Position numbers and translations under genes: made by a program. From Streptomyces roseirectus (GTDB taxonomy: Bacteria; Actinomycetota; Actinomycetes; Streptomycetales; Streptomycetaceae), in assembly GCF_014489635.1 (NCBI RefSeq), contig NZ_CP060828.1:1612001-1676000 (forward strand): DNA of 64,000 nucleotides, read 5' to 3'. Below, piece after piece: positions 1 through 64,000 of this stretch (position 1 is the first letter of the stretch; every line of letters starts with the position of its first letter). Under the pieces are notes generated by a model. It did no database searches, was not told the DNA's origin, and saw nothing but the letters and a program-made list of their open reading frames with translations.

Positions 1-436
1 GGGCGGTGCTCAGGTCGGTGACCGCCTGCCGGATCACCTCGATGAAGTCCGTCCCGGCGCCCTCGTGCTGCTCGCGCCGGCGCAGGCGCTGCGCGCAGTC
101 CGGGGTCTTCTCCCGGCCCAGCGCGTCGAGGGAGCGGGGCGGGCAGACCTTGTCGACGGCCGTCTGGCCCGGCTCGTCGGCGCTCGCGAAGCCCAGCACC
201 TCCAGCGTGGAGCGGCTGGACGGCTCGCTCACCGCGATCGTGCCGACGGCTTCCCGCTCGCGCTCCACGTCACCGGCGCCGAGGCTGGCGGACTGGTCGA
301 CGGCGACGACGTAGTGGACGGGCCGGTCGGTGCTCTCGTCCGCTGCGGCCGTCGGTGTGAGGGCGGCCGTGCTCATCACCGCCGCCGTGGCGAACAGGGC
401 CCCCAGCCGGGTGTACCGGCCCCTGGAACTGGTCAA
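1..436 (-). CDS. Secreted von Willebrand factor A domain protein (partial)
   Basis: The gene is cut by the left edge of the window, so only the N-terminal ~145 residues are visible. A signal peptide follows the start: a basic RGRYTR stretch, then LGALFATAAVMSTAALT and an Ala-rich cleavage region ending AAADE. Next comes HYVVAVDQSASL, a textbook VWA metal-ion site (DxSxS), so it is probably an exported protein that binds a ligand through a divalent metal. The start taken is TTG at 436, which has GGGGAG about 9 bases upstream. An in-frame GTG at 463 is possible but has no clear ribosome site. The C-terminal domains lie outside the window, so the partner or substrate cannot be inferred. It is transcribed in the same direction as the operon at 645-6249, but a terminator-like repeat separates them. 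Confidence 0.8.
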   Translation of the reverse strand, partial: MTSSRGRYTRLGALFATAAVMSTAALTPTAAADESTDRPVHYVVAVDQSASLGAGDVEREREAVGTIAVSEPSSRSTLEVLGFASADEPGQTAVDKVCPPRSLDALGREKTPDCAQRLRRREQHEGAGTDFIEVIRQAVTDLSTA

Positions 437-598
437 GTCTCGGTGCTCCCCTGAACTCGTCACCTGAAATCGTCACCTCATGAGTCGCCCCTCTCCCCAG
501 GGGCAACTCCGTGTGGTCGTTCACGCTATTCCCGTAGGACAGTCGGCGTGTCTGATTTCCATAAGAGCGTGGCGAATTAGTTGCGGGGGGTTCGATTC

Positions 599-638
599 GA
601 AATCGAGCAGCGATTAGTTGTGTTCTTTTCTCGATTTC
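599..638 (-). terminator. Inverted repeat behind the phosphorylase/helicase operon
   Basis: GAAATCGAG at 599-607 is repeated perfectly inverted as CTCGATTTC at 630-638 with a 22-base loop, in a short AT-rich gap. It lies just after the stop of the last gene of the operon (645). It could act as a terminator for that operon or as an operator for the VWA gene. There is no long T-run. Confidence 0.4.
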
Positions 639-644
639 CGGTGA

Positions 645-1742
645 CTATTTCTGACCGGGTCGGACGTCCAGGAGCGAGGCGAGCCGGGATTCCTGCGCGC
701 TCAGTGCCTCGGGGGTGCGGGGGCGGGCCGCGCGGAAGGCGTCCATGCGGCGCTCCAGTTCGCGGCGGCGGGCGCCGGGGTCCGCGCACCAGAGCTGGAA
801 GAAGCCGCCGGAGCGCAGGACGACGACGGAGCCGAGGGCGGGGAGGTCGCCGGTGAGGCCGTCCCCGGCGGGGCCGGCGCCCGTGAAGTCGTCCTCCGCG
901 AGGCGCACGCGGTGCATGCCGTCGGGGTCGCGGTGGGGCGGGTGGGCGGCGAGGCCGCGGCGGCTCAGCCAGCGCCCTGCCTCCTCCTCGAACGCCTTGC
1001 GGGCCCGGCGGCCCGCGTCGGCGAGGGCGCTCAGGCAGGCGGGCGAGCGGTCCAGGGCCCGGCTGAGGACGGGGTCGGGTTCGCCCCGGCGGGGGCGGGT
1101 GCAGACGAGGTGGCGGGCGTCCCCGGTGCGCACGACGTGGGCGAGCAGGTACTCGACGTCCCAGGTCAGGGCCTTCGGGTCGGCGACGCCGGGTTCCGCG
1201 AGGGCGTGCGCGGCCTCCGGGCGGAACGGGTCGGGGGCCAGCAGGGGCGGGGGCGACGTCCAGGTGTCGAGGGGCGCGGGTCCCGCCGGGCCCTTCTCGG
1301 CGTGGCCCTCGGCCAGCGGGGTGCCGGTCCAGGCGTCGAAGTACACGACGCGGCGGTCGCCGAGCTTCACCGTGTACATCTCGCCGTCCGCCAGGGAGCG
1401 CCGGCCCAGGTCGGTGAGGGTCAGCCGGCCCCGGTCCTCGGTGAGATGGCCGACGGCCCTGAGGTAGGCGAGGGCCTGGCGGGTCAGCGCCGGGTCCAGG
1501 GCGAGGAACGTGGCCAGCTCGTCGGGCGTGGTGAGGCCGGCCTCCTCGACGCCGCGGCTCAGGTAGCGGTCGACGAGCTGGTAGGGCTCGGCCGTGGTGA
1601 CCCTCGCCTCGACCTCCACCCGCCATACGGGCAGCAGGAGTTGGTGCACCGACTCGGGGGCGGCGCGCAGCTGGAACGCCGCGTGCTCGACCGCGCGGGC
1701 GGGCGGGAAGCCGAGGGGGTTGCTGCGGGGACGGGGGATCAT
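645..1742 (-). CDS. Unrecognised winged-helix-like protein, third gene of the phosphorylase-helicase operon
   Basis: A 365-residue protein starting at ATG 1742, which overlaps the helicase stop by 4 bp (ATGA), so translation is probably coupled. No enzyme family is recognisable. Residues ~45-115 (LVDRYLSRGV, then TTPDELATFLAL, DPALTRQALAYLRAVGHL and GRLTLTDLG) read like a winged helix-turn-helix with the usual TxxLG wing, which suggests DNA binding or scaffolding. Residues ~120-150 are beta-rich and contain a KLGDRRVVYFDAWTG stretch. The rest is Arg/Pro-rich, with a late beta segment (GSVVVLRSGGFFQLWC) near residue 310. There is no signal peptide or membrane segment. Position and overlap imply that it works with the phosphorylase-pseudokinase and the helicase, possibly as sensor or adaptor. 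That role is inferred from context only. Confidence 0.72.
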   Translation of the reverse strand: MIPRPRSNPLGFPPARAVEHAAFQLRAAPESVHQLLLPVWRVEVEARVTTAEPYQLVDRYLSRGVEEAGLTTPDELATFLALDPALTRQALAYLRAVGHLTEDRGRLTLTDLGRRSLADGEMYTVKLGDRRVVYFDAWTGTPLAEGHAEKGPAGPAPLDTWTSPPPLLAPDPFRPEAAHALAEPGVADPKALTWDVEYLLAHVVRTGDARHLVCTRPRRGEPDPVLSRALDRSPACLSALADAGRRARKAFEEEAGRWLSRRGLAAHPPHRDPDGMHRVRLAEDDFTGAGPAGDGLTGDLPALGSVVVLRSGGFFQLWCADPGARRRELERRMDAFRAARPRTPEALSAQESRLASLLDVRPGQK

Positions 1743-4591
1743 GCCGTGCGGGCTCCCAGACGTGCTTGCAGGTCGCGCGACGGCAGTGACTCGCCGACCG
1801 TCGCGGTGTGGTCGCGCAGGGCGCGGGCCAAGGCGCGGAACCCGTCGTCCGTGGCCCGGGTGAGGGTGTCGAAGTCCCCGACGAGGACCAGGCGGCGCCG
1901 GGCGCGGGTGAACGCGACGTTGGCGCGCCGCAGTTCGTCCAGGAAGCCGACCGTGCCGGCCGGGTTGCTGCGGGTGAACCCGTAGAGGACCACGTCGCGT
2001 TCGCCGCCCTGGAACGAGTCGACGGTCGCGATGTCGCCCCGGCCCGGCGGCAGGTCCCTCAAGTGGTTGCGGATCAGGGCGGCTTGGGCCCGGTAGGGCA
2101 CGATGACCGCCCACTCCTCGTCGTCCGCCGTGCAGCGGCGGGCCAGCGCGGCGAGCAGCGCGGCCTCGGCCCGGTTGATCCGGCCCTGCGGGGTGCCGCC
2201 CTCGGCGCGTTCGGCCGGGGGGAGGTCGCAGGTGTCGACGAGGACGAGGGGGGTGCGGAACAGGGGGTGAGGGGTGGGGAGTTGGGTGACGCGCGGATCC
2301 GTGCTCCTGCGCGCGCCGGGGATCTCCGGACTGTCCGGGCCGTTCTCGGTGAGCAACTGCCCGTCGTAGAACGCCTTCGAGCAGAAGTCGGCGATCTCGC
2401 GGGGCATGCGGCGCTGGGTGCGCAGGTGGGCGACGGCCGTGTCCGGAAGGTGTTCCTGGAGGAGTTCGAGGACGCTGCGGACGGCCGACTCGGCGGCCTG
2501 CGGGCCGTGTTCGGCGCCGATCCGGGCCACCGTCTCCTCGTCGGCGTAGGGCGGGAGCTGGCGGTGGTCGCCGACGAGGACGGCGCGCCGGGCGCGGACC
2601 AGCGGGACGAGCGCGTCGGCGGTGGTGATCTGCCCGGCCTCGTCGAGGACGGCGAGGTCGAAGTCGACGCCGGTCAGCAGCGCGGGTCCGGCGGCGCCGC
2701 TGCTGGTGGCGCCCACGACATGGGCGTACCGCACGAGTTCGGCGTGCAGTCGGCTCCCGGCCGCGCGGACGTCGTCCCGCCACTCGGCGAGCAGGGCGCG
2801 GCGGGCGGCGAGGAGGGGGTGGGCGGTGCGGGCCCAGCGGGCGAAGGCGTACAGGTCGGCGGGGGCGTCGCCGACCGGCGCGAGGAGGGCGCGGCAGGGT
2901 GCCTCGACGTACTCGGCCTCCTTGCGGCACCGGGTCACCTCCCGGGCGGCGCGGTCGACGTCCGCGCGGCGTTCACGGACGGCGGGGTGGTCGCGGGTCG
3001 CCTCGTCGAGGGCGCCCTCGGCGGCACGCCGGTCCCGTTCGGCCTGCTCGACGGCCTCGCCGTACACCGCCAACGCCTTGTCCGCGCGCCGGAGTCGGCG
3101 GTCCCGCCACCAGCCGGGGGGCTGCTCGCTCAGCCGGGCCCGGCGCTCGGCCGTGCGGGCGCTGCGGTCGAGGGTGCGGCGCAGGCGTTCGGCGGTGCGG
3201 TCGAGGCGTGTCTGCGCGGGGCCCGCGACTCCGCGGCGGGCCTCCGCGAGGGCGGCCTCGGCGTCCCGGCGGCGCTCCTGGGCCGTCTCCAGGGCGCCGA
3301 CGGCGTCGTACAGGGCCTTGGGCCGGTGTTCGGCGCCGGGGCCGCACGCGGTGTGGGCGGCGAGGCGGGCGCCGACCCGGTCCAGGACGCCCTGGCGCAG
3401 GTCGGCGGCGCGGTGGTCGAGGAGGAGGTGGCGGGCGGCCGGGTCGACGCGGTGCTCGGCGCCGACGCGCAGCACCACGAGGCCGGCGGGGAGGCGAGTG
3501 AGGACGTTGTCGACGGCCGTGTTGCTGTGCGCGGTGACCAGGACGCGCTCGCCCGACTTCGCGGCCTCCTGGGCGAGTTGGGTGATGACGGTGGTCTTTC
3601 CGGTGCCGGGCGGGCCGATGATCGCCGCGAGGTCGTCGGCGGCGAGGGCGGTGTGCAGGGCGGCGCTCTGCCACCGGTCGAGCGCGGGGGCGTCCGGCTG
3701 CCGTCTCGGTGACGTGCGGGGTGTCCGGGTGCCCGTGAGGATCGGCAGGAGGCGGGGGTTGCGGGCGTGGCCGTCGCGCAGGGCGGTGAGGGCGTCGGTG
3801 CGGCGGGCGTGCACGACCGTGTTCTCCACGCGCTCCAACTCGCCCTGTTTCGGCAGGCGTTGCCAGTCGACGGGCCGCTCCAGGGCCAGCGTCAGCCGTG
3901 CGGCGCGCTGGTCCACCGCCACGACCTGGCCGCGTACGGACGCCTCGCCCCGCACCCTCAGGACCTCGTCCTCGGCGGGCGTCGCGCGACCGTGCAGGAC
4001 GAACGTGTACGTGGCGTGCCGGTCCGTCGGCTGGACGTCCCGGTAGGTGAACGGCCGTGCCGCCGCGGCCCGTTCGCGCTGCACCTCGTGCTCGGTGTCG
4101 ACGGCCTTGGTCAGCAGGTCGAGCCGGCGGGCCTCCCGTCCGTCCGGGTCGCGGTGGCCCTTGGTGGCCGACTCCTTGCGCAGCAGCTCCCATTCGGCGC
4201 GCAACAGGTCCCAGTGGGTGTGCGTCGAGACGGCGGCGGTGTGGCGGATCGTCCACGCGGTGGGGCGCAGGAGGAGGCAGCCGCGGGCCAGGCGGTGGTG
4301 GTCGTCGAAGCGCAGGGCGGTGACCGTGCGGACCTGGTAGGCGCGGGCGTCCGGGGCGGGGACGAGGAGGGCGAGCCAGCCGCGTCCGTACAGGGCCAGC
4401 GCCTGCTGGCGGCGGCCGGGTGGGGGGAAGGTCGCGGGGACGGACTCCCGTGCGGACAGGTCGGTTTCGAGTTCTTCGACGCTGCTCGGGAGGTGGGGGT
4501 GGTCGCGGCGCAGGCGGGTGAGGACGCCGTCCAGGGAGCGGGCGGGGATCAGGGTGAGGGGGGTGGGCAGGTCGAGGGTGCGGGTCAGCAT
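1739..4591 (-). CDS. Superfamily 1 (UPF1/DNA2-like) AAA helicase
   Basis: A 950-residue SF1 helicase. Residues ~1-300 are an accessory N-terminal region including a beta-barrel-like part. Walker A GPPGTGKT is at 326-333. A long charged, probably coiled-coil insertion (~400-570) precedes Walker B (LAVLDEAGQ). After this come motif III (GDHRQLPP), motif IV (RTQRRMPREIADF), motif V (DSFQGGERDVVLYG) and motif VI (NVAFTRARRRLVLVGD). All catalytic motifs are intact, so ATP-driven translocation on nucleic acid is expected. The start is ATG 4591, overlapping the upstream phosphorylase-kinase gene by 7 bp; the downstream gene overlaps by 4 bp. Helicases of this class recur in bacterial defence operons as sensors or effectors of foreign nucleic acid. 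That role here is an inference. Confidence 0.9.
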   Translation of the reverse strand: MLTRTLDLPTPLTLIPARSLDGVLTRLRRDHPHLPSSVEELETDLSARESVPATFPPPGRRQQALALYGRGWLALLVPAPDARAYQVRTVTALRFDDHHRLARGCLLLRPTAWTIRHTAAVSTHTHWDLLRAEWELLRKESATKGHRDPDGREARRLDLLTKAVDTEHEVQRERAAAARPFTYRDVQPTDRHATYTFVLHGRATPAEDEVLRVRGEASVRGQVVAVDQRAARLTLALERPVDWQRLPKQGELERVENTVVHARRTDALTALRDGHARNPRLLPILTGTRTPRTSPRRQPDAPALDRWQSAALHTALAADDLAAIIGPPGTGKTTVITQLAQEAAKSGERVLVTAHSNTAVDNVLTRLPAGLVVLRVGAEHRVDPAARHLLLDHRAADLRQGVLDRVGARLAAHTACGPGAEHRPKALYDAVGALETAQERRRDAEAALAEARRGVAGPAQTRLDRTAERLRRTLDRSARTAERRARLSEQPPGWWRDRRLRRADKALAVYGEAVEQAERDRRAAEGALDEATRDHPAVRERRADVDRAAREVTRCRKEAEYVEAPCRALLAPVGDAPADLYAFARWARTAHPLLAARRALLAEWRDDVRAAGSRLHAELVRYAHVVGATSSGAAGPALLTGVDFDLAVLDEAGQITTADALVPLVRARRAVLVGDHRQLPPYADEETVARIGAEHGPQAAESAVRSVLELLQEHLPDTAVAHLRTQRRMPREIADFCSKAFYDGQLLTENGPDSPEIPGARRSTDPRVTQLPTPHPLFRTPLVLVDTCDLPPAERAEGGTPQGRINRAEAALLAALARRCTADDEEWAVIVPYRAQAALIRNHLRDLPPGRGDIATVDSFQGGERDVVLYGFTRSNPAGTVGFLDELRRANVAFTRARRRLVLVGDFDTLTRATDDGFRALARALRDHTATVGESLPSRDLQARLGARTA

Positions 4592-6249
4592 GGGGTGGGG
4601 TTCTCGGTGAGGGTGGCGGATCGGCGGAGGTGGGCGGCCAGGTCGAGGGCGGTGAAGCGGGCTGCGGGGATGGGGTTGAGGGCTGCGCGCAGGATGTCGT
4701 CCAGGGGGTCGGGGGCGTGCTGGAGGAAGGTGCGCAGGGGGAGGGGGTAGGGGCGGTCGGGAATTGCGCCGGTGAGCAACTGGTAGGTGAGGGAAGCGAG
4801 TTGATAGATGTCGGCGGGCGGGCCGATCAGGTCGGGGCGGTAGGAGGTGCACTCCTGTTCGGGGGCGCGGTGGGCGGGGTGGCCCTCGCCGGGGTGTGGG
4901 GCGTGGAAGGCGGATCCGAGGTCGCGCAGCCACAGCCAGGTCCCGTCGTGCAGGACGGTCTGCGGGGAGAGGCAGCGGTGTGCGTGGCCCTCCCGGTGCA
5001 GGACGTCGAGGGATTCGGCGAGGGACGCGCAGCCCAGCAGGGTCCGGCTCATCGCGCTGCCGGGCACGGGCCCCGTCCTGCGCACGTCGGCCAGAGCGAC
5101 CGCCGGCCTCTGCGACGGCTTCGACGCGGGCCACCACAGGGCGAGCAGTGCGGTGTCCGCTCTCAGCTCGTAGGCGTGGCGATGCGGCAGACGCGGGCTC
5201 CCCATGGTTCCCGCCAGGAACTCGAACTCCCGCCGCAGCGCCTCCCGTCGTTCTCCCGGGGTGTCGACCCGCCGCACCCACACATGATCCGCCCTCCGCC
5301 GGCTCGCCGGAACCGCCAGCAGCGCCCTCCCCCAGTACTCGCCCTCCTCCCCCTGCCCCACCAGCCCGTCCTCCAACAGGAATTCCATGCCGCCGACCTC
5401 CACCACGGCCCCGGCCCGCCATCCGCGCGGCGCCTCGGCAGGCACTTCGACGACCTCGGGGGCGTCCGTCTCCTCCTCGTCGTCCCGCAGTTCCCGGACG
5501 ACCTCCAGTGCGAACGCCGCCGCGTTGCGGGCCGCTGTCTCCCGGCCCCGGTCGGTCCGGTCGGTGATCCCCCGGACCGTCAGTGCGGGCCATCCCCGGT
5601 GCATGTGCGCGGCCTGGGCCATGCCCGCGCTCTCGGTCTCTAGGGCCACGGCGTCCTCGTACGTCCGGCGCAGCCGTTCCCGGTAGGCGGACTCCTGGTG
5701 GGCGGACCCTTGATGGGCGGCCCCCTCCCCCTCAAGTACCACCTCACCGGCGGCGACCGGCTTGAAGTGGACGGGCGGGGCGCCGGGGACGCGGCGCCAG
5801 CGGCGGTGCGCGGCGGCGGCCGTCTGCCGTACCTCGTGGGAGAGTTGCCAGGACTCGGGCCGGGCGTGGAAGCCGCCGCCGGTGTCCTTGCCGCCGTGCA
5901 CCCCGTACACCTTGGTGGCTACGACGACGTCCCCGACCGCCACGCCTTCCTTGAGCCCGCCCGCGACGCCGACGAACATCACCAGGCGGGGTCTGAACCG
6001 TTCGACGGCGTGGGTGGCGACGACCGCCGCGCCCCCGTTGCCGGTGCCGATCTCCGCGAGCGCGATCCGCCAGGGCGTCCCGTCGAGCCAGCCGAGCCGG
6101 TACAGGGTGCCGATGCCGTCGCGGGCGCGGCTCGCCCGGTCCCCCGCCAACAGGCTTTCCACCGCGTCGAATTCGAGATCCGAAGCGGTGAGGACGACGG
6201 CCGTCGGACCGTCGTCCTCCTTTTCTCGCGCAGCGCTCACGCGTGCCAC
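4585..6249 (-). CDS. Nucleoside phosphorylase/nucleosidase fused to a protein pseudokinase
   Basis: A 554-residue fusion. Residues ~15-255 form a PNP/UDP phosphorylase (MTA/SAH nucleosidase-like) domain: GTGN at 68-71, FVGVAGGL at 92-99, ETES at 204-207 and RGITD at 226-230 with the usual catalytic Asp. It therefore looks active in N-glycosidic bond cleavage. Residues ~285-545 are protein-kinase-like, with a glycine loop GQGEEGEYWG (299-308), RAPEQ for APE (461-465) and a DIYQLASLTYQLLTG helix. The VAIK Lys is Arg326, HRD is HRC (424-426) and DFG is DLG, so phosphotransfer is doubtful. It is the first gene of a three-gene overlapping operon. The GTG start at 6249 has no clear ribosome site and may be leaderless; GTG 6240 is an alternative. 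PNP-type domains that destroy ATP are known effectors in Detocs, CBASS and Avs systems. Confidence 0.88.
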   Translation of the reverse strand: MARVSAAREKEDDGPTAVVLTASDLEFDAVESLLAGDRASRARDGIGTLYRLGWLDGTPWRIALAEIGTGNGGAAVVATHAVERFRPRLVMFVGVAGGLKEGVAVGDVVVATKVYGVHGGKDTGGGFHARPESWQLSHEVRQTAAAAHRRWRRVPGAPPVHFKPVAAGEVVLEGEGAAHQGSAHQESAYRERLRRTYEDAVALETESAGMAQAAHMHRGWPALTVRGITDRTDRGRETAARNAAAFALEVVRELRDDEEETDAPEVVEVPAEAPRGWRAGAVVEVGGMEFLLEDGLVGQGEEGEYWGRALLAVPASRRRADHVWVRRVDTPGERREALRREFEFLAGTMGSPRLPHRHAYELRADTALLALWWPASKPSQRPAVALADVRRTGPVPGSAMSRTLLGCASLAESLDVLHREGHAHRCLSPQTVLHDGTWLWLRDLGSAFHAPHPGEGHPAHRAPEQECTSYRPDLIGPPADIYQLASLTYQLLTGAIPDRPYPLPLRTFLQHAPDPLDDILRAALNPIPAARFTALDLAAHLRRSATLTENPTPC

Positions 6250-6410
6250 TTTAGCGACGGGGAACGGGCGGCCCGTGGGGAATTCGGCAATCCTCGGGGC
6301 GGGGTGGAATTCGAACGGATTTTTCGGCGCCGGCCGGGCCCCGACTTCGCGTCCCGCCCTTTTCGGCCGCCCGCCGTTTCCCGGCCCGCGGCCTTGGACG
6401 TGACAGAAGA

Positions 6411-6431
6411 TCCTTCCGTCTCACGGAAGGA
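6411..6431. promoter_or_regulatory. Perfect 9-bp inverted repeat upstream of the Rieske oxygenase gene
   Basis: TCCTTCCGT-CTC-ACGGAAGGA is a perfect inverted repeat about 65 bases before the vanA-type start and about 160 bases before the divergent phosphorylase-kinase gene. It suits a regulator operator (vanillate operons are often controlled by GntR- or PadR-type repressors) or a 5'-leader hairpin. No regulator gene lies beside it. The rest of 6250-6494 shows no coding sequence. Confidence 0.5.
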
Positions 6432-6494
6432 CCGTTGCGGGAGAGCACACCGCTGACGACGATGGCGGCAGGACCGAGAGACGGGAAGCCCACG

Positions 6495-7559
6495 ATGCCG
6501 CACATCACCGCCTTCGCCAGGAACCAGTGGTATGTCACGGCCTACAGTCACGAGGTCGGCCGCGAACTCCTCGGCCGCACGGTGCTCGGGGAGCCGATCG
6601 TGCTGTACCGGAGCGAGGAGGACGGGACGCCGGTCGCGCTGCACGACCGCTGCGTGCACCGCCGCTACCCGCTCTCCGCGAGCGGCCTCGACGGCGACCG
6701 GATCGTGTGCGGCTACCACGGCTTCACCTACGACCGGAGCGGGACGTGCGTGTACGTGCCGGGGCAGAAGCGGGTGCCGAGGACCGCGCGCGTCGCGTCG
6801 TACCCGGTGGTGGAGCAGGACTCGCTGGTGTGGGTGTGGATCGGGGACCCGGCGCTCGCCGACCCGGCGGTGATCCCGCGCGCCCGCCACCTCGACGCGC
6901 CGGGCTGGACGACCATCCGCGGCATGGAGCCGATCGACGCCGACTACGGCCTGCTCGTGGACAACCTCCTCGACCTGTCGCACGAGACGTATCTGCACGG
7001 CGGCTACATCGGCACGCCCGAGGTGGCGGAGACGCCGATCACCACGGAGGTCGACGAGGGGGCCGGGATCGTCCGGGTCAGCCGGCACATGGACGACGCC
7101 GCGTGCCCGCCGTTCTACTCCCGTTCGACAGGCATCGAGGGCCGCATCATGCGCTGGCAGGACATCGAGTACCACGCGCCGTGCCTCTACCTGCTGCACA
7201 GCCGCGTCGCCCCGGTCGGTGTGGTCCCGGAGGCGGACGGCAGCGATCCGCACGGCTTCCACACGGAGATCACGTACGCGATCACCCCGTCCGGGGACGG
7301 CAAGGTGTACGACTTCTGGATGGTGTCGCGGGACTGGGCGACGGACGACGAGGAGGTCACCGAGTTCCTGCGCGGCAACAACCACACGGTCGTCCTGCAG
7401 GACGTCGACGCCCTCAACCTCCTTCAGCGCACGCTGGGTTCGGAGCGCGACGGCTACCAGGAGCTGAGCATCAACATCGACACCGGGGGCCTGGCCGCGC
7501 GCCGGATCCTGGCCCGGCTGGTGGAGGAGGGCGACAAGCCGGTGGAGCGGGCGCTGTGA
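6495..7559 (+). CDS. vanA: Rieske non-heme iron oxygenase, vanillate O-demethylase oxygenase-type
   Basis: A 354-residue oxygenase component starting at ATG 6495 behind a GGGAAG ribosome site. The N-terminal Rieske domain has both iron-sulfur ligand pairs: CVH (near residue 47) and CGYH about 17 residues later. The mononuclear iron site is visible as DNLLDLSHETYLH, giving two His ligands near residue 165. Length and the N-terminus (AFARNQWYV) match the VanA group, which demethylates vanillate to protocatechuate plus formaldehyde using electrons from a VanB reductase. The next two genes overlap by GTGA junctions and the last is the VanB-type reductase, which supports this. Other methoxy- or amine-bearing aromatics remain possible substrates. 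Confidence 0.88.
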   Translation: MPHITAFARNQWYVTAYSHEVGRELLGRTVLGEPIVLYRSEEDGTPVALHDRCVHRRYPLSASGLDGDRIVCGYHGFTYDRSGTCVYVPGQKRVPRTARVASYPVVEQDSLVWVWIGDPALADPAVIPRARHLDAPGWTTIRGMEPIDADYGLLVDNLLDLSHETYLHGGYIGTPEVAETPITTEVDEGAGIVRVSRHMDDAACPPFYSRSTGIEGRIMRWQDIEYHAPCLYLLHSRVAPVGVVPEADGSDPHGFHTEITYAITPSGDGKVYDFWMVSRDWATDDEEVTEFLRGNNHTVVLQDVDALNLLQRTLGSERDGYQELSINIDTGGLAARRILARLVEEGDKPVERAL

Positions 7560-7714
7560 CCGGCGAGGTCTACCGCGTGGACTGGCTCCCGGGCACGGAC
7601 GTCCTGCACGGCACCTGCCACTGCGGGCGTGAGCACACGGCGCAGGATCCGGTCGAGATGTGGGAGTGGATGCTGTCGCATCCGCGCGGACACGAGAAGG
7701 AGAACGGCACGTGA
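7556..7714 (+). CDS. Small Cys/His protein inside the vanillate-type operon
   Basis: A 52-residue protein starting at GTG 7556, overlapping the oxygenase stop by 4 bp (GTGA) and itself overlapped by the reductase start by 4 bp. This exact packing makes it very likely to be translated and coupled to both partners. It contains a CHCGREH cluster (residues ~22-28) that could bind metal or zinc, flanked by a Trp-rich helix-like stretch (EMWEWMLSHP). No family is recognised. It might be a maturation or assembly factor, or a small subunit linking oxygenase and reductase. That role is an inference from position alone. Confidence 0.72.
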   Translation: MTGEVYRVDWLPGTDVLHGTCHCGREHTAQDPVEMWEWMLSHPRGHEKENGT

Positions 7715-8649
7715 CGGTGTACGAGGCCGAGTTGATGGTCCATCAGCTCGACAGCCCCGCGGAGGACGTGCGTGTCCTCACCCTGCGCCATCCGCTCGGC
7801 GAGCCGCTGCCGGCCTGGGAGCCGGGCGCGCACGTCGACCTGGTCCTCGGGCCGGGTCTTGAGCGGCAGTACTCGCTGTGCGGCGATCCGGCGGACCGGT
7901 CCGAGTGGCGGATCGCCGTGCTGCGGGAGGTGGCAGGAAGGGGCGGATCGGCTTACGTGCACGGGGAGTTGGCGGCGGGCGACAAGGTGCGGGTACGCGG
8001 GCCGCGCAATCACTTCCCGCTGCTGCCGTCGCCGCGCTACCGGTTCGTCGCCGGGGGCATCGGCATCACACCGCTGCTGCCGATGCTGGCCGCCGCCGAG
8101 GCGTCCGGCGCCGAGTGGACACTGCTGTACGGCGGGCGTTCCCGGCGGTCGATGGCGTTCACCGGGGAGCTCGAGAAGTACGGGGAGCGGGTGACCGTCG
8201 CGCCGCAGGACGAGACCGGGTCGCTGCTCGAACTCGGGCCGGTGCTGGACGAGTTGCCCGGGGACACGCTCGTCTACTGCTGCGGTCCCGGGCCGTTGCT
8301 GGACGCGGTGGAGAGCCGGTGCCCGGCGGGTGCGCTGCACGTCGAGCGGTTCCAGCCCAAGGAGCAACCGGCGGGCGAGGGACGGGAGTTCGAGGTCGTC
8401 CTGGAGCGCAGCGGGCTCACCGTGACCGTCGGGGCGGACGTGTCCGTGCTCGACGCGGTGCGCGCGGCCGGCGTCGACGCGCTGTTCTCGTGCACCGAGG
8501 GCACGTGCGGGACCTGCGAGACCGACGTCCTCGAAGGCGACATCGACCACCGCGACTCGGTCCTCACCCAGGAGGAACAGGAGGCCGGCGAGTCGATGAT
8601 GATCTGCGTCTCCCGCTGCAAGGGGAAGCGGTTGGTGCTGGACCTCTGA
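7711..8649 (+). CDS. vanB: VanB-type oxidoreductase (flavin, NAD and 2Fe-2S domains)
   Basis: A 312-residue reductase starting at GTG 7711 (GTGA overlap, with GAGAAGGAG upstream). Domains run in the order of phthalate dioxygenase reductase-like proteins. First is a flavin-binding barrel with RQYSL (near residue 51). The NAD-binding domain follows with GGIGITPLLPML (near residue 115) and CCGPGPLLDAV. A C-terminal plant-type ferredoxin has CTEGTCGTCE plus a later Cys (ICVSRC) as ligands. It passes electrons from NAD(P)H to the Rieske oxygenase two genes upstream. All cofactor motifs look intact. Confidence 0.9.
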   Translation: MTVYEAELMVHQLDSPAEDVRVLTLRHPLGEPLPAWEPGAHVDLVLGPGLERQYSLCGDPADRSEWRIAVLREVAGRGGSAYVHGELAAGDKVRVRGPRNHFPLLPSPRYRFVAGGIGITPLLPMLAAAEASGAEWTLLYGGRSRRSMAFTGELEKYGERVTVAPQDETGSLLELGPVLDELPGDTLVYCCGPGPLLDAVESRCPAGALHVERFQPKEQPAGEGREFEVVLERSGLTVTVGADVSVLDAVRAAGVDALFSCTEGTCGTCETDVLEGDIDHRDSVLTQEEQEAGESMMICVSRCKGKRLVLDL

Positions 8650-8880
8650 GCGGTCGGCGCCGGCCGCTGAGCAGTCGGCGCCGGGCCGCCGAGCGGTTGC
8701 TGCTGGGCCCCTTCGAGCCCCCGCAGGACCACCGCGGCCCCACGGGAACCCCGCACGGCGAGCAGCCCCGTAGGCGGACCCCGGCGCCGGCCTGCGCGGC
8801 GAGCAGCCCGCCACTGAGGCGAGCAGCCCCGCCGCTGACGGGTCGGCGTCCGGCCCCGCCGCGAGCAACCCCGGCGTCGG
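8645..8880. repeat. Degenerate GC-rich direct repeats downstream of vanB
   Basis: Two repeat families fill the gap between convergent genes. CTGAGCRGTCGGCGCCGG occurs twice about 22 bp apart from 8645, with a more distant copy near 8834. GCGAGCAGCCC recurs about every 20-40 bp near 8758, 8799, 8819 and 8862 (the last as GCGAGCAACCC). No coding sequence is convincing here. Confidence 0.5.
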
Positions 8881-8920
8881 CGGGCCTCGGTTTCCGGCCC
8901 GCCCCCGCTCCCCCGCCCCG

Positions 8921-9595
8921 TCAGCCCTCCGGTGTCGGGACCACCGTCAGATGCCCCGTCGCGCGCCGCGTCCTGCCCCCCGCGCGGCGCGGCGCGTGGC
9001 GGACCCGGCGGGGCTCGCGCAGGACGAGGGTGAGGCGGGAGCAGCCCATGTCCTGGAGGGCGCGGGGCGCCTCGGTGACGATGCGGCAGTCGACGGCGCC
9101 CCAGCGCGGGTCGGGGTGCAGGAGGGGACGGACGGCGCCGTCGAGGGCGCTGGCCTCGGGGCCGACGGCGTGGATCCAGCGCGGCAGGCCGTGCCGGTAG
9201 GCGGCCTCCATGATCGGGTCCTGGGCGATCTCCCGCCGGATCGCCTGGAGTTCACGGTCGTCGGGGTCCTGTTCCAGGGCCGCCGCGAACTGTGCGAGCA
9301 GCGGCAGGCACCAGCGGGACTCGTGGTCGCCGAGGACCGTCGAGGCGTCCGGGTGGAAGAGGACGAAGCGCAGGAAGTTGTCGTCGGGCATGGCGGTCGG
9401 ATGCGGACCGATCCCGGCGAAAAGTGTCCGGAAAGCGGTGTTCGCGATGACCGCGTCCCAGCGCCGGTCGAGCACGACGGACGGGAAGGAGACCGCGTCG
9501 AGGAGCGCGGCGTAGTCCTGGAGATAGGCGTGGGCCTCGGGCCCCTCGGGGAAGGGCCGCGATTCGGACCGCTGCCCACCTGCCCTGTATGTCAT
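8921..9595 (-). CDS. MmyB-like ligand-binding domain protein lacking its own HTH
   Basis: A 224-residue protein starting at ATG 9595; a longer form from GTG 9715 is possible. Residues ~20-190 match the PAS-like MmyB ligand-binding domain of actinobacterial regulators: LLDAVSFPSVVLDRRWDAV, then NTAFRTLFAG, and a late WGAVDCRIVTEAP strand. In this family the domain usually follows an N-terminal XRE HTH, which is absent here. A separate XRE-type protein is encoded divergently at 9819. The C-terminus is Arg-rich. It could sense a small molecule and act through a partner, but the ligand is unknown. Confidence 0.75.
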   Translation of the reverse strand: MTYRAGGQRSESRPFPEGPEAHAYLQDYAALLDAVSFPSVVLDRRWDAVIANTAFRTLFAGIGPHPTAMPDDNFLRFVLFHPDASTVLGDHESRWCLPLLAQFAAALEQDPDDRELQAIRREIAQDPIMEAAYRHGLPRWIHAVGPEASALDGAVRPLLHPDPRWGAVDCRIVTEAPRALQDMGCSRLTLVLREPRRVRHAPRRAGGRTRRATGHLTVVPTPEG

Positions 9596-9818
9596 CGGGA
9601 GGTCACCCCTCTTGCCTGATGCGGCCGTCTCGCGGCGCCCTGATCCTGTGTCCGGAGCACTCACCGTGTCAACTATCGTGGCATTCCGCGTTGGTTGACG
9701 GCTGAAATTGGCCACAGTTGTGGCGAGACCTGGATGTGAGTTCGAAAAACCGGTTACCCTCCGGGCAGTTGACCGTGACTCCCGGTATGGAATGCGAGAG
9801 ATGTAGGAGACCTGTTCG

Positions 9819-10466
9819 GTGACGGATGGCTACGAGGTCGCGGGCGGCCCGGCGACGGCTTCGCTGTCGGCCCTCGTCGCCCGTGTCACCGCGCTCGCCG
9901 ACCGGCTCGGCGTACCGCACGGGCAGGTCTTCGACGTCCCCCGGCTGTCGGTGTCGTCCGGCGTGCCCGAGCCCGTCGTCAAGGCGCTGCTCGGCGGACG
10001 CCCGGCCGGTGAGCCCGACGTGCAGGCCCGGTTCCTCCAGCGGCTGGGGCTGCTGCGGCGCACCCGGCTCAAGCCGAACGGCCGCAAGTACACGCAGCAG
10101 GAGATCGCGGACGGCGCGGGGATGTCCCGCCAGCAGGCGGGCGCGCTGATCAACGGCGACCGGCGGCCAACGATGGAGCACTGCGACGCCATCCAGCGCT
10201 TCTTCCGCGTCCACGCGGGCTTCCTGACGGCGGAGGACCCCGAGGCGCTGGCGAGCGTCCTGCTCCACACCGAACAGGAGCTGCTGCAGCAGCTCGCCGC
10301 GCGGGAGGCGGCGTCGGCGGCGGACCCGCTGGAGCGGCTGCTCCAGGACCACGGGGTGCGCCAGATCGCCTGGCGCGCCGCCCAACTCCCCACGGACCAG
10401 CACCGGGACAAGGTCGCCGAGTGGCTGGACATGCTGTTGGAGAGCGTCAAGCGACCCGAGTCGTGA
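9819..10466 (+). CDS. XRE-type helix-turn-helix regulator
   Basis: A 215-residue protein from GTG 9819 with AGGAGA upstream (about 10 bases). Residues ~90-130 (KYTQQEIADGAGMSRQQAGAL, then INGDRRPTMEHCDAI) form a clear lambda-repressor-type HTH. The N-terminal ~80 residues are helical and unassigned; the C-terminus is acidic and helical. It is followed by an ImmA/IrrE-like peptidase. Such pairs work as repressor and repressor-cleaving protease in mobile elements and stress circuits, so this protein is likely the DNA-binding partner or target. The target promoter is unknown; the divergent gap 9596-9818 is the obvious candidate. Confidence 0.82.
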   Translation: MTDGYEVAGGPATASLSALVARVTALADRLGVPHGQVFDVPRLSVSSGVPEPVVKALLGGRPAGEPDVQARFLQRLGLLRRTRLKPNGRKYTQQEIADGAGMSRQQAGALINGDRRPTMEHCDAIQRFFRVHAGFLTAEDPEALASVLLHTEQELLQQLAAREAASAADPLERLLQDHGVRQIAWRAAQLPTDQHRDKVAEWLDMLLESVKRPES

Positions 10467-10486
10467 ACCTGCGGAGGGCGGTGGGC

Positions 10487-11026
10487 ATGAACCGGCGGAT
10501 GCGGCGGCTGTGCGGCGAACTCGTCGCCGGCCTCACCCTCGACGCGCCCGCCGCGCCCGGGGACCTGTACGCGGCGCTGTGCGCCGGGATGAGCCGCCGG
10601 CGCGGCCGGCCCGTGCACTTCCGTACGGCCGCGTTCCCCGTGGACACCGCGAGCGGATTATGGCTGGACATGAACGATCAGGACCTCGTCGTGATCGAGG
10701 AACGGACAGCGCCCGATCACCAACTGGTCATCCTCGGACATGAGCTGTGGCACATGAGCGCCGGGCACCGGGGCCACCCCGTCGAGGGCGCGGTGGCCGC
10801 CGCGCGCCTGCTGTACGACGGCGCCGACCTCCAGGAGACGGTACGCCGCGTCGCCGCGCGCACGCGCTTCGACGAGGCGGACGAGCGCGAGGCGGAGACG
10901 TTCGGCCTGCTGCTCGCGAGCCGGTGCCGGGGGCTGCTCGCGGGCGCGCCGGAGAAGGGCCAGCGGGACCGGCTGGCGGGACGGATCGAGGCGTCGCTGG
11001 GGTATCTGGGGCAGGGCGACAAGTAA
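10487..11026 (+). CDS. ImmA/IrrE-like zinc metallopeptidase with a TTA codon
   Basis: A 179-residue protein with the zincin signature HELWH (HExxH) near residue 86 and a downstream acidic helix (ADEREAETFGLLLASR) that may supply the third metal ligand. The start chosen is ATG 10487 because GGAGG lies about 9 bases upstream; GTG 10463, overlapping the regulator stop (GTGA), is the alternative. Codon 10658-10660 is TTA (residue 58), so translation should depend on the bldA tRNA and be delayed to developmental growth. With the XRE gene just upstream it fits a protease that cleaves or relieves a repressor. The signal that activates it is not visible. Confidence 0.82.
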   Translation: MNRRMRRLCGELVAGLTLDAPAAPGDLYAALCAGMSRRRGRPVHFRTAAFPVDTASGLWLDMNDQDLVVIEERTAPDHQLVILGHELWHMSAGHRGHPVEGAVAAARLLYDGADLQETVRRVAARTRFDEADEREAETFGLLLASRCRGLLAGAPEKGQRDRLAGRIEASLGYLGQGDK

Positions 11027-11071
11027 GTGCCGTGAGGTGACTGTGTGTCCGGAATCACTGCCCAAAAACAG

Positions 11072-11088
11072 GGCCCCGGGCCTCTTTT
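11072..11088 (+). terminator. Weak terminator-like hairpin after the peptidase gene
   Basis: A short GC palindrome (GGCCC-C-GGGCC, 11072-11082) is followed by TCTTTT, about 45 bases after the peptidase stop. The loop is too tight for a strong hairpin, so this is tentative. The remainder of 11027-11271 shows only C-rich runs. Confidence 0.3.
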
Positions 11089-11271
11089 GACGCTGGTTCA
11101 GCCGCCCGCCCCCACACTCCTCCCCCACACTCCCCCCGCCATGCAGGTGAACCGAAGCGCATCGCAACGGGGTTGAGGGCGATTGTCAGTGGCGCGGGGC
11201 AAGCTGGAGAGTGCGCCGTCGCTCCCACGGCGGCGCCCGTGAGCCGACGCCGAGCAGGGGAGAGCCGTCCG

Positions 11272-11481
11272 ATGCCCACCACCGCCGTCCCGACCGATCG
11301 TGAACGCGCCGCCGTCCAGGCGTACTTGCGCCTGCTGAACACCGTCGCCGCCGCATACGACGGCGAGGTGCCCGTCGTCCCCGCGTCGGTGCTCGCCGAG
11401 GCCGAGGAGGCGCTGAGCGAGGCGGGCCTCACGGGCAACGAGGCCGAGTTCTTCCGCCTCGTCCGGGGGTGGTGCCCCTGA
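11272..11481 (+). CDS. Small hypothetical protein (acyl-carrier-sized helical)
   Basis: A 69-residue protein starting at ATG 11272 with GGGGAG about 10 bases upstream. It is largely alpha-helical (ERAAVQAYLRLLNTVAAAYD, then SVLAEAEEALSEAGL) and ends FFRLVRGWCP. There is no DSL phosphopantetheine motif, so it is not an acyl carrier despite its size and the nearby PPTase. There is no signal peptide or membrane segment. It stands alone, convergent with the PPTase gene. Function unknown; the ribosome site and codon usage make it likely real. Confidence 0.65.
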   Translation: MPTTAVPTDRERAAVQAYLRLLNTVAAAYDGEVPVVPASVLAEAEEALSEAGLTGNEAEFFRLVRGWCP

Positions 11482-11506
11482 GGCGCCCCCGAAAGCGCCC
11501 CTGAGA

Positions 11507-12193
11507 TCACCCCGTGTGCGGCACCGTGATCGCCGTCGCCAGCAGCCCGTCCCGGACGATCCAGTGCCCCTCGAAGCGCGTGACCTCCCGCCCGTCGACC
11601 ACCGGGCCCGGCACCAGCAGCGTCGCCGAGAGGGTGCCGAAGGCGCTCTCCACGGGGGTGAGGACGATGTCCGCCTCGGAGAAGTCGAGCCACTTGGCGG
11701 TGAGCGGGAACCACGCCTTGTAGACCGACTCCTTGGCGCTGAACAGCAGCCGGTCCCAGTGGATCCCGGGGCGCTCGGCGGTGAGCGCGGCCAGCCGCTC
11801 GGTCTCCGAGGGCAGCGCGATCGCCGCCTGCACCCCCTCGGGCAGCGTGTCGTGGGGCTCCGCGTCGATCCCGAGGGACGCGAGGTCCGCCGTCCGCACC
11901 AGGGCCGCCGCGCAGTAGCCCGCGCAGTGGGTCATGCTGCCGCGCAGCCCCTCGGGCCAGCCGGGCGCGCCGCGTTCGCCGGGCAGGATCGGCCGGGGGG
12001 CGACCCCCAGCTTCTCCATCGCCTGGCGCGCGCAGGCCCGGACGGTGGCGAACTCCCGGCGCCGCTTGGCGACCGCCTTGGTGATCACCGCCAGCTCCTC
12101 GGGGTACAGCCCCGCCTCGGTCGCCGGGTCCGCGGCGGCGGCGCCGATCGCCTCCACCGCCACCACGGACGCCGGCAGCAGCCGCTCGATCAC
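11507..12193 (-). CDS. Sfp-type 4'-phosphopantetheinyl transferase
   Basis: A 228-residue PPTase that moves phosphopantetheine from CoA to carrier proteins of fatty acid, polyketide or peptide synthases. Visible motifs are RGSMTHCAGYCAAAL (P1-like), LGIDAEPHD (the Mg-binding IDAE near residue 114) and the downstream FSAKESVYKAWFP (WxxKEAxxK-like), all intact. The start is GTG 12193, overlapping the upstream phosphoesterase stop by 4 bp (GTGA). Stand-alone Sfp-type PPTases paired with this phosphoesterase are familiar in Streptomyces. No biosynthetic cluster is adjacent, so it probably serves carriers elsewhere. Confidence 0.9.
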   Translation of the reverse strand: MIERLLPASVVAVEAIGAAAADPATEAGLYPEELAVITKAVAKRRREFATVRACARQAMEKLGVAPRPILPGERGAPGWPEGLRGSMTHCAGYCAAALVRTADLASLGIDAEPHDTLPEGVQAAIALPSETERLAALTAERPGIHWDRLLFSAKESVYKAWFPLTAKWLDFSEADIVLTPVESAFGTLSATLLVPGPVVDGREVTRFEGHWIVRDGLLATAITVPHTG

Positions 12194-13068
12194 CGGCCCG
12201 CCCCCTTCGCCGCGCCGGACACCGGAGCCGGCAGGATCACCCGGGGCCGGCCCGGCGGCCGGTCCCGTTTCTTCCACTCCCGCGGATAGCCCACCGAGAC
12301 CTCCTCGAAGCGCACCCCCTCGTGCCAGGTCGTGCGCGGGATGTGCAGGTGCCCGTACACCATCGCGGCCACCGGGTACCGGCGGTGCCAGTCCGCGGTC
12401 AGCGTCGTGCCGCACCACATCGCGAACTCCGGGTACCAGAGCACGTCGGTGGGGTGCCGGTCCAGCGGGTAGTGGTTGACGAAGACGACGGGCAGATCCG
12501 GCGGCAGCTCGGCCAGCCGCCGCTCGGTCAGCTCGACGCGCGCCCGGCACCACGCCTCACGGGTCGGGTAGGGGTCGGGGTGCAGCAGGTACTCGTCGTT
12601 GCAGACGACGCCCGTACCGTGCGCGTACTCCAGCCCCGCCGCCTTCGTCGCGCAGCCGGCGGGCAGGAACGAGTAGTCGTACAGCAGGAACAGCGGCACG
12701 ACCACCACCGGGCCGCCCGCCCCCTCCCACACGGGGTAGGGGTCCTCGGGGGTGACGACGCCCAGGTCGCGGCAGAGCGCGACCACGTGCTCGTACCGCT
12801 CGACGCCGCGCAGCGTCACCGGGTCGGAGGGGTGGGTCCACAGCTCGTGGTTGCCCGGCACCCACACGACCTTGGCGAACCGGCTCGCGAGGGTCTTGAG
12901 GGTCCACCGGATGTCCGCGACGTTCTCGGAGACGTCGCCGGCGACCAGCAGCCAGTCGTCCTCGTGCTCCGGGTGCAACTCCTCGACCAGGGCCCGGTTC
13001 TCCGGATAGCCGATGTGCAGGTCGCTGATCGCCAGCAGTCGTCCGGCGTCACCGGCCGTCGTCGTCAC
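12190..13068 (-). CDS. Calcineurin-like metallophosphoesterase
   Basis: A 292-residue cytoplasmic protein. All motifs of the dinuclear metallophosphoesterase fold are present in order: ISDLHIG (D-x-H), VAGDVSE (GD), PGNHELW (GNHE), VNHYPL (H) and YGHLHIP (GHxH). The start chosen is GTG 13068 (VTTTAGD), just before the first motif. A longer in-frame reading exists but would add a basic tail with no support. It is co-transcribed with the PPTase (4-bp overlap). Substrate unknown; hydrolysis of a CoA-derived by-product such as 3',5'-ADP would fit the pairing but is speculative. Confidence 0.85.
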   Translation of the reverse strand: MTTTAGDAGRLLAISDLHIGYPENRALVEELHPEHEDDWLLVAGDVSENVADIRWTLKTLASRFAKVVWVPGNHELWTHPSDPVTLRGVERYEHVVALCRDLGVVTPEDPYPVWEGAGGPVVVVPLFLLYDYSFLPAGCATKAAGLEYAHGTGVVCNDEYLLHPDPYPTREAWCRARVELTERRLAELPPDLPVVFVNHYPLDRHPTDVLWYPEFAMWCGTTLTADWHRRYPVAAMVYGHLHIPRTTWHEGVRFEEVSVGYPREWKKRDRPPGRPRVILPAPVSGAAKGAGR

Positions 13069-13222
13069 CTCACGCCCCCGCTTCCTCAAATCCGCCTGGG
13101 TCACCACGACAACACATTCGGGGCGGCGCGACAAGGCCGGGCCGGCCGGCGTTCCGGCACGTGGACCGCGTGGTCCGGGAATCCGTAACACGCGTGTTGC
13201 ACGGGGGACCCTCCGCAGGCCG

Positions 13223-13279
13223 TATGATCGCCCCAACACCACCGCCATGAACTTCCCTTCGCGCAGGGCGGTTTGGTGT
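13223..13279 (+). promoter_or_regulatory. Perfect -10 box and leader hairpin before the ATP-grasp gene
   Basis: TATGAT at 13223-13228 is a perfect -10 hexamer; the best -35 candidate, TTGCAC, sits with a long 20-base spacer. The following leader carries ACACCACCGCC (13236-13246) and GGCGGTTTGGTGT (13267-13279), which can pair with small bulges. This could be a leader hairpin that regulates expression. Confidence 0.45.
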
Positions 13280-13347
13280 CCCTCCATCTACCTGCCCGGG
13301 CCGGGCCTGCTTCGCCCTGCCCGCGAGCCCTGAAAGGCGGCCCTCGC

Positions 13348-14490
13348 ATGGTCTCTCGCGTACGCGTCTGGCTCAACCGCACGTACGCGGAGAACGTCTT
13401 CTTCATGGATCAGCTGCGGAGAAATCCCAGCGACCGTGCCGTGGAGATCCATGCGACGCACGGCGACGCCGACTCCCCCGTCCTGGCCGCCGCCGACACC
13501 GCCGACCTGGAGCCCGAGGGCCTGTCCCCCGCCGCCTACGTCGAGTTCGCGCTCGACCAGTGCGCGCGCCGCTCCATCGACGTGTTCGTGCCGCGCCTGC
13601 ACCAGGCGGCGATCGTCGCCCACCGCGCCGAGTTCGAGGCGGCCGGCACCGCGCTGCTGGCGCCGACGCCGCAGGCCGTGGCCGTCTTCGAGGACAAGAT
13701 CGTGGCGTACGAGGCCGTGCGCGCGATCGGTGTCGGGGTGCCGCCGTGGTTCCGGGTCCGTAACGCGGAACAACTCGTCGCCGCTGTCGACGAGTTGGAG
13801 GCCGATGGGTACAAGGCGTGCTTCAAGCCGGCGTCCGGGGCGGGCGGGGTGGGCTTCCGCGTCGTGACGCGCGCCCCCTTCTCGCTCGTGCACCTCAGCG
13901 GATTTCCCTCCCCCTACGTGCCGTTGAACATGGTGACGGCCGCGCTGGAGGAGTCCGAGGAGGAGGTCGACTGGATCGTCATGCCGCGCCTCGAACAGCC
14001 CGAGGTGTCGGTGGACTGCCTCACCGGGCCCGACAACATCGTCCGCATGGCCATCGGGCGGACGAAGAACGGGCGCCGGCGCGGGTTCACGCTGCACGAG
14101 CAGTGGCTGGAGCCGGCCCGGCTGATCGCCGAGGGCTTCGGGCTGCACTACCTCTCCAACATCCAGTTCCGCATGTTCGGCGACGAGCCCGTCCTCATGG
14201 ACGTCAACACGCGGCCCGCCGGCGGGCTGCACCAGCTGTCGCTGTGTGGCGTCAACGCCCCTTGGGCGGCGGTGCAGTTGGCGCTCGGCGAGGACCCGGG
14301 CGAGATCGTGCCGCCGTTCCTCGGGCAGGACTACACGGTCGTCTCCGGGCCGCGTCCGCTGCGCCCGGTGACGCTGCCGCAGCAGCGGGTCGACGAGCCG
14401 GTGCTCCCGGCGGTGCAGGCTCCGGCGACGGCGGTGCGGAGCGAGTCCGTGGAGACCCCGGTGGGCTCCGAGGCGGGCGCGCCCGCCTAG
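13348..14490 (+). CDS. ATP-grasp domain protein
   Basis: A 380-residue protein starting at ATG 13348 behind GAAAGGCGG. It shows an N-terminal pre-ATP-grasp Rossmann-like region (RVWLNRTYAENVFFMDQL) and the ATP-grasp core: FEDKIVAYEAVRAIGVGVPPWF near residue 115 onward, FKPASGAGGVGFRVV near residue 160 for the phosphate loop, and FGDEPVLMDVNTRPAGGLHQ near residue 285 with the Mg-binding Asp/Asn. It should ligate a carboxylate to an amine or thiol with ATP. Substrates are unknown; family members include peptide ligases and carbamoyl-phosphate synthase-like proteins. It is monocistronic, with its own promoter and a strong terminator. Confidence 0.82.
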   Translation: MVSRVRVWLNRTYAENVFFMDQLRRNPSDRAVEIHATHGDADSPVLAAADTADLEPEGLSPAAYVEFALDQCARRSIDVFVPRLHQAAIVAHRAEFEAAGTALLAPTPQAVAVFEDKIVAYEAVRAIGVGVPPWFRVRNAEQLVAAVDELEADGYKACFKPASGAGGVGFRVVTRAPFSLVHLSGFPSPYVPLNMVTAALEESEEEVDWIVMPRLEQPEVSVDCLTGPDNIVRMAIGRTKNGRRRGFTLHEQWLEPARLIAEGFGLHYLSNIQFRMFGDEPVLMDVNTRPAGGLHQLSLCGVNAPWAAVQLALGEDPGEIVPPFLGQDYTVVSGPRPLRPVTLPQQRVDEPVLPAVQAPATAVRSESVETPVGSEAGAPA

Positions 14491-14542
14491 TGGTTCAGCA
14501 TCAGTGCAGGTCACGGGCGTAAATGGCCCGGAAAAGACCTCG

Positions 14543-14590
14543 TCTCCCCCAGTCGTCGCGGCAGCCGCGAAAACTGGGGGAGATTTTTTT
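14543..14590 (+). terminator. Strong intrinsic terminator after the ATP-grasp gene
   Basis: TCTCCCCCAGT (14543-14553) pairs perfectly with ACTGGGGGAGA (14573-14583), followed at once by seven T residues (14584-14590). The loop holds a second small stem (CGCGG-CAG-CCGCG). Such a complete T-tract terminator is uncommon in Streptomyces. Confidence 0.93.
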
Positions 14591-14691
14591 GTCCGGGGGT
14601 GTATCAGGGGGCGGGGTGGGGGCTCTTACTCATGTGGGCGCATGGGGCTCCATGGGGGAAGCACCGGCGTTTCCTGGGGGGAAGCACCACA

Positions 14692-14742
14692 GTTCCGCGG
14701 ACCTCGCGGGGGACCGAACGGGGTACGGGAGGTCCGCGGAAC
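14692..14742. terminator. Perfect 14-bp inverted repeat between convergent genes
   Basis: GTTCCGCGGACCTC (14692-14705) and GAGGTCCGCGGAAC (14729-14742) are perfect inverted copies with a 23-base loop. The repeat lies between the ATP-grasp gene and the convergent fucosidase gene, so a bidirectional transcription stop is the simplest reading. Confidence 0.6.
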
Positions 14743-14753
14743 GATCGGGGGAT

Positions 14754-14796
14754 CGGGTCGGTCGGCCGCTGTCACGGGGAGCGACCGACCGACCCG
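14754..14796. terminator. Perfect 12-bp inverted repeat at the 3' end of the fucosidase gene
   Basis: CGGGTCGGTCGG (14754-14765) pairs with CCGACCGACCCG (14785-14796), loop 19 bases. It starts 17 bases after the fucosidase stop on the minus strand and probably ends the GH38-GH29 transcript. Confidence 0.6.
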
Positions 14797-14812
14797 AACG
14801 ACGTGCGCGGCC

Positions 14813-16063
14813 TCAGAACCGGCCCGCCCCCCGGTACAGCTCCAGCTCCCCTTCCAACTCCACGGCCAGGACAGTCGCGTACGGATCCAGATCCGCCTCC
14901 TGAGGCCGGTCGATCCACAGCACGCCGACCGCGTCGTGCAGCCCGCCGACCACCCGGTGCCCGAGTTCCCGGCCCGACCCCAGCACCCGCACGCTCCGCA
15001 CCCCGGTCGCGAGTCCGCGTACGCCGATCTCGGCGCGCGGCGCGTCGAAGAGGACCAGGTACAGGGTGCGCCGGTCGGCGGAGAGGGTGCTGGGCCCGTA
15101 GTGGTGGCCGGCCGGCAGCCCGCGCACGGTCCCGTACACGGCCGCCTCGTGCTTGCGGATCCACTCCCCCAGCCCTTCGAGCCGCTCGACCTGCGGCGCG
15201 GGGATCGTGCCGTCCTCCATCGGGCCGACGTCAAGGAGGAGGTTGCCGCCCCCGCCGATCGTCTCCGTGAAGTAACGGATCAGCTGGGCGAGGGACTTGT
15301 GGTTGTGGTCGTGGTGCTGGTAGCCCCACGAGTCGTTGATCGTCAGGCACAGCTCCCACGGCCCGTCCGGCGGGACGATCGGGGCGCCCTGCTCGGGCGT
15401 CGCGTAGTCGCCCTCGCCGAGCATGCGCGCGTTGAAGACGACGTCGGGGACGTACGAGCGGATCAGCGCGGCGAGTTCGGGGATGCGCCACTGTTCCTCG
15501 CTGCGGTCCCACTCGCCGTCGAACCACATCAGGTCGGGGCGGTAGCGGGACGCCAGCTCCCTGATCTGGCCGTCCCGGTAGGCGAGGAAGCGGTCCCACG
15601 CGGCCAGGTCCTCGTCCTCGGCGGCGCACTCCGAGTAGCGGTTGTCCTCCTGCTCCGGCGGGCGGCCGGGCTTGCGGGTGGACGCGTAGTCGGGGTGGCT
15701 CCAGTCGGAGTGCGAGTAGTAGAAGCCGACCTTGAGGTCCTTCTCGCGCAGCGCCTCGGCGTACCCGGTGAGGAAGTCCCGGTCCAGGCCGAGGTGTTTG
15801 TGTTCCGTGTCCCACATCGCGACGCCGTCGTGGTGCCGGCTGGTCAGCACGGCGTACTTGGCGCCGGCGCGGGCGAAGAGGTCGGCCCAGGCGCGGGGGT
15901 CGTACTTCGAGGCGGTGAACCGGTCGAGCTGGGACAGGTATTGCTCGTAGGGGACGATGTCGTCGTAGAACGACCAGGACTCCTGGACGCCGTCCACGGC
16001 GTAGATGCCCCAGTGGATGAAGATCCCCAACTTGGCGTCGGTGAACCAGGGTTGCATGGGCAC
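14813..16063 (-). CDS. Alpha-L-fucosidase (GH29)
   Basis: A 416-residue cytoplasmic enzyme with no signal peptide. The fold and catalytic features of GH29 are clear: PWFTDAKLGIFIHWGIYAV at the N-terminus, TSRHHDGVAMWDT (near residue 85), and the nucleophile Asp in LMWFDGEWD (near residue 182). A beta-sandwich C-terminal domain follows from about residue 330. It removes terminal L-fucose from glycans. The start is GTG 16063 because GAGGAG lies 7 bases upstream; ATG 16057 is the alternative. It follows the GH38 gene across a long perfect hairpin. With importer, kinase and other glycosidases nearby, it probably degrades imported fucosylated oligosaccharides. Confidence 0.88.
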   Translation of the reverse strand: MPMQPWFTDAKLGIFIHWGIYAVDGVQESWSFYDDIVPYEQYLSQLDRFTASKYDPRAWADLFARAGAKYAVLTSRHHDGVAMWDTEHKHLGLDRDFLTGYAEALREKDLKVGFYYSHSDWSHPDYASTRKPGRPPEQEDNRYSECAAEDEDLAAWDRFLAYRDGQIRELASRYRPDLMWFDGEWDRSEEQWRIPELAALIRSYVPDVVFNARMLGEGDYATPEQGAPIVPPDGPWELCLTINDSWGYQHHDHNHKSLAQLIRYFTETIGGGGNLLLDVGPMEDGTIPAPQVERLEGLGEWIRKHEAAVYGTVRGLPAGHHYGPSTLSADRRTLYLVLFDAPRAEIGVRGLATGVRSVRVLGSGRELGHRVVGGLHDAVGVLWIDRPQEADLDPYATVLAVELEGELELYRGAGRF

Positions 16064-16102
16064 GTCTGAACTCCTCGACCGGGTTGGGGACTTCACGAGT
16101 CA

Positions 16103-16138
16103 CCGGGGGCCGGGCACCGCAGGGTGCCCGGCCCCCGG
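16103..16138 (-). terminator. Perfect 16-bp GC hairpin between GH38 and GH29
   Basis: CCGGGGGCCGGGCACC (16103-16118) and GGTGCCCGGCCCCCGG (16123-16138) pair perfectly around a 4-base loop, directly after the GH38 stop. No T-run follows. It may attenuate read-through into the fucosidase gene or stabilise the GH38 mRNA 3' end. Confidence 0.7.
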
Positions 16139-16142
16139 GGGG

Positions 16143-19100
16143 TCATGCGCGCCGCAGGCGCAGCGTCAGGATCTGGAACGGCCGCAGCTCGACCGCCACC
16201 CCGCCGTCGGACGTCAACTCGACGTCCTCCAGGGGCCGTTCGAGCAGGTCGGTGATCTGCGCGCCGGCCAGGTCCACGGACGTCCGCAGCACGCCCTGGG
16301 CGCGGCCGCCGCTGGACTCGTAGAGCCGGACGACGAGGTCGCCGGTGGAGTCGTCCGCGAGCTTGACGGCCTCGACGGTCACGCCCTCGCCGTCCACGGA
16401 GACGACCGGTTCGGCGGCGCCCGCCGACTCCGCGAGGCGCAGCGGCAGGTTGAGGGAGTAGCCCTCGGCGACCGCGTCGGCGATGCTCGCGCCGGGCAGC
16501 AGGGAGTAGGTGAAGCGGTGGCGGCCCTGGTCGGCGCCGGGGTCGGGGATGCGGGGGGCGCGGACGAGGCTGAGGCGGACGGTGGTGGTCGTGCCGCCGT
16601 CCTCGCGGACCGTGCGGGAGACGTCGTGGCCGTACGTCGAGTCGTTCAGGACGGCGACGCCGTAGCCCGGTTCGGCGAGGTGGACCCAGCGGTGGCCGGA
16701 GACCTCGAAGCGGGCCGACTCCCACGAGGTGTTGGTATGGGTGGGGCGCTGGATGTGGCCGAAGGCGATCTCGGCGGAGGAGTGCGCCGCCCGGATGTCG
16801 ATGGGGAACGCGGCCTTGAGGATCTTCTCGGCCTCGTGCCAGTCGATGTCCGTCTCGACGTCGATGCGGGAGCTGCCCGCGCGGACGGTGACCGTCTGGA
16901 CGATCGTCGAGCCCTTGCCGAAGGACCGCTCGATCCGCACGGCGCCGATCAGCGGGTCCGCCTCGACGACCGTCACCGAGTCCGCGTCCAGCAGGTCGGT
17001 GTAGCGGTTCTTGTAGTGCTTGTCGATGTCCCAGGCGTCCCAGTAGTTGGGCAGGTCGGTGTGCAGGCGCAGCAGGTTGCCCGGTTCGGCGAGGACTTCG
17101 CGGCCGGCGCCGATGTCGTACACCGACTTCAGGGTGCCGTCGGGAGCGAACTCCACCCGTACCAGGCCGTTGTCGAGGGTCAGCCCGTCCACGGTCACCG
17201 GGTGCGGGGCCGCCTCATCACCCAACGCGGCGCTGCCGTTCGCGGGGACCTCGACGTAGGCGCGGGTGCCGTCGGGGGTGCGGACGACCTCGGCGCGGTC
17301 GTAGGGGCTGGTGTTGAAGACGCGCAGGCCGCCGTGGCCGAGGGCGTCGATCGCCTCGGCGGTCAGCTCCTCCAGCTCCTCGGCGACGCGGGCGTACTCG
17401 GCCTCGGCCTCGCGGTGCACCCAGGCGATGGAGGAGCCGGGCAGGATGTCGTGGAACTGGTGGAGCAGGACCGTCTTCCACAGGCGGTCCAGTTTCTCGG
17501 CCGGGTAGGTGTAGTCCGGGGCGTGCAGGGCGGCCGTCGTCGCCCACAGCTCGGCCTCGCGCAGCTTGTGCTCGCTGCGCCGGTTGCCCTGCTTGGTGCG
17601 GGCCTGCGAGGTGTAGGTGGCGCGGTGCAGCTCCAGGTAGAGCTCGCCGACCCAGACGGGGGCGTCGGGGTACTCGGCGCGGGCCTTGGCGAAGAACTCG
17701 TCGGGGTGCTCGATCTCGACCTTGGCCGAGCCCTCCAGATCGCGAAGGCGGCGGGCGCGTTCCATGATCTCGCGGGTGGGGCCGCCGCCGCCGTCGCCCC
17801 AGCCGAACGGCGCGAGCGAGCGGTTGGCCTGGCCCTTCTCGCGGTACTGGCGGACCGCGCGGGACATCTCCTCGCCGCTGAAGCGGGCGTTGTAGGTGTC
17901 GACGGGCGGGAAGTGGGTGAAGATGCGGGTGCCGTCGATGCCCTCCCACCAGAAGGTGTGGTGGGGGAAGGTGTTGGTCTGGTTCCAGGAGATCTTCTGG
18001 GTGAGGAACCACTCGTTGCCGGCGAGCTTGGCGAGCTGCGGGTAGGCGGCGGTGTAGCCGAAGGAGTCGGGGAGCCAGACGCCCTTGGTCTCGATGCCGA
18101 AGTGCTCGATGAAGAACCGCTTGCCGTGGATGAGCTGGCGGGCGACGGCCTCGCCGCCGGGCAGGTTGCCGTCCGCCTCGACCCACATGCCGCCGACGGG
18201 CGCCCACTGGCCCTTCTTCACGGACTCCTGGATGCGGGCCCACACCTTGGGGTAGTTGTCGCGCACCCACTCGTACTGCTGGGCCTGCGAGCAGGCGAAG
18301 ACGAACTCCTCGTACTCGTCGGCCAGCGAGGTGACGTTGGAGAAGGTGCGGGACGTCTTGCGCTTCGTCTCGCGGATCGGCCACAGCCACGCGGAGTCGA
18401 TGTGGGCGTGGCCGACGCCGGAGATGACGTGCGCGGAGGCGTTGGCGGGCTTGGCCAGCACCGGCTTCAGCACCGCGCGCACGGCGGCCGCCGACCCGGC
18501 GACGTCGTCCAGGTCGAGGGCGTCCATCGCGCGGTCGAGGGCGTGCATGATCTCGTGGCGGCGCGGGTCGTGCTCGCCGAGTTCGGCCATCAGCTCGCGC
18601 AGGACCTGGACGTCGAGGTCGAGGTGGAAGACCTCCTCGTCGAGGACGGCGAGGTGGGCGTGGCGGAAGGTGTAGAGGGGCTTGTCGCCGGCGGTGAGGA
18701 TGTCGCCCATGGGCGTGATCTTCGAGAAGTTCTCGGCGAGGATGTCCGGGTTGGAGGCGGCCTCGACGAGGTAGTCGATCTCCTCGCCACCGACGGCGGG
18801 GTTCGCGACCGGCACGTACTGGTTGAGCGGGTTGACGGCCTTCAGCGGGGTGCCGTCCACGGTGTGGACCAGGGCCTCGGCCTGGTTGCCGGGCCAGTCG
18901 CCGACGAAGCCGAGGTCGATGACCGACTCGACGCGCCGGCCCGCCCACTCGGCGGGGACGGTGCCACGCATCCGGAACCAGGTCGTGCCCCACGGCGGGC
19001 CCCACGGGGTGTCCATCTCGAACGGCGTGTAGGTCGCGGCTGCGGCTTCCTCGAAGGAGACCGGCTCGCCGGGGGCCTGCCAGGCCTCCACCGCGAAGGG

Positions 19101-19187
19101 GACGGTCGCCGCGTAGATCGCGGACTTGATGCGCTGGGTGTGAAGGCGCTCGACGCGCTCCTCGATCCGCTGGCGTTCGTCGTGCAT
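16143..19187 (-). CDS. Alpha-mannosidase (GH38)
   Basis: A 1014-residue cytoplasmic enzyme starting at ATG 19187 with GGAGA upstream. Regions: N-terminal beta domain (~1-250), the (beta/alpha)7 catalytic domain with zinc-binding GHAHIDSAWLWP (near residue 265), the nucleophile Asp in WLPDSFGY (residue 374) and LHQFHDILPGSSI (near residue 575), then a long beta-sandwich C-terminal part. It hydrolyses alpha-mannosides such as free or N-glycan-derived mannose oligosaccharides. It is downstream of the DeoR-GH4 pair, but a perfect LacI-type palindrome lies 35 bases upstream of its start, so it probably has its own regulated promoter. Confidence 0.92.
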   Translation of the reverse strand: MHDERQRIEERVERLHTQRIKSAIYAATVPFAVEAWQAPGEPVSFEEAAAATYTPFEMDTPWGPPWGTTWFRMRGTVPAEWAGRRVESVIDLGFVGDWPGNQAEALVHTVDGTPLKAVNPLNQYVPVANPAVGGEEIDYLVEAASNPDILAENFSKITPMGDILTAGDKPLYTFRHAHLAVLDEEVFHLDLDVQVLRELMAELGEHDPRRHEIMHALDRAMDALDLDDVAGSAAAVRAVLKPVLAKPANASAHVISGVGHAHIDSAWLWPIRETKRKTSRTFSNVTSLADEYEEFVFACSQAQQYEWVRDNYPKVWARIQESVKKGQWAPVGGMWVEADGNLPGGEAVARQLIHGKRFFIEHFGIETKGVWLPDSFGYTAAYPQLAKLAGNEWFLTQKISWNQTNTFPHHTFWWEGIDGTRIFTHFPPVDTYNARFSGEEMSRAVRQYREKGQANRSLAPFGWGDGGGGPTREIMERARRLRDLEGSAKVEIEHPDEFFAKARAEYPDAPVWVGELYLELHRATYTSQARTKQGNRRSEHKLREAELWATTAALHAPDYTYPAEKLDRLWKTVLLHQFHDILPGSSIAWVHREAEAEYARVAEELEELTAEAIDALGHGGLRVFNTSPYDRAEVVRTPDGTRAYVEVPANGSAALGDEAAPHPVTVDGLTLDNGLVRVEFAPDGTLKSVYDIGAGREVLAEPGNLLRLHTDLPNYWDAWDIDKHYKNRYTDLLDADSVTVVEADPLIGAVRIERSFGKGSTIVQTVTVRAGSSRIDVETDIDWHEAEKILKAAFPIDIRAAHSSAEIAFGHIQRPTHTNTSWESARFEVSGHRWVHLAEPGYGVAVLNDSTYGHDVSRTVREDGGTTTTVRLSLVRAPRIPDPGADQGRHRFTYSLLPGASIADAVAEGYSLNLPLRLAESAGAAEPVVSVDGEGVTVEAVKLADDSTGDLVVRLYESSGGRAQGVLRTSVDLAGAQITDLLERPLEDVELTSDGGVAVELRPFQILTLRLRRA

Positions 19188-19221
19188 GAGAGGTCTCCAG
19201 AGAAGGATGCCGGACAAACCG

Positions 19222-19237
19222 CAGAAAGCGCTTTCTG
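19222..19237. promoter_or_regulatory. LacI-family operator upstream of the alpha-mannosidase gene
   Basis: CAGAAAGCGCTTTCTG is a perfect 16-bp palindrome with the central GCGC and AAA/TTT flanks typical of LacI/GalR-family operators. It lies between the GH4 stop (19257) and the GH38 start (19187). No LacI gene is in this window, so the regulator acts in trans. Confidence 0.8.
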
Positions 19238-19256
19238 GACGCTTCCCGCCGGGAGC

Positions 19257-20594
19257 TTACTTGAGGTAGCCGAGACCGGGATGGACGGCGGTGTAGCCCT
19301 CCACCAGCCGCCGCGCGACGTTGACCGAGTCCACCAGCGGATGCAGCGCGAACGCCTTCACCGCCGTCGTGCGCGAACCGGACTCGGCGGCGGCCAGCAC
19401 CTCGCGCTCGACCGCCTTGACGGCGCTGACCAGGCCGACGGCGTGGCCGGGCAGCGGGGCGACCGCGACGGGGTGGGCGCCGTTGGCGTCGACCAGGCAG
19501 GGCACCTCGATCACCGCGTCCGTGTCGAGCACGGAGAGGGTGTGGCGGTTGCGGACGTTGAGGATGAGGGTCGTGCGCTCGTCGCGGGCGATGGCCCGCA
19601 TCAGAGCGAGGGCGACCTTCTCGTAGCCGCCGGAGAGGTCGTCCTCGTCGCGCTCGCCGGCGCCGGCCGTCTCGCGGTTCTCGGCCATGTAGGTGGCCTC
19701 GCGCTCGGCGCGGGTGCGGTTCCAGGCGTCCAGGGCGTGGGCGCCGGGGGCGGCGACCTCGTCGTAGAACCGGGCCTGCTGGTCGCGCAGGAAGGCGCCG
19801 CGGGTCTTCTCGGCCTCCTGGTAGGAGCGGACGGCCTCGCGGTTGAAGTAGTAGTAGTGCAGGTACTCGTTGGGGATCGCGCCCAGCGACTTCAGCCAGT
19901 CGGTGCCGAAGAGCTTGCCCTCCTCGAAGGAGCCGAGCAGGTCGGGGTCGGCGAGCAGGCGGGGCAGCTCGTCGCGGCCGGCGATCTTCAAACCCCGTAC
20001 CCAGCCGAGGTGGTTGAGGCCGACGTAGTCGATGTAGGCGTCGTTCGGGTTGGCGCCCAGGACGCGGGCGATGCGGCGGCCGAGGCCGACCGGGGAGTCA
20101 CAGATGCCGATGACGCGGTCGCCGAGGTGGCGGGACATGGCCTCGGTGACCAGCCCCGCCGGGTTGGTGAAGTTGATGACCCAGGCGTCCGGCGCGAGCC
20201 GGGCCACGCGCCGCGCGATGTCGACGGCGACGGGGACCGTGCGCAGCCCGTAGGCGATGCCGCCCGCGCCGACCGTCTCCTGCCCCAGGACGCCCTGGTC
20301 GAGGGCGACCTTCTCGTCGTTGGCCCGCCCTTCGAGGCCGCCGACGCGGATCGCGGAGAAGACGAAGTCGGCGCCGGTCAGGGCGTCGTCGAGGTTCGTG
20401 GTGGCGGTCACTGACGGCGCGTCCGGCACGGTGGACGCCTGCTCGGTGAGAACACGGGTGACCGCTTTCAGCCGCCCCTCGTCCAGGTCGTGCAGGACGA
20501 CCTCGGTCACCCGGCCCTCGCCGCGGTCGCCGAGGAGCGCCCCGTACACGAGCGGCACCCGGAACCCGCCGCCGCCCAGAATCGTCAGCTTCAC
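19257..20594 (-). CDS. Family 4 glycosidase (6-phospho-beta-glucosidase-like)
   Basis: A 445-residue GH4 enzyme. This family cleaves glycosides by an NAD- and Mn-dependent redox mechanism. Visible features are an N-terminal Rossmann NAD site (LTILGGGGFRVP), FSAIRVGG, the metal-site regions NFTNPAGLVTEA and GICDSPVG (near residue 165), and GLNHLGWVRGL. The start is GTG 20594, overlapping the DeoR stop by 4 bp, so the two are translated together. No PTS component lies in the window. The classical 6-phospho substrate is therefore uncertain, and the adjacent PfkB kinase could supply a phosphorylated sugar. Confidence 0.87.
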   Translation of the reverse strand: MKLTILGGGGFRVPLVYGALLGDRGEGRVTEVVLHDLDEGRLKAVTRVLTEQASTVPDAPSVTATTNLDDALTGADFVFSAIRVGGLEGRANDEKVALDQGVLGQETVGAGGIAYGLRTVPVAVDIARRVARLAPDAWVINFTNPAGLVTEAMSRHLGDRVIGICDSPVGLGRRIARVLGANPNDAYIDYVGLNHLGWVRGLKIAGRDELPRLLADPDLLGSFEEGKLFGTDWLKSLGAIPNEYLHYYYFNREAVRSYQEAEKTRGAFLRDQQARFYDEVAAPGAHALDAWNRTRAEREATYMAENRETAGAGERDEDDLSGGYEKVALALMRAIARDERTTLILNVRNRHTLSVLDTDAVIEVPCLVDANGAHPVAVAPLPGHAVGLVSAVKAVEREVLAAAESGSRTTAVKAFALHPLVDSVNVARRLVEGYTAVHPGLGYLK

Positions 20595-21376
20595 GCTTCT
20601 ACCTTTCCTGCCACGACGACCTCGGCGCCCGCCTCCGTGAGGGAGGAGCGGGTGACGGGGTCGACCGGGGCGTTGGTCACCACCACGTCCAGGTCCTCGG
20701 GACCACAGACCTTCGCCATGCCCGTGCCGGGGAACTTGGCCCGGTCGGCGAGCAGGACGACCTTGTCGCTCGCCTTGATCATCGCGCGTTTGACCGGCAC
20801 CTCGACGACGGTCGTGTCCATCACCTGCCCGCCGGGGCGCACTCCGCTCGTGCCGAGGAAGAGCCAGTCGGCGTGGAGCTGGCGCAGGTTGTCCTCGGTG
20901 AGGAAGCCGACCAGGGAGCGGTAGTCGCGGCGGACCACGCCGCCGAGCAGGACCAGCTCGATGCCCTCGTCGTCGGCCAGTTCCTCGTAGACGACGAGGT
21001 TGCTGGTGATGACGGTGAGGCGGCGGCCGTGCAGCTGCCGGGCGAGGCGGTAGGCGGTGGTGCCGATGTCGAGCAGCACGGACTGGCCGTTGCCGATCAT
21101 CGCCGCCGCGCGCGCGGCTATCGCGTCCTTCTCGGCGACGCGGACCTCGGCGACCTCGGCAAAGGGCTGGTCGCCCTCCTCGGCGACCGCGCCGCCGTGG
21201 ACGCGGGTCAGCAGGCCGTCCTCCTCCAGCTTGACCAGGTCGCGCCGGATGGTGGCGGGGCTCACACCGAGCTGCTCGGAGAGGTCGGTGACGGCCGCCG
21301 GGCCGCCGGAGCGCAGGGCCCTCAGGATCAGTTGGTGTCGTCGTTCTGCCAGCACGACACGAACAGTACTCGTCAT
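20591..21376 (-). CDS. DeoR/GlpR-family sugar regulator
   Basis: A 261-residue repressor-type protein. The N-terminal HTH has the DeoR signature: RRHQLILRALRSGGPAAV, then LSEQLGVSPATIRRDLVKLE. The C-terminal sugar-phosphate sensor domain (~75-235) is recognisable from SVLLDIGTTAYRLARQL, TSNLVVYEEL and LADRAKF. The start is ATG 21376. It is co-transcribed with GH4 and divergent from the PfkB-transporter operon, so it most likely controls both directions in response to a phosphorylated sugar. Possible half-sites TGCTCA/TGCTCG lie in the shared promoter. Confidence 0.9.
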   Translation of the reverse strand: MTSTVRVVLAERRHQLILRALRSGGPAAVTDLSEQLGVSPATIRRDLVKLEEDGLLTRVHGGAVAEEGDQPFAEVAEVRVAEKDAIAARAAAMIGNGQSVLLDIGTTAYRLARQLHGRRLTVITSNLVVYEELADDEGIELVLLGGVVRRDYRSLVGFLTEDNLRQLHADWLFLGTSGVRPGGQVMDTTVVEVPVKRAMIKASDKVVLLADRAKFPGTGMAKVCGPEDLDVVVTNAPVDPVTRSSLTEAGAEVVVAGKVEA

Positions 21377-21391
21377 CTTCAATCAAATCCA

Positions 21392-21440
21392 TGCTCATTT
21401 CTGCTCGACTATTGACCACGTCTGTAAGAGAGCGCACGAT
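21392..21440. promoter_or_regulatory. Divergent promoter with tandem half-sites
   Basis: TGCTCA (21392) and TGCTCG (21402) are direct repeats exactly 10 bp apart, one helical turn, just upstream of the DeoR start; DeoR-family proteins often bind tandem repeats. TTGACC (21412-21417) with CACGAT (21435-21440) at a 17-base spacer is a candidate promoter for the kinase operon. Confidence 0.4.
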
Positions 21441-21497
21441 TCCGTGCACCGAATGTGAACAGTTCTGACGAACGTTCCGACGAGAGGCGCCACCCCC

Positions 21498-22541
21498 GTG
21501 GACGACACCCCCGAGACTCCCGCGGCCGACGACCGTCCCGACGTGCTGCTGACCGGGCTGCTCTTCTACGACCTCGTCCTCACCGGCCTGGGCAAGCCCC
21601 CCACGCCCGGCGAGGAGGTCTGGACGGCCGGCATGGGCTGCGGCCCCGGCGGCATCGCGAACCTCGCGGTCGCGGCTGCCCGCTTCGGCCTGCGCACCTC
21701 GCTCGCGACGGTCTTCGGCGACGACTACTACGGCGCGTACTGCCGGGAGGTCATCGCCGGCCAGGAGGGCGTCGACCTCACGCTCTCCCGCGTCGCCGAG
21801 AACTGGCCGACCCCGGTGACGGTGGCCCTCGCGCACGGTGACGACCGGGCCCTGGTCACCCACGGCCAGGAACCCCCGTACACGCAGGACGAGCTGATGG
21901 CAGCCCCGCCCGCCGCGCGCACCGCGCTGGTCCATCTGGAGGCGGAGCCCCGCGAGTGGATCGCGAAGGCCGCCGCGAGCGGCACGCGGGTGTACGCGGA
22001 CGTCGGCTGGGACCCCACCCAGCGGTGGTCGAGCGACCTGCTCGACCAGCTCGCGCTGTGCCACGCGTTCCTGCCGAACGAGGCCGAGGCGATGGCGTAC
22101 ACCCGCACCGACGACGCGGTGGCGGCGCTCGGCACGCTGACCGAGCTGGTGCCGGTGGCGGTCGTCACGCGCGGCGGCGCCGGGGCGGTGGCGGTGGACC
22201 AGGAGACCGGCGAGTACGCCGAGGTCCCGGCCCTCCCGGTGGACGTCCTCGACGCGACGGGCGCGGGCGACGTGTTCGGCGCGAGCTTCGTCGCGGCCTC
22301 GCTCGGCGGGTGGCCGCTGGAGGAACGGCTCAGGTTCGCCGTCCTCGCGGCCGGGCTGTCCGTCCGCCACCACGGCGGCGGGCTCGCGGCGCCGGGCTGG
22401 TACGGCGTGGACCGGTGGTGGCGGTCGGTGACCGACCCCGAACTGCGGCGCGCGTACGGGTTCCTGACGGACCGTCTGCCCGCCGACCCGGGACGGCCGG
22501 TGCGGTACGCGCCGGTGACACCTCCGGCGCACCGCCCCTGA
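21498..22541 (+). CDS. PfkB-family carbohydrate kinase
   Basis: A 347-residue ribokinase-type sugar kinase starting at GTG 21498 behind GAGAGGCG. Features are the N-terminal GPGGIANLAVAAARFG sugar-binding signature (near residue 50), a central ATP fold and the catalytic PfkB signature DATGAGDVFGAS (residues ~252-263; base Asp 258). It should phosphorylate an imported monosaccharide or derivative. As first gene of the plus-strand transporter operon, its product is a natural inducer for the divergent DeoR regulator. The exact sugar cannot be read from sequence. Confidence 0.87.
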   Translation: MDDTPETPAADDRPDVLLTGLLFYDLVLTGLGKPPTPGEEVWTAGMGCGPGGIANLAVAAARFGLRTSLATVFGDDYYGAYCREVIAGQEGVDLTLSRVAENWPTPVTVALAHGDDRALVTHGQEPPYTQDELMAAPPAARTALVHLEAEPREWIAKAAASGTRVYADVGWDPTQRWSSDLLDQLALCHAFLPNEAEAMAYTRTDDAVAALGTLTELVPVAVVTRGGAGAVAVDQETGEYAEVPALPVDVLDATGAGDVFGASFVAASLGGWPLEERLRFAVLAAGLSVRHHGGGLAAPGWYGVDRWWRSVTDPELRRAYGFLTDRLPADPGRPVRYAPVTPPAHRP

Positions 22542-22604
22542 GAGAACACCGACTCCCCTTGCGAACACCCCACTTGAGACACCCCTGAACAGATCCGAAA
22601 GGCG

Positions 22605-23900
22605 GTGGGAGCGTTGCTGCTCTCACGAAGAGGTCTGCTGCGCGCGGGCCTGGCGACCGGTGCCGCCGGTGCGCTCGGCGGCCTGGCGTCCGGCTGCGCG
22701 GTACCGGCGGGCTCGACCGGCGACAACATGGTCCTGTGGTACTGGAACGGCGGTCTGAGCGACACCGTCGTGAAGAACGCCAAGAAGCGCTTCGGGTCCT
22801 CGGTCGACCTGAAGGCGATCCAGATCGGCGGCTACTACCGCTCGAAGCTGATCACCACGATGGCCGGCCGCGCCCACATCCCCGACATCGCGGGCCTCAA
22901 GGGCGAGGACATGGCGTCCTACCTGCCGAACGCGGACCAGTTCGTGGACCTGCGCACGCTCGGCGCCGACCAGCTGAGGAGCCAGTACCTGTCGTGGAAG
23001 TGGGACCAGGGCGTCGCCGACGACGGGACGATGGTCGGTTTCCCCATCGACTGCGGTCCGGTCGCGCACTACTACCAGCCGGCCGTGTTCGCGAAGGCGG
23101 GCCTGCCCTCGGAGCCTGCGGACGTGTCACGGGAGATCGCGACGTGGGAGCAGTTCTTCGCGGCCGGTGAGCAGCTGAAGAAGCGGCTGCCGGGCACCTA
23201 TCTGCTGACCGACATCACCAGCGTCTTCACGATGTCGATGAACCAGGGCACCAAGCAGTACGTCGACAAGGACCGCCACTTCATCGGCGACGGGGACCAC
23301 GTCCGCACGGCGTGGGCGCGGGCCGTCGAGGCGAAGAAGCGCGGGATCGTCTCCAGCATCGTCAGCGGCACCCCGGACGCCCTGTCGGCGCAGGAGGACG
23401 GCAAGCTCCCGTCGAACCTGAACGCCTCCTGGGCGACGAGCGACCTGAAGCAGGGCGTGCCGAAGACCGCCGGGAAGTGGCGGGTGGCCGACTGTCCGGG
23501 CGGGCCCTCCAACATCGGCGGCTCGTTCCTGGCGATCACCAAGGAGTGCCGGGAGCCGGAGAAGGCGTTCGAGATCATCACCTGGCTGCTGAACGCCGAC
23601 AACCAGGCGCAGGGGTTCGTGGACGCGGGGCTGTTCCCCTCGACGCCGGCCTCGTACGCGATGAAGAAGCTGACCGAGCCCGACCCGTTCTTCGGCGGGC
23701 AGGTGACCATGGACGTCTTCGGGCCGGCCGCGCGGAAGATCCCGGTCGCCTACAACAGCCCGTTCGACATCGCGCTGGGCCAGCCCCTGAAGGACGAGAT
23801 CAAGAACGTCGGCGTCCTCGGCAAGAACCCCGAGCAGGCATGGAAGGACGCCATGAGCAAGTGCCGTCGCATCGCGAAGCACCTGGGGGTGAGCTACTGA
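22605..23900 (+). CDS. Sugar ABC transporter substrate-binding lipoprotein
   Basis: A ~431-residue family 1 solute-binding protein. The N-terminus carries a twin-arginine motif (SRRGLL) followed by a hydrophobic stretch and a lipobox LASGC, so it is probably a Tat-exported lipoprotein anchored outside the membrane. The mature part shows VLWYWNGGLSDT and repeated aromatic residues typical of oligosaccharide binders. GTG 22605 is used here, but TTG 22614 has better spacing to GAAAGGCGG. The stop overlaps the next permease start (TGATG). Together with the two permeases it imports an oligosaccharide. Confidence 0.88.
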   Translation: MGALLLSRRGLLRAGLATGAAGALGGLASGCAVPAGSTGDNMVLWYWNGGLSDTVVKNAKKRFGSSVDLKAIQIGGYYRSKLITTMAGRAHIPDIAGLKGEDMASYLPNADQFVDLRTLGADQLRSQYLSWKWDQGVADDGTMVGFPIDCGPVAHYYQPAVFAKAGLPSEPADVSREIATWEQFFAAGEQLKKRLPGTYLLTDITSVFTMSMNQGTKQYVDKDRHFIGDGDHVRTAWARAVEAKKRGIVSSIVSGTPDALSAQEDGKLPSNLNASWATSDLKQGVPKTAGKWRVADCPGGPSNIGGSFLAITKECREPEKAFEIITWLLNADNQAQGFVDAGLFPSTPASYAMKKLTEPDPFFGGQVTMDVFGPAARKIPVAYNSPFDIALGQPLKDEIKNVGVLGKNPEQAWKDAMSKCRRIAKHLGVSY

Positions 23901-24856
23901 TGGCCACCGCCCTGGACAAGCCCCCGGCGAGAGTCGCGGACGATCCCCGTAACCGGCCGAGGACGGGCTGGCGCAAGTACTGGCACCTGTATGCCGCGAT
24001 CTCCCCGTTCTACCTGCTGTTCCTCGGGTTCGGGCTGATCCCCGTCGGGTTCTCGCTGTATGTCTCGTTCCACCGGTGGGACGGGCTCGGGTCGATGGAG
24101 TGGGCCGGGCTCGCGCAGTACCGGTACCTGCTGACCGACACGGACTTCTGGCACTCCATCGGCAACACGGTGATCATCTGGGCGCTCGCGACGTTCCCGA
24201 TGGTCTTCCTGGCGATGGTGACGGCCGTGATGCTGAACTCGGCCGTGCGGTTCAAGAACGTGTACCGGTTCGCCTACTTCCTGCCGAACGTCACCTCGGT
24301 GGTCGCGGTCGCGATCATCTTCGGGTCGGTGTTCTCCACCAACTTCGGCCTGATGAACGCCCTGCTCCAGGCGGTGGGGCTGGACCAGGTGGCGTGGCTG
24401 AACACGCCGTGGGGCATCAAGGTCGCGATCGCGACGCTGATGACCTGGCAGTGGACGGGCTACAACGCGATCATCTTCCTCGCCGGGCTCCAGACGATCC
24501 CCAGTGAGCTGTACGAGGCGGCGAAGGTCGACGGGGCGAACCCGTTCCAGACGTTCTTCCGGATCACGCTGCCGATGATGCGGCCGGTGCTGCTGTTCGT
24601 GCTGGTCGTCTCGACGGTCACCGGGCTCCAGTCGTTCTCGGAACCGCAGGTGCTGCTCCAGTCGACGGCCAACGACTCGACGTACGCGGGCGGCCCCGGG
24701 CACTCGGGCCAGACGATGGTCCTCTACTTCTTCCAGCAGACCTTCGACAACAACGACTTCGGCTACGGCGCCGCCGTGGCGTGGGGGATCTTCCTCGTCG
24801 TCATCCTCTTCTCCATCGTCAACTGGCGCCTGGTGCAGCGCCGGGGCGAAGACTAG
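23900..24856 (+). CDS. Sugar ABC transporter permease (MalF-like)
   Basis: A 318-residue inner-membrane protein with about six transmembrane helices (first near YAAISPFYLLFLGFGLIPVGF). It has the cytoplasmic EAA loop that contacts the ATPase (YEAAKVDGANPFQTFFRITLP, near residue 215). The start ATG 23900 overlaps the binding-protein stop. It pairs with the next gene. The operon has no ATPase gene, so the shared ATPase MsiK, standard in Streptomyces, probably energises it. Confidence 0.9.
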   Translation: MATALDKPPARVADDPRNRPRTGWRKYWHLYAAISPFYLLFLGFGLIPVGFSLYVSFHRWDGLGSMEWAGLAQYRYLLTDTDFWHSIGNTVIIWALATFPMVFLAMVTAVMLNSAVRFKNVYRFAYFLPNVTSVVAVAIIFGSVFSTNFGLMNALLQAVGLDQVAWLNTPWGIKVAIATLMTWQWTGYNAIIFLAGLQTIPSELYEAAKVDGANPFQTFFRITLPMMRPVLLFVLVVSTVTGLQSFSEPQVLLQSTANDSTYAGGPGHSGQTMVLYFFQQTFDNNDFGYGAAVAWGIFLVVILFSIVNWRLVQRRGED

Positions 24857-24868
24857 GAGCCGCGCGCC

Positions 24869-25705
24869 ATGTCTTCCATCAAGGGCTCCCGCAGGCGCGG
24901 GATCGCGCTGCACGCCGTACTGGTCGTCGGGCTGCTGCTGTCGGCGTTCCCGTTCTACTGGGCCGTCATCATGTCGACCCACACCTCGTCGGAGATCTTC
25001 TCCTACCCGCCGAAGCTGCTGCCGGGCTCGCACTTCGGGGAGAACGTCCGCAACCTCCTCGACTCGATCGACTTCTTCGGGTCGATGTGGAATTCACTGC
25101 TGGTCGCGACCAGCGTGACCGTGCTGGTGCTGTTCTTCGACTCACTGGCCGCGTTCGTGTTCGCGAAGTTCCACTTCCCGGGCCGCCGGCTGCTGTTCGC
25201 GCTGCTGATGGTCATCTTCATGGTGCCGGCGCAGCTCGCGGCGATCCCGCAGTTCGTGATCATGGCGAAGCTGGGCTGGATCGGCTCGATGACGTCGCTG
25301 ATCGTGCCGGCCGCCGCGAACGCGTTCGGGATCTTCTGGATGCGCCAGTACATGCAAGGAGCGATCCACGACGAACTGCTCGACGCCTCGCGCATCGACG
25401 GCGCGAACTTCATGCGCCAGTACTGGCACGTCGCCCTGCCGGTGGTGCGTCCGGGGCTCGCGTTCCTCGGGATCTTCACGTTCATGGGCCAGTGGAACGA
25501 CTACGCGTGGCCGCTGATCGCGCTGACCAACCCGGACAACGTGACCCTCCAGGTCGCCCTCTCCCAGCTCAACGGCACCCACGGCACGACCGACTACGGG
25601 ATGGTCATGACCGGCGCGCTGCTGGCGCTGGTCCCGCTGCTGATCGTGTTCGCGATCGGCGCCCGGCAGATCATCGGCGACCTCGCGAAGGGGGCCATCA
25701 AGTAA
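24869..25705 (+). CDS. Sugar ABC transporter permease (MalG-like)
   Basis: A 278-residue second permease, ATG 24869, 12 bases after the first and with GGAG upstream. Six predicted membrane helices (first VLVVGLLLSAFPFYWAVI) and the EAA-type loop DASRIDGANFMRQYWHVALP (near residue 170) are seen. The stop overlaps the beta-galactosidase start (TAATG), showing that uptake and hydrolysis are co-expressed. Confidence 0.9.
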   Translation: MSSIKGSRRRGIALHAVLVVGLLLSAFPFYWAVIMSTHTSSEIFSYPPKLLPGSHFGENVRNLLDSIDFFGSMWNSLLVATSVTVLVLFFDSLAAFVFAKFHFPGRRLLFALLMVIFMVPAQLAAIPQFVIMAKLGWIGSMTSLIVPAAANAFGIFWMRQYMQGAIHDELLDASRIDGANFMRQYWHVALPVVRPGLAFLGIFTFMGQWNDYAWPLIALTNPDNVTLQVALSQLNGTHGTTDYGMVMTGALLALVPLLIVFAIGARQIIGDLAKGAIK

Positions 25706-28620
25706 TGGACCCGCTGCTCCAGCTCCGCCCCTGGGAGTCACCCGAGGTGACCTCCTGGGGGCGGATGCCCATGTCCGCCGTCGACCGCCGCGCGCACGCC
25801 GTCCCGCTGGACGGGGAGTGGCGCTTCCAGCTCCTGCCGACGCCGGACGCGGCGCCCGGCGACGCCTGGTCCTCGCAGACCCTGCCGGGCGCCTGGACGA
25901 TGCAGAACACCGGCGACCTGCCGGCCTATCTCAACGTCCGGATGCCCTTCGACGACGTCCCGCCGGCCGTGCCCGCCGCGAACCCGACGGGCGTGTACGA
26001 GCGGGTCGTGGACGTCCCGGCCGACTGGACCGGCAAGCGGATCGTCCTCCAGGTCGGCGCCGCCGAGAGCGTGCTCCTCGTCCACGTGGACGGCCGCCCG
26101 GTCGGCGTCTCGAAGGACTCGCACCTCGCGGCCGACTTCGACATCACGCGGTTCGCGCGGCCCGGCGAGCGTGTGCTGGTGCGGCTCACGGTCGTCAAGT
26201 GGTCGGACGCCTCGCACATCGAGGACCAGGACCAGTGGTGGCACGCGGGCATCACGCGCTCCGTCCTGCTGTACGCGACCGACCCGCTGCACCTCGCCGA
26301 CGTCGCCGTGCGCGCCTCGGCCGGCGGGGCGCTGCGCGTCGACTGCGCGGTGCGCGACACGCGCGGGGCGCTGCCCGGGGGCTGGTACGTCACCGGCGAG
26401 CTGAACGGCGCGCTGCTCACCCAGGACGCCGAACTCGACCGGTTCAACGAGGAGGACGGCCGGGTCTCCGCGTTCCTCGGCGAGGTCCGGCTGAACCACC
26501 AGGTCACGGACGTGCGGCCGTGGAGCGCGGAGACGCCGGTGCTGTACGACCTGGCGGTGCGGCTGCACCGGGCCGACGGTTCGGTGGCCGACGTGTCCCG
26601 GCACCGGGTGGGCTTCCGGGACGTCGAGATCGTGGGCCGGGATCTGCTGGTCAACGGGGAGCGGGTGTTCCTGCGCGGGGTGAACCGGCACGACTTCCAC
26701 CCGCTGACCGGGCGGACGGTGACCCGCGAGGACATGCGCGCCGACCTCGCCCTGCTGAAGCGGTTCAACTTCAACGCGGTGCGCACCTCCCACTACCCGA
26801 ACGACCCCGCGTTCTACGACCTGGCGGACGAGCTGGGGCTGTACGTCGTCGACGAGGCGAACGTCGAGTCGCACGACCACGCGCACGAGATCGCCGACGA
26901 CCCGCGCTACCTGAACGCCTTCGTGGACCGGGTCTCGCGGATGGTCCTGCGCGACAAGAACCATCCGTCGGTGATCGTGTGGTCGCTGGGCAACGAGTCG
27001 GACTACGGGGCGAACCACGACGCGGCGGCGGGCTGGGTACGCCGGCACGACCCGACTCGACCGGTTCAGTACGAGGGGGCGGCCAAGCTCGACTGGGCGG
27101 CCGCCTCCAGTGCCTCGGACATCGCCTGCCCGATGTACGCGCCGCTGGAGGACGTCGTCGCGCACGCCCGCTCGGGGAAGCAGACGAAGCCGCTGATCTG
27201 GTGCGAGTACTCGCACGCGATGGGCAACAGCAACGGCACGCTGGCCGAGCACTGGGCGGCCGTCGAGTCGACCCCTGGACTTCAGGGCGGGTTCATCTGG
27301 GAGTTCTGGGACCACGGAATCCTCCAGCGTGTGAACGACGGACGACCGGCCGGGCGTGGGGGCGCCGGGCTCTACGAGAGCGGCGTCGCCGGACCCGGCC
27401 ACCGCTGGGCGTACGGCGGTGACTTCGGCGAACCCGAGCACGACGGGGCGTTCATCGCGGACGGCGTGGTGTTCCCGGACCGGACCCCGAAGCCGGTCAT
27501 GTACGAGCACCGCGAGATCGCGGCCCCGGTGCGGCTGGCGTACGACGGTCGAGGCACCGTCGTCGTCTCCAACCACCAGCACTTCCGGGGTCTGGACTGG
27601 CTCACCGGCGAGTGGCGGCTCGCGCTCGCCGACGGCGGCACGCTGACGGCGTCCGCCGAGCTGCCCGAGCTGGCGCCGGGCGCCTCCGTCGCCGTCCCGC
27701 TGCCGTTCGAGCTGCCCGAGGACGGCGGCGAGGCGTGGCTGACCCTGCGGGTGACGACGGCCGAGGAGTTGCCGTGGGCGCCGGCGGGGACGGAGATCTG
27801 CGTGCCGCAGGTGCGGCTGCGGGCGGCGAAGGCGGCCGGGGAACCGGTGGTGAGCGGTGCGGTGACGGTCGACGGCGACGGGCTGCTCGTCCACCCGCTG
27901 CTCACCTCGCCCCCGGTGCTGTCGCTGTGGCGGGCGCCCACCGACAACGACGAGCTGGGCGGGATCGCGGCGCGCTGGCGGGCGTGGGGGCTCGACCGGC
28001 TCGTGCGCAGGCTGGTGTCGGTGCAGCGGGACGGTGAGACGGTCATCGTGGACGCCGAGTACGCGGGCGCCTCGGGGGTCGTGCGGCACCGGCAGCTCCT
28101 GACGCCGGTCGAGGGCGGCATCCACGTCGACGAGTCGGCGCAGGTGCCCGAGGCGTTCCACGACGTGGCACGGGTCGGGTCGGTCTTCGAGACGGTGGCG
28201 GGCCTGGACCTGCTGGAGTGGTTCGGGCAGGGCCCCTGGGAGTCGTACCCGGACCGGGCGCACGGCGCCCCGGTGGGCCATCACGCGCGGCCCGTCGCCG
28301 GACTGTTCACGCCGTACCTGCGCCCGCAGGAGAGCGGCGGCCTGCACGGTGTGCGGCGCTTCACCCTGTCCGCGCCGGACGCCACGGGCCTCGCCGTCAC
28401 CCTCGACGAGCCGCGTCAGGTGTCCGTCACGCGCCACCGCGCCGACGATCTGACGGCCGCCGCGCACCACGACGAACTCGTGGCGCGCGCGGGGTGCGTG
28501 GTGCACGTCGACGCGGTGCACCGGGGGCTCGGCACGGCGTCGTGCGGGCCCGACACCTTCCCTTCCTACCTGGTCGCGACGGGCTGCCATCACTGGAGCT
28601 GGACCCTGCGCGTGCTGTGA
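25705..28620 (+). CDS. Beta-galactosidase (GH2)
   Basis: A 971-residue LacZ-type enzyme without a signal peptide. It shows the five-domain GH2 layout: N-terminal sugar-binding domain, an immunoglobulin-like domain, the TIM barrel (~310-600) with acid/base Glu431 in SLGNESDYG and nucleophile Glu501 in IWCEYSHAMGNSNG, then the C-terminal small beta-domain and galactose mutarotase-like domain. It cleaves beta-galactosides inside the cell. The start ATG 25705 overlaps the permease stop, so the enzyme is coupled to the importer, which implies that a beta-galactose-containing oligosaccharide is imported intact. Confidence 0.93.
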   Translation: MDPLLQLRPWESPEVTSWGRMPMSAVDRRAHAVPLDGEWRFQLLPTPDAAPGDAWSSQTLPGAWTMQNTGDLPAYLNVRMPFDDVPPAVPAANPTGVYERVVDVPADWTGKRIVLQVGAAESVLLVHVDGRPVGVSKDSHLAADFDITRFARPGERVLVRLTVVKWSDASHIEDQDQWWHAGITRSVLLYATDPLHLADVAVRASAGGALRVDCAVRDTRGALPGGWYVTGELNGALLTQDAELDRFNEEDGRVSAFLGEVRLNHQVTDVRPWSAETPVLYDLAVRLHRADGSVADVSRHRVGFRDVEIVGRDLLVNGERVFLRGVNRHDFHPLTGRTVTREDMRADLALLKRFNFNAVRTSHYPNDPAFYDLADELGLYVVDEANVESHDHAHEIADDPRYLNAFVDRVSRMVLRDKNHPSVIVWSLGNESDYGANHDAAAGWVRRHDPTRPVQYEGAAKLDWAAASSASDIACPMYAPLEDVVAHARSGKQTKPLIWCEYSHAMGNSNGTLAEHWAAVESTPGLQGGFIWEFWDHGILQRVNDGRPAGRGGAGLYESGVAGPGHRWAYGGDFGEPEHDGAFIADGVVFPDRTPKPVMYEHREIAAPVRLAYDGRGTVVVSNHQHFRGLDWLTGEWRLALADGGTLTASAELPELAPGASVAVPLPFELPEDGGEAWLTLRVTTAEELPWAPAGTEICVPQVRLRAAKAAGEPVVSGAVTVDGDGLLVHPLLTSPPVLSLWRAPTDNDELGGIAARWRAWGLDRLVRRLVSVQRDGETVIVDAEYAGASGVVRHRQLLTPVEGGIHVDESAQVPEAFHDVARVGSVFETVAGLDLLEWFGQGPWESYPDRAHGAPVGHHARPVAGLFTPYLRPQESGGLHGVRRFTLSAPDATGLAVTLDEPRQVSVTRHRADDLTAAAHHDELVARAGCVVHVDAVHRGLGTASCGPDTFPSYLVATGCHHWSWTLRVL

Positions 28621-28666
28621 CCCCGCCCCCTTCCTCCCTTTCTTCTTCTGCACGACCGGAGCACCC

Positions 28667-30514
28667 GTGTGTACTTCGCATGCCCATGACTCTGCCGGCG
28701 AGGAGCCCTGCGAGGCGCCTCAGGCCGGTGCCGGACGGCGCGGCTTCCTGCGGGCGACCGCGCTGCTCGGCGCCGCCGCGACGGCGGGGGTGACCCTGCC
28801 GGCCGGTTCCGCCGAGGCCGCCTCTCGCGCTTCTTGGCGGCCCGACGCGAAGAGCCGTCGGTTCACGCTCGCCGTGATGCCCGACACGCAGTACCTCTTC
28901 GACGGCCCCAGCATCGACGCGAAGCCGGTCGAGGCGTCCCTCAAGTACCTGCTGGAGCACGGGAAGGACGAGAACATCGTCTTCCTGTCGCACCTCGGCG
29001 ACCTCACCCAGAACGGCGCCGTCCCCGAGTTCGCGGCGATCGGCGACGCGTTCAAGCTGCTCGACCGCAGGGGCGTCGGCTACAGCGTGCTGGCCGGCAA
29101 CCACGACGTGAAGTCCTCGACGACCGACCAGCGCGGCGCGACGCCCTACCTGGACACGTTCGGGCCGAAGCGGTTCGCGGGCAGGCGGACGTTCGGCGGG
29201 GCCTCTTCGGACGGCTACAACACCTACCACCTGTTCGAGGCGGGCGGCCGGCAGTGGATGGTCCTCGCGCTGGACTGGCGGCTGTCCGACCAGGGGTACG
29301 CGTGGGCGAAGTCCGTCCTCGCGAAGCACCCGAAGACGCCGGTGATCCTCACGACCCACGAACTCGTCGTCGAGGACGACCAGTTGTCGGACTACGGGCA
29401 GCAGCTGTGGGACCGGCTGGTCAAGGACCACGACCAGATCTTCCTCACGCTGAACGGCCACTACTGGCCGGCGGGGCGGGCGACGCGCAAGAACAGCGCG
29501 GGAAATGACGTCCACCTGCACCTGACGAACTATCAGAACCGGTACTTCGGCGGCGCGGCGATGATCCGGCTGTACCGCTTCGACCTCGACCGGAACGTCA
29601 TCGACGTCGAGACGGTGTCGCCGTGGATCCTCGGGCGGGCGAAGAAGGGGCTCAACGAGTTCGAGCGGCAGGAGATCGAACTCAGCGGCGACGCCGACCG
29701 GTTCAGCGTCGACATCGACTTCGCGGCCCGCTTCGAGGGGTTCGACCCCGTGCCGGTCAGGGCGGCGCGGCCGGTGTCGAAGATGCTCGTGCCGGGGACG
29801 GTCGCGTACTGGCGGTTCGACAAGCCGGTGTCCGGCGGCACGGTCCGTGACCTGTCGGGCAGGGGCAACGACCTGACGCTGGTGAGCGTGGGCGGCGGCT
29901 CGCTCGGCTGGTCGGCCGACCACCACCCCGACCAGCCCGGCCACGGCAGCCTGGAGTTCCAGGGCTTCAAGTCGCCGCTGAAGGGCGCCTACCTGAAGAC
30001 CGTCGACTCGGCGCCGCTCAACAAGGCCGTGTTCAGGAACGGTTACACCATCGAGGCGTTCTACCGGCTGCCGGCCGACTGGGACCCGGCGCACCACGCG
30101 TGGTCGGGCATCGTCAGCCGGACCGGCACGGGCGGGGCCGCTCACAAGACCGGTGACGACCCGGACGAGCCGCTGGCCACGCTGTCGCTGTCCAACGACC
30201 GCGAGCCGCAGTGGGCGATGCGCCCGCTGAACCAGCAGGGCATCGCCACCAACTGGGGCCAGCAGACGCCGCTGGAGACCTGGTGGCACGTCGCCGTCGT
30301 CAACAACGGCAAGCACACCACGCTGTACGTCGACGGCTGCCCGGTCGTGCGCAACCCCAAGGCGGTCTCGACCGGCATCACGTCGGTCGGGCTGCCGTGG
30401 CTGCTCGGCGGCTACGAGTACGCCGGGAAGATCGACCAGATCCTGCACGCCCGCCTCGGCGACGTCCGGATCACCGAACGGGCGCTGCCCGTCACGGCGT
30501 TCATGAACCACTGA
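28667..30514 (+). CDS. Secreted calcineurin-like phosphoesterase with C-terminal LamG-like domain
   Basis: A 615-residue Tat substrate (GRRGFLRATALLGAAATAG, cleavage after AEA). The catalytic domain (~60-300) has MPDTQY for the first metal site, LGDLTQNG (GD), AGNHD (GNHD), TTHEL and LNGHYW, a slightly atypical last motif (GHxH is GHYW). The C-terminal ~200 residues (VAYWRFDKPVSGGTVRDLSG, later WWHVAVVNNGKHTTLYVDG) form a concanavalin/LamG-like module for carbohydrate binding. The start is GTG 28667 behind CGGAG. It follows the beta-galactosidase gene by 46 bases and is probably in the same operon, releasing phosphate from phospho-glycans or phosphodiesters outside the cell. Confidence 0.87.
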   Translation: MCTSHAHDSAGEEPCEAPQAGAGRRGFLRATALLGAAATAGVTLPAGSAEAASRASWRPDAKSRRFTLAVMPDTQYLFDGPSIDAKPVEASLKYLLEHGKDENIVFLSHLGDLTQNGAVPEFAAIGDAFKLLDRRGVGYSVLAGNHDVKSSTTDQRGATPYLDTFGPKRFAGRRTFGGASSDGYNTYHLFEAGGRQWMVLALDWRLSDQGYAWAKSVLAKHPKTPVILTTHELVVEDDQLSDYGQQLWDRLVKDHDQIFLTLNGHYWPAGRATRKNSAGNDVHLHLTNYQNRYFGGAAMIRLYRFDLDRNVIDVETVSPWILGRAKKGLNEFERQEIELSGDADRFSVDIDFAARFEGFDPVPVRAARPVSKMLVPGTVAYWRFDKPVSGGTVRDLSGRGNDLTLVSVGGGSLGWSADHHPDQPGHGSLEFQGFKSPLKGAYLKTVDSAPLNKAVFRNGYTIEAFYRLPADWDPAHHAWSGIVSRTGTGGAAHKTGDDPDEPLATLSLSNDREPQWAMRPLNQQGIATNWGQQTPLETWWHVAVVNNGKHTTLYVDGCPVVRNPKAVSTGITSVGLPWLLGGYEYAGKIDQILHARLGDVRITERALPVTAFMNH

Positions 30515-30545
30515 GCCCTCCCCGACCCGTTCAGAGAGACCCGTC

Positions 30546-32219
30546 ATGACCGAGCAGCAGCTCCCCTCCTGGGCCGACCCCGCCGTCGCGCCCGCCGACC
30601 TCGATCCGCAGGGCGTCTCCAGACGCGGACTACTGCGCAGCGCGGGCCTGTTCGGGGCGGCGTTCGCGCTCCCCGCGGCCCTGTCCTCGCCCGCGTCCGC
30701 CGCGGGCCGGGGGCACGGCTTCGGCGGCGAGGACCCGCGCCTGGCCTACCTCGTCGGCGACCACCACATCCACTCCGTCTACAGCCACGACGCGAAGTAC
30801 ACCTTCTCCCAACTCGCCGCCAAGGCGGCCGAGTTCGGGCTCGACTGGATGGTGTTCACCGAGCACTCCAACTTCGGGCACGCCCAGTACGGGGCCCCGC
30901 TGGAGCACGCGGAGATCTTGAAGGCCCGCAAGGAGAACCCGCGCCAGCTCATCTTCCAGGGCCTGGAGTGGTACATCCCGGCCGCCGAGCACTGCACGGT
31001 GTTCACCCCGCCGGGCCCCAACGAGGTCGAGGTCCTGACCCGGTTCGAGAGCGCCTTCGACGGCAAGCTCCTGAACTACACCGACGGCGCCCCGGACAAC
31101 CCGAACACGGCCCGCAACGAGGCCCACGCCGTCAAGGCGATCAAGTGGCTGGCGGAGCAGCGCCGTCGCGGCTACGTGGACGACGTCCTCGTCCTCGCCA
31201 ACCACCCGATGCGCCTCGGCATCGACTCCCCGCACGAGCTGCGGGCCTGGCGCGACGCCGCCCCGGAGATCATGATCGGCATGGAGGGGGCGCCGGGTGC
31301 TCAGGGCGCGGCGATCCCCGGCTGGCGCGGGGCGAACTCGATCAGGGGCGAGTACGAGAACGCGCCGTCGGCGAACTCCTTCGCGGGGTACCCGAAGGAG
31401 GCGTACCTGACGTACGGCGGTTTCGACTGGGCGACCGCGACGGTCGGCGGGCTCTGGGACTCGATGCTGGCAGAAGGCGGCCTGTTCTCGATCACCAGCA
31501 ACTCCGACGCGCACCGCGTCGTGTTCGACACGTGGAAGAACGGCGACTGGCCGGCCGGGCGGAACTTCGACAACACCGGCAAGCTGCCCGACCCCGTCGA
31601 CACGACGTCCCCGCAGCCGGGCAGCGACTTCTGGCCGGGGCAGTTCAGCCGTACGCACGTCGGTGTGACCCGCTACGGGTACCGGGCGGTCATGGCGGGC
31701 CTGCGCGCGGGCCGCGTGTGGGCGGACCACGGCCACCTCCTCGACGGTCTTGAGGTCCGCCTCAAGCGGCAGCACAGCCACGGGCGCGGGGTCACCCTCG
31801 GCGGGCGGCTGCGCGTGCGCAGGGGCGAGAAGCTGACCCTGGAGGTCACGGTCACCACGGCGTCCCGCGTGAACCCCCATGGCATCCTCCCGAAGCTGGC
31901 CCACGTCGACGTCATCCGCGGCACGGTCACCGGGCCGGTCACCGACGCCGACAGCTGGAAGGCGCCGGACACGAAGGTCGTGCGCACCAAGGACGTCTCG
32001 GGCCTCAAGGGGACGTACACGCTGCGGATCCCGGTCCAGGTCGAGGACGACTCCTTCTACCTGCGGCTGCGCGGCAGCGACGGCAAACGGAACGGGACGG
32101 GGTACCTGGGCGCGTCGGTCGACCCGCACGGGCCGATCGCCCACGCGCCGGGCGACGGGGACCCGTGGGCGGACACCTGGTTCTACGCGAACCCCATCTT
32201 CGTGGACGTCGTGGGCTGA
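30546..32219 (+). CDS. Secreted PHP-domain phosphoesterase
   Basis: A 557-residue protein with a twin-arginine signal (SRRGLLRSAGLFGAAFAL). A PHP metal-dependent phosphoesterase/hydrolase domain follows: GDHHIHSVYSHDAKY near residue 70, FTEHSNFGHAQYG, LEWYIPAAEHC, LANHPMRLG and SITSNSDAHRVV supply the His/Asp/Glu metal ligands. The C-terminal ~150 residues are beta-rich. It starts 31 bases after the preceding phosphoesterase gene (ATG 30546, AGAGAGACC upstream). Two exported phosphoesterases side by side suggest phosphate or phosphodiester removal from the glycan substrate. The reaction is inferred. Confidence 0.85.
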   Translation: MTEQQLPSWADPAVAPADLDPQGVSRRGLLRSAGLFGAAFALPAALSSPASAAGRGHGFGGEDPRLAYLVGDHHIHSVYSHDAKYTFSQLAAKAAEFGLDWMVFTEHSNFGHAQYGAPLEHAEILKARKENPRQLIFQGLEWYIPAAEHCTVFTPPGPNEVEVLTRFESAFDGKLLNYTDGAPDNPNTARNEAHAVKAIKWLAEQRRRGYVDDVLVLANHPMRLGIDSPHELRAWRDAAPEIMIGMEGAPGAQGAAIPGWRGANSIRGEYENAPSANSFAGYPKEAYLTYGGFDWATATVGGLWDSMLAEGGLFSITSNSDAHRVVFDTWKNGDWPAGRNFDNTGKLPDPVDTTSPQPGSDFWPGQFSRTHVGVTRYGYRAVMAGLRAGRVWADHGHLLDGLEVRLKRQHSHGRGVTLGGRLRVRRGEKLTLEVTVTTASRVNPHGILPKLAHVDVIRGTVTGPVTDADSWKAPDTKVVRTKDVSGLKGTYTLRIPVQVEDDSFYLRLRGSDGKRNGTGYLGASVDPHGPIAHAPGDGDPWADTWFYANPIFVDVVG

Positions 32220-32259
32220 TCCTCACCTGCCGTCACATATGCGCCGGTCAGGGCGTACC

Positions 32260-33090
32260 GTGGGCGAGGTGACCACGGAAGAATCGGTACGGCCCCAGTC
32301 CCTGATGCTCACGTTCCTGGGCGATCAGGTACTGGGGCGTTCCGTCTGTGTGTACTCCGGCAGCGTCATCGACGTGTTCGCGCGGGCCGGGGTCGGGGAA
32401 CAGGCGACGCGCTCCACGCTGACCCGCATGGTCAACCGGGGGCTGCTGCGCCGCCAGCGCGAGGGCCGGCGCATGTACTTCGGGCTCACCGAGCACTCCG
32501 AGGCCGTCCTGCGGGACGGGGAGCGGCGGGTGTGGCACACGGGCGCGGTGAACCGGCAGTGGGACGGCACCTGGACCCTGCTCGGCTTCTCGCTCCCGGA
32601 GTCCTGGCAGCGCCAGCGGCACGACCTGCGCTCCAAGCTGGCCTGGCACGGCTTCGGCCCGCTCTTCAGCGGCCTGTGGATCGCGCCGGGCCAGGTCGAC
32701 GTCGCCGAGCTGGTGACCGAACTCGGCCTGGCCTCCCACGTGAAGGTGTTCCGGGCGCACGCGGACGACGGCACCGACATCACCGCGATGATCGAGGAGA
32801 CGTGGGAGCTGACGGAACTCGCCGCCCGCTACACGGCGTTCCGTGAGCGCTGGCAGCGCTGGGAGTCCGAACTCCCCTCCTGCGACGACGCCCTGGCCCA
32901 CCGCCTCCTCCTCCAGACGGACTGGCTGCGCATCATCCGCCGCGATCCGCGCCTGCCCGTCCGCCATCTGCCGTCCGACTGGCCGGCGGACGGCGCGGAG
33001 AAGACGTTCCGGCGCGTCCACGAACGTCTGACGCCGCTGGCGGACGAGGCGGCGGAGCGGGTCATCGACCTGGTGGAGAGCCGGAGTTGA
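32260..33090 (+). CDS. PaaX-family transcriptional regulator
   Basis: A ~276-residue regulator. The N-terminal winged HTH (LMLTFLGDQVLGR, then ATRSTLTRMVNRGLLRRQREGRRMYFGL) and the following PaaX core (WDGTWTLLGFSLPE, then LRSKLAWHGFGPLFSGLWIAP) are characteristic. PaaX proteins repress phenylacetyl-CoA-type pathways and sense acyl-CoA thioesters. The start is uncertain: GTG 32260 has AGGG nearby, ATG 32239 and GTG 32269 are possible. It is convergent with the MaoC/ligase operon and may respond to its CoA thioester. Confidence 0.88.
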   Translation: MGEVTTEESVRPQSLMLTFLGDQVLGRSVCVYSGSVIDVFARAGVGEQATRSTLTRMVNRGLLRRQREGRRMYFGLTEHSEAVLRDGERRVWHTGAVNRQWDGTWTLLGFSLPESWQRQRHDLRSKLAWHGFGPLFSGLWIAPGQVDVAELVTELGLASHVKVFRAHADDGTDITAMIEETWELTELAARYTAFRERWQRWESELPSCDDALAHRLLLQTDWLRIIRRDPRLPVRHLPSDWPADGAEKTFRRVHERLTPLADEAAERVIDLVESRS

Positions 33091-33117
33091 CGGGGCGTCA
33101 CCCCGCCTGTGCCGGTC

Positions 33118-33570
33118 TCACATGAAGCGGAGCACCGCCTGGAGCACCACCGCCGGCTTCGCCCCTGACTCGATCTCGATCGTCCCGTCCACCGTGATCT
33201 GGACCCCGCCCTTCACGTCCTCGACGGAGGCGAGCCGGGCGGCGAGCCGGATGCGGGAGCCCGCGCGGACCGGCGAGGGGAAACGCACCTTGTTCAGGCC
33301 GTAGTTGACCTTGGTGGTGACTCCTCCGACCTCCAGGAGGTCGGAGAAGAGGGGGATGAAGAGGGAGAGGGTGAGGTAGCCGTGCGCGATGGTGGCGCCG
33401 AACGGCCCCTCGGCGGCCCGTTCCACGTCGACGTGGATCCACTGGTGGTCGCCGGTCGCGTCGGCGAACGTGTCGATGTGGCGCTGCGTCACCTCGATCC
33501 AGTCGCTCACCCCGAGGTCGCTGCCCGCGAGCTTCCTGAGTGCGTCGAGGCCGTTGACGGTGATGGTCAT
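33118..33570 (-). CDS. MaoC-like (R)-enoyl-CoA hydratase
   Basis: A 150-residue hot-dog-fold protein. The MaoC hydratase site is visible: FADATGDHQWIHVD (Asp/His dyad near residues 40-46) and FGATIAHGYLTLSL. It hydrates trans-2-enoyl-CoA to (R)-3-hydroxyacyl-CoA. ATG 33570 overlaps the acyl-CoA ligase stop by 4 bp, so they are coupled. With the SDR upstream it could complete an R-specific beta-oxidation step. Confidence 0.88.
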   Translation of the reverse strand: MTITVNGLDALRKLAGSDLGVSDWIEVTQRHIDTFADATGDHQWIHVDVERAAEGPFGATIAHGYLTLSLFIPLFSDLLEVGGVTTKVNYGLNKVRFPSPVRAGSRIRLAARLASVEDVKGGVQITVDGTIEIESGAKPAVVLQAVLRFM

Positions 33571-35081
33571 GCCGTTCCTTCGCTGTTGCCGTAGCGCTTG
33601 CGCACCCGGGACTTGAGGAGTTTTCCGGAGGCGGTGCGCGGGAGCTGGTCCGCGAGCACCACCGACTTGGGGATCTTGTACTTGGCGAGCCGCCCGGCGA
33701 GCCCCGCGAGGATGGCCTCGGGGTCGGGGCGGGCGCCCTCGCGGGGGACGACGACCGCGCGGGGCACCTCGCCCCACTTCGCGTCGGCGACCCCGATGAC
33801 CGCACACTCGGCGACGCCGGGGTGCGCGAGGATCAGGTCCTCTATCTCGGCGGGGTAGATGTTCTCCCCGCCGGAGATGATCATGTCCTTGATGCGGTCG
33901 ACGATGCGGACGTACCCGTCGGCGTCGACCGTCGCGGCGTCGCCGCTGCGGAACCAGCCGTCGGTGAAGGAGGCCGCGGTCTCCTCGGGCAGCCCCCAGT
34001 AGCCGGGCATGACGTGCGGCCCGCGCACCACGACCTCGCCCGTCTCCCCCGCCTCGACCGGCACCAGGTCGGGCCGGACCACGCGGACGTCGCTGAAGAA
34101 GTGCGGCACCCCGGCCGAACCGGCCTTGCTGACCGCGTGTTCGGCGTCCAGGAAGAGCGTCCCGGGCGACGCCTCGGTCATGCCGTACCCCTGGAGGAAG
34201 GTCAGCCCGCGTTCCTGGTAGGCCGCGATCAGCGGGGTCGGCACCGGGGAGCCGCCGCAGGTGAGCAGCCGCAGCGACGTCAGGTCGGCCTCGGCCCAGC
34301 CGGGGTGACGGGCCATCAGGTCGAACATGGTGGGCACGCCGAACATGAACGTGATCCGGTGCCGGGCGACGAGCCCGAACGTCGCGTCGGGGTCGAACGC
34401 CTCGACGAGGACACAGGTCCCGCCCTTGAGGAGCACCGGCAGCGTCAGCATGTTCAGGCCCGCCGTGTGGAACAACGGGGCGGAGACCAGGGCGCGTTCG
34501 TCGGCGATGAGGTCGGTGTCGACGAGGACGTTGACGGCGTTCCAGGTGAGGTTGCCGTGGGTGAGCATGGCCCCCTTGGGCCGCCCGGTCGTGCCGGACG
34601 TATACATGATGACGCAGGTGTCGTCGGGCGTGACGGGTTCGTCGACCGGTTCGGACGGCGCCTGCTGAAGGGCCTGTTCGTACTCCGCGCCGACTTCGAG
34701 GTAGGTGCGGACGTCGGTGTCGGCGGGCAGCCCGGCGACGAGTCCGGCGTGGACGCGGGCGTAGATCAGCGCCTTCGCGCCGGAGTCGGCGAGCTGGTAG
34801 GCGATCTCGGGCCCGGCGAGGCGGGTGTTGAGCGGGACGAAGACCGCGCCGAGCGTGCCGGCCGCGAACAGGGCCTCCAGGTAGGAGGGGTGGTTCGGGC
34901 CGAGGTAGGCGACGCGGTCGCCGCGTCTGACGCCCCGGGCGCGCAGGGCGTGCGCGAGGCGGGTGGTGCGCTCGTGCAGCGCGGCGTACGAGTACGCGGT
35001 GTCGCCGTGGATCAGGGCGGTGCGGTGCGGGGTCTTCCGGGCCCGGCGGGCGGGCCAGGAGCCCAGTCCCTCGTTGCGCAT
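33567..35081 (-). CDS. AMP-forming acyl-CoA synthetase
   Basis: A 504-residue adenylate-forming enzyme that makes an acyl-CoA from a carboxylic acid, ATP and CoA. Motifs are MYTSGTTGRPKGAMLTH (A3, near residue 165), GYGMTEASPG (A5, near residue 290), DGWFRSGDAAT (A7) and DRIKDMIISGGENIYPAEIE (A8), with the catalytic Lys in PRTASGKLLK (A10). All are intact. It is downstream of the amidohydrolase and overlaps the MaoC gene. The acid is unknown; an aromatic or medium-chain acid suits the PaaX/MarR context. Confidence 0.9.
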   Translation of the reverse strand: MRNEGLGSWPARRARKTPHRTALIHGDTAYSYAALHERTTRLAHALRARGVRRGDRVAYLGPNHPSYLEALFAAGTLGAVFVPLNTRLAGPEIAYQLADSGAKALIYARVHAGLVAGLPADTDVRTYLEVGAEYEQALQQAPSEPVDEPVTPDDTCVIMYTSGTTGRPKGAMLTHGNLTWNAVNVLVDTDLIADERALVSAPLFHTAGLNMLTLPVLLKGGTCVLVEAFDPDATFGLVARHRITFMFGVPTMFDLMARHPGWAEADLTSLRLLTCGGSPVPTPLIAAYQERGLTFLQGYGMTEASPGTLFLDAEHAVSKAGSAGVPHFFSDVRVVRPDLVPVEAGETGEVVVRGPHVMPGYWGLPEETAASFTDGWFRSGDAATVDADGYVRIVDRIKDMIISGGENIYPAEIEDLILAHPGVAECAVIGVADAKWGEVPRAVVVPREGARPDPEAILAGLAGRLAKYKIPKSVVLADQLPRTASGKLLKSRVRKRYGNSEGTA

Positions 35082-35092
35082 CTGCGGCCCCT

Positions 35093-35977
35093 CTAGGTCG
35101 TCAGCAGGCGGGCGGCGTTCTCTTTGAGGATCTTCGGCCGGACCTCGTCCTTGACCGGGAGCTTCGCGAAGTCGGCGAGCCAGCGATCGGGGGTGAGGAC
35201 GGGGAAGTCGGAGCCGAAGAGGACCTTGTCCTTCAGCAGGGTGTTGGCGTACTGCACGAGCTGGGGCGGGAAGTACTTCGGCGACCAGCCCGACAGGTCG
35301 ATGTGGACGCCGGGTTTGTGGGTGGCGACGGCCAGCGCCTCGTCCTGCCAGGGGAACGAGGGGTGCGCGAGGATGATCTTCAGGTCCGGGAAGTCCGCCG
35401 AGACGTCGTCCACGTGCAGGGGGTTGGAGTACTTCAGACGTATCCCGCCCCCGCCGGGGACGCCCGCGCCAATGCCGGTCTGGCCGGTGTGGAAGAGGGC
35501 GATGCAGCCGGCGTCCTCGATCACCTCGTACAACTCGTAGGCGACGGCACGGTCGTTGGGGAAGAAGCCCTGGATGCTGGGGTGGAACTTGAAGCCCCGC
35601 ACGCCGTACTCCTCGATGAGCCGCCGCGCCTGGCGCACCCCGGCCTTCCCCCGGAACGGGTCGATGGAGGCGAAGGGGATCAGGACGTCGGCGTTGGCGG
35701 CGGCGGCCTCGGCGACCTCCTCGTTGGGGACGGGCGCGGTGCCGGTCGCGGACTCGGCGTCCACGGTGAAGATGACGGCGGCCATGTTCCGCTCGCGGTA
35801 GTAGGCCGCCGTCTCCTCGATGGTCGGCTTGCGCTTGCCCTCGACCTTGAAGTAGGCGGAGGAGGCGTCGTGCAGGTCGTCGTCCAGGGAGGAGTGGCCC
35901 TTGGAGGAGACCTCGGCGTGGGTGTGGACGTCGATGGCGGTGAGGGCGTCGAAGTCCATCGCGGGGCGCGCGGTCAC
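35093..35977 (-). CDS. ACMSD-like metal-dependent amidohydrolase
   Basis: A 294-residue TIM-barrel hydrolase or decarboxylase of the amidohydrolase_2 type. Features are AIDVHTHAEVS (the first His pair, near residue 16), GVRGFKFHPSIQGFFPND, IILAHPSFPW (His) and LFGSDFPVLTPD (catalytic Asp near residue 260). Members include decarboxylases of aromatic ring-cleavage products. GTG 35977 overlaps the SDR stop by 4 bp. It may open, hydrolyse or decarboxylate the aromatic acid handled by this operon. Confidence 0.86.
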   Translation of the reverse strand: MTARPAMDFDALTAIDVHTHAEVSSKGHSSLDDDLHDASSAYFKVEGKRKPTIEETAAYYRERNMAAVIFTVDAESATGTAPVPNEEVAEAAAANADVLIPFASIDPFRGKAGVRQARRLIEEYGVRGFKFHPSIQGFFPNDRAVAYELYEVIEDAGCIALFHTGQTGIGAGVPGGGGIRLKYSNPLHVDDVSADFPDLKIILAHPSFPWQDEALAVATHKPGVHIDLSGWSPKYFPPQLVQYANTLLKDKVLFGSDFPVLTPDRWLADFAKLPVKDEVRPKILKENAARLLTT

Positions 35978-36891
35978 GCCTCCTCCAGCTTGGGTGCCGG
36001 GATGCCCACCGTCTCCGGCTGGGCGCCGACCGACGTCCCCCACGCCTCGGCCAGCGTCTCGGGGGTCCAGCCGCCGTCCGCGTACGCCGCGCGGATCTCC
36101 TGCGGGTGGGACCAGAGGGCGACCTTGTCGCCGCCGATGCCGATGGCCTGCCCGGTGATGCCGCGTGCCGCCGCGGACGCGAGGAAGGGGACGAGGGCCG
36201 CGCAGTCCTCGGGGGTGCCGAAGCCCTCGCCCTTGCGGAGGATCCCGGGCAGCGGCCGGCCCTGCTTGAGGGCTTCGACGTAGGGGGCGAACGCGGGGAT
36301 CGTCTCGGTCATCGCGGTCGCGGCGACGGGCACGATCGCGTTGACCGTGATGCCCGCGCGGGCCAGCTCCATCGACCAGGTGCGGGCGAACGCGGCGATC
36401 CCGGCCTTGGCCGCCGCGTAGTTGGTCTGCCCGAAGTTGCCGCGCTGGCCCGCGGGCGAGCCGACGAGGATCAGCGTGCCGCCCTCGCCGCGCTCGCGCA
36501 TGTGGACGGCGGCGGCGCGGGCACAGGTGAAGGTGCCGCGCAGGTGGGTGGAGATCACGGCGTCGAAGTCGTCGTCCGTCATCTTCCACAGCACCTTGTC
36601 GCGCAGGATCCCGGCGTTGGTGACGAGCGTGTCGAGCCGTCCGAACGCCTCGACGGCCCGTCCGACGATCCGGTCGGCGGCCTCGGCGGTGCCGACCGGG
36701 ACGACCTCGGCGACGGCGGTGCCGCCCGCCTCCGTGATCGCCTTCACCGCCTGTCCGGCGGCCTCCTCGTCGACGTCGTTGACCACCACGGACGCGCCGT
36801 GCGCGGCCAGGGCGCGGGCGTAGGCGAGGCCGAGGCCGCGGCCGGCGCCGGTGACGGCGGCGGCTGTGCCGGTGAGATCGATGCGGGGCAC
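35974..36891 (-). CDS. SDR oxidoreductase, MFE-2-like 3-hydroxyacyl-CoA dehydrogenase
   Basis: A 305-residue short-chain dehydrogenase: TGAGRGLGLAYA for NAD binding (near residue 14), NDVDEEA, TNAGILRDK, and the catalytic Tyr/Lys in NYAAAKAG. The active-site segment GNFGQTNYAAAKAG closely resembles the dehydrogenase half of multifunctional enzyme type 2. The usual catalytic Ser is in LVGSPAGQRG. The start is GTG 36891. First gene of the minus-strand operon, divergent from the MarR regulator. With the MaoC hydratase it could form a split MFE-2 (R-specific) beta-oxidation pair. Confidence 0.88.
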   Translation of the reverse strand: MPRIDLTGTAAAVTGAGRGLGLAYARALAAHGASVVVNDVDEEAAGQAVKAITEAGGTAVAEVVPVGTAEAADRIVGRAVEAFGRLDTLVTNAGILRDKVLWKMTDDDFDAVISTHLRGTFTCARAAAVHMRERGEGGTLILVGSPAGQRGNFGQTNYAAAKAGIAAFARTWSMELARAGITVNAIVPVAATAMTETIPAFAPYVEALKQGRPLPGILRKGEGFGTPEDCAALVPFLASAAARGITGQAIGIGGDKVALWSHPQEIRAAYADGGWTPETLAEAWGTSVGAQPETVGIPAPKLEEA

Positions 36892-36937
36892 GGGTGAGTC
36901 CCTTCGACAGGAGCGGTGTGGAAATCGAAGGTAAGAG

Positions 36938-36962
36938 CAATGATTGTTGTCGTCAATAGTTG
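36938..36962. promoter_or_regulatory. Imperfect palindrome between SDR operon and MarR gene
   Basis: CAATGATTG-TTGTCGT-CAATAGTTG (arms match 7 of 9) lies in an AT-richer divergent promoter. Size and position suit a MarR operator controlling both directions. Confidence 0.45.
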
Positions 36963-36976
36963 TTGCCGACCCACTA

Positions 36977-37558
36977 ATGGTTCATGCTGGAATCTGTCAC
37001 GACACATCCCCCCGACCAGGACCGAGACCCGACCAGGGCCGAGAGTCGACCGGGGCCGAGACCAGGGAGTCCGCCATCGCCAGCCGGCACGACACCGCAC
37101 GCACCGCCCCGATCGACGCGAACGAGCCCTGGATGCGTGGGCTGCACGCCGACACGGGCTACCTCCTGTACCGGCTCGGCCTGCGCTCGGGGCAGTTGTT
37201 CAACACGTTCCTCCAGGAGTCGGGCCTGCGCCTGCGCCACTACGCGGTGCTGCGCTACCTCGCGGGCTGCGAGGGCGCCCCGCAACGGGAGTTGAGCACC
37301 CGCCTCGGCTACGACCCGTCCGCGATCGTCGGCCTGGTGGACGACCTGGAGCGGATCGCCTTCGCCGAGCGCCGCCCCTCCCCCGACGACCGGCGCAGCC
37401 GCATCGTCGTGCTCACCGAGCCGGGGCGCGCGTTCCTGCGGGACACGGACGAGGCGGGGCTGCGCGTCACCAACGAGCTGACGGGGCCGCTGACCGAGGC
37501 CGAGCGGGAGGTGCTGCACGGGCTGCTGCTGCGGGTGGCCGGGGACGACGTCGCCTGA
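36977..37558 (+). CDS. MarR-family regulator
   Basis: A regulator whose winged HTH is clear: LRHYAVLRYLAGCEGAPQRELSTRLGYDPSAIVGLVDDLE and the wing RRPSPDDRRSRIVVLTEPGR. The N-terminus is uncertain. ATG 36977 gives 193 residues but has no ribosome site and a long basic leader. ATG 37133 starts close to the conserved core. A GGGAG sits before an in-frame ATC. It is divergent from the SDR-ligase operon and probably represses it until an aromatic ligand or its CoA ester binds. Confidence 0.83.
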   Translation: MVHAGICHDTSPRPGPRPDQGRESTGAETRESAIASRHDTARTAPIDANEPWMRGLHADTGYLLYRLGLRSGQLFNTFLQESGLRLRHYAVLRYLAGCEGAPQRELSTRLGYDPSAIVGLVDDLERIAFAERRPSPDDRRSRIVVLTEPGRAFLRDTDEAGLRVTNELTGPLTEAEREVLHGLLLRVAGDDVA

Positions 37559-37659
37559 AGGATCTTCAGGGCGGTCGAATGTTGTGCATCTTCTTGACGG
37601 CAGCTCATCCAGTGCATAACTTCACGGACCATTCCAGGCACCGGCCCAGGGAGCTCCCC

Positions 37660-39006
37660 GTGCAGTCGTCCCCCACGTCCGCCCGCCAACCGTCCCCCGA
37701 CACCGCTCAGTTGCGCCGCGTCGCCCTCTCCGGGCTGCTCGGCACCGCCGTCGAGTTCTACGACTTCCTCGTGTACGGCACCGTCGCCGCGCTCGTCTTC
37801 GGCGAGCTGTTCTTCCCCGGCGCCGACCCCGCGGTCGGCACCATCGCCGCGTTCGGCACCTTCGCCGCCGGCTATGTCGCCCGCCCGCTCGGCGGGCTGG
37901 TCTTCGGTCACTTCGGCGACCGGATCGGCCGCAAGTCGATGATGCTGCTGACGATGGTCCTGATGGGCACCGGCAGCTTCCTCATCGGGCTGCTGCCCAC
38001 CTACGACACGATCGGCGTGTGGGCGCCGGTCCTGCTGGTCGCGCTGCGCGTCGTGCAGGGCATCGCGATCGGCGGCGAGTGGGGCGGCGCGACCCTCATG
38101 GTCGTCGAGCACGCCGAACACGCGCGCGGCGACCGGCGCGGCCTGTGGTCGAGCTTCACCCAGCTCGGGGCCCCGCTCGGCTCCGTGCTCTCCGCCGGGG
38201 TGGTCACGCTCGTCTCCACGCTGCCCGACGACGACTTCCGCGCGTGGGGATGGCGGGTGCCGTTCCTGCTGAGCGTCGTCCTGCTCGCGGTCGGGCTCTT
38301 CGTGCGGCTGCGCGTCGCGGAGAGTCCGCTGTTCGACGCGGCCCGACGGCCCGAGAAGCCGCCCGTCCTCGAACTGCTGAGCCGGCCCCGGCCGGTGCTG
38401 GTCGCGGCGTGCGCCGGGATCGGGGCGTTCACCGCGCAGTCGCTGCTGACCGGGTTCATGATCTCGTACGCCGTCGACGAGGGGTACACCCGGCCACAGG
38501 TCCTGACGGCCGTGACGGTCGCGTCCTGCGTGGCGCTGGTCGTGCTGCCGGCGGCGTCCGCGCTGTCCGACCGGGTCGGGCGGCGTCCCGTCGTCCTCGC
38601 CGGTGCGCTCGCCTCGGCCGCGCTCGCCTTCCCCGTCCTCGCGCTCGTCGACTCCGGCTCGCCCGGTCTGCTGGTCCTCGCGCTGGTCCTCGGGCACGGG
38701 GTCGCGCAGTCCACGATGTACGGGCCACTGGGCGCGCTGCTCAGCGAGATGTTCCCGACGAACGTCCGCTACACCGGGGCCTCCCTCGGCTACCAGGGGG
38801 CCACGCTGATCGGCGCGGGCTTCTCACCCCTGATCGCGAGCAGCCTCCTGGCGTCGGGCGGCGGTTCCAGCACGCCGGTCTCCCTGCTGCTGTGCGCCGG
38901 GGCCGCGATCACCGCGGTCACCGTGTGGCGGATGCGCGAGACGTCGTCCGACACGCTGCGGCCCGCCGCCGAGCGGGCGCCGGAGCGGGAGACCGCCTCG
39001 GGGTGA
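37660..39006 (+). CDS. MFS transporter, metabolite:H+ symporter (MHS) family
   Basis: A 448-residue membrane protein with about 12 helices, starting at GTG 37660 behind AGGGAG. MHS hallmarks are present: GTAVEFYDFLVYG in helix 1, the loop GHFGDRIGRKSMM between helices 2 and 3, RVVQGIAIGGEWGGATLMVVEHA and SEMFPTNVRYTGASLGYQ. Relatives import organic acids such as shikimate, proline/betaine or aromatic acids by proton symport. Placed between MarR and IclR regulators beside a ligase operon, it probably imports that operon's acid substrate. Confidence 0.88.
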   Translation: MQSSPTSARQPSPDTAQLRRVALSGLLGTAVEFYDFLVYGTVAALVFGELFFPGADPAVGTIAAFGTFAAGYVARPLGGLVFGHFGDRIGRKSMMLLTMVLMGTGSFLIGLLPTYDTIGVWAPVLLVALRVVQGIAIGGEWGGATLMVVEHAEHARGDRRGLWSSFTQLGAPLGSVLSAGVVTLVSTLPDDDFRAWGWRVPFLLSVVLLAVGLFVRLRVAESPLFDAARRPEKPPVLELLSRPRPVLVAACAGIGAFTAQSLLTGFMISYAVDEGYTRPQVLTAVTVASCVALVVLPAASALSDRVGRRPVVLAGALASAALAFPVLALVDSGSPGLLVLALVLGHGVAQSTMYGPLGALLSEMFPTNVRYTGASLGYQGATLIGAGFSPLIASSLLASGGGSSTPVSLLLCAGAAITAVTVWRMRETSSDTLRPAAERAPERETASG

Positions 39007-39022
39007 CACAGGATCCGACGTC

Positions 39023-39784
39023 ATGAATCCGCGTTCCGCGCCCGAGCGGCTGCTGTCCGTCCTCGCCGCGTTCGACCACGAACACACGGCGCTCACGCTC
39101 ACGGACATCAGCCGCCGGGCCGGGCTGACCCTCACGACGGCGCACCGGCTGGTCGGCGCGCTCACTCTCTGGGGCGCCCTGGAGCGCGATCCCTCCGGGA
39201 CGTACCACGTGGGTCTGCGCCTGTGGGAGATCGCCGCGCTCTCACCGCGCGGCCTCGCCCTGCGCCAGATCGCCCTCCCCTATCTGGAAGACCTCTACGA
39301 AGCCACCCACGAGAACGTCCAGTTGGCCGTCCGTGACGGATGCGACGTCGTCTACACGGAATGGCTGAGCGGGCATTCCTCCGTCGGCGTCCACATCCGC
39401 GTCGGCGCCCGCTGGCCCCTCCACGCGACGGGAGTCGGCCTGGTCCTCCTCGCCCACGCCGCCCCGGCCTTCCAGGACACCTACTGCACCGGCCCCTTGA
39501 CCTCCTTCACCCCCCACACCCTCACCGACCCCTCCTCCCTCCGCCGCCTCCTCGCCGACATCCGCCACACCGGCATCGCCGTCAGCGACCGCCAGATCAC
39601 CGACGACGCCCTCTCCGTCGCGGCCCCCGTCCGGGGTCCGGGCGGCGAGGTCGTCGCGGCCGTGTCGGTCGTCGTGCCCCAACAGGGGGCCCAGGTGGGG
39701 GTGTTGACACCTGCGGTGCGGGTGGCGGCGCGGGGGATATCGCGGGCACTGGGATGGCGGCCGGCGGGGAGGGGGGAGGCGTAG
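39023..39784 (+). CDS. IclR-family regulator
   Basis: A 253-residue regulator starting at ATG 39023, 16 bases after the transporter. N-terminal HTH: SAPERLLSVLAAFDHEHTALTL, then ISRRAGLTLTTAHRLVGAL. The C-terminal effector domain (~75-240) has LPYLEDLYEATHENVQLAVRDG and ISRALG near the end. IclR proteins commonly control aromatic acid catabolism and its transporters, which fits this locus. It is probably co-transcribed with the MHS transporter. Confidence 0.88.
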   Translation: MNPRSAPERLLSVLAAFDHEHTALTLTDISRRAGLTLTTAHRLVGALTLWGALERDPSGTYHVGLRLWEIAALSPRGLALRQIALPYLEDLYEATHENVQLAVRDGCDVVYTEWLSGHSSVGVHIRVGARWPLHATGVGLVLLAHAAPAFQDTYCTGPLTSFTPHTLTDPSSLRRLLADIRHTGIAVSDRQITDDALSVAAPVRGPGGEVVAAVSVVVPQQGAQVGVLTPAVRVAARGISRALGWRPAGRGEA

Positions 39785-39801
39785 GGGTGGGGGTGGGTGG
39801 G
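39784..39801 (+). other. G-quadruplex motif at the IclR stop codon
   Basis: G4-T-G5-T-G3-T-G3 with three single-base loops begins at the last base of the TAG stop. Such a motif is predicted to fold stably in RNA or single-stranded DNA and may mark the transcript end. Confidence 0.55.
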
Positions 39802-40196
39802 CGGTGAAGGGGGTTCGAGGCGGCAGGCGGGAAGAGGGCGCGCACAGGTTTGGGACGGTGGGCCGGGCGGTCCGTGAGGTTGGTTCAGCTCGGTCCGGGG
39901 GCCTCATCGGCTCAGCACGGCGCACGTGGCGAAGCACTCCGCGCCGGGCGGCCGGAGCCGGCCCACACGCCGGGCTCCGGGGGAGGCGTTGCGGACTGCG
40001 GGCCGCGCCACCGCTCGACGGCACGTCGTCCGGCCTCGACACCCCGCCGGCTCGACGCGACCGGCGGCGCGTGTTCCCGGGCGGGACCCCGAGCTGCGCA
40101 TACCCGGCTTCATCGGGTGAACTCGCCTGCGCGGTACGGCATTTCCCCGCTTCAACTCTTGACGGCCCCTGGGGCAGGGTGGACATTGACGGCACC

Positions 40197-40212
40197 TTGA
40201 GAGCGCTCTCAA
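40197..40212. promoter_or_regulatory. LacI/CebR-type operator upstream of the GH16 glucanase gene
   Basis: TTGAGAGCGCTCTCAA is a perfect 16-bp palindrome close to the known CebR box TGGGAGCGCTCCCA. It lies 54 bases before the glucanase ATG and just after TTGACG (40186-40191), a -35 candidate, so bound repressor would block the promoter. The rest of 39802-40185 shows no convincing gene or element beyond G-rich runs. Confidence 0.85.
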
Positions 40213-40265
40213 CGGCTCCCCGGGCACCCGCTCTCCCCACATCCCGTACCCGAGAGGTCCCCCCC

Positions 40266-41654
40266 ATGACCGCATCCTCCGGTATCCCCAGAAGACGCCG
40301 CGCCCTGCTCGCCGTCCTGTCCACCCTCGGCCTCGCCGCCGCCCTCGCGACAGCGGCGACGCTCCCCGCAGACGCCTCCGCGCCGACGCCGCCGGCCGGC
40401 TGGACACAGGTCTTCGTGGACGACTTCAACGGCGCCGCCGGCACCGGCGTCAACACCAGCAACTGGCAGTACTCGACCGGCACTTCGTACCCCGGCGGCC
40501 CCGCGAACTGGGGCACGGGCGAGGTCGAGACGATGACGAACTCGACCGCCAACGTCTCCCTGGACGGCAACGGCAACCTCCGCATCACGCCGCTGCGCGA
40601 CGCCGCCGGCCGGTGGACATCGGGCCGCATCGAGACGAACCGCACGGACTTCCAGCCCCCGGCCGGCGGCAAGCTGCGCGTCGAGGCGCGGCTACAGATG
40701 CCCAATGTGACCGGCACGGCGGCGGAGGGGTACTGGCCCGCCTTCTGGATGCTGGGCGCGCCCTACCGGGGCAACTACCAGAACTGGCCCGCCGTGGGCG
40801 AGTTGGACATCATGGAGAACGTCCAGGGCCTCAACCGGGTCTGGGCGACGATGCACTGCGGCACCAACCCCGGCGGGCCCTGCAACGAGACGACGGGCAT
40901 CGGCGGCAACACGGTCTGCCCCGGCGCGACATGCCAGTCCGGGTTCCACAACTACACGATGGAATGGGACCGTTCGGTCACGCCCGAGGCCATCCGCTTC
41001 TACGTCGACGGCGTCAACTACCACACGGTCACCGCGAACCAGGTCGACGCCACCACCTGGGCCAACGCGACGAACCACGGCTTCTTCATCATCCTCAACG
41101 TCGCGATGGGCGGCGCCTTCCCCGACGCGTACGGCGGCGGTCTCGACGGCGCGACCGAGCCGGGCCACCCGATGGTCGTCGACTACGTCCAGGTCCTGCG
41201 GTCCTCCGGCGGCGGTACCACCACTCCCCCGCCCTCGGGCTCGCGTGACGCCTACGCCCCGATCCAGGCCGAGTCCTACGACGCCCAGTCCGGCGCCACG
41301 ACGGAGACCACCTCGGACACCGGCGGCGGCCAGAACATCGGCTCCCTCGCGAACGGCGACTGGGCCCAGTACAAGAACGTCAATTTCGGCTCCACCCCCG
41401 CGACCCAGTTCCGTGCCCGTGTCGCCAGCGGCGCGTCCGGCGGGGTCAGCGGCCTCGTCGAGGTCCGCCTCGACAGCCGCACCGCCACCCCGGTCGGCAG
41501 CTTCTCCCTCGCCGGCACCGGCGGCTGGCAGTCCTGGCGCACCGTCCCCGCCAACATCACCGCCGTCACCGGCACCCACGACGTCTACCTCACCTTCACC
41601 AGCGGCCAGCCCAACGACTTCGTGAACGTCAACTGGTTCGAATTCGGCCGCTGA
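40266..41654 (+). CDS. Secreted GH16 endo-beta-1,3-glucanase with C-terminal CBM6-like module
   Basis: A 462-residue exported enzyme. The Sec-type or Tat-like signal runs PRRRRALLAVLSTLGLAAALATAATL, cleaved near ADASA. GH16 catalytic domain (~45-320): WTQVFVDDFNG at the start, ELDIME with nucleophile Glu179 and acid/base Glu184, and a metal/aromatic cleft (WPAFWMLG). A Gly/Thr/Pro linker (SSGGGTTTPPPSGS) leads to a ~130-residue beta-sandwich (IQAESYDAQSG to WFEFGR) typical of CBM6. It hydrolyses beta-1,3-glucan such as laminarin or fungal wall glucan. Monocistronic, with AGAGG upstream and a LacI-type operator in its promoter. Confidence 0.93.
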   Translation: MTASSGIPRRRRALLAVLSTLGLAAALATAATLPADASAPTPPAGWTQVFVDDFNGAAGTGVNTSNWQYSTGTSYPGGPANWGTGEVETMTNSTANVSLDGNGNLRITPLRDAAGRWTSGRIETNRTDFQPPAGGKLRVEARLQMPNVTGTAAEGYWPAFWMLGAPYRGNYQNWPAVGELDIMENVQGLNRVWATMHCGTNPGGPCNETTGIGGNTVCPGATCQSGFHNYTMEWDRSVTPEAIRFYVDGVNYHTVTANQVDATTWANATNHGFFIILNVAMGGAFPDAYGGGLDGATEPGHPMVVDYVQVLRSSGGGTTTPPPSGSRDAYAPIQAESYDAQSGATTETTSDTGGGQNIGSLANGDWAQYKNVNFGSTPATQFRARVASGASGGVSGLVEVRLDSRTATPVGSFSLAGTGGWQSWRTVPANITAVTGTHDVYLTFTSGQPNDFVNVNWFEFGR

Positions 41655-41683
41655 CGGCCAAAATCCCCGCCCCACCTCCTGGT

Positions 41684-42670
41684 TCAGCCCTTGAGCGTGG
41701 CGAGCCAGTCGATCAGCAGGCTGTCGACCTCGTCGGGGCGTTCCTGCTGGACCCAGTGGCCGCAGCCGGCCAGGAGGTGGGAGGCGGACAGGGCGGGGAG
41801 GGTGGTGGGGTGGGCGTCGATGGCGTCGGCCATCCAGGTGGTGGAGGCGTCCAGCGCGCCGCCGATGAACAGGGCGGGCCGGGTGATCGGGGCTCCTCGG
41901 TGGGGGGCGAGGTCTTCCCAGTCGCGGTCCATGTTCCGGTAGCGGTTGAGGGCGCCGGTCAGGCCGGTGCGCTCGAACTCCCCGGCGTGGACGTCGAGGT
42001 CGTCCTCGCTCAGCCAGGCCGGGAGCGGGCCGGCGGGGAAACGGTCGCGCAGCCGGCCGCCCGGGGTGACGAAGTGCGGGTCGGGTTCGCCGTCGGCGGG
42101 CCTGGTGTCGGCGGACAGGGCCGCGTAGAAGCCCGCGAGCCAGCCCCGGACGTCGGGCTCGATCTCCACCTCGGCGCGGCCCGGCTCCTGGAAGTAGGAG
42201 ACGTAGAACTCCTGCCCGGGGCCGCCGATCCGGCCGAAGACGTCGCTGGGGCGGGGGCCGCCGGGCGGCGCGTACGGCACGCTCAGCAGGCCGACCGCGC
42301 GGAAGATTCCGGGGTGCAGCAGGGCGGAGGCGGCGGCGATGTTGGACCCCCAGTCGTGGCCGACGACCACCGCGCTCTCCTCCCCGAGCGCGCGCACGAC
42401 GGCGACGTTGTCGTCCACCAGGTCGAGCATGCGGTACGCGTCGATCGCGGCCGGCTTCGAGGAACGGCCGTAGCCGCGCACGTCGATCGCCACCGCCCGG
42501 TACCCAGCTGCGGCAAGGGCCGGAAGCTGACGGCGCCACGAGTACCACGACTCGGGAAACCCGTGCACGAGCAGGACCAGCGGACCGCTCCCCTGCTCGA
42601 CCAGGTGCAGACGCCCGGCAGGCGCCTCGACGGTGCGGTGACGCAGCGCGGCGGTCGACTCGGACTGCAT
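41684..42670 (-). CDS. Alpha/beta hydrolase, epoxide hydrolase-like
   Basis: A 328-residue cytoplasmic hydrolase. The oxyanion motif HGFPESWYSWR (near residue 36), AIDVRGYGRSSKP and nucleophile elbow VGHDWGS (Asp near residue 104) are those of soluble epoxide hydrolases. The catalytic His is in GCGHWVQQERP near residue 307. A cap region with Tyr residues (EFYVSYFQEPG) supports epoxide opening. ATG 42670. It lies behind the AraC gene in the same direction, 130 bases apart. Natural substrate unknown. Confidence 0.86.
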   Translation of the reverse strand: MQSESTAALRHRTVEAPAGRLHLVEQGSGPLVLLVHGFPESWYSWRRQLPALAAAGYRAVAIDVRGYGRSSKPAAIDAYRMLDLVDDNVAVVRALGEESAVVVGHDWGSNIAAASALLHPGIFRAVGLLSVPYAPPGGPRPSDVFGRIGGPGQEFYVSYFQEPGRAEVEIEPDVRGWLAGFYAALSADTRPADGEPDPHFVTPGGRLRDRFPAGPLPAWLSEDDLDVHAGEFERTGLTGALNRYRNMDRDWEDLAPHRGAPITRPALFIGGALDASTTWMADAIDAHPTTLPALSASHLLAGCGHWVQQERPDEVDSLLIDWLATLKG

Positions 42671-42750
42671 GGGTGACGTCTCCTCTGTTCGAGGGCGGCC
42701 GACGGTTCCCCTCGATCATGCGGCGGGGCAGCCCCTCGACGCGATCAATG

Positions 42751-42765
42751 TTGCCGTTCCGGCAA
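42751..42765. promoter_or_regulatory. Short perfect inverted repeat between AraC and hydrolase genes
   Basis: TTGCCG-TTC-CGGCAA lies 80 bases before the hydrolase start and 36 bases after the AraC stop. It may terminate the AraC transcript or serve as an operator for the hydrolase. Confidence 0.4.
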
Positions 42766-42800
42766 GTCGGCAGGACAGCGCGACGAGCCCCCGCCCCCCG

Positions 42801-43706
42801 CTAACGCATCTCCGCCCGGAACCCCGCCGGAGTCGTGTCCGTGTGCTGGTGGAAGAACTTGGAGAAGTTGCCGGGGTCGGGGAAGCCGACGGCGGCGCCG
42901 ACGCGGCCGATGGGGAGGTCGGTGTGGGCGAGGAGGCGTTTGGCCTCCAGGACGACGCGTTTGTCGATGAAGCCCTTGGGGGTCTCGCCGGTCGCGGCGC
43001 GGACGGCGCGGACCAGGGTGCGCCGCGAGTAGCCGAGGGCGTCCGCGTACGCGCTGACGCTGTGGTTGGTCGCGAAGTCCCGTTCCACCGCGTCGCGGAA
43101 GAGCGTGAACGTCGTGTCCATGCGCCGCTCCGCCTCGGCGGAACCCGTGGCGGCGAGGTGGGCGAGGCGCAGCAGGAACGCGGTGAGGGAGTGGCGCAGG
43201 ACGGCGGTGTGGAGGCTGAGCGGCAGCGTCACCGCGTCCTCGTACTCGCGGCGCAGGTGGGCGAGGGAGGCACGCAGGGCGGCGAGGCGGTCGGGGTCGG
43301 GGCGCAGCAGCGGGGGCAGGTCGTAGCGGTAGAGCCCGGTCGCCTCGACGGTCGCGCGCGGAAGGAAGCCGGGCTGCATGGCGAGGACGTTTCCCCGGTA
43401 CTCGGAGAGCCGGGAGAAGCGGTGCACCTGGCCGGGGCGGATCCACAGGACGTCGCCCGCGCGGGCCTCGTGCTCCGTGAAGTCGACCATGTGACGGACG
43501 GGCCCGTGATCGAAGAGCAGGACGACGTGGAAGTCGATGCGGTGGACGCGGTCGAGGGGCGCGTCCGCGTGCCAGGTGCGGTCGTTCGTCATGGGCCCGA
43601 CCTGCATCCCGACGCCGGCCACGCTGATCTCGACGGGGAAGGGGAACGTTCGGATCCCGGTCACCGCCGCGTCACCCTCGCCACCTTGGATGGTTCTGTC
43701 CGCCAT
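42801..43706 (-). CDS. AraC-family regulator
   Basis: A 301-residue regulator. The N-terminal cupin-like effector domain (~10-170) includes RIDFHVVLLFDHGPVRH and AGDVLWIRPGQVHRF. The C-terminal double HTH (~200-300) includes ADALGYSRRTLVRAVRAATGE and IGRVGAAVGFPDPGNFSKFFHQHT, the AraC signature. ATG 43706 (MADRT) is chosen; an upstream extension to 43778 is possible but unsupported. It is divergent from transketolase and precedes the epoxide hydrolase-like gene, its most likely target. Confidence 0.88.
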   Translation of the reverse strand: MADRTIQGGEGDAAVTGIRTFPFPVEISVAGVGMQVGPMTNDRTWHADAPLDRVHRIDFHVVLLFDHGPVRHMVDFTEHEARAGDVLWIRPGQVHRFSRLSEYRGNVLAMQPGFLPRATVEATGLYRYDLPPLLRPDPDRLAALRASLAHLRREYEDAVTLPLSLHTAVLRHSLTAFLLRLAHLAATGSAEAERRMDTTFTLFRDAVERDFATNHSVSAYADALGYSRRTLVRAVRAATGETPKGFIDKRVVLEAKRLLAHTDLPIGRVGAAVGFPDPGNFSKFFHQHTDTTPAGFRAEMR

Positions 43707-43794
43707 GTCCCGCTCGCGCCGCCTCGTCCGTGCTCTGTACTGCTCTCGGTGTCCCACTTTCACCACAGGCTGACACACCCAGCCCTTCCGCTGG

Positions 43795-43843
43795 AAAAGT
43801 CCGACTTTTAATTTTGAACGCGTAACGACCGTGTTACCGGTCG
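43795..43843. promoter_or_regulatory. AT-rich promoter region before transketolase with inverted repeats
   Basis: AAAAGT-CCG-ACTTTT (43795-43809) and CGACCG-TGTTAC-CGGTCG (43826-43843) lie in the divergent gap between araC-type and tkt genes. Interleaved GTAAC/GTTAC arms overlap the second repeat. Probably the promoter of the pentose phosphate operon; the factor is unknown. Confidence 0.4.
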
Positions 43844-43876
43844 CACAGATGACTTCTTGAAGTGGGGTTTCCGACG

Positions 43877-45940
43877 ATGAGCAACAGCCTGGAGTGGACC
43901 GACCTCGACCGGCGTGCCGTCGACACCGCCCGCGTGCTGGCGGCGGACGCCGTGCAGAAGGTCGGCAACGGCCACCCCGGCACGGCGATGAGCCTGGCCC
44001 CGGTCGCCTACACCCTCTTTCAGAAGGTGATGCGCCACGACCCGGCGGACCCGGAGTGGACCGGCCGCGACCGCTTCGTCCTCTCCCCCGGCCACACCTC
44101 GCTGACCCTCTACACCCAGCTCTTCCTCGCCGGGTACGAGGTCGAGCTGGACGACCTCAAGTCGTTCCGCACGCACGGCTCGAAGACCCCGGGCCACCCG
44201 GAGTACGGCCACACGGCCGGCGTCGAGACCACGACCGGCCCGCTCGGCCAGGGCGTCGCGAACGCGGTCGGCATGGCGATGGCCGCCCGCTACGAGCGCG
44301 GCCTGTTCGACCCGGACGCCCCCGAGGGCACCTCGCCCTTCGACCACACGATCTGGGCGATCGTCTCGGACGGCGACCTGGAAGAGGGCGTCTCCGCCGA
44401 GGCGTCCTCCCTCGCCGGCCACCAGAAGCTCGGCAACCTGGTCCTCGTCTACGACGACAACCACATCTCCATCGAGGGCGACACCGCGACCGCGTTCTCC
44501 GAGGACGTCCTGAAGCGGTACGAGGCGTACGGCTGGCACACCCAGCGCGTGGCCCCCGGGGCGGACGGCGACGTCGACACCGCCGCCCTGCACACGGCGC
44601 TGACGGCGGCCAAGGCCGAGACCGGCCGTCCCTCGATCATCGCCCTGCGCACGATCATCGCCTGGCCCGCGCCGAACGCGCGGAACACGGAAGCCTCGCA
44701 CGGCTCCGCGCTCGGCGCGGACGAGGTCGCCGCCACGAAGCGGGTGCTGGGCTTCGACCCTTCGCTGTCGTTCGAGGTCGCCCCCGACGTCCTCGCCCAC
44801 AGCCGGCAGGCCCTCGACCGGGGCGCCGAGGCACACGCCGCCTGGGACAAGCGGATCGCCGAGTGGCGCACCCGGCTCCCCGAGCGCGCCGCCCTGTTCG
44901 ACCGGATCGTGGCGGGCCAGCTCCCCGAGGGCTGGGAGGACGCGCTGCCGGTGTTCGAGGAGGGCAAGTCCCTCGCGACGCGCGCCGCCTCCGGCAAGGT
45001 CCTCCAGACGCTCGGCCCGGTCGTCCCCGAACTCTGGGGCGGCTCCGCCGACCTGGCGGGCTCGAACAACACGACCATCGACAAGGGGAGTTCGTTCCTC
45101 CCGAAGGGCAACCCCCTCCCGGAGGCCGACCCTTACGGCCGCACCGTCCACTTCGGCATCCGCGAGTTCTCGATGGCCGCCGAGATGAACGGCATCGCCC
45201 TGCACGGCAACACCCGTATCTACGGCGGGACGTTCCTCGTCTTCTCCGACTACATGCGCAACGCCGTCCGCATGTCCGCGCTGATGCAGCTCCCGGTGAC
45301 CTACGTGTGGACGCACGACTCGATCGGTCTCGGCGAGGACGGCCCGACCCACCAGCCGGTCGAGCACCTGGCCTCGCTGCGCGCGATCCCGGGCCTCAAC
45401 ATCGTCCGCCCCGCCGACGCGAACGAGACGGCGGTCGCCTGGGCGGAGATCCTGAAGCGCCACGCCACGCGCCCGGCGCCGCACGGACTGGCCCTGACCC
45501 GGCAGGGAGTTCCGACGTACGCGCCGAACCCCGAGGCGGCGAAGGGTGGTTACGTCCTCGCGGACAGCTCGACGGCCACTCCCGACGTCGTCCTCATCGC
45601 CACCGGCTCCGAGGTCCAACTCGCGGTGGGCGCACGGGAGTTGCTGGAGGCGGAGGGGATCGGCGCGCGGGTCGTGTCGATGCCGTCGGTGGAGTGGTTC
45701 GAGGAGCAGACGCCGCAGTACAAGGAGTCGGTGCTGCCGTCGGCCGTGAAGGCGCGGGTCGCCGTGGAGGCCGGGATCGGGCTCACCTGGTACCGGTACG
45801 TCGGCGACGCGGGCCGCATCGTGTCCCTGGAGCACTTCGGTGCCTCCGCCGATGCGAAGATCCTGTTCGCGGAGTACGGCTTCACCGCCGAGAACGTCGC
45901 CGCTGCCGCCAGGGAATCCCTGGCTGCCGCGCGTGGTTGA
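43877..45940 (+). CDS. tkt: Transketolase
   Basis: A 687-residue thiamine-diphosphate enzyme transferring two-carbon units between ketoses and aldoses in the non-oxidative pentose phosphate pathway. Motifs: [13 protein letters not shown] at the N-terminus, the ThDP-binding GDGDLEEG-like segment ([11 protein letters not shown] near residue 160, ending in [10 protein letters not shown]) and [23 protein letters not shown] near residue 480. Full length and all active-site His residues appear kept. ATG 43877. First of a seven-gene plus-strand cluster, so it is probably a paralogue of a housekeeping copy elsewhere. Confidence 0.94.
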
Positions 45941-45968
45941 CCGAAACGCCAGAAAGAAGATGATCGAA

Positions 45969-47108
45969 GTGACCGCAACACCCCTGGAACGCCTCTCAGG
46001 TGAAGGTGTCTCCATCTGGCTGGACGACCTCTCGCGCAAGCGGATCGTGTCCGGCAACCTCGCCGAGCTGATCGCCACTCAGCACGTCGTCGGCGTCACC
46101 ACCAACCCCTCGATCTTCCAGGCCGCCATCGGCTCCGGCGAGGGCTACGAGCAGCAGCTCGCCGACCTCGCCGTCCGTGGCGTCACCGTCGAGGAGGCCG
46201 TCCGCATGATGACGACGGCCGACGTGCGCGACGCGGCCGACATCCTGCGGCCGGTATATGACGCCTCACACGGCCGCGACGGCCGCGTCTCGATCGAGGT
46301 GGACCCGCGGCTCGCGCACGACACGACGGCGACGGTCGCCGAGGCCAAGCAGCTCGCGTGGCTGGTCGACCGCCCGAACGTGATGATCAAGATCCCGGCG
46401 ACGAAGGCGGGCCTCCCGGCGATCACCGAGGTCATCGGCCTCGGGATCAGCGTGAACGTGACGCTGATCTTCTCCCTGGAGCGGTACGCCGAGGTCATGG
46501 ACGCCTACCTCGCGGGCCTGGAGAAGGCGCGCGCGGCCGGCCGTGACCTGACCGGCATCCACTCCGTGGCCTCGTTCTTCGTCTCCCGTGTCGACTCCGA
46601 GATCGACAAGCGCCTGACGGCCGTCGGCACCGACGCGGCCCTCGCCCTCAAGGGCAGGGCGGCCCTGGCGAACGCGCGCCTGGCCTACGAGGCGTACGAG
46701 AAGGTGTTCGCCTCCGAGCGGTTCGCGGCGCTGGAGAGCGCCGGGGCGCACCGGCAGCGTCCGCTGTGGGCTTCGACCGGGGTGAAGGATCCTGCTTACA
46801 AGGACACCCTGTACGTGGACGAGCTGGTCGCGCCGGGCACGGTCAACACCATGCCGCAGGCCACGCTGGACGCGGTCGCCGACCATGGTGTGATCACCGG
46901 TGACACGGTCACCGGCGGGTACGCCGGGGCGCGCGCCGACCTCGACGCGGTCGCGGCGCTGGGCGTCTCGTACGACGAGGTCGTCACCCGACTGGAGCAG
47001 GAGGGTGTCGAGAAGTTCGAGGTCGCGTGGGAGGACCTGCTGAGCGCGGTCAGGACGTCGCTGGAGAGCAAGACGGGCGAGGAGAGCAAGGGAGTGGGCG
47101 CGGAATGA
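45969..47108 (+). CDS. tal: Transaldolase (long actinobacterial type)
   Basis: A 379-residue TalB/TAL-type enzyme moving dihydroxyacetone between sugar phosphates. Seen are [24 protein letters not shown] (near residue 35), the Schiff-base Lys in [14 protein letters not shown] (near residue 140) and [14 protein letters not shown] 45969 (VTATPLERL) is preferred because AGAAAGAAG then sits 9 bases upstream; ATG 45960 is the alternative. It lies 28 bases after tkt and overlaps zwf (ATGA). Confidence 0.94.
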
Positions 47109-48670
47109 ACGCCGTAGACACTGTCGGCGGTGCGGCCGTGGACCCGGCCGACTGGGACAACCCGCTGCGGGACGCGCGCGACCGGCGCCTGCCGAGGATC
47201 GCCGGGCCGTCGGGCCTCGTGATCTTCGGGGTGACGGGTGACCTGTCTCGCAAGAAGCTGATGCCGGCCATCTACGACCTCGCCAACCGCGGGATGCTCC
47301 CGCCGGGCTTCTCGCTCGTCGGGTTCGCCCGCCGGGACTGGGAGGACCAGGACTTCGCGCAGGTCGTGCACGACTCGGTGCGCGAGCACGCGCGGACCCC
47401 GTTCCGCGAGGAGGTCTGGCAGCAGCTCGCCGAGGGCATGCGGTTCATCCCGGGCGACTTCGACGACGACACCGCGTTCAAGCAGCTGCGGCAGACCGTC
47501 GACGAGCTGGACGCGGCGCGCGGCACCAGCGGCAACTACGCCTTCTACCTCTCCGTCCCGCCGAAGTTCTTCCCGCAGGTCGTCCAGCAGCTGAAGAAGC
47601 ACGGGCTGGCGAAGGCGCCCGAGGGGTCCTGGCGGCGGGCGGTCATCGAGAAGCCCTTCGGGCACGACCTGGCCTCCGCCGAGGAGCTGAACCGGATCGT
47701 GCACGACGTGTTCGACCCGGACCAGGTCTTCCGGATCGACCACTACCTGGGCAAGGAGACGGTCCAGAACATCCTGGCGCTGCGCTTCGCGAACCAGATG
47801 TTCGAGCCGATCTGGAACCGGTCCTACGTCGACCACGTGCAGATCACGATGGCCGAGGACATCGGCATCGGCGGCCGGGCCGGCTACTACGACGGCATCG
47901 GTTCGGCGCGCGACGTCATCCAGAACCACCTGCTCCAGCTGATGGCGCTGACCGCGATGGAGGAGCCGGCCGCGTTCGACGCGTCCTCGCTGCTCACCGA
48001 GAAGCTGAAGGTCCTCAGGGCCGTGAAGGTCCCCGACGAGCTGGGCCTGCACACCGTGCGCGGCCAGTACGCCGAGGGCTGGCAGGGCGGCGAGAAGGTC
48101 AGCGGCTACCTCCAGGAGGACGGCATCGACCCGGCCTCGACGACCGACACGTACGCCGCCGTCAAGCTGAACGTCGACAACCGCCGCTGGGCCGGGGTGC
48201 CGTTCTACCTGCGCACCGGCAAGCGTCTGGGCCGGCGGGTGACCGAGATCGCGGTGGTGTTCCAGCGGGCGCCGCACTCGCCGTTCGACTCCACGGCGAC
48301 GGAGGAGCTGGGCTCCAACGCGATCGTCATCCGTGTCCAGCCCGACGAGGGCATGACCGTGCGGTTCGGCTCCAAGGTGCCGGGTACCTCGATGGAGATC
48401 CGGGACGTGACGATGGACTTCGCGTACGGCGAATCCTTCACGGAGTCGTCCCCCGAGGCGTACGAACGGCTCATCCTGGACGTGCTGCTCGGCGACGCCA
48501 ACCTTTTCCCCCGCCACCAGGAAGTGGAAGAGTCCTGGAAGATCCTCGACCCGATCGAGGAGTACTGGGCCTCGCACGGCAGGCCCGCGCAGTACGCGTC
48601 GGGCAGCTGGGGACCCCGAGAAGCGGACGAGATGCTCGCACGAGACGGACGGAGCTGGCGCAGGCCATGA
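47105..48670 (+). CDS. zwf: Glucose-6-phosphate dehydrogenase
   Basis: A 521-residue enzyme oxidising glucose 6-phosphate to 6-phosphogluconolactone. NADP-binding [20 protein letters not shown] is near residue 40 and the active-site [13 protein letters not shown] near residue 215. ATG 47105 overlaps the tal stop by 4 bp; opcA starts within its last codon. It needs OpcA as activator in actinobacteria, and opcA is the next gene. Confidence 0.95.
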
Positions 48671-49602
48671 AGATCGACCTCACCGACACCACGGCAAGCA
48701 AGATCAACAAGGCGCTGGTGCAGGGCCGCCGCGCCATCGGGACGCCCGCCGTGGGCATGGTCCTGACGATGGTGATCGTCACGGACGAGGAGAACGCGTA
48801 CGACGCGATCAAGGCGGCCGAGGAAGCCTCGCACGAGCACCCCTCGCGCACCCTGGTCGTCATCAAGCGCCAGGCCCGCACCCCGCGCGAGCGCACCCAG
48901 TCCCGGCTCGACGCCGAGGTCCGGGTGGGTTCGGAGGCGGGCGCCGGCGAGACGGTCGTCCTGCGCACCTACGGCGAGGTGTCCGACCACGCCGACTCGG
49001 TCGTCCTGCCGCTGCTCCTGCCGGACGCGCCGGTCGTCGTCTGGTGGCCGGTGGACGCCCCCGAGAACCCCTCGAAGGACCCGCTGGGCGCGCTGGCGCA
49101 GCGCAGGATCACCGACCTGTACGCCGTCGAGAACCCCCTGCAGACGCTGTCCGCCCGCGTGAAGTCGTACGCCCCCGGCGACACCGACCTCGCCTGGACG
49201 CGGCTGACGCCGTGGCGCTCCATGCTGGCCGCCGCCCTCGACCAGGCCCGGGTGCCGATCGTCTCCGGCGCCGTCGAGGCCGAGGCGGAGAACCCGGCCG
49301 CCGAACTGCTCGCGCGCTGGCTCGAGGCCCGCCTCAAGGTCAAGATCGACCGCGTGGTCACCGCAGGACCGGTCGTCACGGCCGTCCGGCTCGGCACGGC
49401 GGACGGCGAGGTCGTCATCGACCGCCCCGAGGGCCCCCTCGCGACGCTGTCGCTGCCGGGGCAGCCCTCGCGCACCCTCGCGCTGAAGGTGCGCACCACC
49501 TCCGAACTCATCGCCGAGGAGCTGCGGCGCCTCGACGCGGACGAGATGTACGCCGTCGCGCTGCGCGGCGAGGCCACCAAGGAGATCCCCGCACATGTCT
49601 GA
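48667..49602 (+). CDS. opcA: OpcA, glucose-6-phosphate dehydrogenase assembly/activator protein
   Basis: A 311-residue OpcA. Family regions seen: [20 protein letters not shown] and [25 protein letters not shown] near residue 120. It activates and oligomerises G6PDH and mediates redox control. ATG 48667 overlaps zwf by 4 bp and pgi overlaps it by 8 bp, so stoichiometry is tightly coupled. Confidence 0.93.
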
Positions 49603-51238
49603 GACCCCTCTGCTCACCGAACGGCCCGAGTGGAACGCGCTGGTGGCGCACTCCGCCGAGCCCGCGGGACTGCGCGAGCTGTTCGCCGCCGACCCCGGGC
49701 GCGCCGAGCGGTACGTGGTCCGGGTGGGCGATCTGCGGATCGACTACTCCAAGCACCTCGTGACCGACGAGACGCTGCGGCTGCTGCGTGAACTCGCTCT
49801 TGTGACCGACGTGTTCGGGCTGCGGGACGCCATGTTCCGGGGCGAGAAGATCAACATCACGGAGCGGCGGGCGGTGCTGCACACCGCGCTGCGTGCCCCG
49901 CGCGACGCGGTGATCGAGGTCGACGGCGAGAACGTCGTCCCGGCCGTGCACGGCGTCCTCGACAAGATGGCCGCGTTCTCGGAGCAGGTCCGCTCGGGCG
50001 AGTGGGTCGGGCACACCGGCAAGCGGATCCGCAACGTCGTCAACATCGGCATCGGCGGCTCGGACCTCGGTCCGGCGATGGCGTACGAGGCGCTGCGGGC
50101 GTTCACCGCGCGGGAGTTGACCTTCCGGTTCGTGTCCAACGTGGACGGCTCCGACCTGCACGAGGCCGTGCGGGACCTGGACCCCGAGGAGACGCTGTTC
50201 ATCGTCGCCTCGAAGACGTTCACCACGATCGAGACGATCACCAACGCGACCTCGGCACGATCCTGGCTGCTCAGGGGCCTGGACGGCGACGAGAAGGCCG
50301 TGGCCAAGCACTTTGTCGCGCTGTCGACGAACGCGGAGAAGGTCGCCGACTTCGGGATCGACACGGCGAACATGTTCGAGTTCTGGGACTGGGTCGGCGG
50401 GCGCTACTCGTACGACTCGGCGATCGGGCTGTCGCTGATGATCGCGATCGGGCCGGACGCGTTCCGGGAGATGCTGGCCGGGTTCCACCTGGTCGACGAA
50501 CACTTCAGGACGGCGCCCGCCGAGGCCAACGCCCCGCTGGTCCTTGGCCTGTTGGGCGTCTGGTACGGCAACGTGCTGGGCGCGCAGTCGCACGCGGTGC
50601 TGCCGTACTCGCACTATCTCTCCAAGTTCACCGCCTACTTGCAGCAGCTCGACATGGAGTCCAACGGCAAGTCCGTGGACCGCGAGGGCCGTTCGGTCTC
50701 CTGGCAGACCGGTCCCGTCGTGTGGGGCACGCCCGGCACCAACGGGCAGCACGCGTACTACCAGTTGATCCACCAGGGCACGAAGCTGATCCCGGCGGAC
50801 CTGCTCGGGTTCGCGCGTCCGGTCGGTGAGCTGAGCGACGAACTCAAGGCGCAGCACGACCTGTTGATGGCCAACCTGTTCGCGCAGGGCCAGGCGCTCG
50901 CGTTCGGCAAGACGGCCGAGGAGGTCCGCGCGGAGGGCGTCCCGGAGGAGCAGGTCGCGCACCGCACCTTCAAGGGCGACCACCCCACGACGACCATCCT
51001 GGCGGGCGAGTTGAACCCGTCGGTCCTCGGCCAGCTCATCGCGCTGTACGAGCACAAGGTGTTCGTCCAGGGCGCGATCTGGAACATCGACTCCTTCGAC
51101 CAGTGGGGGGTCGAGCTGGGCAAGGTCCTCGCCAAGCGCGTGGAGCCGGCCCTCACGACGGGCGCGGACGTGCCCGGTCTCGACGCCTCCACGGCCGCGC
51201 TCGTCGCCGCCTACCGTGAACTCAAGGAAGTGAAGTAG
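49595..51238 (+). CDS. pgi: Glucose-6-phosphate isomerase
   Basis: A 547-residue isomerase interconverting glucose 6-phosphate and fructose 6-phosphate. Signature blocks: [18 protein letters not shown] (near residue 150), [23 protein letters not shown] and the C-terminal [18 protein letters not shown] with the catalytic Lys further on. It starts at ATG 49595 inside the end of opcA and is followed 2 bases later by gnd. Confidence 0.95.
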
Positions 51239-51240
51239 CC

Positions 51241-52116
51241 ATGCAGCTCGGCCTGATCGGTCTCGGCAAGATGGGCGGCAACATGCGCGAGCGGATCCGC
51301 CGCGCCGGCCACACCGTCGTCGGTTACGACCGCAACCCCGAAGTCTCCGACGTGGCCAGCCTGTCGGAGCTGGTGGAGAAGCTGGAAGCGCCGCGCGTGG
51401 TCTGGGTGATGGTCCCGGCCGGCGCCGCGACGCAGTCCGTCGTCGACGAGCTGGGCGACCTCCTGGAGGCCGGGGACACCGTCGTCGACGGCGGCAACTC
51501 CCGCTGGACGGACGACGAGAAGCACGCCGAGGAGCTGGGTGCCAAGGGCATCGGGTTCGTCGACGCGGGTGTCTCCGGCGGGGTGTGGGGCCTGCAGAAC
51601 GGCTACGCCCTCATGGTCGGCGGCGACGCCGAGCACATCGCGCGGGTGCAGCCGGTCTTCGACGCCCTCAAGCCCGAGGGCCCGTACGGGTACGTCCACG
51701 CCGGCAAGGTCGGCGCCGGGCACTTCTCCAAGATGGTCCACAACGGCATCGAGTACGCCATGATGCAGGCGTACGCCGAGGGCTGGGAGCTGCTGGAGAA
51801 GGTCGACTCCGTCACCGACGTCCGCGAGGTCTTCCGGTCCTGGCAGGAGGGGACGGTCATCCGCTCCTGGCTGCTCGACCTCGCCGTCAACGCCCTGGAC
51901 GAGGACGAGCACCTGGACAAGCTGCGCGGTTACGCGCAGGACTCCGGCGAGGGCCGCTGGACCGTCGAGGCGGCCATCGACCACGCCGTCCCGCTGCCCG
52001 CGATCACCGCCTCGCTGTTCGCGCGATTCGCGTCCCGGCAGGACGACTCGCCGCAGATGAAGATGATCGCGGCGCTGCGCAACCAGTTCGGCGGGCACGC
52101 CGTCGAGAGCAAGTAG
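51241..52116 (+). CDS. gnd: 6-phosphogluconate dehydrogenase, decarboxylating (short type)
   Basis: A 291-residue enzyme of the short (YqeC/GndA-like) class, well under the ~470 residues of the long form. It has GLIGLGKMGGNM for NAD(P) binding, DGGNSRWTDDEKHAEEL, DAGVSGGVWGLQNGYALMVGG and catalytic Lys in GHFSKMVHNGIEYAMMQAYAE. It decarboxylates 6-phosphogluconate to ribulose 5-phosphate. ATG 51241, just after pgi with AAGGAAG upstream. Short forms often prefer NAD. Confidence 0.93.
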   Translation: MQLGLIGLGKMGGNMRERIRRAGHTVVGYDRNPEVSDVASLSELVEKLEAPRVVWVMVPAGAATQSVVDELGDLLEAGDTVVDGGNSRWTDDEKHAEELGAKGIGFVDAGVSGGVWGLQNGYALMVGGDAEHIARVQPVFDALKPEGPYGYVHAGKVGAGHFSKMVHNGIEYAMMQAYAEGWELLEKVDSVTDVREVFRSWQEGTVIRSWLLDLAVNALDEDEHLDKLRGYAQDSGEGRWTVEAAIDHAVPLPAITASLFARFASRQDDSPQMKMIAALRNQFGGHAVESK

Positions 52117-52125
52117 GGACCGACG

Positions 52126-52713
52126 ATGGGGGACCTCTTCCTGGTCCGCCACGGTGAGACGGAGTGGAGCGTGTCGGGCCGGCACACCAGCTGGACCGAC
52201 CTGCCCCTCACCGACCACGGCGAGCAGCAGGCCAAGTCGCTCGCTCCACTCCTCACCGGCCGGGCCTTCTCCCTCGCCCTCACCAGCCCCCTCGCCCGCG
52301 CGGTCCGCACCGCGGAACTCGCGGGCGTCACCGGGGCGTCGACCGATCCCGACCTCCACGAGTGGGACTACGGCGGCTACGAGGGCATCACCACCGTCGA
52401 CATCCACAAGACCCGCCCGGACTGGTACCTCTGGACGGACGGCGTCCCGCCCGGCCCCTCGGGCCACCCCGGCGAGTCCCCGTCCGACATCGGCGCCCGC
52501 GCGGACCGTGTCCTGGAGCGCGTCGTCCCCGCCCTCGGCGAAGGGGACGTGATCCTCGTCGCCCACGCCCACTTCCTGCGCGTCCTCACGGCCCGCAGGC
52601 TCGGACTCCCGCCCTCCGAGGGGCGGTTGTTCCAGCTCGCGACCGGGACGGTGAGCCGGCTGACCATGGAACACGGGTGGCCGGCGATCGCGGAGTGGAA
52701 CAGCAGGGTGTGA
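52126..52713 (+). CDS. Histidine phosphatase (phosphoglycerate mutase-like)
   Basis: A 195-residue enzyme with the RHG motif LVRHGETEWS (catalytic His near residue 9), SPLARAVRTAE and the second His in VAHAHFLRVL near residue 148. It starts 9 bases after gnd and is probably the last gene of the operon. Likely a sugar-phosphate phosphatase rather than a glycolytic mutase, judging by size and the WDYGGYEG variant; substrate unknown. Confidence 0.88.
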   Translation: MGDLFLVRHGETEWSVSGRHTSWTDLPLTDHGEQQAKSLAPLLTGRAFSLALTSPLARAVRTAELAGVTGASTDPDLHEWDYGGYEGITTVDIHKTRPDWYLWTDGVPPGPSGHPGESPSDIGARADRVLERVVPALGEGDVILVAHAHFLRVLTARRLGLPPSEGRLFQLATGTVSRLTMEHGWPAIAEWNSRV

Positions 52714-52740
52714 GGTGGGGTGGGACAGCAGGGTGTGCAG

Positions 52741-52787
52741 TGATGGGGGCGGTGTGAGGTGATGGGTGCGATGTGATGGGTGCGGTG
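52741..52787 (+). repeat. Short tandem repeat, 14-bp unit
   Basis: TGATGGGKGCGRTG occurs three times (52741-52754, 52760-52773, 52774-52787) between the phosphatase and the next gene. The unit is one short helical step and not coding. Confidence 0.7.
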
Positions 52788-52806
52788 TGATGTAGCACTG
52801 ATCCCG

Positions 52807-52829
52807 TTGACACCCGGGCCACAGGCCCG
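52807..52829 (+). promoter_or_regulatory. Consensus -35 box with adjoining palindrome
   Basis: TTGACA (52807-52812) is followed by CGGGCC-ACA-GGCCCG (52815-52829) in the -35 to -10 spacer, 16 bases before the next ATG. The -10 is weak, so an activator or repressor at the palindrome is plausible. Confidence 0.45.
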
Positions 52830-52844
52830 CCAGAGTCGCGACCG

Positions 52845-54302
52845 ATGGAGATCAACGATCTGACACCGGCCGAGCGACGCGTCTGGCGGGCCTTTGTCAC
52901 GGGGGAGACCGTGGACTTCCGGGACCGGGACGCGGACGGGGGTGAGTGGGGGGCCGAACGGTCCGTGCGCGCGGGGGTGTTGCGGGCGTTGCTGCTCAAC
53001 GGGCCCGCCGAGCCCGGGGAGGTGGCGGCGCTGAAGGTGATGGGGGCGCGGATCACCGGGGAGCTGGATCTGCGGTACGCGGTGGTGGAGCAGGTGATCC
53101 GGCTCAACTACTGCCGGTTCGACGAGACTCCGCGTTTCGCGGGGGCCCAGTTGCAGTACCTCAACCTGCGGGACAGCGTCCTGCCGGGGCTGGCCGCGGC
53201 GCGTGCCCGGATCGACGGGAGTCTGCGGCTGACCCGGTGCCGGATCGACGGCCAGGTCAGGCTCGGTGGCACGCAGATCGCCGGGGCGCTTTTCCTGGAC
53301 GGTGCCGAAGTCACCGGCGACGGCGGCCCGTTGCCCGCACTGGCCCTCAACCAGGTGTCCGTGGACGACGATCTGTGCGCGCGGGGTCTGAAGGCGCGCG
53401 GCATGATCCGGCTCGACGGGGCCCGGATCGCCGGGTCGGTCGACCTGGAGGAGGCGGAGCTGTCGCATCCCGGGGCCAATGTCGTCCAGGCCGAGGCGCT
53501 GGAGGTGGGGGCGAACCTCGTCGCACGCCGGTTGCGGGCGACGGGGCGGATCGACCTGCGGGGCGCCCGGGTGCCGGGGCGGATCGACCTGTTGGACAGC
53601 ACGCTGTCCAATCCTGACGGCACGGCGTTGCGGGCGAGCAGTTGTGTCATCGGGGAGTTGTGGCTGCGCAAGGGCGCGCCGATCGAGGGGATGCTGAACC
53701 TGCGGGCCACGGAGATCGGCCAGTTGAACCTCGCGCCGGAGAAACTGCCGGACCAGGTGCGGCTGTTGGACCTCACGTACACGTTCCTCACCCCGCACGC
53801 CCCCGTCGAGGCCCGCCTCCCGATGCTGGAACGCGACGACTCCTACACCCCGTTCAACCCCCACGCCTACGAACAGCTCACCGCCGCCTACCGCCGCACC
53901 GGCGACGACACCTCCGCCCGCCTCGTCCAGCTCGCCAAACAGCGCCGGCACCGCCGCACCCTCCCCTGGTACGGGCGCCTGTGGGGCCACGTCCAGGACA
54001 TCACCGTCGGCTACGGCTTCCGCCCCCTGCGCGCCGGCGTCTGGCTCCTCTCCCTGCTGGCCCTCGGCTCGATCGCCTTCCACCTCCACCACCCCGCCCC
54101 CCTGAAACCCGGCGAGTCCCCCCACTTCAGCCCCGTCTTCTACACCCTCGACCTCCTCCTCCCGATCATCTCCTTCGGCCAGGAGAGCGCGTTCGCCCCG
54201 ACGGGCGGCTACCAGACCCTGTCGTACGTCCTGATCGTCACGGGGTGGATCCTGGCGACGACGGTGGTCACGGGCATCACGCGGACGGTGAGCAGGCAGT
54301 GA
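52845..54302 (+). CDS. Beta-helix-like cytoplasmic domain fused to a C-terminal membrane pair
   Basis: A 485-residue protein. Residues ~60-310 repeat short strands such as GARITGELDLRYAVVEQVIRL, CRIDGQVRLGGTQIAGALFL and GARVPGRIDLLDSTL, resembling a pentapeptide-like parallel beta-helix. A charged linker (~320-380) leads to two membrane helices (AGVWLLSLLALGSIAFHL and LSYVLIVTGWILATTVVTGI) separated by a re-entrant-looking stretch (FYTLDLLLPIISFGQ) that recalls a two-helix ion-channel pore. Similar Streptomyces proteins are often labelled membrane-associated oxidoreductase without evidence. ATG 52845. Function unknown; a gated pore is an inference. Confidence 0.75.
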   Translation: MEINDLTPAERRVWRAFVTGETVDFRDRDADGGEWGAERSVRAGVLRALLLNGPAEPGEVAALKVMGARITGELDLRYAVVEQVIRLNYCRFDETPRFAGAQLQYLNLRDSVLPGLAAARARIDGSLRLTRCRIDGQVRLGGTQIAGALFLDGAEVTGDGGPLPALALNQVSVDDDLCARGLKARGMIRLDGARIAGSVDLEEAELSHPGANVVQAEALEVGANLVARRLRATGRIDLRGARVPGRIDLLDSTLSNPDGTALRASSCVIGELWLRKGAPIEGMLNLRATEIGQLNLAPEKLPDQVRLLDLTYTFLTPHAPVEARLPMLERDDSYTPFNPHAYEQLTAAYRRTGDDTSARLVQLAKQRRHRRTLPWYGRLWGHVQDITVGYGFRPLRAGVWLLSLLALGSIAFHLHHPAPLKPGESPHFSPVFYTLDLLLPIISFGQESAFAPTGGYQTLSYVLIVTGWILATTVVTGITRTVSRQ

Positions 54303-54308
54303 ACATCC

Positions 54309-54620
54309 TCAACTCCCCCGCACCGGGCGGCCGGTGTTGCGGATCATCCGCCGCAGCACGTCCATGGCGGCGGTGTACTCCTCCTCGTGGATCCGCGCCC
54401 GCACCCCCGCCATCGTCCGGCGCCCTTCCGCCAGGGCGTCGCGCCCGGTGTCGGTGCGGGCCAGCCGGCCGCGAGCAGTCCCCGGTGCGTCAGGGCGTCC
54501 GCCGCCCGCTCCATGTCGGCCGGCCCGAAGTCGTCCGTGAACGCGTCGAGCAGACCGCCCAGTTCGTCCCGGGTGTGGTCCGGGGTGTCATGTGGAGTGT
54601 CATGTGCGGCACCGTAGAAC
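54309..54620 (-). pseudogene. Frameshifted remnant of a MarR-like/winged-helix regulator
   Basis: On the minus strand, DELGGLLDAFTDDFGPADME, then RAADALTHRGLLA reads in one frame to about 54470. The reading then continues sensibly only in another frame as LARTDTGRDALAEGRRTM, then ARIHEEEYTAAMDVLRRMIR, ending at TGA 54311-54309. The second part is a MarR-type wing and dimerisation helix. The N-terminal recognition helices are not visible. A frameshift near 54461-54475, either natural decay or a sequence error, explains it. Confidence 0.6.
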
Positions 54621-54729
54621 CGCACCCGGGCTTGAAGGTCAACCGGGGGGCGGGGCCGGAGCGTGAGCCTTGCCGCCGGAGTCGGCGGTACATCACACAG
54701 CACACATCACGCACCACAAGCCCCCGTCC

Positions 54730-55608
54730 TCACCCCGACACCCCCACCACCCCCGCCAGCTCCGCGATGTCCGCCAGCATCCGCCCGCTGTCCGGCTCCC
54801 GCCCCGTGAACAGGCGGAACGCGTCGGCGGCCTGGAACACCGCCATCCCGCCCCCGTCGAGGGTGGCGCAGCCCATCTCGCGGGCGGTGCGCAGGAGTTC
54901 GGTCTCCAAGGGCCGGTAGACCACTTCGGCGATCCACAACTCGGCGCGCAGCAGCGCGGCGTCGAAGGGCAGCCCGGGGTGCGCGGCCATGCCCACGGGC
55001 GTCGCGTGCACCACTCCGTCCGCGTCGGCGAGCAGGGCGGGGAGTCCGTCGAGCGGGGCGGACGATGCGCGGCCCGCCCCGAAGTGGCCGTTCAGCGCCG
55101 TTGCCAGCGCGGCGGCCCGTTCCGGTACCGCGTCGACGACCGTCACCACTCCCGCGCCCAGCGTCAGCGCGGCGTGGGCGACGGCCGCTCCCGCTCCGCC
55201 GGCCCCGAGCTGCACCACCCGTTCCAGTGCGACGTCGGGCAGTCCCCGGGCGAACGAGGCCGCGAACCCGGTGACGTCGGTGTTGTGCCCCACCGCGCGC
55301 CCGTCCGCCTCGAAGACGACCGTGTTCACCGCGCCCAGCGCCTCGGCCTGTGGGGAGAGCGCGTCCAGGTGCTCCAGTACGAGCTGCTTGCAGGGATGCG
55401 TGATGTTCAGCCCGTCGAAGCCGAGGTCGCGCGCGGCCCGCACCAGCTCGCCCACCGCCTGCGGCGCGGCCCCGAGGACGTCGAGGTCGATGAGCCGGTA
55501 CAGGTACCGAAGCCCCTGCCGGTCCGCCTCTCGCTCGTGCAGCGCGGGGCTGAGGGACGGCCCGATCCCGGAGCCGATCAGTCCGACGAGATACGAGTCC
55601 TTGGCCAC
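54730..55608 (-). CDS. Shikimate/quinate dehydrogenase-like (AroE family)
   Basis: A 292-residue NAD(P) enzyme. The substrate lobe has SGIGPSLSPALHE, GLNITHPCKQL (catalytic Lys near residue 73) and GAVNTVVF; the cofactor lobe has QLGAGGAGAAVAHAAL. GTG 55608 follows a perfect AGGAGG 6 bases upstream. The variant NITHPCK (usually NVTxPxK) and the neighbours (a TetR regulator and an MHS transporter of the ShiA type) suggest a catabolic dehydrogenase for imported shikimate or quinate rather than the biosynthetic AroE. The cofactor helix reads VVDAVPERA (Asp after the strand), hinting at NAD preference. Confidence 0.87.
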   Translation of the reverse strand: MAKDSYLVGLIGSGIGPSLSPALHEREADRQGLRYLYRLIDLDVLGAAPQAVGELVRAARDLGFDGLNITHPCKQLVLEHLDALSPQAEALGAVNTVVFEADGRAVGHNTDVTGFAASFARGLPDVALERVVQLGAGGAGAAVAHAALTLGAGVVTVVDAVPERAAALATALNGHFGAGRASSAPLDGLPALLADADGVVHATPVGMAAHPGLPFDAALLRAELWIAEVVYRPLETELLRTAREMGCATLDGGGMAVFQAADAFRLFTGREPDSGRMLADIAELAGVVGVSG

Positions 55609-55642
55609 GCGGGACCTCCTGAGCCGATCGGCCACCCGACAG

Positions 55643-55664
55643 TAATGTACGAACCAGTACGTTA
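55643..55664. promoter_or_regulatory. TetR-type operator in the divergent aroE/tetR gap
   Basis: TAATGTAC-N6-GTACGTTA has arms matching 7 of 8 positions, with TAGCTATAGC directly beside it. It lies 35 bases upstream of the dehydrogenase start and about 90 bases before the TetR gene, so it probably controls both. Confidence 0.72.
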
Positions 55665-55752
55665 GCTATAGCACTCCGCGCCCACCACCAGGAACCCCTC
55701 ACCCCACGGCCTTCTAGAATCCGCACACCGGCCGAACTCCCGAAGGACTCCG

Positions 55753-56418
55753 ATGACCAGCGTCGACGAACCGGCACGCCCCACCGGACGGATCCGCGAC
55801 GCGGCCCGCACCCGCGCGGAGATCCTCGACGTGGCGACCGGGGAATTCGCCCGGCACGGCTACGACGGCGCCCGCGTCGACGAGATCGCCGCCCGCACCC
55901 GCACCACGAAGCGGATGATCTACTACTACTTCGGCGGCAAGGAGCAGTTGTTCACGGCGGTCCTGGAACGCGCGTACGGCGTGATCCGCGAGGCCGAACA
56001 GGCCCTGGACGTCGGCCACTTGGACCCGGTCGCGGCGATCCGCCGGCTCGCGGAGCTGACCTTCGACCACCACGAGCGCCACCCCGACTTCATCCGCCTG
56101 GTGACCATCGAGAACATCCACGGCGCCGAGCACATCGCGGCCTCCGAGAAGCTGGGCCGGATGGGCTCCCCCGCGCTCGACGTGATCCGCCGCATCCTGC
56201 GCGCGGGGCAGGAGTCGGGCCTGTTCACGGCGGACGTCGACGCCGTCGACCTGCACGCGATGATCAGCTCGTTCTGCTTCTTCCGGGTGGCCAACCGGCA
56301 CACGTTCGGCGCCCTGTTCGGCCGCGACCTGGTCGACCCCGGGCGGCGCGAGCAGTACCGGGCGATGCTCGGCGACATGGTGATCGCCTACCTGACGGCG
56401 GAGCGCGCGGCGGACTGA
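55753..56418 (+). CDS. TetR-family regulator
   Basis: A 221-residue repressor. N-terminal HTH: RAEILDVATGEFARHGYDGA, then VDEIAARTRTTKRMIYYYFGGKEQLFTAVLE. The C-terminal domain matches the TetR_C type with FIRLVTIENIHGAEHIAAS. ATG 55753 with CGAAGGACT upstream. Divergent from the dehydrogenase gene with a palindrome between them; the MHS transporter follows on the same strand. Confidence 0.9.
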   Translation: MTSVDEPARPTGRIRDAARTRAEILDVATGEFARHGYDGARVDEIAARTRTTKRMIYYYFGGKEQLFTAVLERAYGVIREAEQALDVGHLDPVAAIRRLAELTFDHHERHPDFIRLVTIENIHGAEHIAASEKLGRMGSPALDVIRRILRAGQESGLFTADVDAVDLHAMISSFCFFRVANRHTFGALFGRDLVDPGRREQYRAMLGDMVIAYLTAERAAD

Positions 56419-56461
56419 CGGCCGTCCCAGCCCCCTGCGGGACGAGTGTCGGCGCGACCTC

Positions 56462-56490
56462 TTGACACCCGGGAAACGTCGGCGCAACAT
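56462..56490 (+). promoter_or_regulatory. Promoter of the MHS transporter gene
   Basis: TTGACA (56462-56467) and CAACAT (56485-56490) are separated by 17 bases. GTCGGCGCRAC is directly repeated around it (56448 and 56478), a possible regulator site. Confidence 0.55.
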
Positions 56491-56620
56491 CCCTACCCAC
56501 CGAGACTAACTATCCAGTGGGTTCATTAGCCGTCGCCCACACCGCGCGACCCGCCTTCGCAGACCCGCCCCTTCCGTCCCCGCTCGCTCCGCCCGCCGTG
56601 GAGCACCCGAAGGAGCCGCC

Positions 56621-57988
56621 GTGTCCGTCCCCGCCTCCACCCCGCCGCCCGCTCACCCCGCCGCACCGCCCGGCCAGCCGAGGAAGGCCGCCGCCGCTGC
56701 CTGGATCGGCAGCGCGCTGGAGTACTACGACTTCTTCATCTACGGCAGCGCGGCGGCGCTGATCTTCCCCGACGTCTTCTTCGATGAGTCCGACCCGGCG
56801 ACGGCGACGCTGCTGTCGCTGGCCACGTTCGGTGTCGCGTACGCCGCGCGGCCGGTGGGCGCGCTGTTCCTCGGGCACTTCGGGGACCGCGCCGGCCGCA
56901 AGAAGATCATGGTCTTCACGCTGATGCTGATGGGCCTGTCGACATTCCTGATCGGCTGCCTGCCCACCCGTGAACAGGTCGGTACCCTCGCGCCCGTCCT
57001 GCTGGTGCTGTGTCGTGTACTCCAGGGCATCTCGGCGGCCGGTGAGCAGGCCAGCGCGGGGTCGATGACGCTGGAGCACGCGCCCTCGCACCGCCGGGGC
57101 TTCTTCACCAGCTTCACGCTGAGCGGCACGCAGGGCGGCCAGTTGATCGCCACGCTCGTCTTCATCCCGGTCGCGGCGCTGCCCGAGGACCAACTGCTGT
57201 CGTGGGGCTGGCGGGTGCCGTTCTGGCTGAGCGTCGCCGTCGCGGTGGTGGGCTACGTGATCCGCCGCAAGCTGGCCGAGACCCCGGCCTTCGAGCAGCA
57301 GGCCGCGACCGACGGCGTCGTCAAACTGCCGCTGGTGGTGCTGGTGCGCGAGCACTGGGCGGACGTCCTGCGGGTGATCGCGGGCGCGATGGTCGCCTCG
57401 GTCAGCACGATCTTCACGGTCTGGGCCCTGTCGTACGCCACCAGTGACGCCGTCGGCATGAGCCGCACCTCGATGCTGTGGGTCGGCGCGCTCGCCAACC
57501 TCGTCGCGCTGGCGGCGATCCCGCTGTGGGCGACCCTCTCCGACCGGATCGGGCGGCGCCCGGTGTTCCTGGCCGGCGCGGCGGGCAGCGCGGGCATGAT
57601 GTTCCTCTACCTGTGGGCGATCTCGACCGCCTCCTACCCGCTGATCCTGCTGCTCGGCATCCTCACCTTCGGGGTCGTCTACAGCGCCGCGAACGGTGTG
57701 TGGCCGTCGTTCTACGGCGAGATGTTCACGACCCGCGTCCGTCTGTCGGGCATGGCGATCGGCACCCAGATCGGCTTCGCGATCGCCGGTTTCGCGGTCA
57801 CGTTCGCGGCGGAGATCGCGGGCCCGGACGGCGCCGACTGGTCGTCCGTCGCCCTCTTCACGGCGGCCCTGTGCCTCCCGCCGGTCGTCGCCGCCCTCAC
57901 CGCCCGCGAGACGGCGAAGATCCCGACGGAGGCCCTGGGCACGCGGACGGCGGGGTCGCCGGCCGACCGGGAGACGGTCTCCGCCTGA
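56621..57988 (+). CDS. MFS transporter, MHS family (ShiA-like)
   Basis: A 455-residue proton symporter with about 12 helices. Helix 1 has GSALEYYDFFIYGSAAAL; the loop is GHFGDRAGRKKIM; RVLQGISAAGEQASAGSMTLEHA and GEMFTTRVRLSGMAIGTQ follow, all MHS hallmarks. GTG 56621 has AAGGAG 6 bases upstream. Beside a shikimate dehydrogenase-like gene and a TetR regulator it is best read as a shikimate/quinate or related acid importer; the substrate is an inference. Confidence 0.88.
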   Translation: MSVPASTPPPAHPAAPPGQPRKAAAAAWIGSALEYYDFFIYGSAAALIFPDVFFDESDPATATLLSLATFGVAYAARPVGALFLGHFGDRAGRKKIMVFTLMLMGLSTFLIGCLPTREQVGTLAPVLLVLCRVLQGISAAGEQASAGSMTLEHAPSHRRGFFTSFTLSGTQGGQLIATLVFIPVAALPEDQLLSWGWRVPFWLSVAVAVVGYVIRRKLAETPAFEQQAATDGVVKLPLVVLVREHWADVLRVIAGAMVASVSTIFTVWALSYATSDAVGMSRTSMLWVGALANLVALAAIPLWATLSDRIGRRPVFLAGAAGSAGMMFLYLWAISTASYPLILLLGILTFGVVYSAANGVWPSFYGEMFTTRVRLSGMAIGTQIGFAIAGFAVTFAAEIAGPDGADWSSVALFTAALCLPPVVAALTARETAKIPTEALGTRTAGSPADRETVSA

Positions 57989-58002
57989 CGCGCGGTGTGC
58001 GA

Positions 58003-58030
58003 GGCCCCGGCTGCCCCTAGGGCCGGGGCC
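58003..58030. terminator. GC-rich hairpin between convergent genes
   Basis: GGCCCCGGC (58003-58011) pairs with GCCGGGGCC (58022-58030), loop 10 bases, just after the transporter stop and before the end of the convergent ASCH gene. Likely bidirectional terminator. Confidence 0.7.
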
Positions 58031-58084
58031 ACTGTGCGCTCAAGGGACCGCGCCGCTTCCGTGGGTGGGGGCAGCGCGGCCGTC

Positions 58085-58441
58085 TCAGGGAGTGAGTAGT
58101 TCGATCTTGATCGCTAGGGCGCCGAGTGCTTCCTTCTCGGGTGGGTAGATGGTTCGGATGTTGGCGAGCTGTTCCTCGCGGGTGGCTGTCGGGTTGACGT
58201 TCGCGGGTCCCTCGCCGTCGAGCAGGGCCTCGAAGTCGGCGTACTCGGTGACCTGTCGTACGTGCACGTCGCATGTCTCGTCGGTGCCCTTGATCCGGAA
58301 CCGGATCACGTCGCCCGCGGCGAGGTCGGCGAGGTGGTCGTACTTGACCCGTACCTCCGTGGTCTTCCGGCCGGACGCGACCAGGTCGAAGTAGCGCCGG
58401 TAGAGGTTCAGCTCGCGGACGCGAGCGGCGGTGTCCGTCAT
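58085..58441 (-). CDS. ASCH domain protein
   Basis: A 118-residue protein with the ASCH fold signature: LNLYRRYFDLVASGRKTTEVRV (GxKxxExR near residues 24-31) and AAGDVIRFRIKG. ASCH domains bind RNA or act on modified nucleosides such as N4-acetylcytidine. ATG 58441 overlaps the stop of the aminoacyl-tRNA synthetase-like gene by 4 bp (ATGA), so the two are translated together, suggesting a shared RNA- or nucleotide-directed role. Confidence 0.86.
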   Translation of the reverse strand: MTDTAARVRELNLYRRYFDLVASGRKTTEVRVKYDHLADLAAGDVIRFRIKGTDETCDVHVRQVTEYADFEALLDGEGPANVNPTATREEQLANIRTIYPPEKEALGALAIKIELLTP

Positions 58442-59553
58442 GAGGCGGCAACGCTCCTAGGTGTTGGTGCGGTCATCATCCGGGCGAGTTCGCCGGCGGA
58501 GTACGAACGGAAGAAGTGACGGGGGTCGGACAGGACGACCTCGGCCATGTTGAGCAGTCGGTCGACGTACTCGCCCAACGAGCCCGGCCACTCCCGGGTG
58601 TCGAGCATCCAGGGGGCGGCGCCCTCGGGCAAGGTCGCGCGTCCTTCCCGGATGAGCGACTTGGACAGTTTGGCGCCGGTGTCGCTGAGGATCATGGGGC
58701 AGAACAGGCGGGCGGGTAACTGCCCTTGGGTGAGGCCGACGGCTTGTAAGGCGCCGTCGACCAGTTGGGAGCCGAACACCCAGTCGCCGCCCTTGACCAT
58801 CACGTACAGGGTGCCGGTTCTGCCGGTGACGGCGAGTTCTTTGATCATGTTCCGGTACAGCGTGGCGAGGTCGAGGTACCCGTCGCTCGTCGGGCTGATG
58901 GTGACCTCGTACTCGCCGTGATGCAGGCAGACCGCCGACACCCTCCCCTCTTCGGCGCCGTCGTGCTGAACGTGTGTCCGTTCCGCGTGTTTCTCGGCCC
59001 AGCCGCACGCGGGCCGGGGGCAGGGAACCCGGATGTGCGCGATTCCGGAAGACGGGGCGAGCCACCAGCGCGCGGAGTCCATGCGCGGGAGCGCGCGGAG
59101 CCACGTACGGCGAAAGTGCTCGTCGGCCTGCTGGCGGCTGTAGGTCTCGACGGCGTACGGGACGTGCAGGCGCTCGGAGAGTGCGGCGAACAGGGGGCGG
59201 TACAGCTTGTCGACCTGCTCGACGACGCTCTGTTCCCCGAGTGCTTGCGCGTACGCGCGCTGGTAGCGGTGCCCCGACTCGTTGTCGGTGACGATGGCGT
59301 ACGGCGCGTTGTCGAGGGCGCCGAACTGAACCTCGGCCGGTACACCGAACTTGTCCCGGACGCGTGCCGCCGCGGCGAACGTGAGGGACTGCACGAGCGA
59401 GGTTCCCATGTGCGGGGCCCCGTTGATCTGCGTCCCCACCACGAACACGATGCGGTCGGGCGCGGTGTCGAGGATTCGGGGCGTGAGTACGTCCACGGCG
59501 TGGTTGAGCGCGTTCGCGAGGACCGTGTTCGGTGATACGGGGTACATGGTCAC
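58438..59553 (-). CDS. Class I aminoacyl-tRNA synthetase-like protein with two TTA codons
   Basis: A 371-residue protein resembling the catalytic core of class I lysyl-tRNA synthetase. The HIGH-like motif is in VGTQINGAPHMGTSLVQSL (near residue 44) and the KMSKS-like motif in GAKLSKSLI (near residue 305). A Cys/His pair cluster (CPRPACGW and CLHHGEY) may bind zinc. The C-terminal anticodon-binding cage is missing, so it may not act as a normal synthetase. Two leucines are encoded by TTA (58749-58747 and 58719-58717), implying dependence on the bldA tRNA. GTG 59553 has AGGGGGA upstream; ATG 59547 is the alternative. Coupled to ASCH. Confidence 0.8.
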   Translation of the reverse strand: MTMYPVSPNTVLANALNHAVDVLTPRILDTAPDRIVFVVGTQINGAPHMGTSLVQSLTFAAAARVRDKFGVPAEVQFGALDNAPYAIVTDNESGHRYQRAYAQALGEQSVVEQVDKLYRPLFAALSERLHVPYAVETYSRQQADEHFRRTWLRALPRMDSARWWLAPSSGIAHIRVPCPRPACGWAEKHAERTHVQHDGAEEGRVSAVCLHHGEYEVTISPTSDGYLDLATLYRNMIKELAVTGRTGTLYVMVKGGDWVFGSQLVDGALQAVGLTQGQLPARLFCPMILSDTGAKLSKSLIREGRATLPEGAAPWMLDTREWPGSLGEYVDRLLNMAEVVLSDPRHFFRSYSAGELARMMTAPTPRSVAAS

Positions 59554-59736
59554 CCTGTCTTCCCCCTTGGCAGATGGGCAGGACTGCGCGGGCGGTGCAA
59601 TGGCGTGCTGTGGTGCGGGTGAGGCCGAGCGGCGACGTCTGTCCGGCTGAGCGCGTCGCGACGCCGGGTACGCTCGGCCCCAGCGGGTCGGCCCGGGGTC
59701 CACTACACCTCGGGGCGGCCCGTCTGCCGTGGCCGG

Positions 59737-60207
59737 TCAGAACCGGCGATGGCCGTGCGTGGTCCCCCACATCGCCAGGCCGCGCGCGAGGCTTTCCGCA
59801 AGATGCGCGTTGTGCTGCGCCTGGTCGACGCCGAGTTCGAGGGGCGCAATCACCAGAGAGACGCGGCACAGTTCCCCGCGTTCCACCAGGGTCAACCAGT
59901 CCCGAGACGGGGTGGGGAGCGTCATCACGTACCGATCATGGCCGTAGTCCAGCGTGACCAGCATGCGGCGGATCATGATCCGTTTGCCGATGGTGGGGGG
60001 CGGTTGGTCGGCGGGGCCGAGATGCAGCGAGGCCGCGAGGCGGCGCATTCCGTCCTCGACGGTTTCGAGGGTTTCGTTCGGCCGGCGCGGTCCGGGGTGC
60101 GTGATGAGGAGCTGGGCGACGTCGTATCCCTCGGCGTGGTGGATGGCAGAAGCGACGGTCACGCTGGCGATGAAGCCCGGCCCCGGGGGTACGTCGAGGG
60201 CCGTCAT
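59737..60207 (-). CDS. Hypothetical protein coupled to an ATPase
   Basis: A 156-residue protein starting at ATG 60207, overlapping the upstream ATPase stop by 4 bp. It has two beta-rich stretches (FIASVTVASAIHH and IMIRRMLVTLDYGHDRYVMTL) and an Asn/His-rich helix (QAQHNAHLAESLARGLAMWG). No family is recognised, no signal peptide or membrane segment. Coupling suggests that it works with the ATPase. Confidence 0.65.
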   Translation of the reverse strand: MTALDVPPGPGFIASVTVASAIHHAEGYDVAQLLITHPGPRRPNETLETVEDGMRRLAASLHLGPADQPPPTIGKRIMIRRMLVTLDYGHDRYVMTLPTPSRDWLTLVERGELCRVSLVIAPLELGVDQAQHNAHLAESLARGLAMWGTTHGHRRF

Positions 60208-60602
60208 GATGCCTTGACCTCTGCCCAGACGATCTTTCCGAACTCGCGGCCGGACACGCCCCATTCTGCGATGGCATCGACGATGAACAGCCCTCGGCCT
60301 CGCTGGCGCTCATCGGATTCCGACCTGAAGCGCGGGGGGCGTCGGCGGGTGTCGTGCACTTCGACACGGAGGAGTTCCGGTGAGAAGGTGAACACGACGA
60401 GGAGCGAGTCCCCCGGCTCCGTGCCGTACCGGACCGAGTTGGTGACGAGTTCCGAGACCACGAGGACGAAGTCGCCGGCCGCTTCAGGGGGGACATGGTC
60501 GGGGAGAGCCGACTTGGCGAAGTCCCGCGCAGCGCTGGGTGCCCTTTCGTTGGCCAGCAAGATGCGTTCCCAGACAGGGCCCGTCGATGCAAGGGTCGTC
60601 AT
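60204..60602 (-). CDS. RsbW-like ATP-binding (anti-sigma/HATPase) protein
   Basis: A 132-residue GHKL ATPase: LVVSELVTNSVRYG (N box, near residue 45), LRVEVHDTRRRPPRF (D-x-G-like box, altered to DTR) and RGRGLFIVDAIAEWGV (G box). It starts at ATG 60602 behind AAGGGGAAGG. Such small proteins bind and inhibit sigma factors or act as serine kinases; hundreds occur in Streptomyces next to HTH genes, as here (divergent HTH/TPR gene). Confidence 0.88.
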   Translation of the reverse strand: MTTLASTGPVWERILLANERAPSAARDFAKSALPDHVPPEAAGDFVLVVSELVTNSVRYGTEPGDSLLVVFTFSPELLRVEVHDTRRRPPRFRSESDERQRGRGLFIVDAIAEWGVSGREFGKIVWAEVKAS

Positions 60603-60683
60603 GTCGCCTTCCCCTTCAGCTACTTGTGGTGCACTGACTGAACCTCGCACCACAGTTGGTGAGCCAGGGGTGACCCGTGATGT

Positions 60684-60697
60684 GCATACACGTATGC
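60684..60697. promoter_or_regulatory. Inverted repeat in the divergent ATPase/HTH promoter
   Basis: GCATAC-AC-GTATGC has perfect 6-bp arms and lies 66 bases before the HTH/TPR start and 82 bases before the ATPase start. A candidate autoregulatory site. Confidence 0.4.
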
Positions 60698-60762
60698 GCG
60701 GGCTGCATAGCAGGTCGTTTCTGGGTAGAGGTGAAGCGTACGAACGGCGTTGAGGGGGACTC

Positions 60763-62037
60763 GTGAGTTGGACATCGGCCGCTCTTCGAACTGCGGCCCA
60801 AGCAGGCGACTACGGGCGGGTGATCCAACTCGCAAGACGTGATGCACGGTTGTCCCAAAAGGAAATGGGCGAAGCGTGCGGGGTAAGCCAGTCGGCTATC
60901 TCGCGACTTGAAAAGAAGGGCGTCGGCGGTACGTACGACGCGAAAACTCTGGCGCGGGCCGCCTCCCACTTGCAAATTCCTCCGCATTTGGTCGGCCTCG
61001 CCGATCATGCGGCGGCGTTGGCTGCGAACGCGGATATAGGTGGATCAGTGGAACGGCGTAACTTCTTCGGCGGAGTTGCTGCGGTCGCCGTTGCTCCGGT
61101 AGTTGCGAGTTTTCCTGCGGCTTCGGCGGAATATACTGCGAGCGACGGCGGATCAGCCGCCACGCTGCGTATGGTGACGGGTGGTTACCGGCGGCTCGAC
61201 GGAACAACTCCGTCACGTCAGTTGGTTAAGCCTGTGCTTGAACATCTTCAACTGACACAGGCGCTCACTCAATCCGTGGAAGAACACGACCAGCGGAACA
61301 GGCTTGCTGCCGTTGGTAGCGAAGTAGCAAGTTTGGCTGGTTGGCTCTCCTGGGACATGGGAGATTACGGATCTGCCCGCACTTGGTATGGCTCGGCGAT
61401 CAAGTCGGCCCGCAGAGCAGGTAATCCGTTGTTGGCCGCTTACCAGTTGGGAAGCCTCGCCCAGTTCGAGGCTCACGCTGGTAATGCCTCGGAAGGCATG
61501 CTGTTGGTGCGGGCGGCCCGGAAAGCGCTGGGGGAGCGACCGCCTGCGATCGCTGAAGCCTGGTTGACGTCAATCGAGGCGCTGTGTCATGCGGCGGCGG
61601 GTGACGGGCCAGAAACCGACGTGTCACTGAAGGAGGCTGCTCGACTCGCCGGCCGGATGGTTGGTGAATCGACGCCGTGGCCGTGGGTGTTCACCTTCAA
61701 CGAGTCCAAGGTCGCCGCAACGCGTGTCGCATGTGGGGCGAAGCTTGGCCGTGCCGACTGGATCACTAGCGCTCAGGACTCTGTGGCCGCGGTTCTATCC
61801 TCCGGGCACGATAAGCAGCGAGCCTTGCTGATCCTTGACGTGGCATCCGGACATCTTGCCTCAGGGCGTATTGACGGAGCATTCGCTTTGGCCACGGGAG
61901 CCCTGGAAACCGGGGTCAAATACAGGTCTGGGCGCATTGTGGAACGGGCGCGAAGCCTGCGAAGGTCCTACTCGCCGCGCTTGCTGCCGCGTGTGGTGAG
62001 GGAGTTCGACGACCGATTGTATGAAATTTTCCTGTAG
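60763..62037 (+). CDS. XRE-type HTH regulator with C-terminal TPR-like repeats
   Basis: A 424-residue protein starting at GTG 60763 behind GAGGGGG. Residues ~22-75 form the HTH (VIQLARRDARLSQKEMGEAC, then GVSQSAISRLEKKG). A hydrophobic, twin-arginine-like stretch (ERRNFFGGVAAVAVAPVVAS, near residue 98) is usual in this Streptomyces family and need not mean export. From about 150 onward helical repeats (AGWLSWDMGDYGSARTWYG, then AYQLGSLAQFEAHAG) suggest a TPR peptide-sensing domain. GC is visibly lower than in flanking genes, pointing to recent acquisition. The next gene follows 12 bases later. Confidence 0.86.
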   Translation: MSWTSAALRTAAQAGDYGRVIQLARRDARLSQKEMGEACGVSQSAISRLEKKGVGGTYDAKTLARAASHLQIPPHLVGLADHAAALAANADIGGSVERRNFFGGVAAVAVAPVVASFPAASAEYTASDGGSAATLRMVTGGYRRLDGTTPSRQLVKPVLEHLQLTQALTQSVEEHDQRNRLAAVGSEVASLAGWLSWDMGDYGSARTWYGSAIKSARRAGNPLLAAYQLGSLAQFEAHAGNASEGMLLVRAARKALGERPPAIAEAWLTSIEALCHAAAGDGPETDVSLKEAARLAGRMVGESTPWPWVFTFNESKVAATRVACGAKLGRADWITSAQDSVAAVLSSGHDKQRALLILDVASGHLASGRIDGAFALATGALETGVKYRSGRIVERARSLRRSYSPRLLPRVVREFDDRLYEIFL

Positions 62038-62049
62038 AGAGGGCTTGGA

Positions 62050-62526
62050 ATGCGTGTGGGAATCACAGGGCATCGTGGACTCGGAAAGCAGACGGAAGAG
62101 ATGGTAAAGACTGCTCTACGTCGAGAGCTTGAGGCGTTCGAACCTACGGAACTCTGTATCGTCTCGTGCATTGCGGACGGCCCTGATGCTTGGGCGGCTG
62201 AGGCGGCGCTCGACTTCGGAGGGCGTATTGAGGTCGTGATTCCGGCCGTGCAGTATCGCCAAGGGCTTCCTAAAGAGCATCACGCGACCTATGATCGACT
62301 GATTTCCATAGCGGCAGAAGTGCATGAAACAGGAATGGTCGAGTCCACCGATCGGGCTCACATGGCGGGGAGTGAAATTCTTGTCGGCTTGGTCGATCAG
62401 CTCATTGCGGTTTGGGACGGCCAGCCTGCCCGCGGATACGGGGGAACCGGTGACGTCGTCGCATACGCCCGAAGCATGGGCGTTCCCGTAACCGTGGTGT
62501 GGCCGGACGGCGCGTCACGCGACTGA
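62050..62526 (+). CDS. SLOG-like (Rossmannoid nucleotide-binding) protein
   Basis: A 158-residue protein. MRVGITGHRGLGKQTEEM, CIADGPDAWAAEAAL, VIPAVQY and ILVGLVDQLIAVWDGQPARGYGGTGDVVAYA match the SLOG/LOG-type fold that binds nucleotide-derived ligands and often serves as a sensor in bacterial conflict and stress systems. ATG 62050, 12 bases after the HTH/TPR gene with AGAGAGGG upstream, so they form an operon. GC is lower than the region average. Role inferred. Confidence 0.77.
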   Translation: MRVGITGHRGLGKQTEEMVKTALRRELEAFEPTELCIVSCIADGPDAWAAEAALDFGGRIEVVIPAVQYRQGLPKEHHATYDRLISIAAEVHETGMVESTDRAHMAGSEILVGLVDQLIAVWDGQPARGYGGTGDVVAYARSMGVPVTVVWPDGASRD

Positions 62527-62588
62527 CACCGAACCGCGCTGTCTGGAACAACTCCCCCGTGCGGTCACATGTCCGCGGGGGGAGTTAC

Positions 62589-62924
62589 CTACGTCCGTGT
62601 TGCGAACTGCCACAAGGTCACGGCGAGGCCGATCGCACCGACCAGGGCGGCGAATGCGGGAGCGGCCACCGGTTTCGTTCGAAGGCGGTTATTCGCTGGT
62701 CGTGGTCGGCGAGTTGCCGGTCGGTCTGGTCGCCGCGTTGTACGAGCAGGGCGAGGGAGCCGTCGCCCCGGGCGAACCCTGCGGCCATGGTTCCCCGTAG
62801 TTTCTCCAACTCGACGGCGAGGGCGCCGTCGGCCCACGGTAGGGACTCGGGAATGCCGGACGCGTCGACGATGGCGGGGAGCGCGACGGCGATACATGAC
62901 GGTGTGCTTGCCGGCGGGGGTCAT
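62589..62924 (-). pseudogene. Frameshifted phage-type minor protein gene
   Basis: Reading from ATG 62924 (GAGG 10 bases upstream), the intact family product can be followed only across three frames. Frame 1 gives MTPAGKHTVMY. Frame 2 (shift near 62895) gives IAVALPAIVDASGIPESLPW and a helical VELEKLRGTMAAGFARGDGS with coiled-coil-like RGDQTDRQLADHDQRITAFE. Frame 3 (shift near 62656) gives a membrane end AFAALVGAIGLAVTLWQF before TAG. A helix-plus-C-terminal-anchor layout is common beside lysin/holin genes of actinophages. It is a remnant, not a working gene, unless the sequence has errors. Confidence 0.65.
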
Positions 62925-62968
62925 GGGTGGTGCCTCATTTGGTGAAGTGGGGAAACGACAAAGGCCCG

Positions 62969-62997
62969 CCCCGGCGCGGTACCGCCGCGCGCCGGGG
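62969..62997. terminator. 10-bp GC hairpin downstream of the F420-type gene
   Basis: CCCCGGCGCG (62969-62978) pairs with CGCGCCGGGG (62988-62997), loop 9 bases, 31 bases after the oxidoreductase stop on the minus strand. Probably its terminator. Confidence 0.65.
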
Positions 62998-63027
62998 TCT
63001 CGTCACCGCCGAGGCCGGACGATGGGC

Positions 63028-63474
63028 TCAGTCCGCCGGCCGTGCCGGGATCCCGTACGCACGTTCCACCGGGATCCGCAGGACGAGCCGCCGGTCGCGG
63101 ACCATCGCGGCGCGGTAGTCGTCCCAGTCGGGGTGTTCGCCCTGGACGTCGCGGTAGAGGCGGATCAGCTCCTCGACGGTGTCGTCGTCGGGTTTCCGGG
63201 CCGGCGGTGTGAGGTCGGCGGTGCCCTCGACGACGGTGTAGGCCCAGCGGTCGGCGCTGGTGACGTGGTAGCTCACGCGGGGGTCGCGCAGGAGGTTGCG
63301 GGTCTTGGCGCGGTCGGCGGTGACGGAGATCCGCAGCGTGCGCTCGTCGGGGTAGTAGTGGTGGGTGACGTTCGACAGCTGGGGGCGGCCGTCGCGCTTG
63401 AGGGTGACGAGGACCCCGCCCGGGGTGCCGGAGAGCAGGGCGAGGAGGGCGTCGTCCGTCGTGTCCTGAGTCAT
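63028..63474 (-). CDS. PPOX-class F420-dependent oxidoreductase
   Basis: A 148-residue split-barrel flavin/F420-type protein. It has GGVLVTLKRDGRPQLSNVTHHY near residue 20, LRISVTADRAKTRNLLRDPR (phosphate-binding Arg/Lys, near residue 52) and DRWAYTVVEGTADL. Members reduce or bind F420, biliverdin or heme-like compounds. ATG 63474 with GGAG about 12 bases upstream. It stands alone, divergent from the serine hydrolase gene. Substrate unknown. Confidence 0.88.
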   Translation of the reverse strand: MTQDTTDDALLALLSGTPGGVLVTLKRDGRPQLSNVTHHYYPDERTLRISVTADRAKTRNLLRDPRVSYHVTSADRWAYTVVEGTADLTPPARKPDDDTVEELIRLYRDVQGEHPDWDDYRAAMVRDRRLVLRIPVERAYGIPARPAD

Positions 63475-63703
63475 GTCCAGCGTCAACTCCGGCGGGCGCG
63501 CCGCGCATTCCCCCGCCGCGTCATGTGCCATATGTGACATACCACCCCGCCTCGCTCCCCCGTCCCCGCAGAAGCGACGCACCCCACACGCCACACGGCT
63601 CCGAAAGGGGTTGCCCCCGTCTCCCACTGCGCAACGATGAGGAGTGAGGCGCTTCGGGGCAGGCGGGCCGGGGTGTCTCGACTGTCGCCCCCGGAGGAGA
63701 ACG

Positions 63704-64000
63704 ATGGCACTGCTGCGGCAAGAGGTCGACCCCGGCGAGGTCGGGCTGGATGCGAAGGTGCTGGACCGGATGGACCGGTACATCGCGCACGAGGTGGCGG
63801 AGGGCCGGCTGCCCGGCTACCTCGTCTCCGTGGCGCGCGGCGGCAAGGTCGCCCACCTCACCGCGCACGGCCACCGCGACGTCGCCGCCGGGCTCCCGGT
63901 CGAGCCGGACACCCTGTGGCGGCTGTACTCGATGACCAAGCCGGTGACGTCGGTGGCGGCGCTGCTCCTGGTCGAGGAGGGGAAGCTGTCGCTGGACGAC
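63704..64000 (+). CDS. Serine beta-lactamase/esterase-like hydrolase (partial)
   Basis: The first 99 residues of a beta-lactamase class C-like protein, cut by the right edge. ATG 63704 has GGAGGAG 5-8 bases upstream. The text runs LDAKVLDRMDRYIAHEVAEG, PGYLVSVARGGKVAHLTAHGH, then LWRLYSMTKPVTSVAALLLV with the catalytic SxxK as SMTK (near residue 76). No signal peptide, so a cytoplasmic esterase or amidase is likely. Confidence 0.88.
   Translation, partial: MALLRQEVDPGEVGLDAKVLDRMDRYIAHEVAEGRLPGYLVSVARGGKVAHLTAHGHRDVAAGLPVEPDTLWRLYSMTKPVTSVAALLLVEEGKLSLDD

Follow-up and report, generated by a model that had tools for sequence, protein, structure and literature searches.

What do three tightly packed minus-strand genes in a 64,000-nt window of the Streptomyces roseirectus genome (NZ_CP060828.1, positions 1,612,001 to 1,676,000; all coordinates below are positions in this window) encode, and is it an immune system of a new kind? 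A preliminary description proposed a candidate new NTP-depleting defence operon with an unfamiliar combination of parts. Gene A (4585..6249, minus strand) joins a PNP-type nucleosidase to a pseudokinase in 554 aa from a GTG start at 6249; translation from another GTG, at 6240, yields the 551-aa form on record (P0007). Gene B (1739..4591, minus strand, ATG start) encodes a 950-aa SF1 helicase of the COG1112/UPF1-like type, and gene C (645..1742, minus strand, ATG start) a 365-aa MkoB-like winged-helix protein without an HKD motif. The proposed overlaps of 7 bp between A and B (4585-4591) and 4 bp between B and C (1739-1742) agree with the ORF coordinates, and each of the three reading frames fits the codon-position GC (300 bp steps). 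Strand and order of A-B-C are identical in all loci found with the three genes (35/35), as expected of the single unit that had been suggested.

Kinship with Mokosh

The PADLOC search that had been proposed as a check returned MkoA for gene B, MkoB for gene C and 'Effector PN-superfamily' for gene A. The match of gene B to MkoA (PDLC03920) has an E-value of 1.3e-107 and covers profile positions 448-1099 of 1112. Together with AAA_11 (1.5e-40) and AAA_12 (6e-36) in Pfam and with SMUBP-2 and UPF1 among its relatives, it confirms the second gene as a UPF1/COG1112-type SF1 helicase. Gene C has nothing above the Pfam cut-off, but residues 34-145 match positions 7-123 of the 610 in the MkoB profile (PDLC03922; 6.3e-15), and a profile comparison against two canonical MkoB proteins gives an E-value of 4.3e-7. 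Its predicted model (mean pLDDT 91.8) contains a MarR-like wHTH domain (1380..1592, minus strand, residues 51-121), the part that the fold comparison mainly covered. Judged by these profile matches, gene C shares its origin with the N-terminal part of MkoB, and the view of the third protein as unrecognised does not hold. Elsewhere, weak matches to gene C in L030 and L032 fall in alpha/beta-hydrolase genes and those in L029 and L031 occur where there is no gene B; both pairs were taken as chance. Three further loci with weak C matches (L026-L028) are of a five-gene type.

With B resembling MkoA and C resembling MkoB, the operon is on sequence grounds a divergent relative of Mokosh, and an unconnected new system is ruled out. 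The initial proposal is supported in part, by the linkage of the genes, their patchy occurrence and an N-terminal module that behaves like an exchangeable effector; the kinship with Mokosh corrects it. Mokosh type I is characterised by a COG1112-family SF1 helicase in one account (PMC11672841). The operon shares with it such a helicase, the winged-helix region of the MkoB N-terminus and a kinase-fold domain, all in neighbouring genes. It differs in three respects. First, the kinase is a separate, dead protein and the helicase is free-standing (35/35 loci), whereas in L157 and L158, two Mokosh I operons of canonical appearance, the helicase is fused to a kinase with HRD and Asn intact. Second, gene C lacks the HKD motif that is present in the MkoB of L157 (PLDc_2, 4.7e-7) and L158. 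Third, an exchangeable effector rides on the pseudokinase. The 36 helicases of the split system form one supported group separate from canonical MkoA in a quick tree, and a search of open-access papers turned up no description of a split Mokosh-related variant.

A hidden PLD domain in gene C was considered and rejected. Among 36 C domains, of which one is truncated, none has the HKD motif, and in the five C proteins scanned the match ends at MkoB profile position 123 (window) or between 124 and 253 (relatives) of 610, with no profile match past position 253. These observations also bear on the possibility that the operon is plain Mokosh type I, split and decorated, which degrades phage nucleic acid with the PNP domain as an accessory and the kinase in decay. 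The MkoA and MkoB profile matches and the homology of gene C to the MkoB N-terminus speak for it. The missing HKD motif, the early end of the MkoB match and the properties of the kinase and of its N-terminal partners described below make it quite improbable.

A dead kinase with varying N-terminal modules

The pseudokinase domain of gene A (4594..5436, minus strand, about residues 272-552) is barely visible to Pfam, with a sub-threshold Pkinase match at residues 408-497 (E 0.0032). The catalytic-loop Asp is absent in 35/35 loci and in 152 of 155 clustered pseudokinase proteins (in the other three, the HRD position does hold an Asp), and the catalytic-loop Asn in 34/35 loci and 155/155 proteins. 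The beta3 Lys is replaced by Arg in 34/35 loci (one His) and in all 155 proteins. The DFG Asp, on the contrary, is retained in 34/35 loci (one gap) and 155/155 proteins, and the APE Glu is kept too; control kinases retain both Asp and Asn (5/5). The domain had been called a degenerate kinase, which the near-uniform loss of catalytic residues bears out. Because this loss is accompanied by retention of the DFG Asp and APE Glu, it does not look like random decay, contrary to what the plain Mokosh I reading supposes.

Beside B and C, the pseudokinase carries a PNP domain in 14 of the 35 loci, a REase-like module in another 14 and a RHIM/BASS3-like motif in five; an NGDQ motif and a helical hydrophobic module occur in one locus each. 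Fusions of the pseudokinase to SEFIR (n = 8) and trypsin (n = 2) were seen among protein matches only, not beside B and C. A query that itself contained PNP supplied 46 of the 155 clustered proteins, and the share of PNP in that set is inflated as a result. With N-termini that vary in this way, the constant part of the system is, from the sequences compared, the pseudokinase and not the PNP domain, and the N-terminal module of gene A behaves like an exchangeable effector, as the comparison supports. Replacement of PNP by REase-like, SEFIR, BASS3-like and trypsin modules again argues against plain Mokosh I with a mere accessory.

The label 'REase-like' stems from an E...GID...QxK pattern in 14/14 modules, which we take to be that of a restriction endonuclease, and from one sub-threshold Mrr_cat match (0.043). 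A profile of the module gave no convincing match in the PDB, and a Pfam scan of L146 and L160 gave none. The BASS3-like motif has no Pfam match either. BASS3/RHIM-like motifs are known from amyloid signalosomes of bacterial NLRs (PMC7889193 and PMC8086366). The sister-operon pseudokinases likewise appear to begin with the kind of motif found near the starts of NLR-like proteins; the difference is that a pseudokinase rather than an NLR bears it, and that the window protein has a PNP domain in its place. The pattern recurs, with weak search E-values (0.002 to 0.16), on P-loop proteins that are NLR-like by eye (L209, L212, L215) and at the end of a 114-aa protein (L210:601-945) in genomes of BASS operons. 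The surroundings of the BASS operons themselves yielded no second protein with a BASS-like pattern.

The set of 35 leaves aside six kinase loci without B and C (L148, L149, L150, L152, L155, L159), a locus with B and C in which no kinase was found (L089), one with a weak match only (L091), a 4.4 kb contig with a broken C (L090/L025), and L082, which lies on the contig of L023. Also left out were L156 (an MkoB match with a distant helicase), four kinase matches and partial gene A matches in G196 and G360. Spacing is irregular in L145, L161 and L174 owing to split or truncated ORFs.

The nucleosidase domain and its likely target

The PNP/MTAN-like domain of gene A (5527..6201, minus strand, residues 17-241) is recognised as PNP_UDP_1 in Pfam (E 9.5e-25), and the AlphaFold2 model of the whole protein has a mean pLDDT of 86.1 and a pTM of 0.57. 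Its three positions aligned to the MTAN catalytic residues are all present in the window and each kept in 47/49 alignment rows: E26 (two gaps), E206 (one V, one G) and D230 (two N). The domain thus deserves its description as catalytically intact-looking. Its fold is that of MTAN, and structurally it comes closest to metabolic MTA/SAH nucleosidases. Fusions to STAND/NB-ARC/NACHT are among its relatives, and many of the nearest sequences stand alone as proteins of 300-390 aa. Conservation of the active site is established. Since the nearest solved relatives are MTA/SAH nucleosidases and sequence alone cannot fix the substrate, the depletion of NTPs is a putative activity and its outcome for the infected cell a presumed one. 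The substrate is most plausibly ATP/dATP, by analogy with what is reported for other PNP defence effectors; PMC10952713 tabulates PF01048 with '(d)ATP degradation/cell death'.

The domain resembles the Cap17-type PNP effectors of Detocs, CBASS and NLR-like systems in being a fused PF01048 effector with a match to PADLOC 'Effector PN-superfamily' (8.3e-16), and PNP ATP-nucleosidase effectors at large in its intact PNP-fold active site. It differs in being tied to a pseudokinase and accompanied by a helicase and a winged-helix protein. In Detocs, the PNP protein is partnered by the two-component-like DtcA and DtcB. No histidine-kinase or response-regulator family, and more generally no CD-NTase, STAND or two-component domain, was found in A, in C or among the best 25 matches listed for B, and membership of Detocs or CBASS was rejected on this basis.

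Actinobacterial conflict systems combine varied effectors with PNPase domains and kinase domains whose catalytic residues are disrupted, according to a study in eLife (2020, PMC7159879). The operon has these three features in common with them, but they are built around MoxR-vWA or GTPases instead of a COG1112 helicase and an MkoB-like protein. For PNPase domains, the same study proposes the release of a base as second messenger. Together with the MTA/SAH nucleosidases as nearest solved structures, this proposal favours an alternative in which the PNP domain makes a signal or acts on MTA, SAH or other nucleosides, and the operon would serve signalling or salvage-type regulation and not suicide. 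We hold this to be unlikely, as REase-like, SEFIR/TIR and amyloid-type modules also occupy this position and suggest killing or effector recruitment instead of purine salvage, and as the domain matches the PADLOC effector profile.

Distribution and proposed function

Both halves of gene A are matched in at least 5/392 Streptomyces genomes (three candidates scored per genome), and in all five, the window included, B and C adjoin A. These counts are lower bounds, as the genome searches scored three to 11 candidates per genome; one order-level search gave 0/22. For the PNP form, neither homologues scattered without their partners (5/5 Streptomyces keep B and C) nor conservation beside housekeeping genes only was seen, two outcomes named beforehand as speaking against a defence operon. 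The former does occur in the kinase family, where 6/16 kinase loci read in another family are without B and C. Phage records held no match to the helicase (E 1e-20) and plasmids a single partial one (limit E 1e-30), so that the putative mobility of the operon is suggested by its patchy distribution alone.

The absence of a metabolic neighbour was described roughly correctly. On one side lies the start of a gene (1..463, minus strand, outside the operon) for a secreted-looking 739-aa vWA protein that extends left of the window (VWA 0.00088, below cut-off). It is the first gene of a vWA/Tubulin_2 cluster, and the next gene matches Tubulin_2 at 2.7e-62. A vWA relative lies beside the operon in the window, L075, L076 and L021; for Tubulin_2, the check covered the genome of the window, L076 and L021. 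The cluster was rejected as part of the operon: vWA relatives occur in 30/198 other Streptomyces searched, none of them among the strong C matches. Because it is a separate cassette, a defence island is no more than suggested. The other flank is a divergent oxygenase-like gene, kept without A, B and C in the neighbourhoods read of 7/7 relatives.

This distribution bears on whether the operon could have a non-immune role in regulating development or stress in Streptomyces, in which host RNA or genes would be the targets of helicase and winged helix. All named relatives are actinobacterial, and actinobacteria are rich in kinases, as such a role would allow. Nonetheless, the presence of both halves of A in at least 5/392 congeners, the absence of the operon beside its flank gene in seven relatives, the module swapping and the kinship with a phage-defence family render it very improbable.

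We therefore favour, with a probability of roughly 0.6 for the full mechanism, a Mokosh-related immune system of the abortive-infection type with an interchangeable effector, which would protect against phages. To judge by their families, B and C would sense foreign or abnormal nucleic acid. The pseudokinase half, having lost its catalytic residues, would not phosphorylate but may serve as a conserved docking or coupling module between sensor and effector. Upon activation, the PNP-type domain would split a purine nucleoside or nucleotide at its N-glycosidic bond, with ATP/dATP as the most plausible substrate, and the infected cell would be stopped. In sister operons, the sequences show the same chassis with other cargo, including a REase-like domain and a RHIM/BASS3-like motif.

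A wider reading, to which we give slightly less than even odds, is that of an actinobacterial modular immune machine filling the role of NLR/STAND receptors without a STAND NTPase. The COG1112 helicase and MkoB-like protein would sense the invader, and the pseudokinase would be a universal adaptor either for killers (purine nucleosidase, REase-like nuclease, SEFIR/TIR, trypsin-like peptidase) or for a RHIM-like amyloid motif that would pass the signal on to Bell-type proteins encoded at other sites of the genome. The system joins three strands that are separate in the literature surveyed, namely Mokosh helicases, PNP suicide effectors and amyloid signalling in bacteria. Should the interpretation hold, an immune system would have a conserved bacterial pseudokinase as its coupling hub, and a module swap would change the mode of killing and leave sensing unchanged. 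The way in which Mokosh-type helicases detect infection would also become easier to study, since operons with one kind of sensor would differ in their effector read-out (purine loss, DNA cleavage or membrane damage).

Composition of the operon and its relation to Mokosh

The three overlapping genes were placed correctly in the preliminary description, with overlaps of 7 and 4 bp, in a window that lies at 1.61–1.68 Mb on a 9.95 Mb single-contig genome. Gene A (4585–6249, minus strand) encodes a PNP_UDP_1 domain (Pfam, 9.5e-25) with a conserved nucleosidase site, followed by a sub-threshold Pfam kinase match. Gene B (1739–4591) encodes an SF1 helicase (Pfam AAA_11/AAA_12), while Pfam gives nothing above cut-off for gene C (645–1742). 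Against the PADLOC models, B matches MkoA, a kinase-helicase fusion, at 1.3e-107 (profile positions 448–1099 of 1112), the kinase part of A matches MkoA at 3.5e-9 and the first part of C matches MkoB, a winged helix with a PLD-family HKD nuclease, at 6.3e-15. Two canonical-looking Mokosh I operons from other actinobacteria (L157 and L158) combine an intact kinase (HRD, Asn, DFG) and the helicase in a single protein, and their MkoB bears the HKD motif (Pfam scan of L157). In profile comparisons, C aligns with these two MkoB proteins across the winged-helix part (E 4.3e-7), and it is likewise related (1e-9) to MkoB-like proteins from a third operon type, which has five genes. The HKD motif is found in none of 36 C domains. 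Based on these matches, the operon looks like an MkoA that is split, so that the kinase stands on a protein of its own, together with an MkoB that lacks the HKD motif. Its putative sensor parts are Mokosh-like, yet two of the features that define Mokosh type I are missing. No description of an operon comprising an effector-pseudokinase, a COG1112 helicase and an MkoB-like protein was found in the mostly open-access literature consulted.

The five-gene type occurs in Streptomyces (L026:1995–12560, L027:6004–14755 and L028:2913–13857) and includes a kinase that retains the catalytic Asp and Asn, a COG1112 helicase, an MkoB-like winged-helix protein and a coiled-coil protein that matches AAA_5 weakly (L026 scanned). 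L026 additionally encodes a DUF2357 protein (1.4e-7), so that helicase, kinase and MkoB stand together with McrBC-like parts there. In a quick tree, 36 helicases of the split system (those of the 35 loci carrying A, B and C, plus L089) form one supported group, apart from those of two canonical MkoA and three five-gene operons.

Conservation, distribution and genomic surroundings

The order A-B-C on a common strand is kept in all 35 three-gene loci, where the genes mostly overlap or sit within tens of bases. Among 392 Streptomyces genomes, at least 13 matches to C were obtained, six of them strong (E < 1e-30, window counted); the remainder belong to the five-gene type or to chance. Both halves of A are matched in at least five of the 392 genomes, and B and C adjoin A in all five. 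The sixth strong match to C, in L025, is a broken copy: on this 4.4 kb contig, the gene fragment (L025:1922–2638) runs, by eye, into transposase-like sequence. A scan with one pattern from C over 84,980 species, one genome per species, yielded 17 loci, of which 14 have kinase, B and C (one being the same contig as L023); the other three comprise B and C only, the broken copy just described and a weak match.

Within the same class, the kinase is found in 14 of 35 genomes of one further family, in at least 6 of 200 of a second and in at least 15 of 394 drawn over the whole class. For the first family, 16 regions were fetched for 20 kinase hits, with B and C present in 10 and absent in six (L148, L149, L150, L152, L155 and L159); the catalytic Asp is likewise absent from all six of these kinase copies. 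By eye, L149 has a damaged REase-like N-terminus. In the second family, B and C are present in 6/6. Apparently split helicase ORFs occur at L145:5245–7986 and L174:4301–7211, reflecting either draft assembly or real damage. No match to the helicase was obtained at E 1e-20 among 50,697 phage records; a search at E 1e-30 over 72,556 plasmid records gave one partial match.

The right flank gene, a Rieske-type oxygenase by eye, is matched in 20 of 41 genomes. In the seven neighbourhoods read, it is kept at 85–91% identity, and A, B, C and the vWA gene have no match. A vWA and Tubulin_2 cluster lies to the left, with a weak double-GTPase match (0.035) further on, and resembles GTPase-centred conflict systems as set out in the portions consulted of eLife 2020 (PMC7159879). 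This cluster with its possible GTPase is seen at window positions 1–463, L176:575–8463 and L206:6433–12806, and a vWA relative also adjoins the operon in L021, L075 and L076. As vWA relatives are also present in 30 of 198 further Streptomyces genomes, we regard the cluster as a neighbour of the operon.

A conserved pseudokinase with an exchangeable N-terminus

The catalytic-loop Asp is lost in 35/35 loci and 152/155 proteins, the loop Asn in 34/35 and 155/155, and the β3 Lys is replaced by Arg in 34/35 and 155/155. The DFG Asp is kept in 34/35 loci (one gap) and 155/155 proteins. All five control kinases from Mokosh-type operons retain Asp and Asn; the β3 position could be aligned for just two, both of which have Lys there. 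Because catalytic residues are lost almost uniformly while the DFG Asp is kept, the kinase half of A is, judged from its residues, a conserved pseudokinase rather than the product of random decay.

When 5.8 billion proteins were searched with the kinase alignment, 184 hits were obtained, of which the best 120 were taken; the N-termini of 155 proteins with a kinase match (drawn from these hits, together with 46 from a search with a PNP-containing query) were then clustered. The clusters comprise PNP (n = 90, a share inflated by the query), a hydrophobic helical module (n = 29), a RHIM/BASS3-like module (n = 16), SEFIR/TIR (n = 8), trypsin (n = 2), an NGDQ-type (n = 2) and eight singletons, most with a short N-terminus and including, by eye, one further NGDQ and one RHIM-like form. 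Beside B and C, PNP and REase-like modules each occur at 14 loci, the BASS3-like module at five (L077, L078, L081, L087 and, more loosely, L172), the NGDQ module at L170 and the helical module at L171; SEFIR and trypsin forms were seen at the protein level only. On this domain comparison, the pseudokinase is the constant part and the N-terminus is swapped. On the quick helicase tree, seven module labels (including outgroup and 'none') need seven changes, one more than the minimum of six. The REase-like form makes up a single supported group, and the BASS label requires at least two changes.

BASS-type N-termini approximate [N/H]xVxG and, after a spacer of a few residues, xxQ[A/V]GxxxG[D/N]VxxH, a motif that we tentatively read as BASS3. 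Searches for this motif, at weak E-values of 0.002 to 0.16, place it near the start of P-loop proteins (L209, L212 and L215, from the genomes of L077, L078 and L087) that look by eye like NB-ARC NLRs. In Actinophytocola algeriensis, the pattern stands at the extreme end of a 114 aa ORF (L210:601–945). The search hit in L210 itself (E 0.0055, internal stop) falls on the end of the following ORF, which encodes a SEFIR protein (5.3e-16). This RHIM-like-ending ORF with the SEFIR gene directly after it (L210:601–1587) may be an amyloid effector pair, and the genome carries a BASS-pseudokinase operon as well. The layout in the sister-operon genomes resembles bacterial amyloid signalosomes, as described in the parts consulted of PMC7889193 and PMC8086366.

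Effector cousins and proposed mode of action

A PNP domain also forms the N-terminus of a protein of about 1520 aa (L062:6512–11059) and of similar ORFs in L063–L066. These PNP domains are 51–52% identical to that of the window (BLASTP), and in L062 a weak nSTAND/NACHT match follows, so that a closely related effector may here be joined to a receptor of the NLR type.

For the operon itself, the mode of action is probably as follows. The helicase and C would sense nucleic acid, and the pseudokinase would link sensing to the effector. The PNP domain would then remove purine bases, most likely from ATP/dATP, by analogy with other PNP defence effectors for which this target is reported in a table of PMC10952713. 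As an outcome, the infected cell would be arrested or die.
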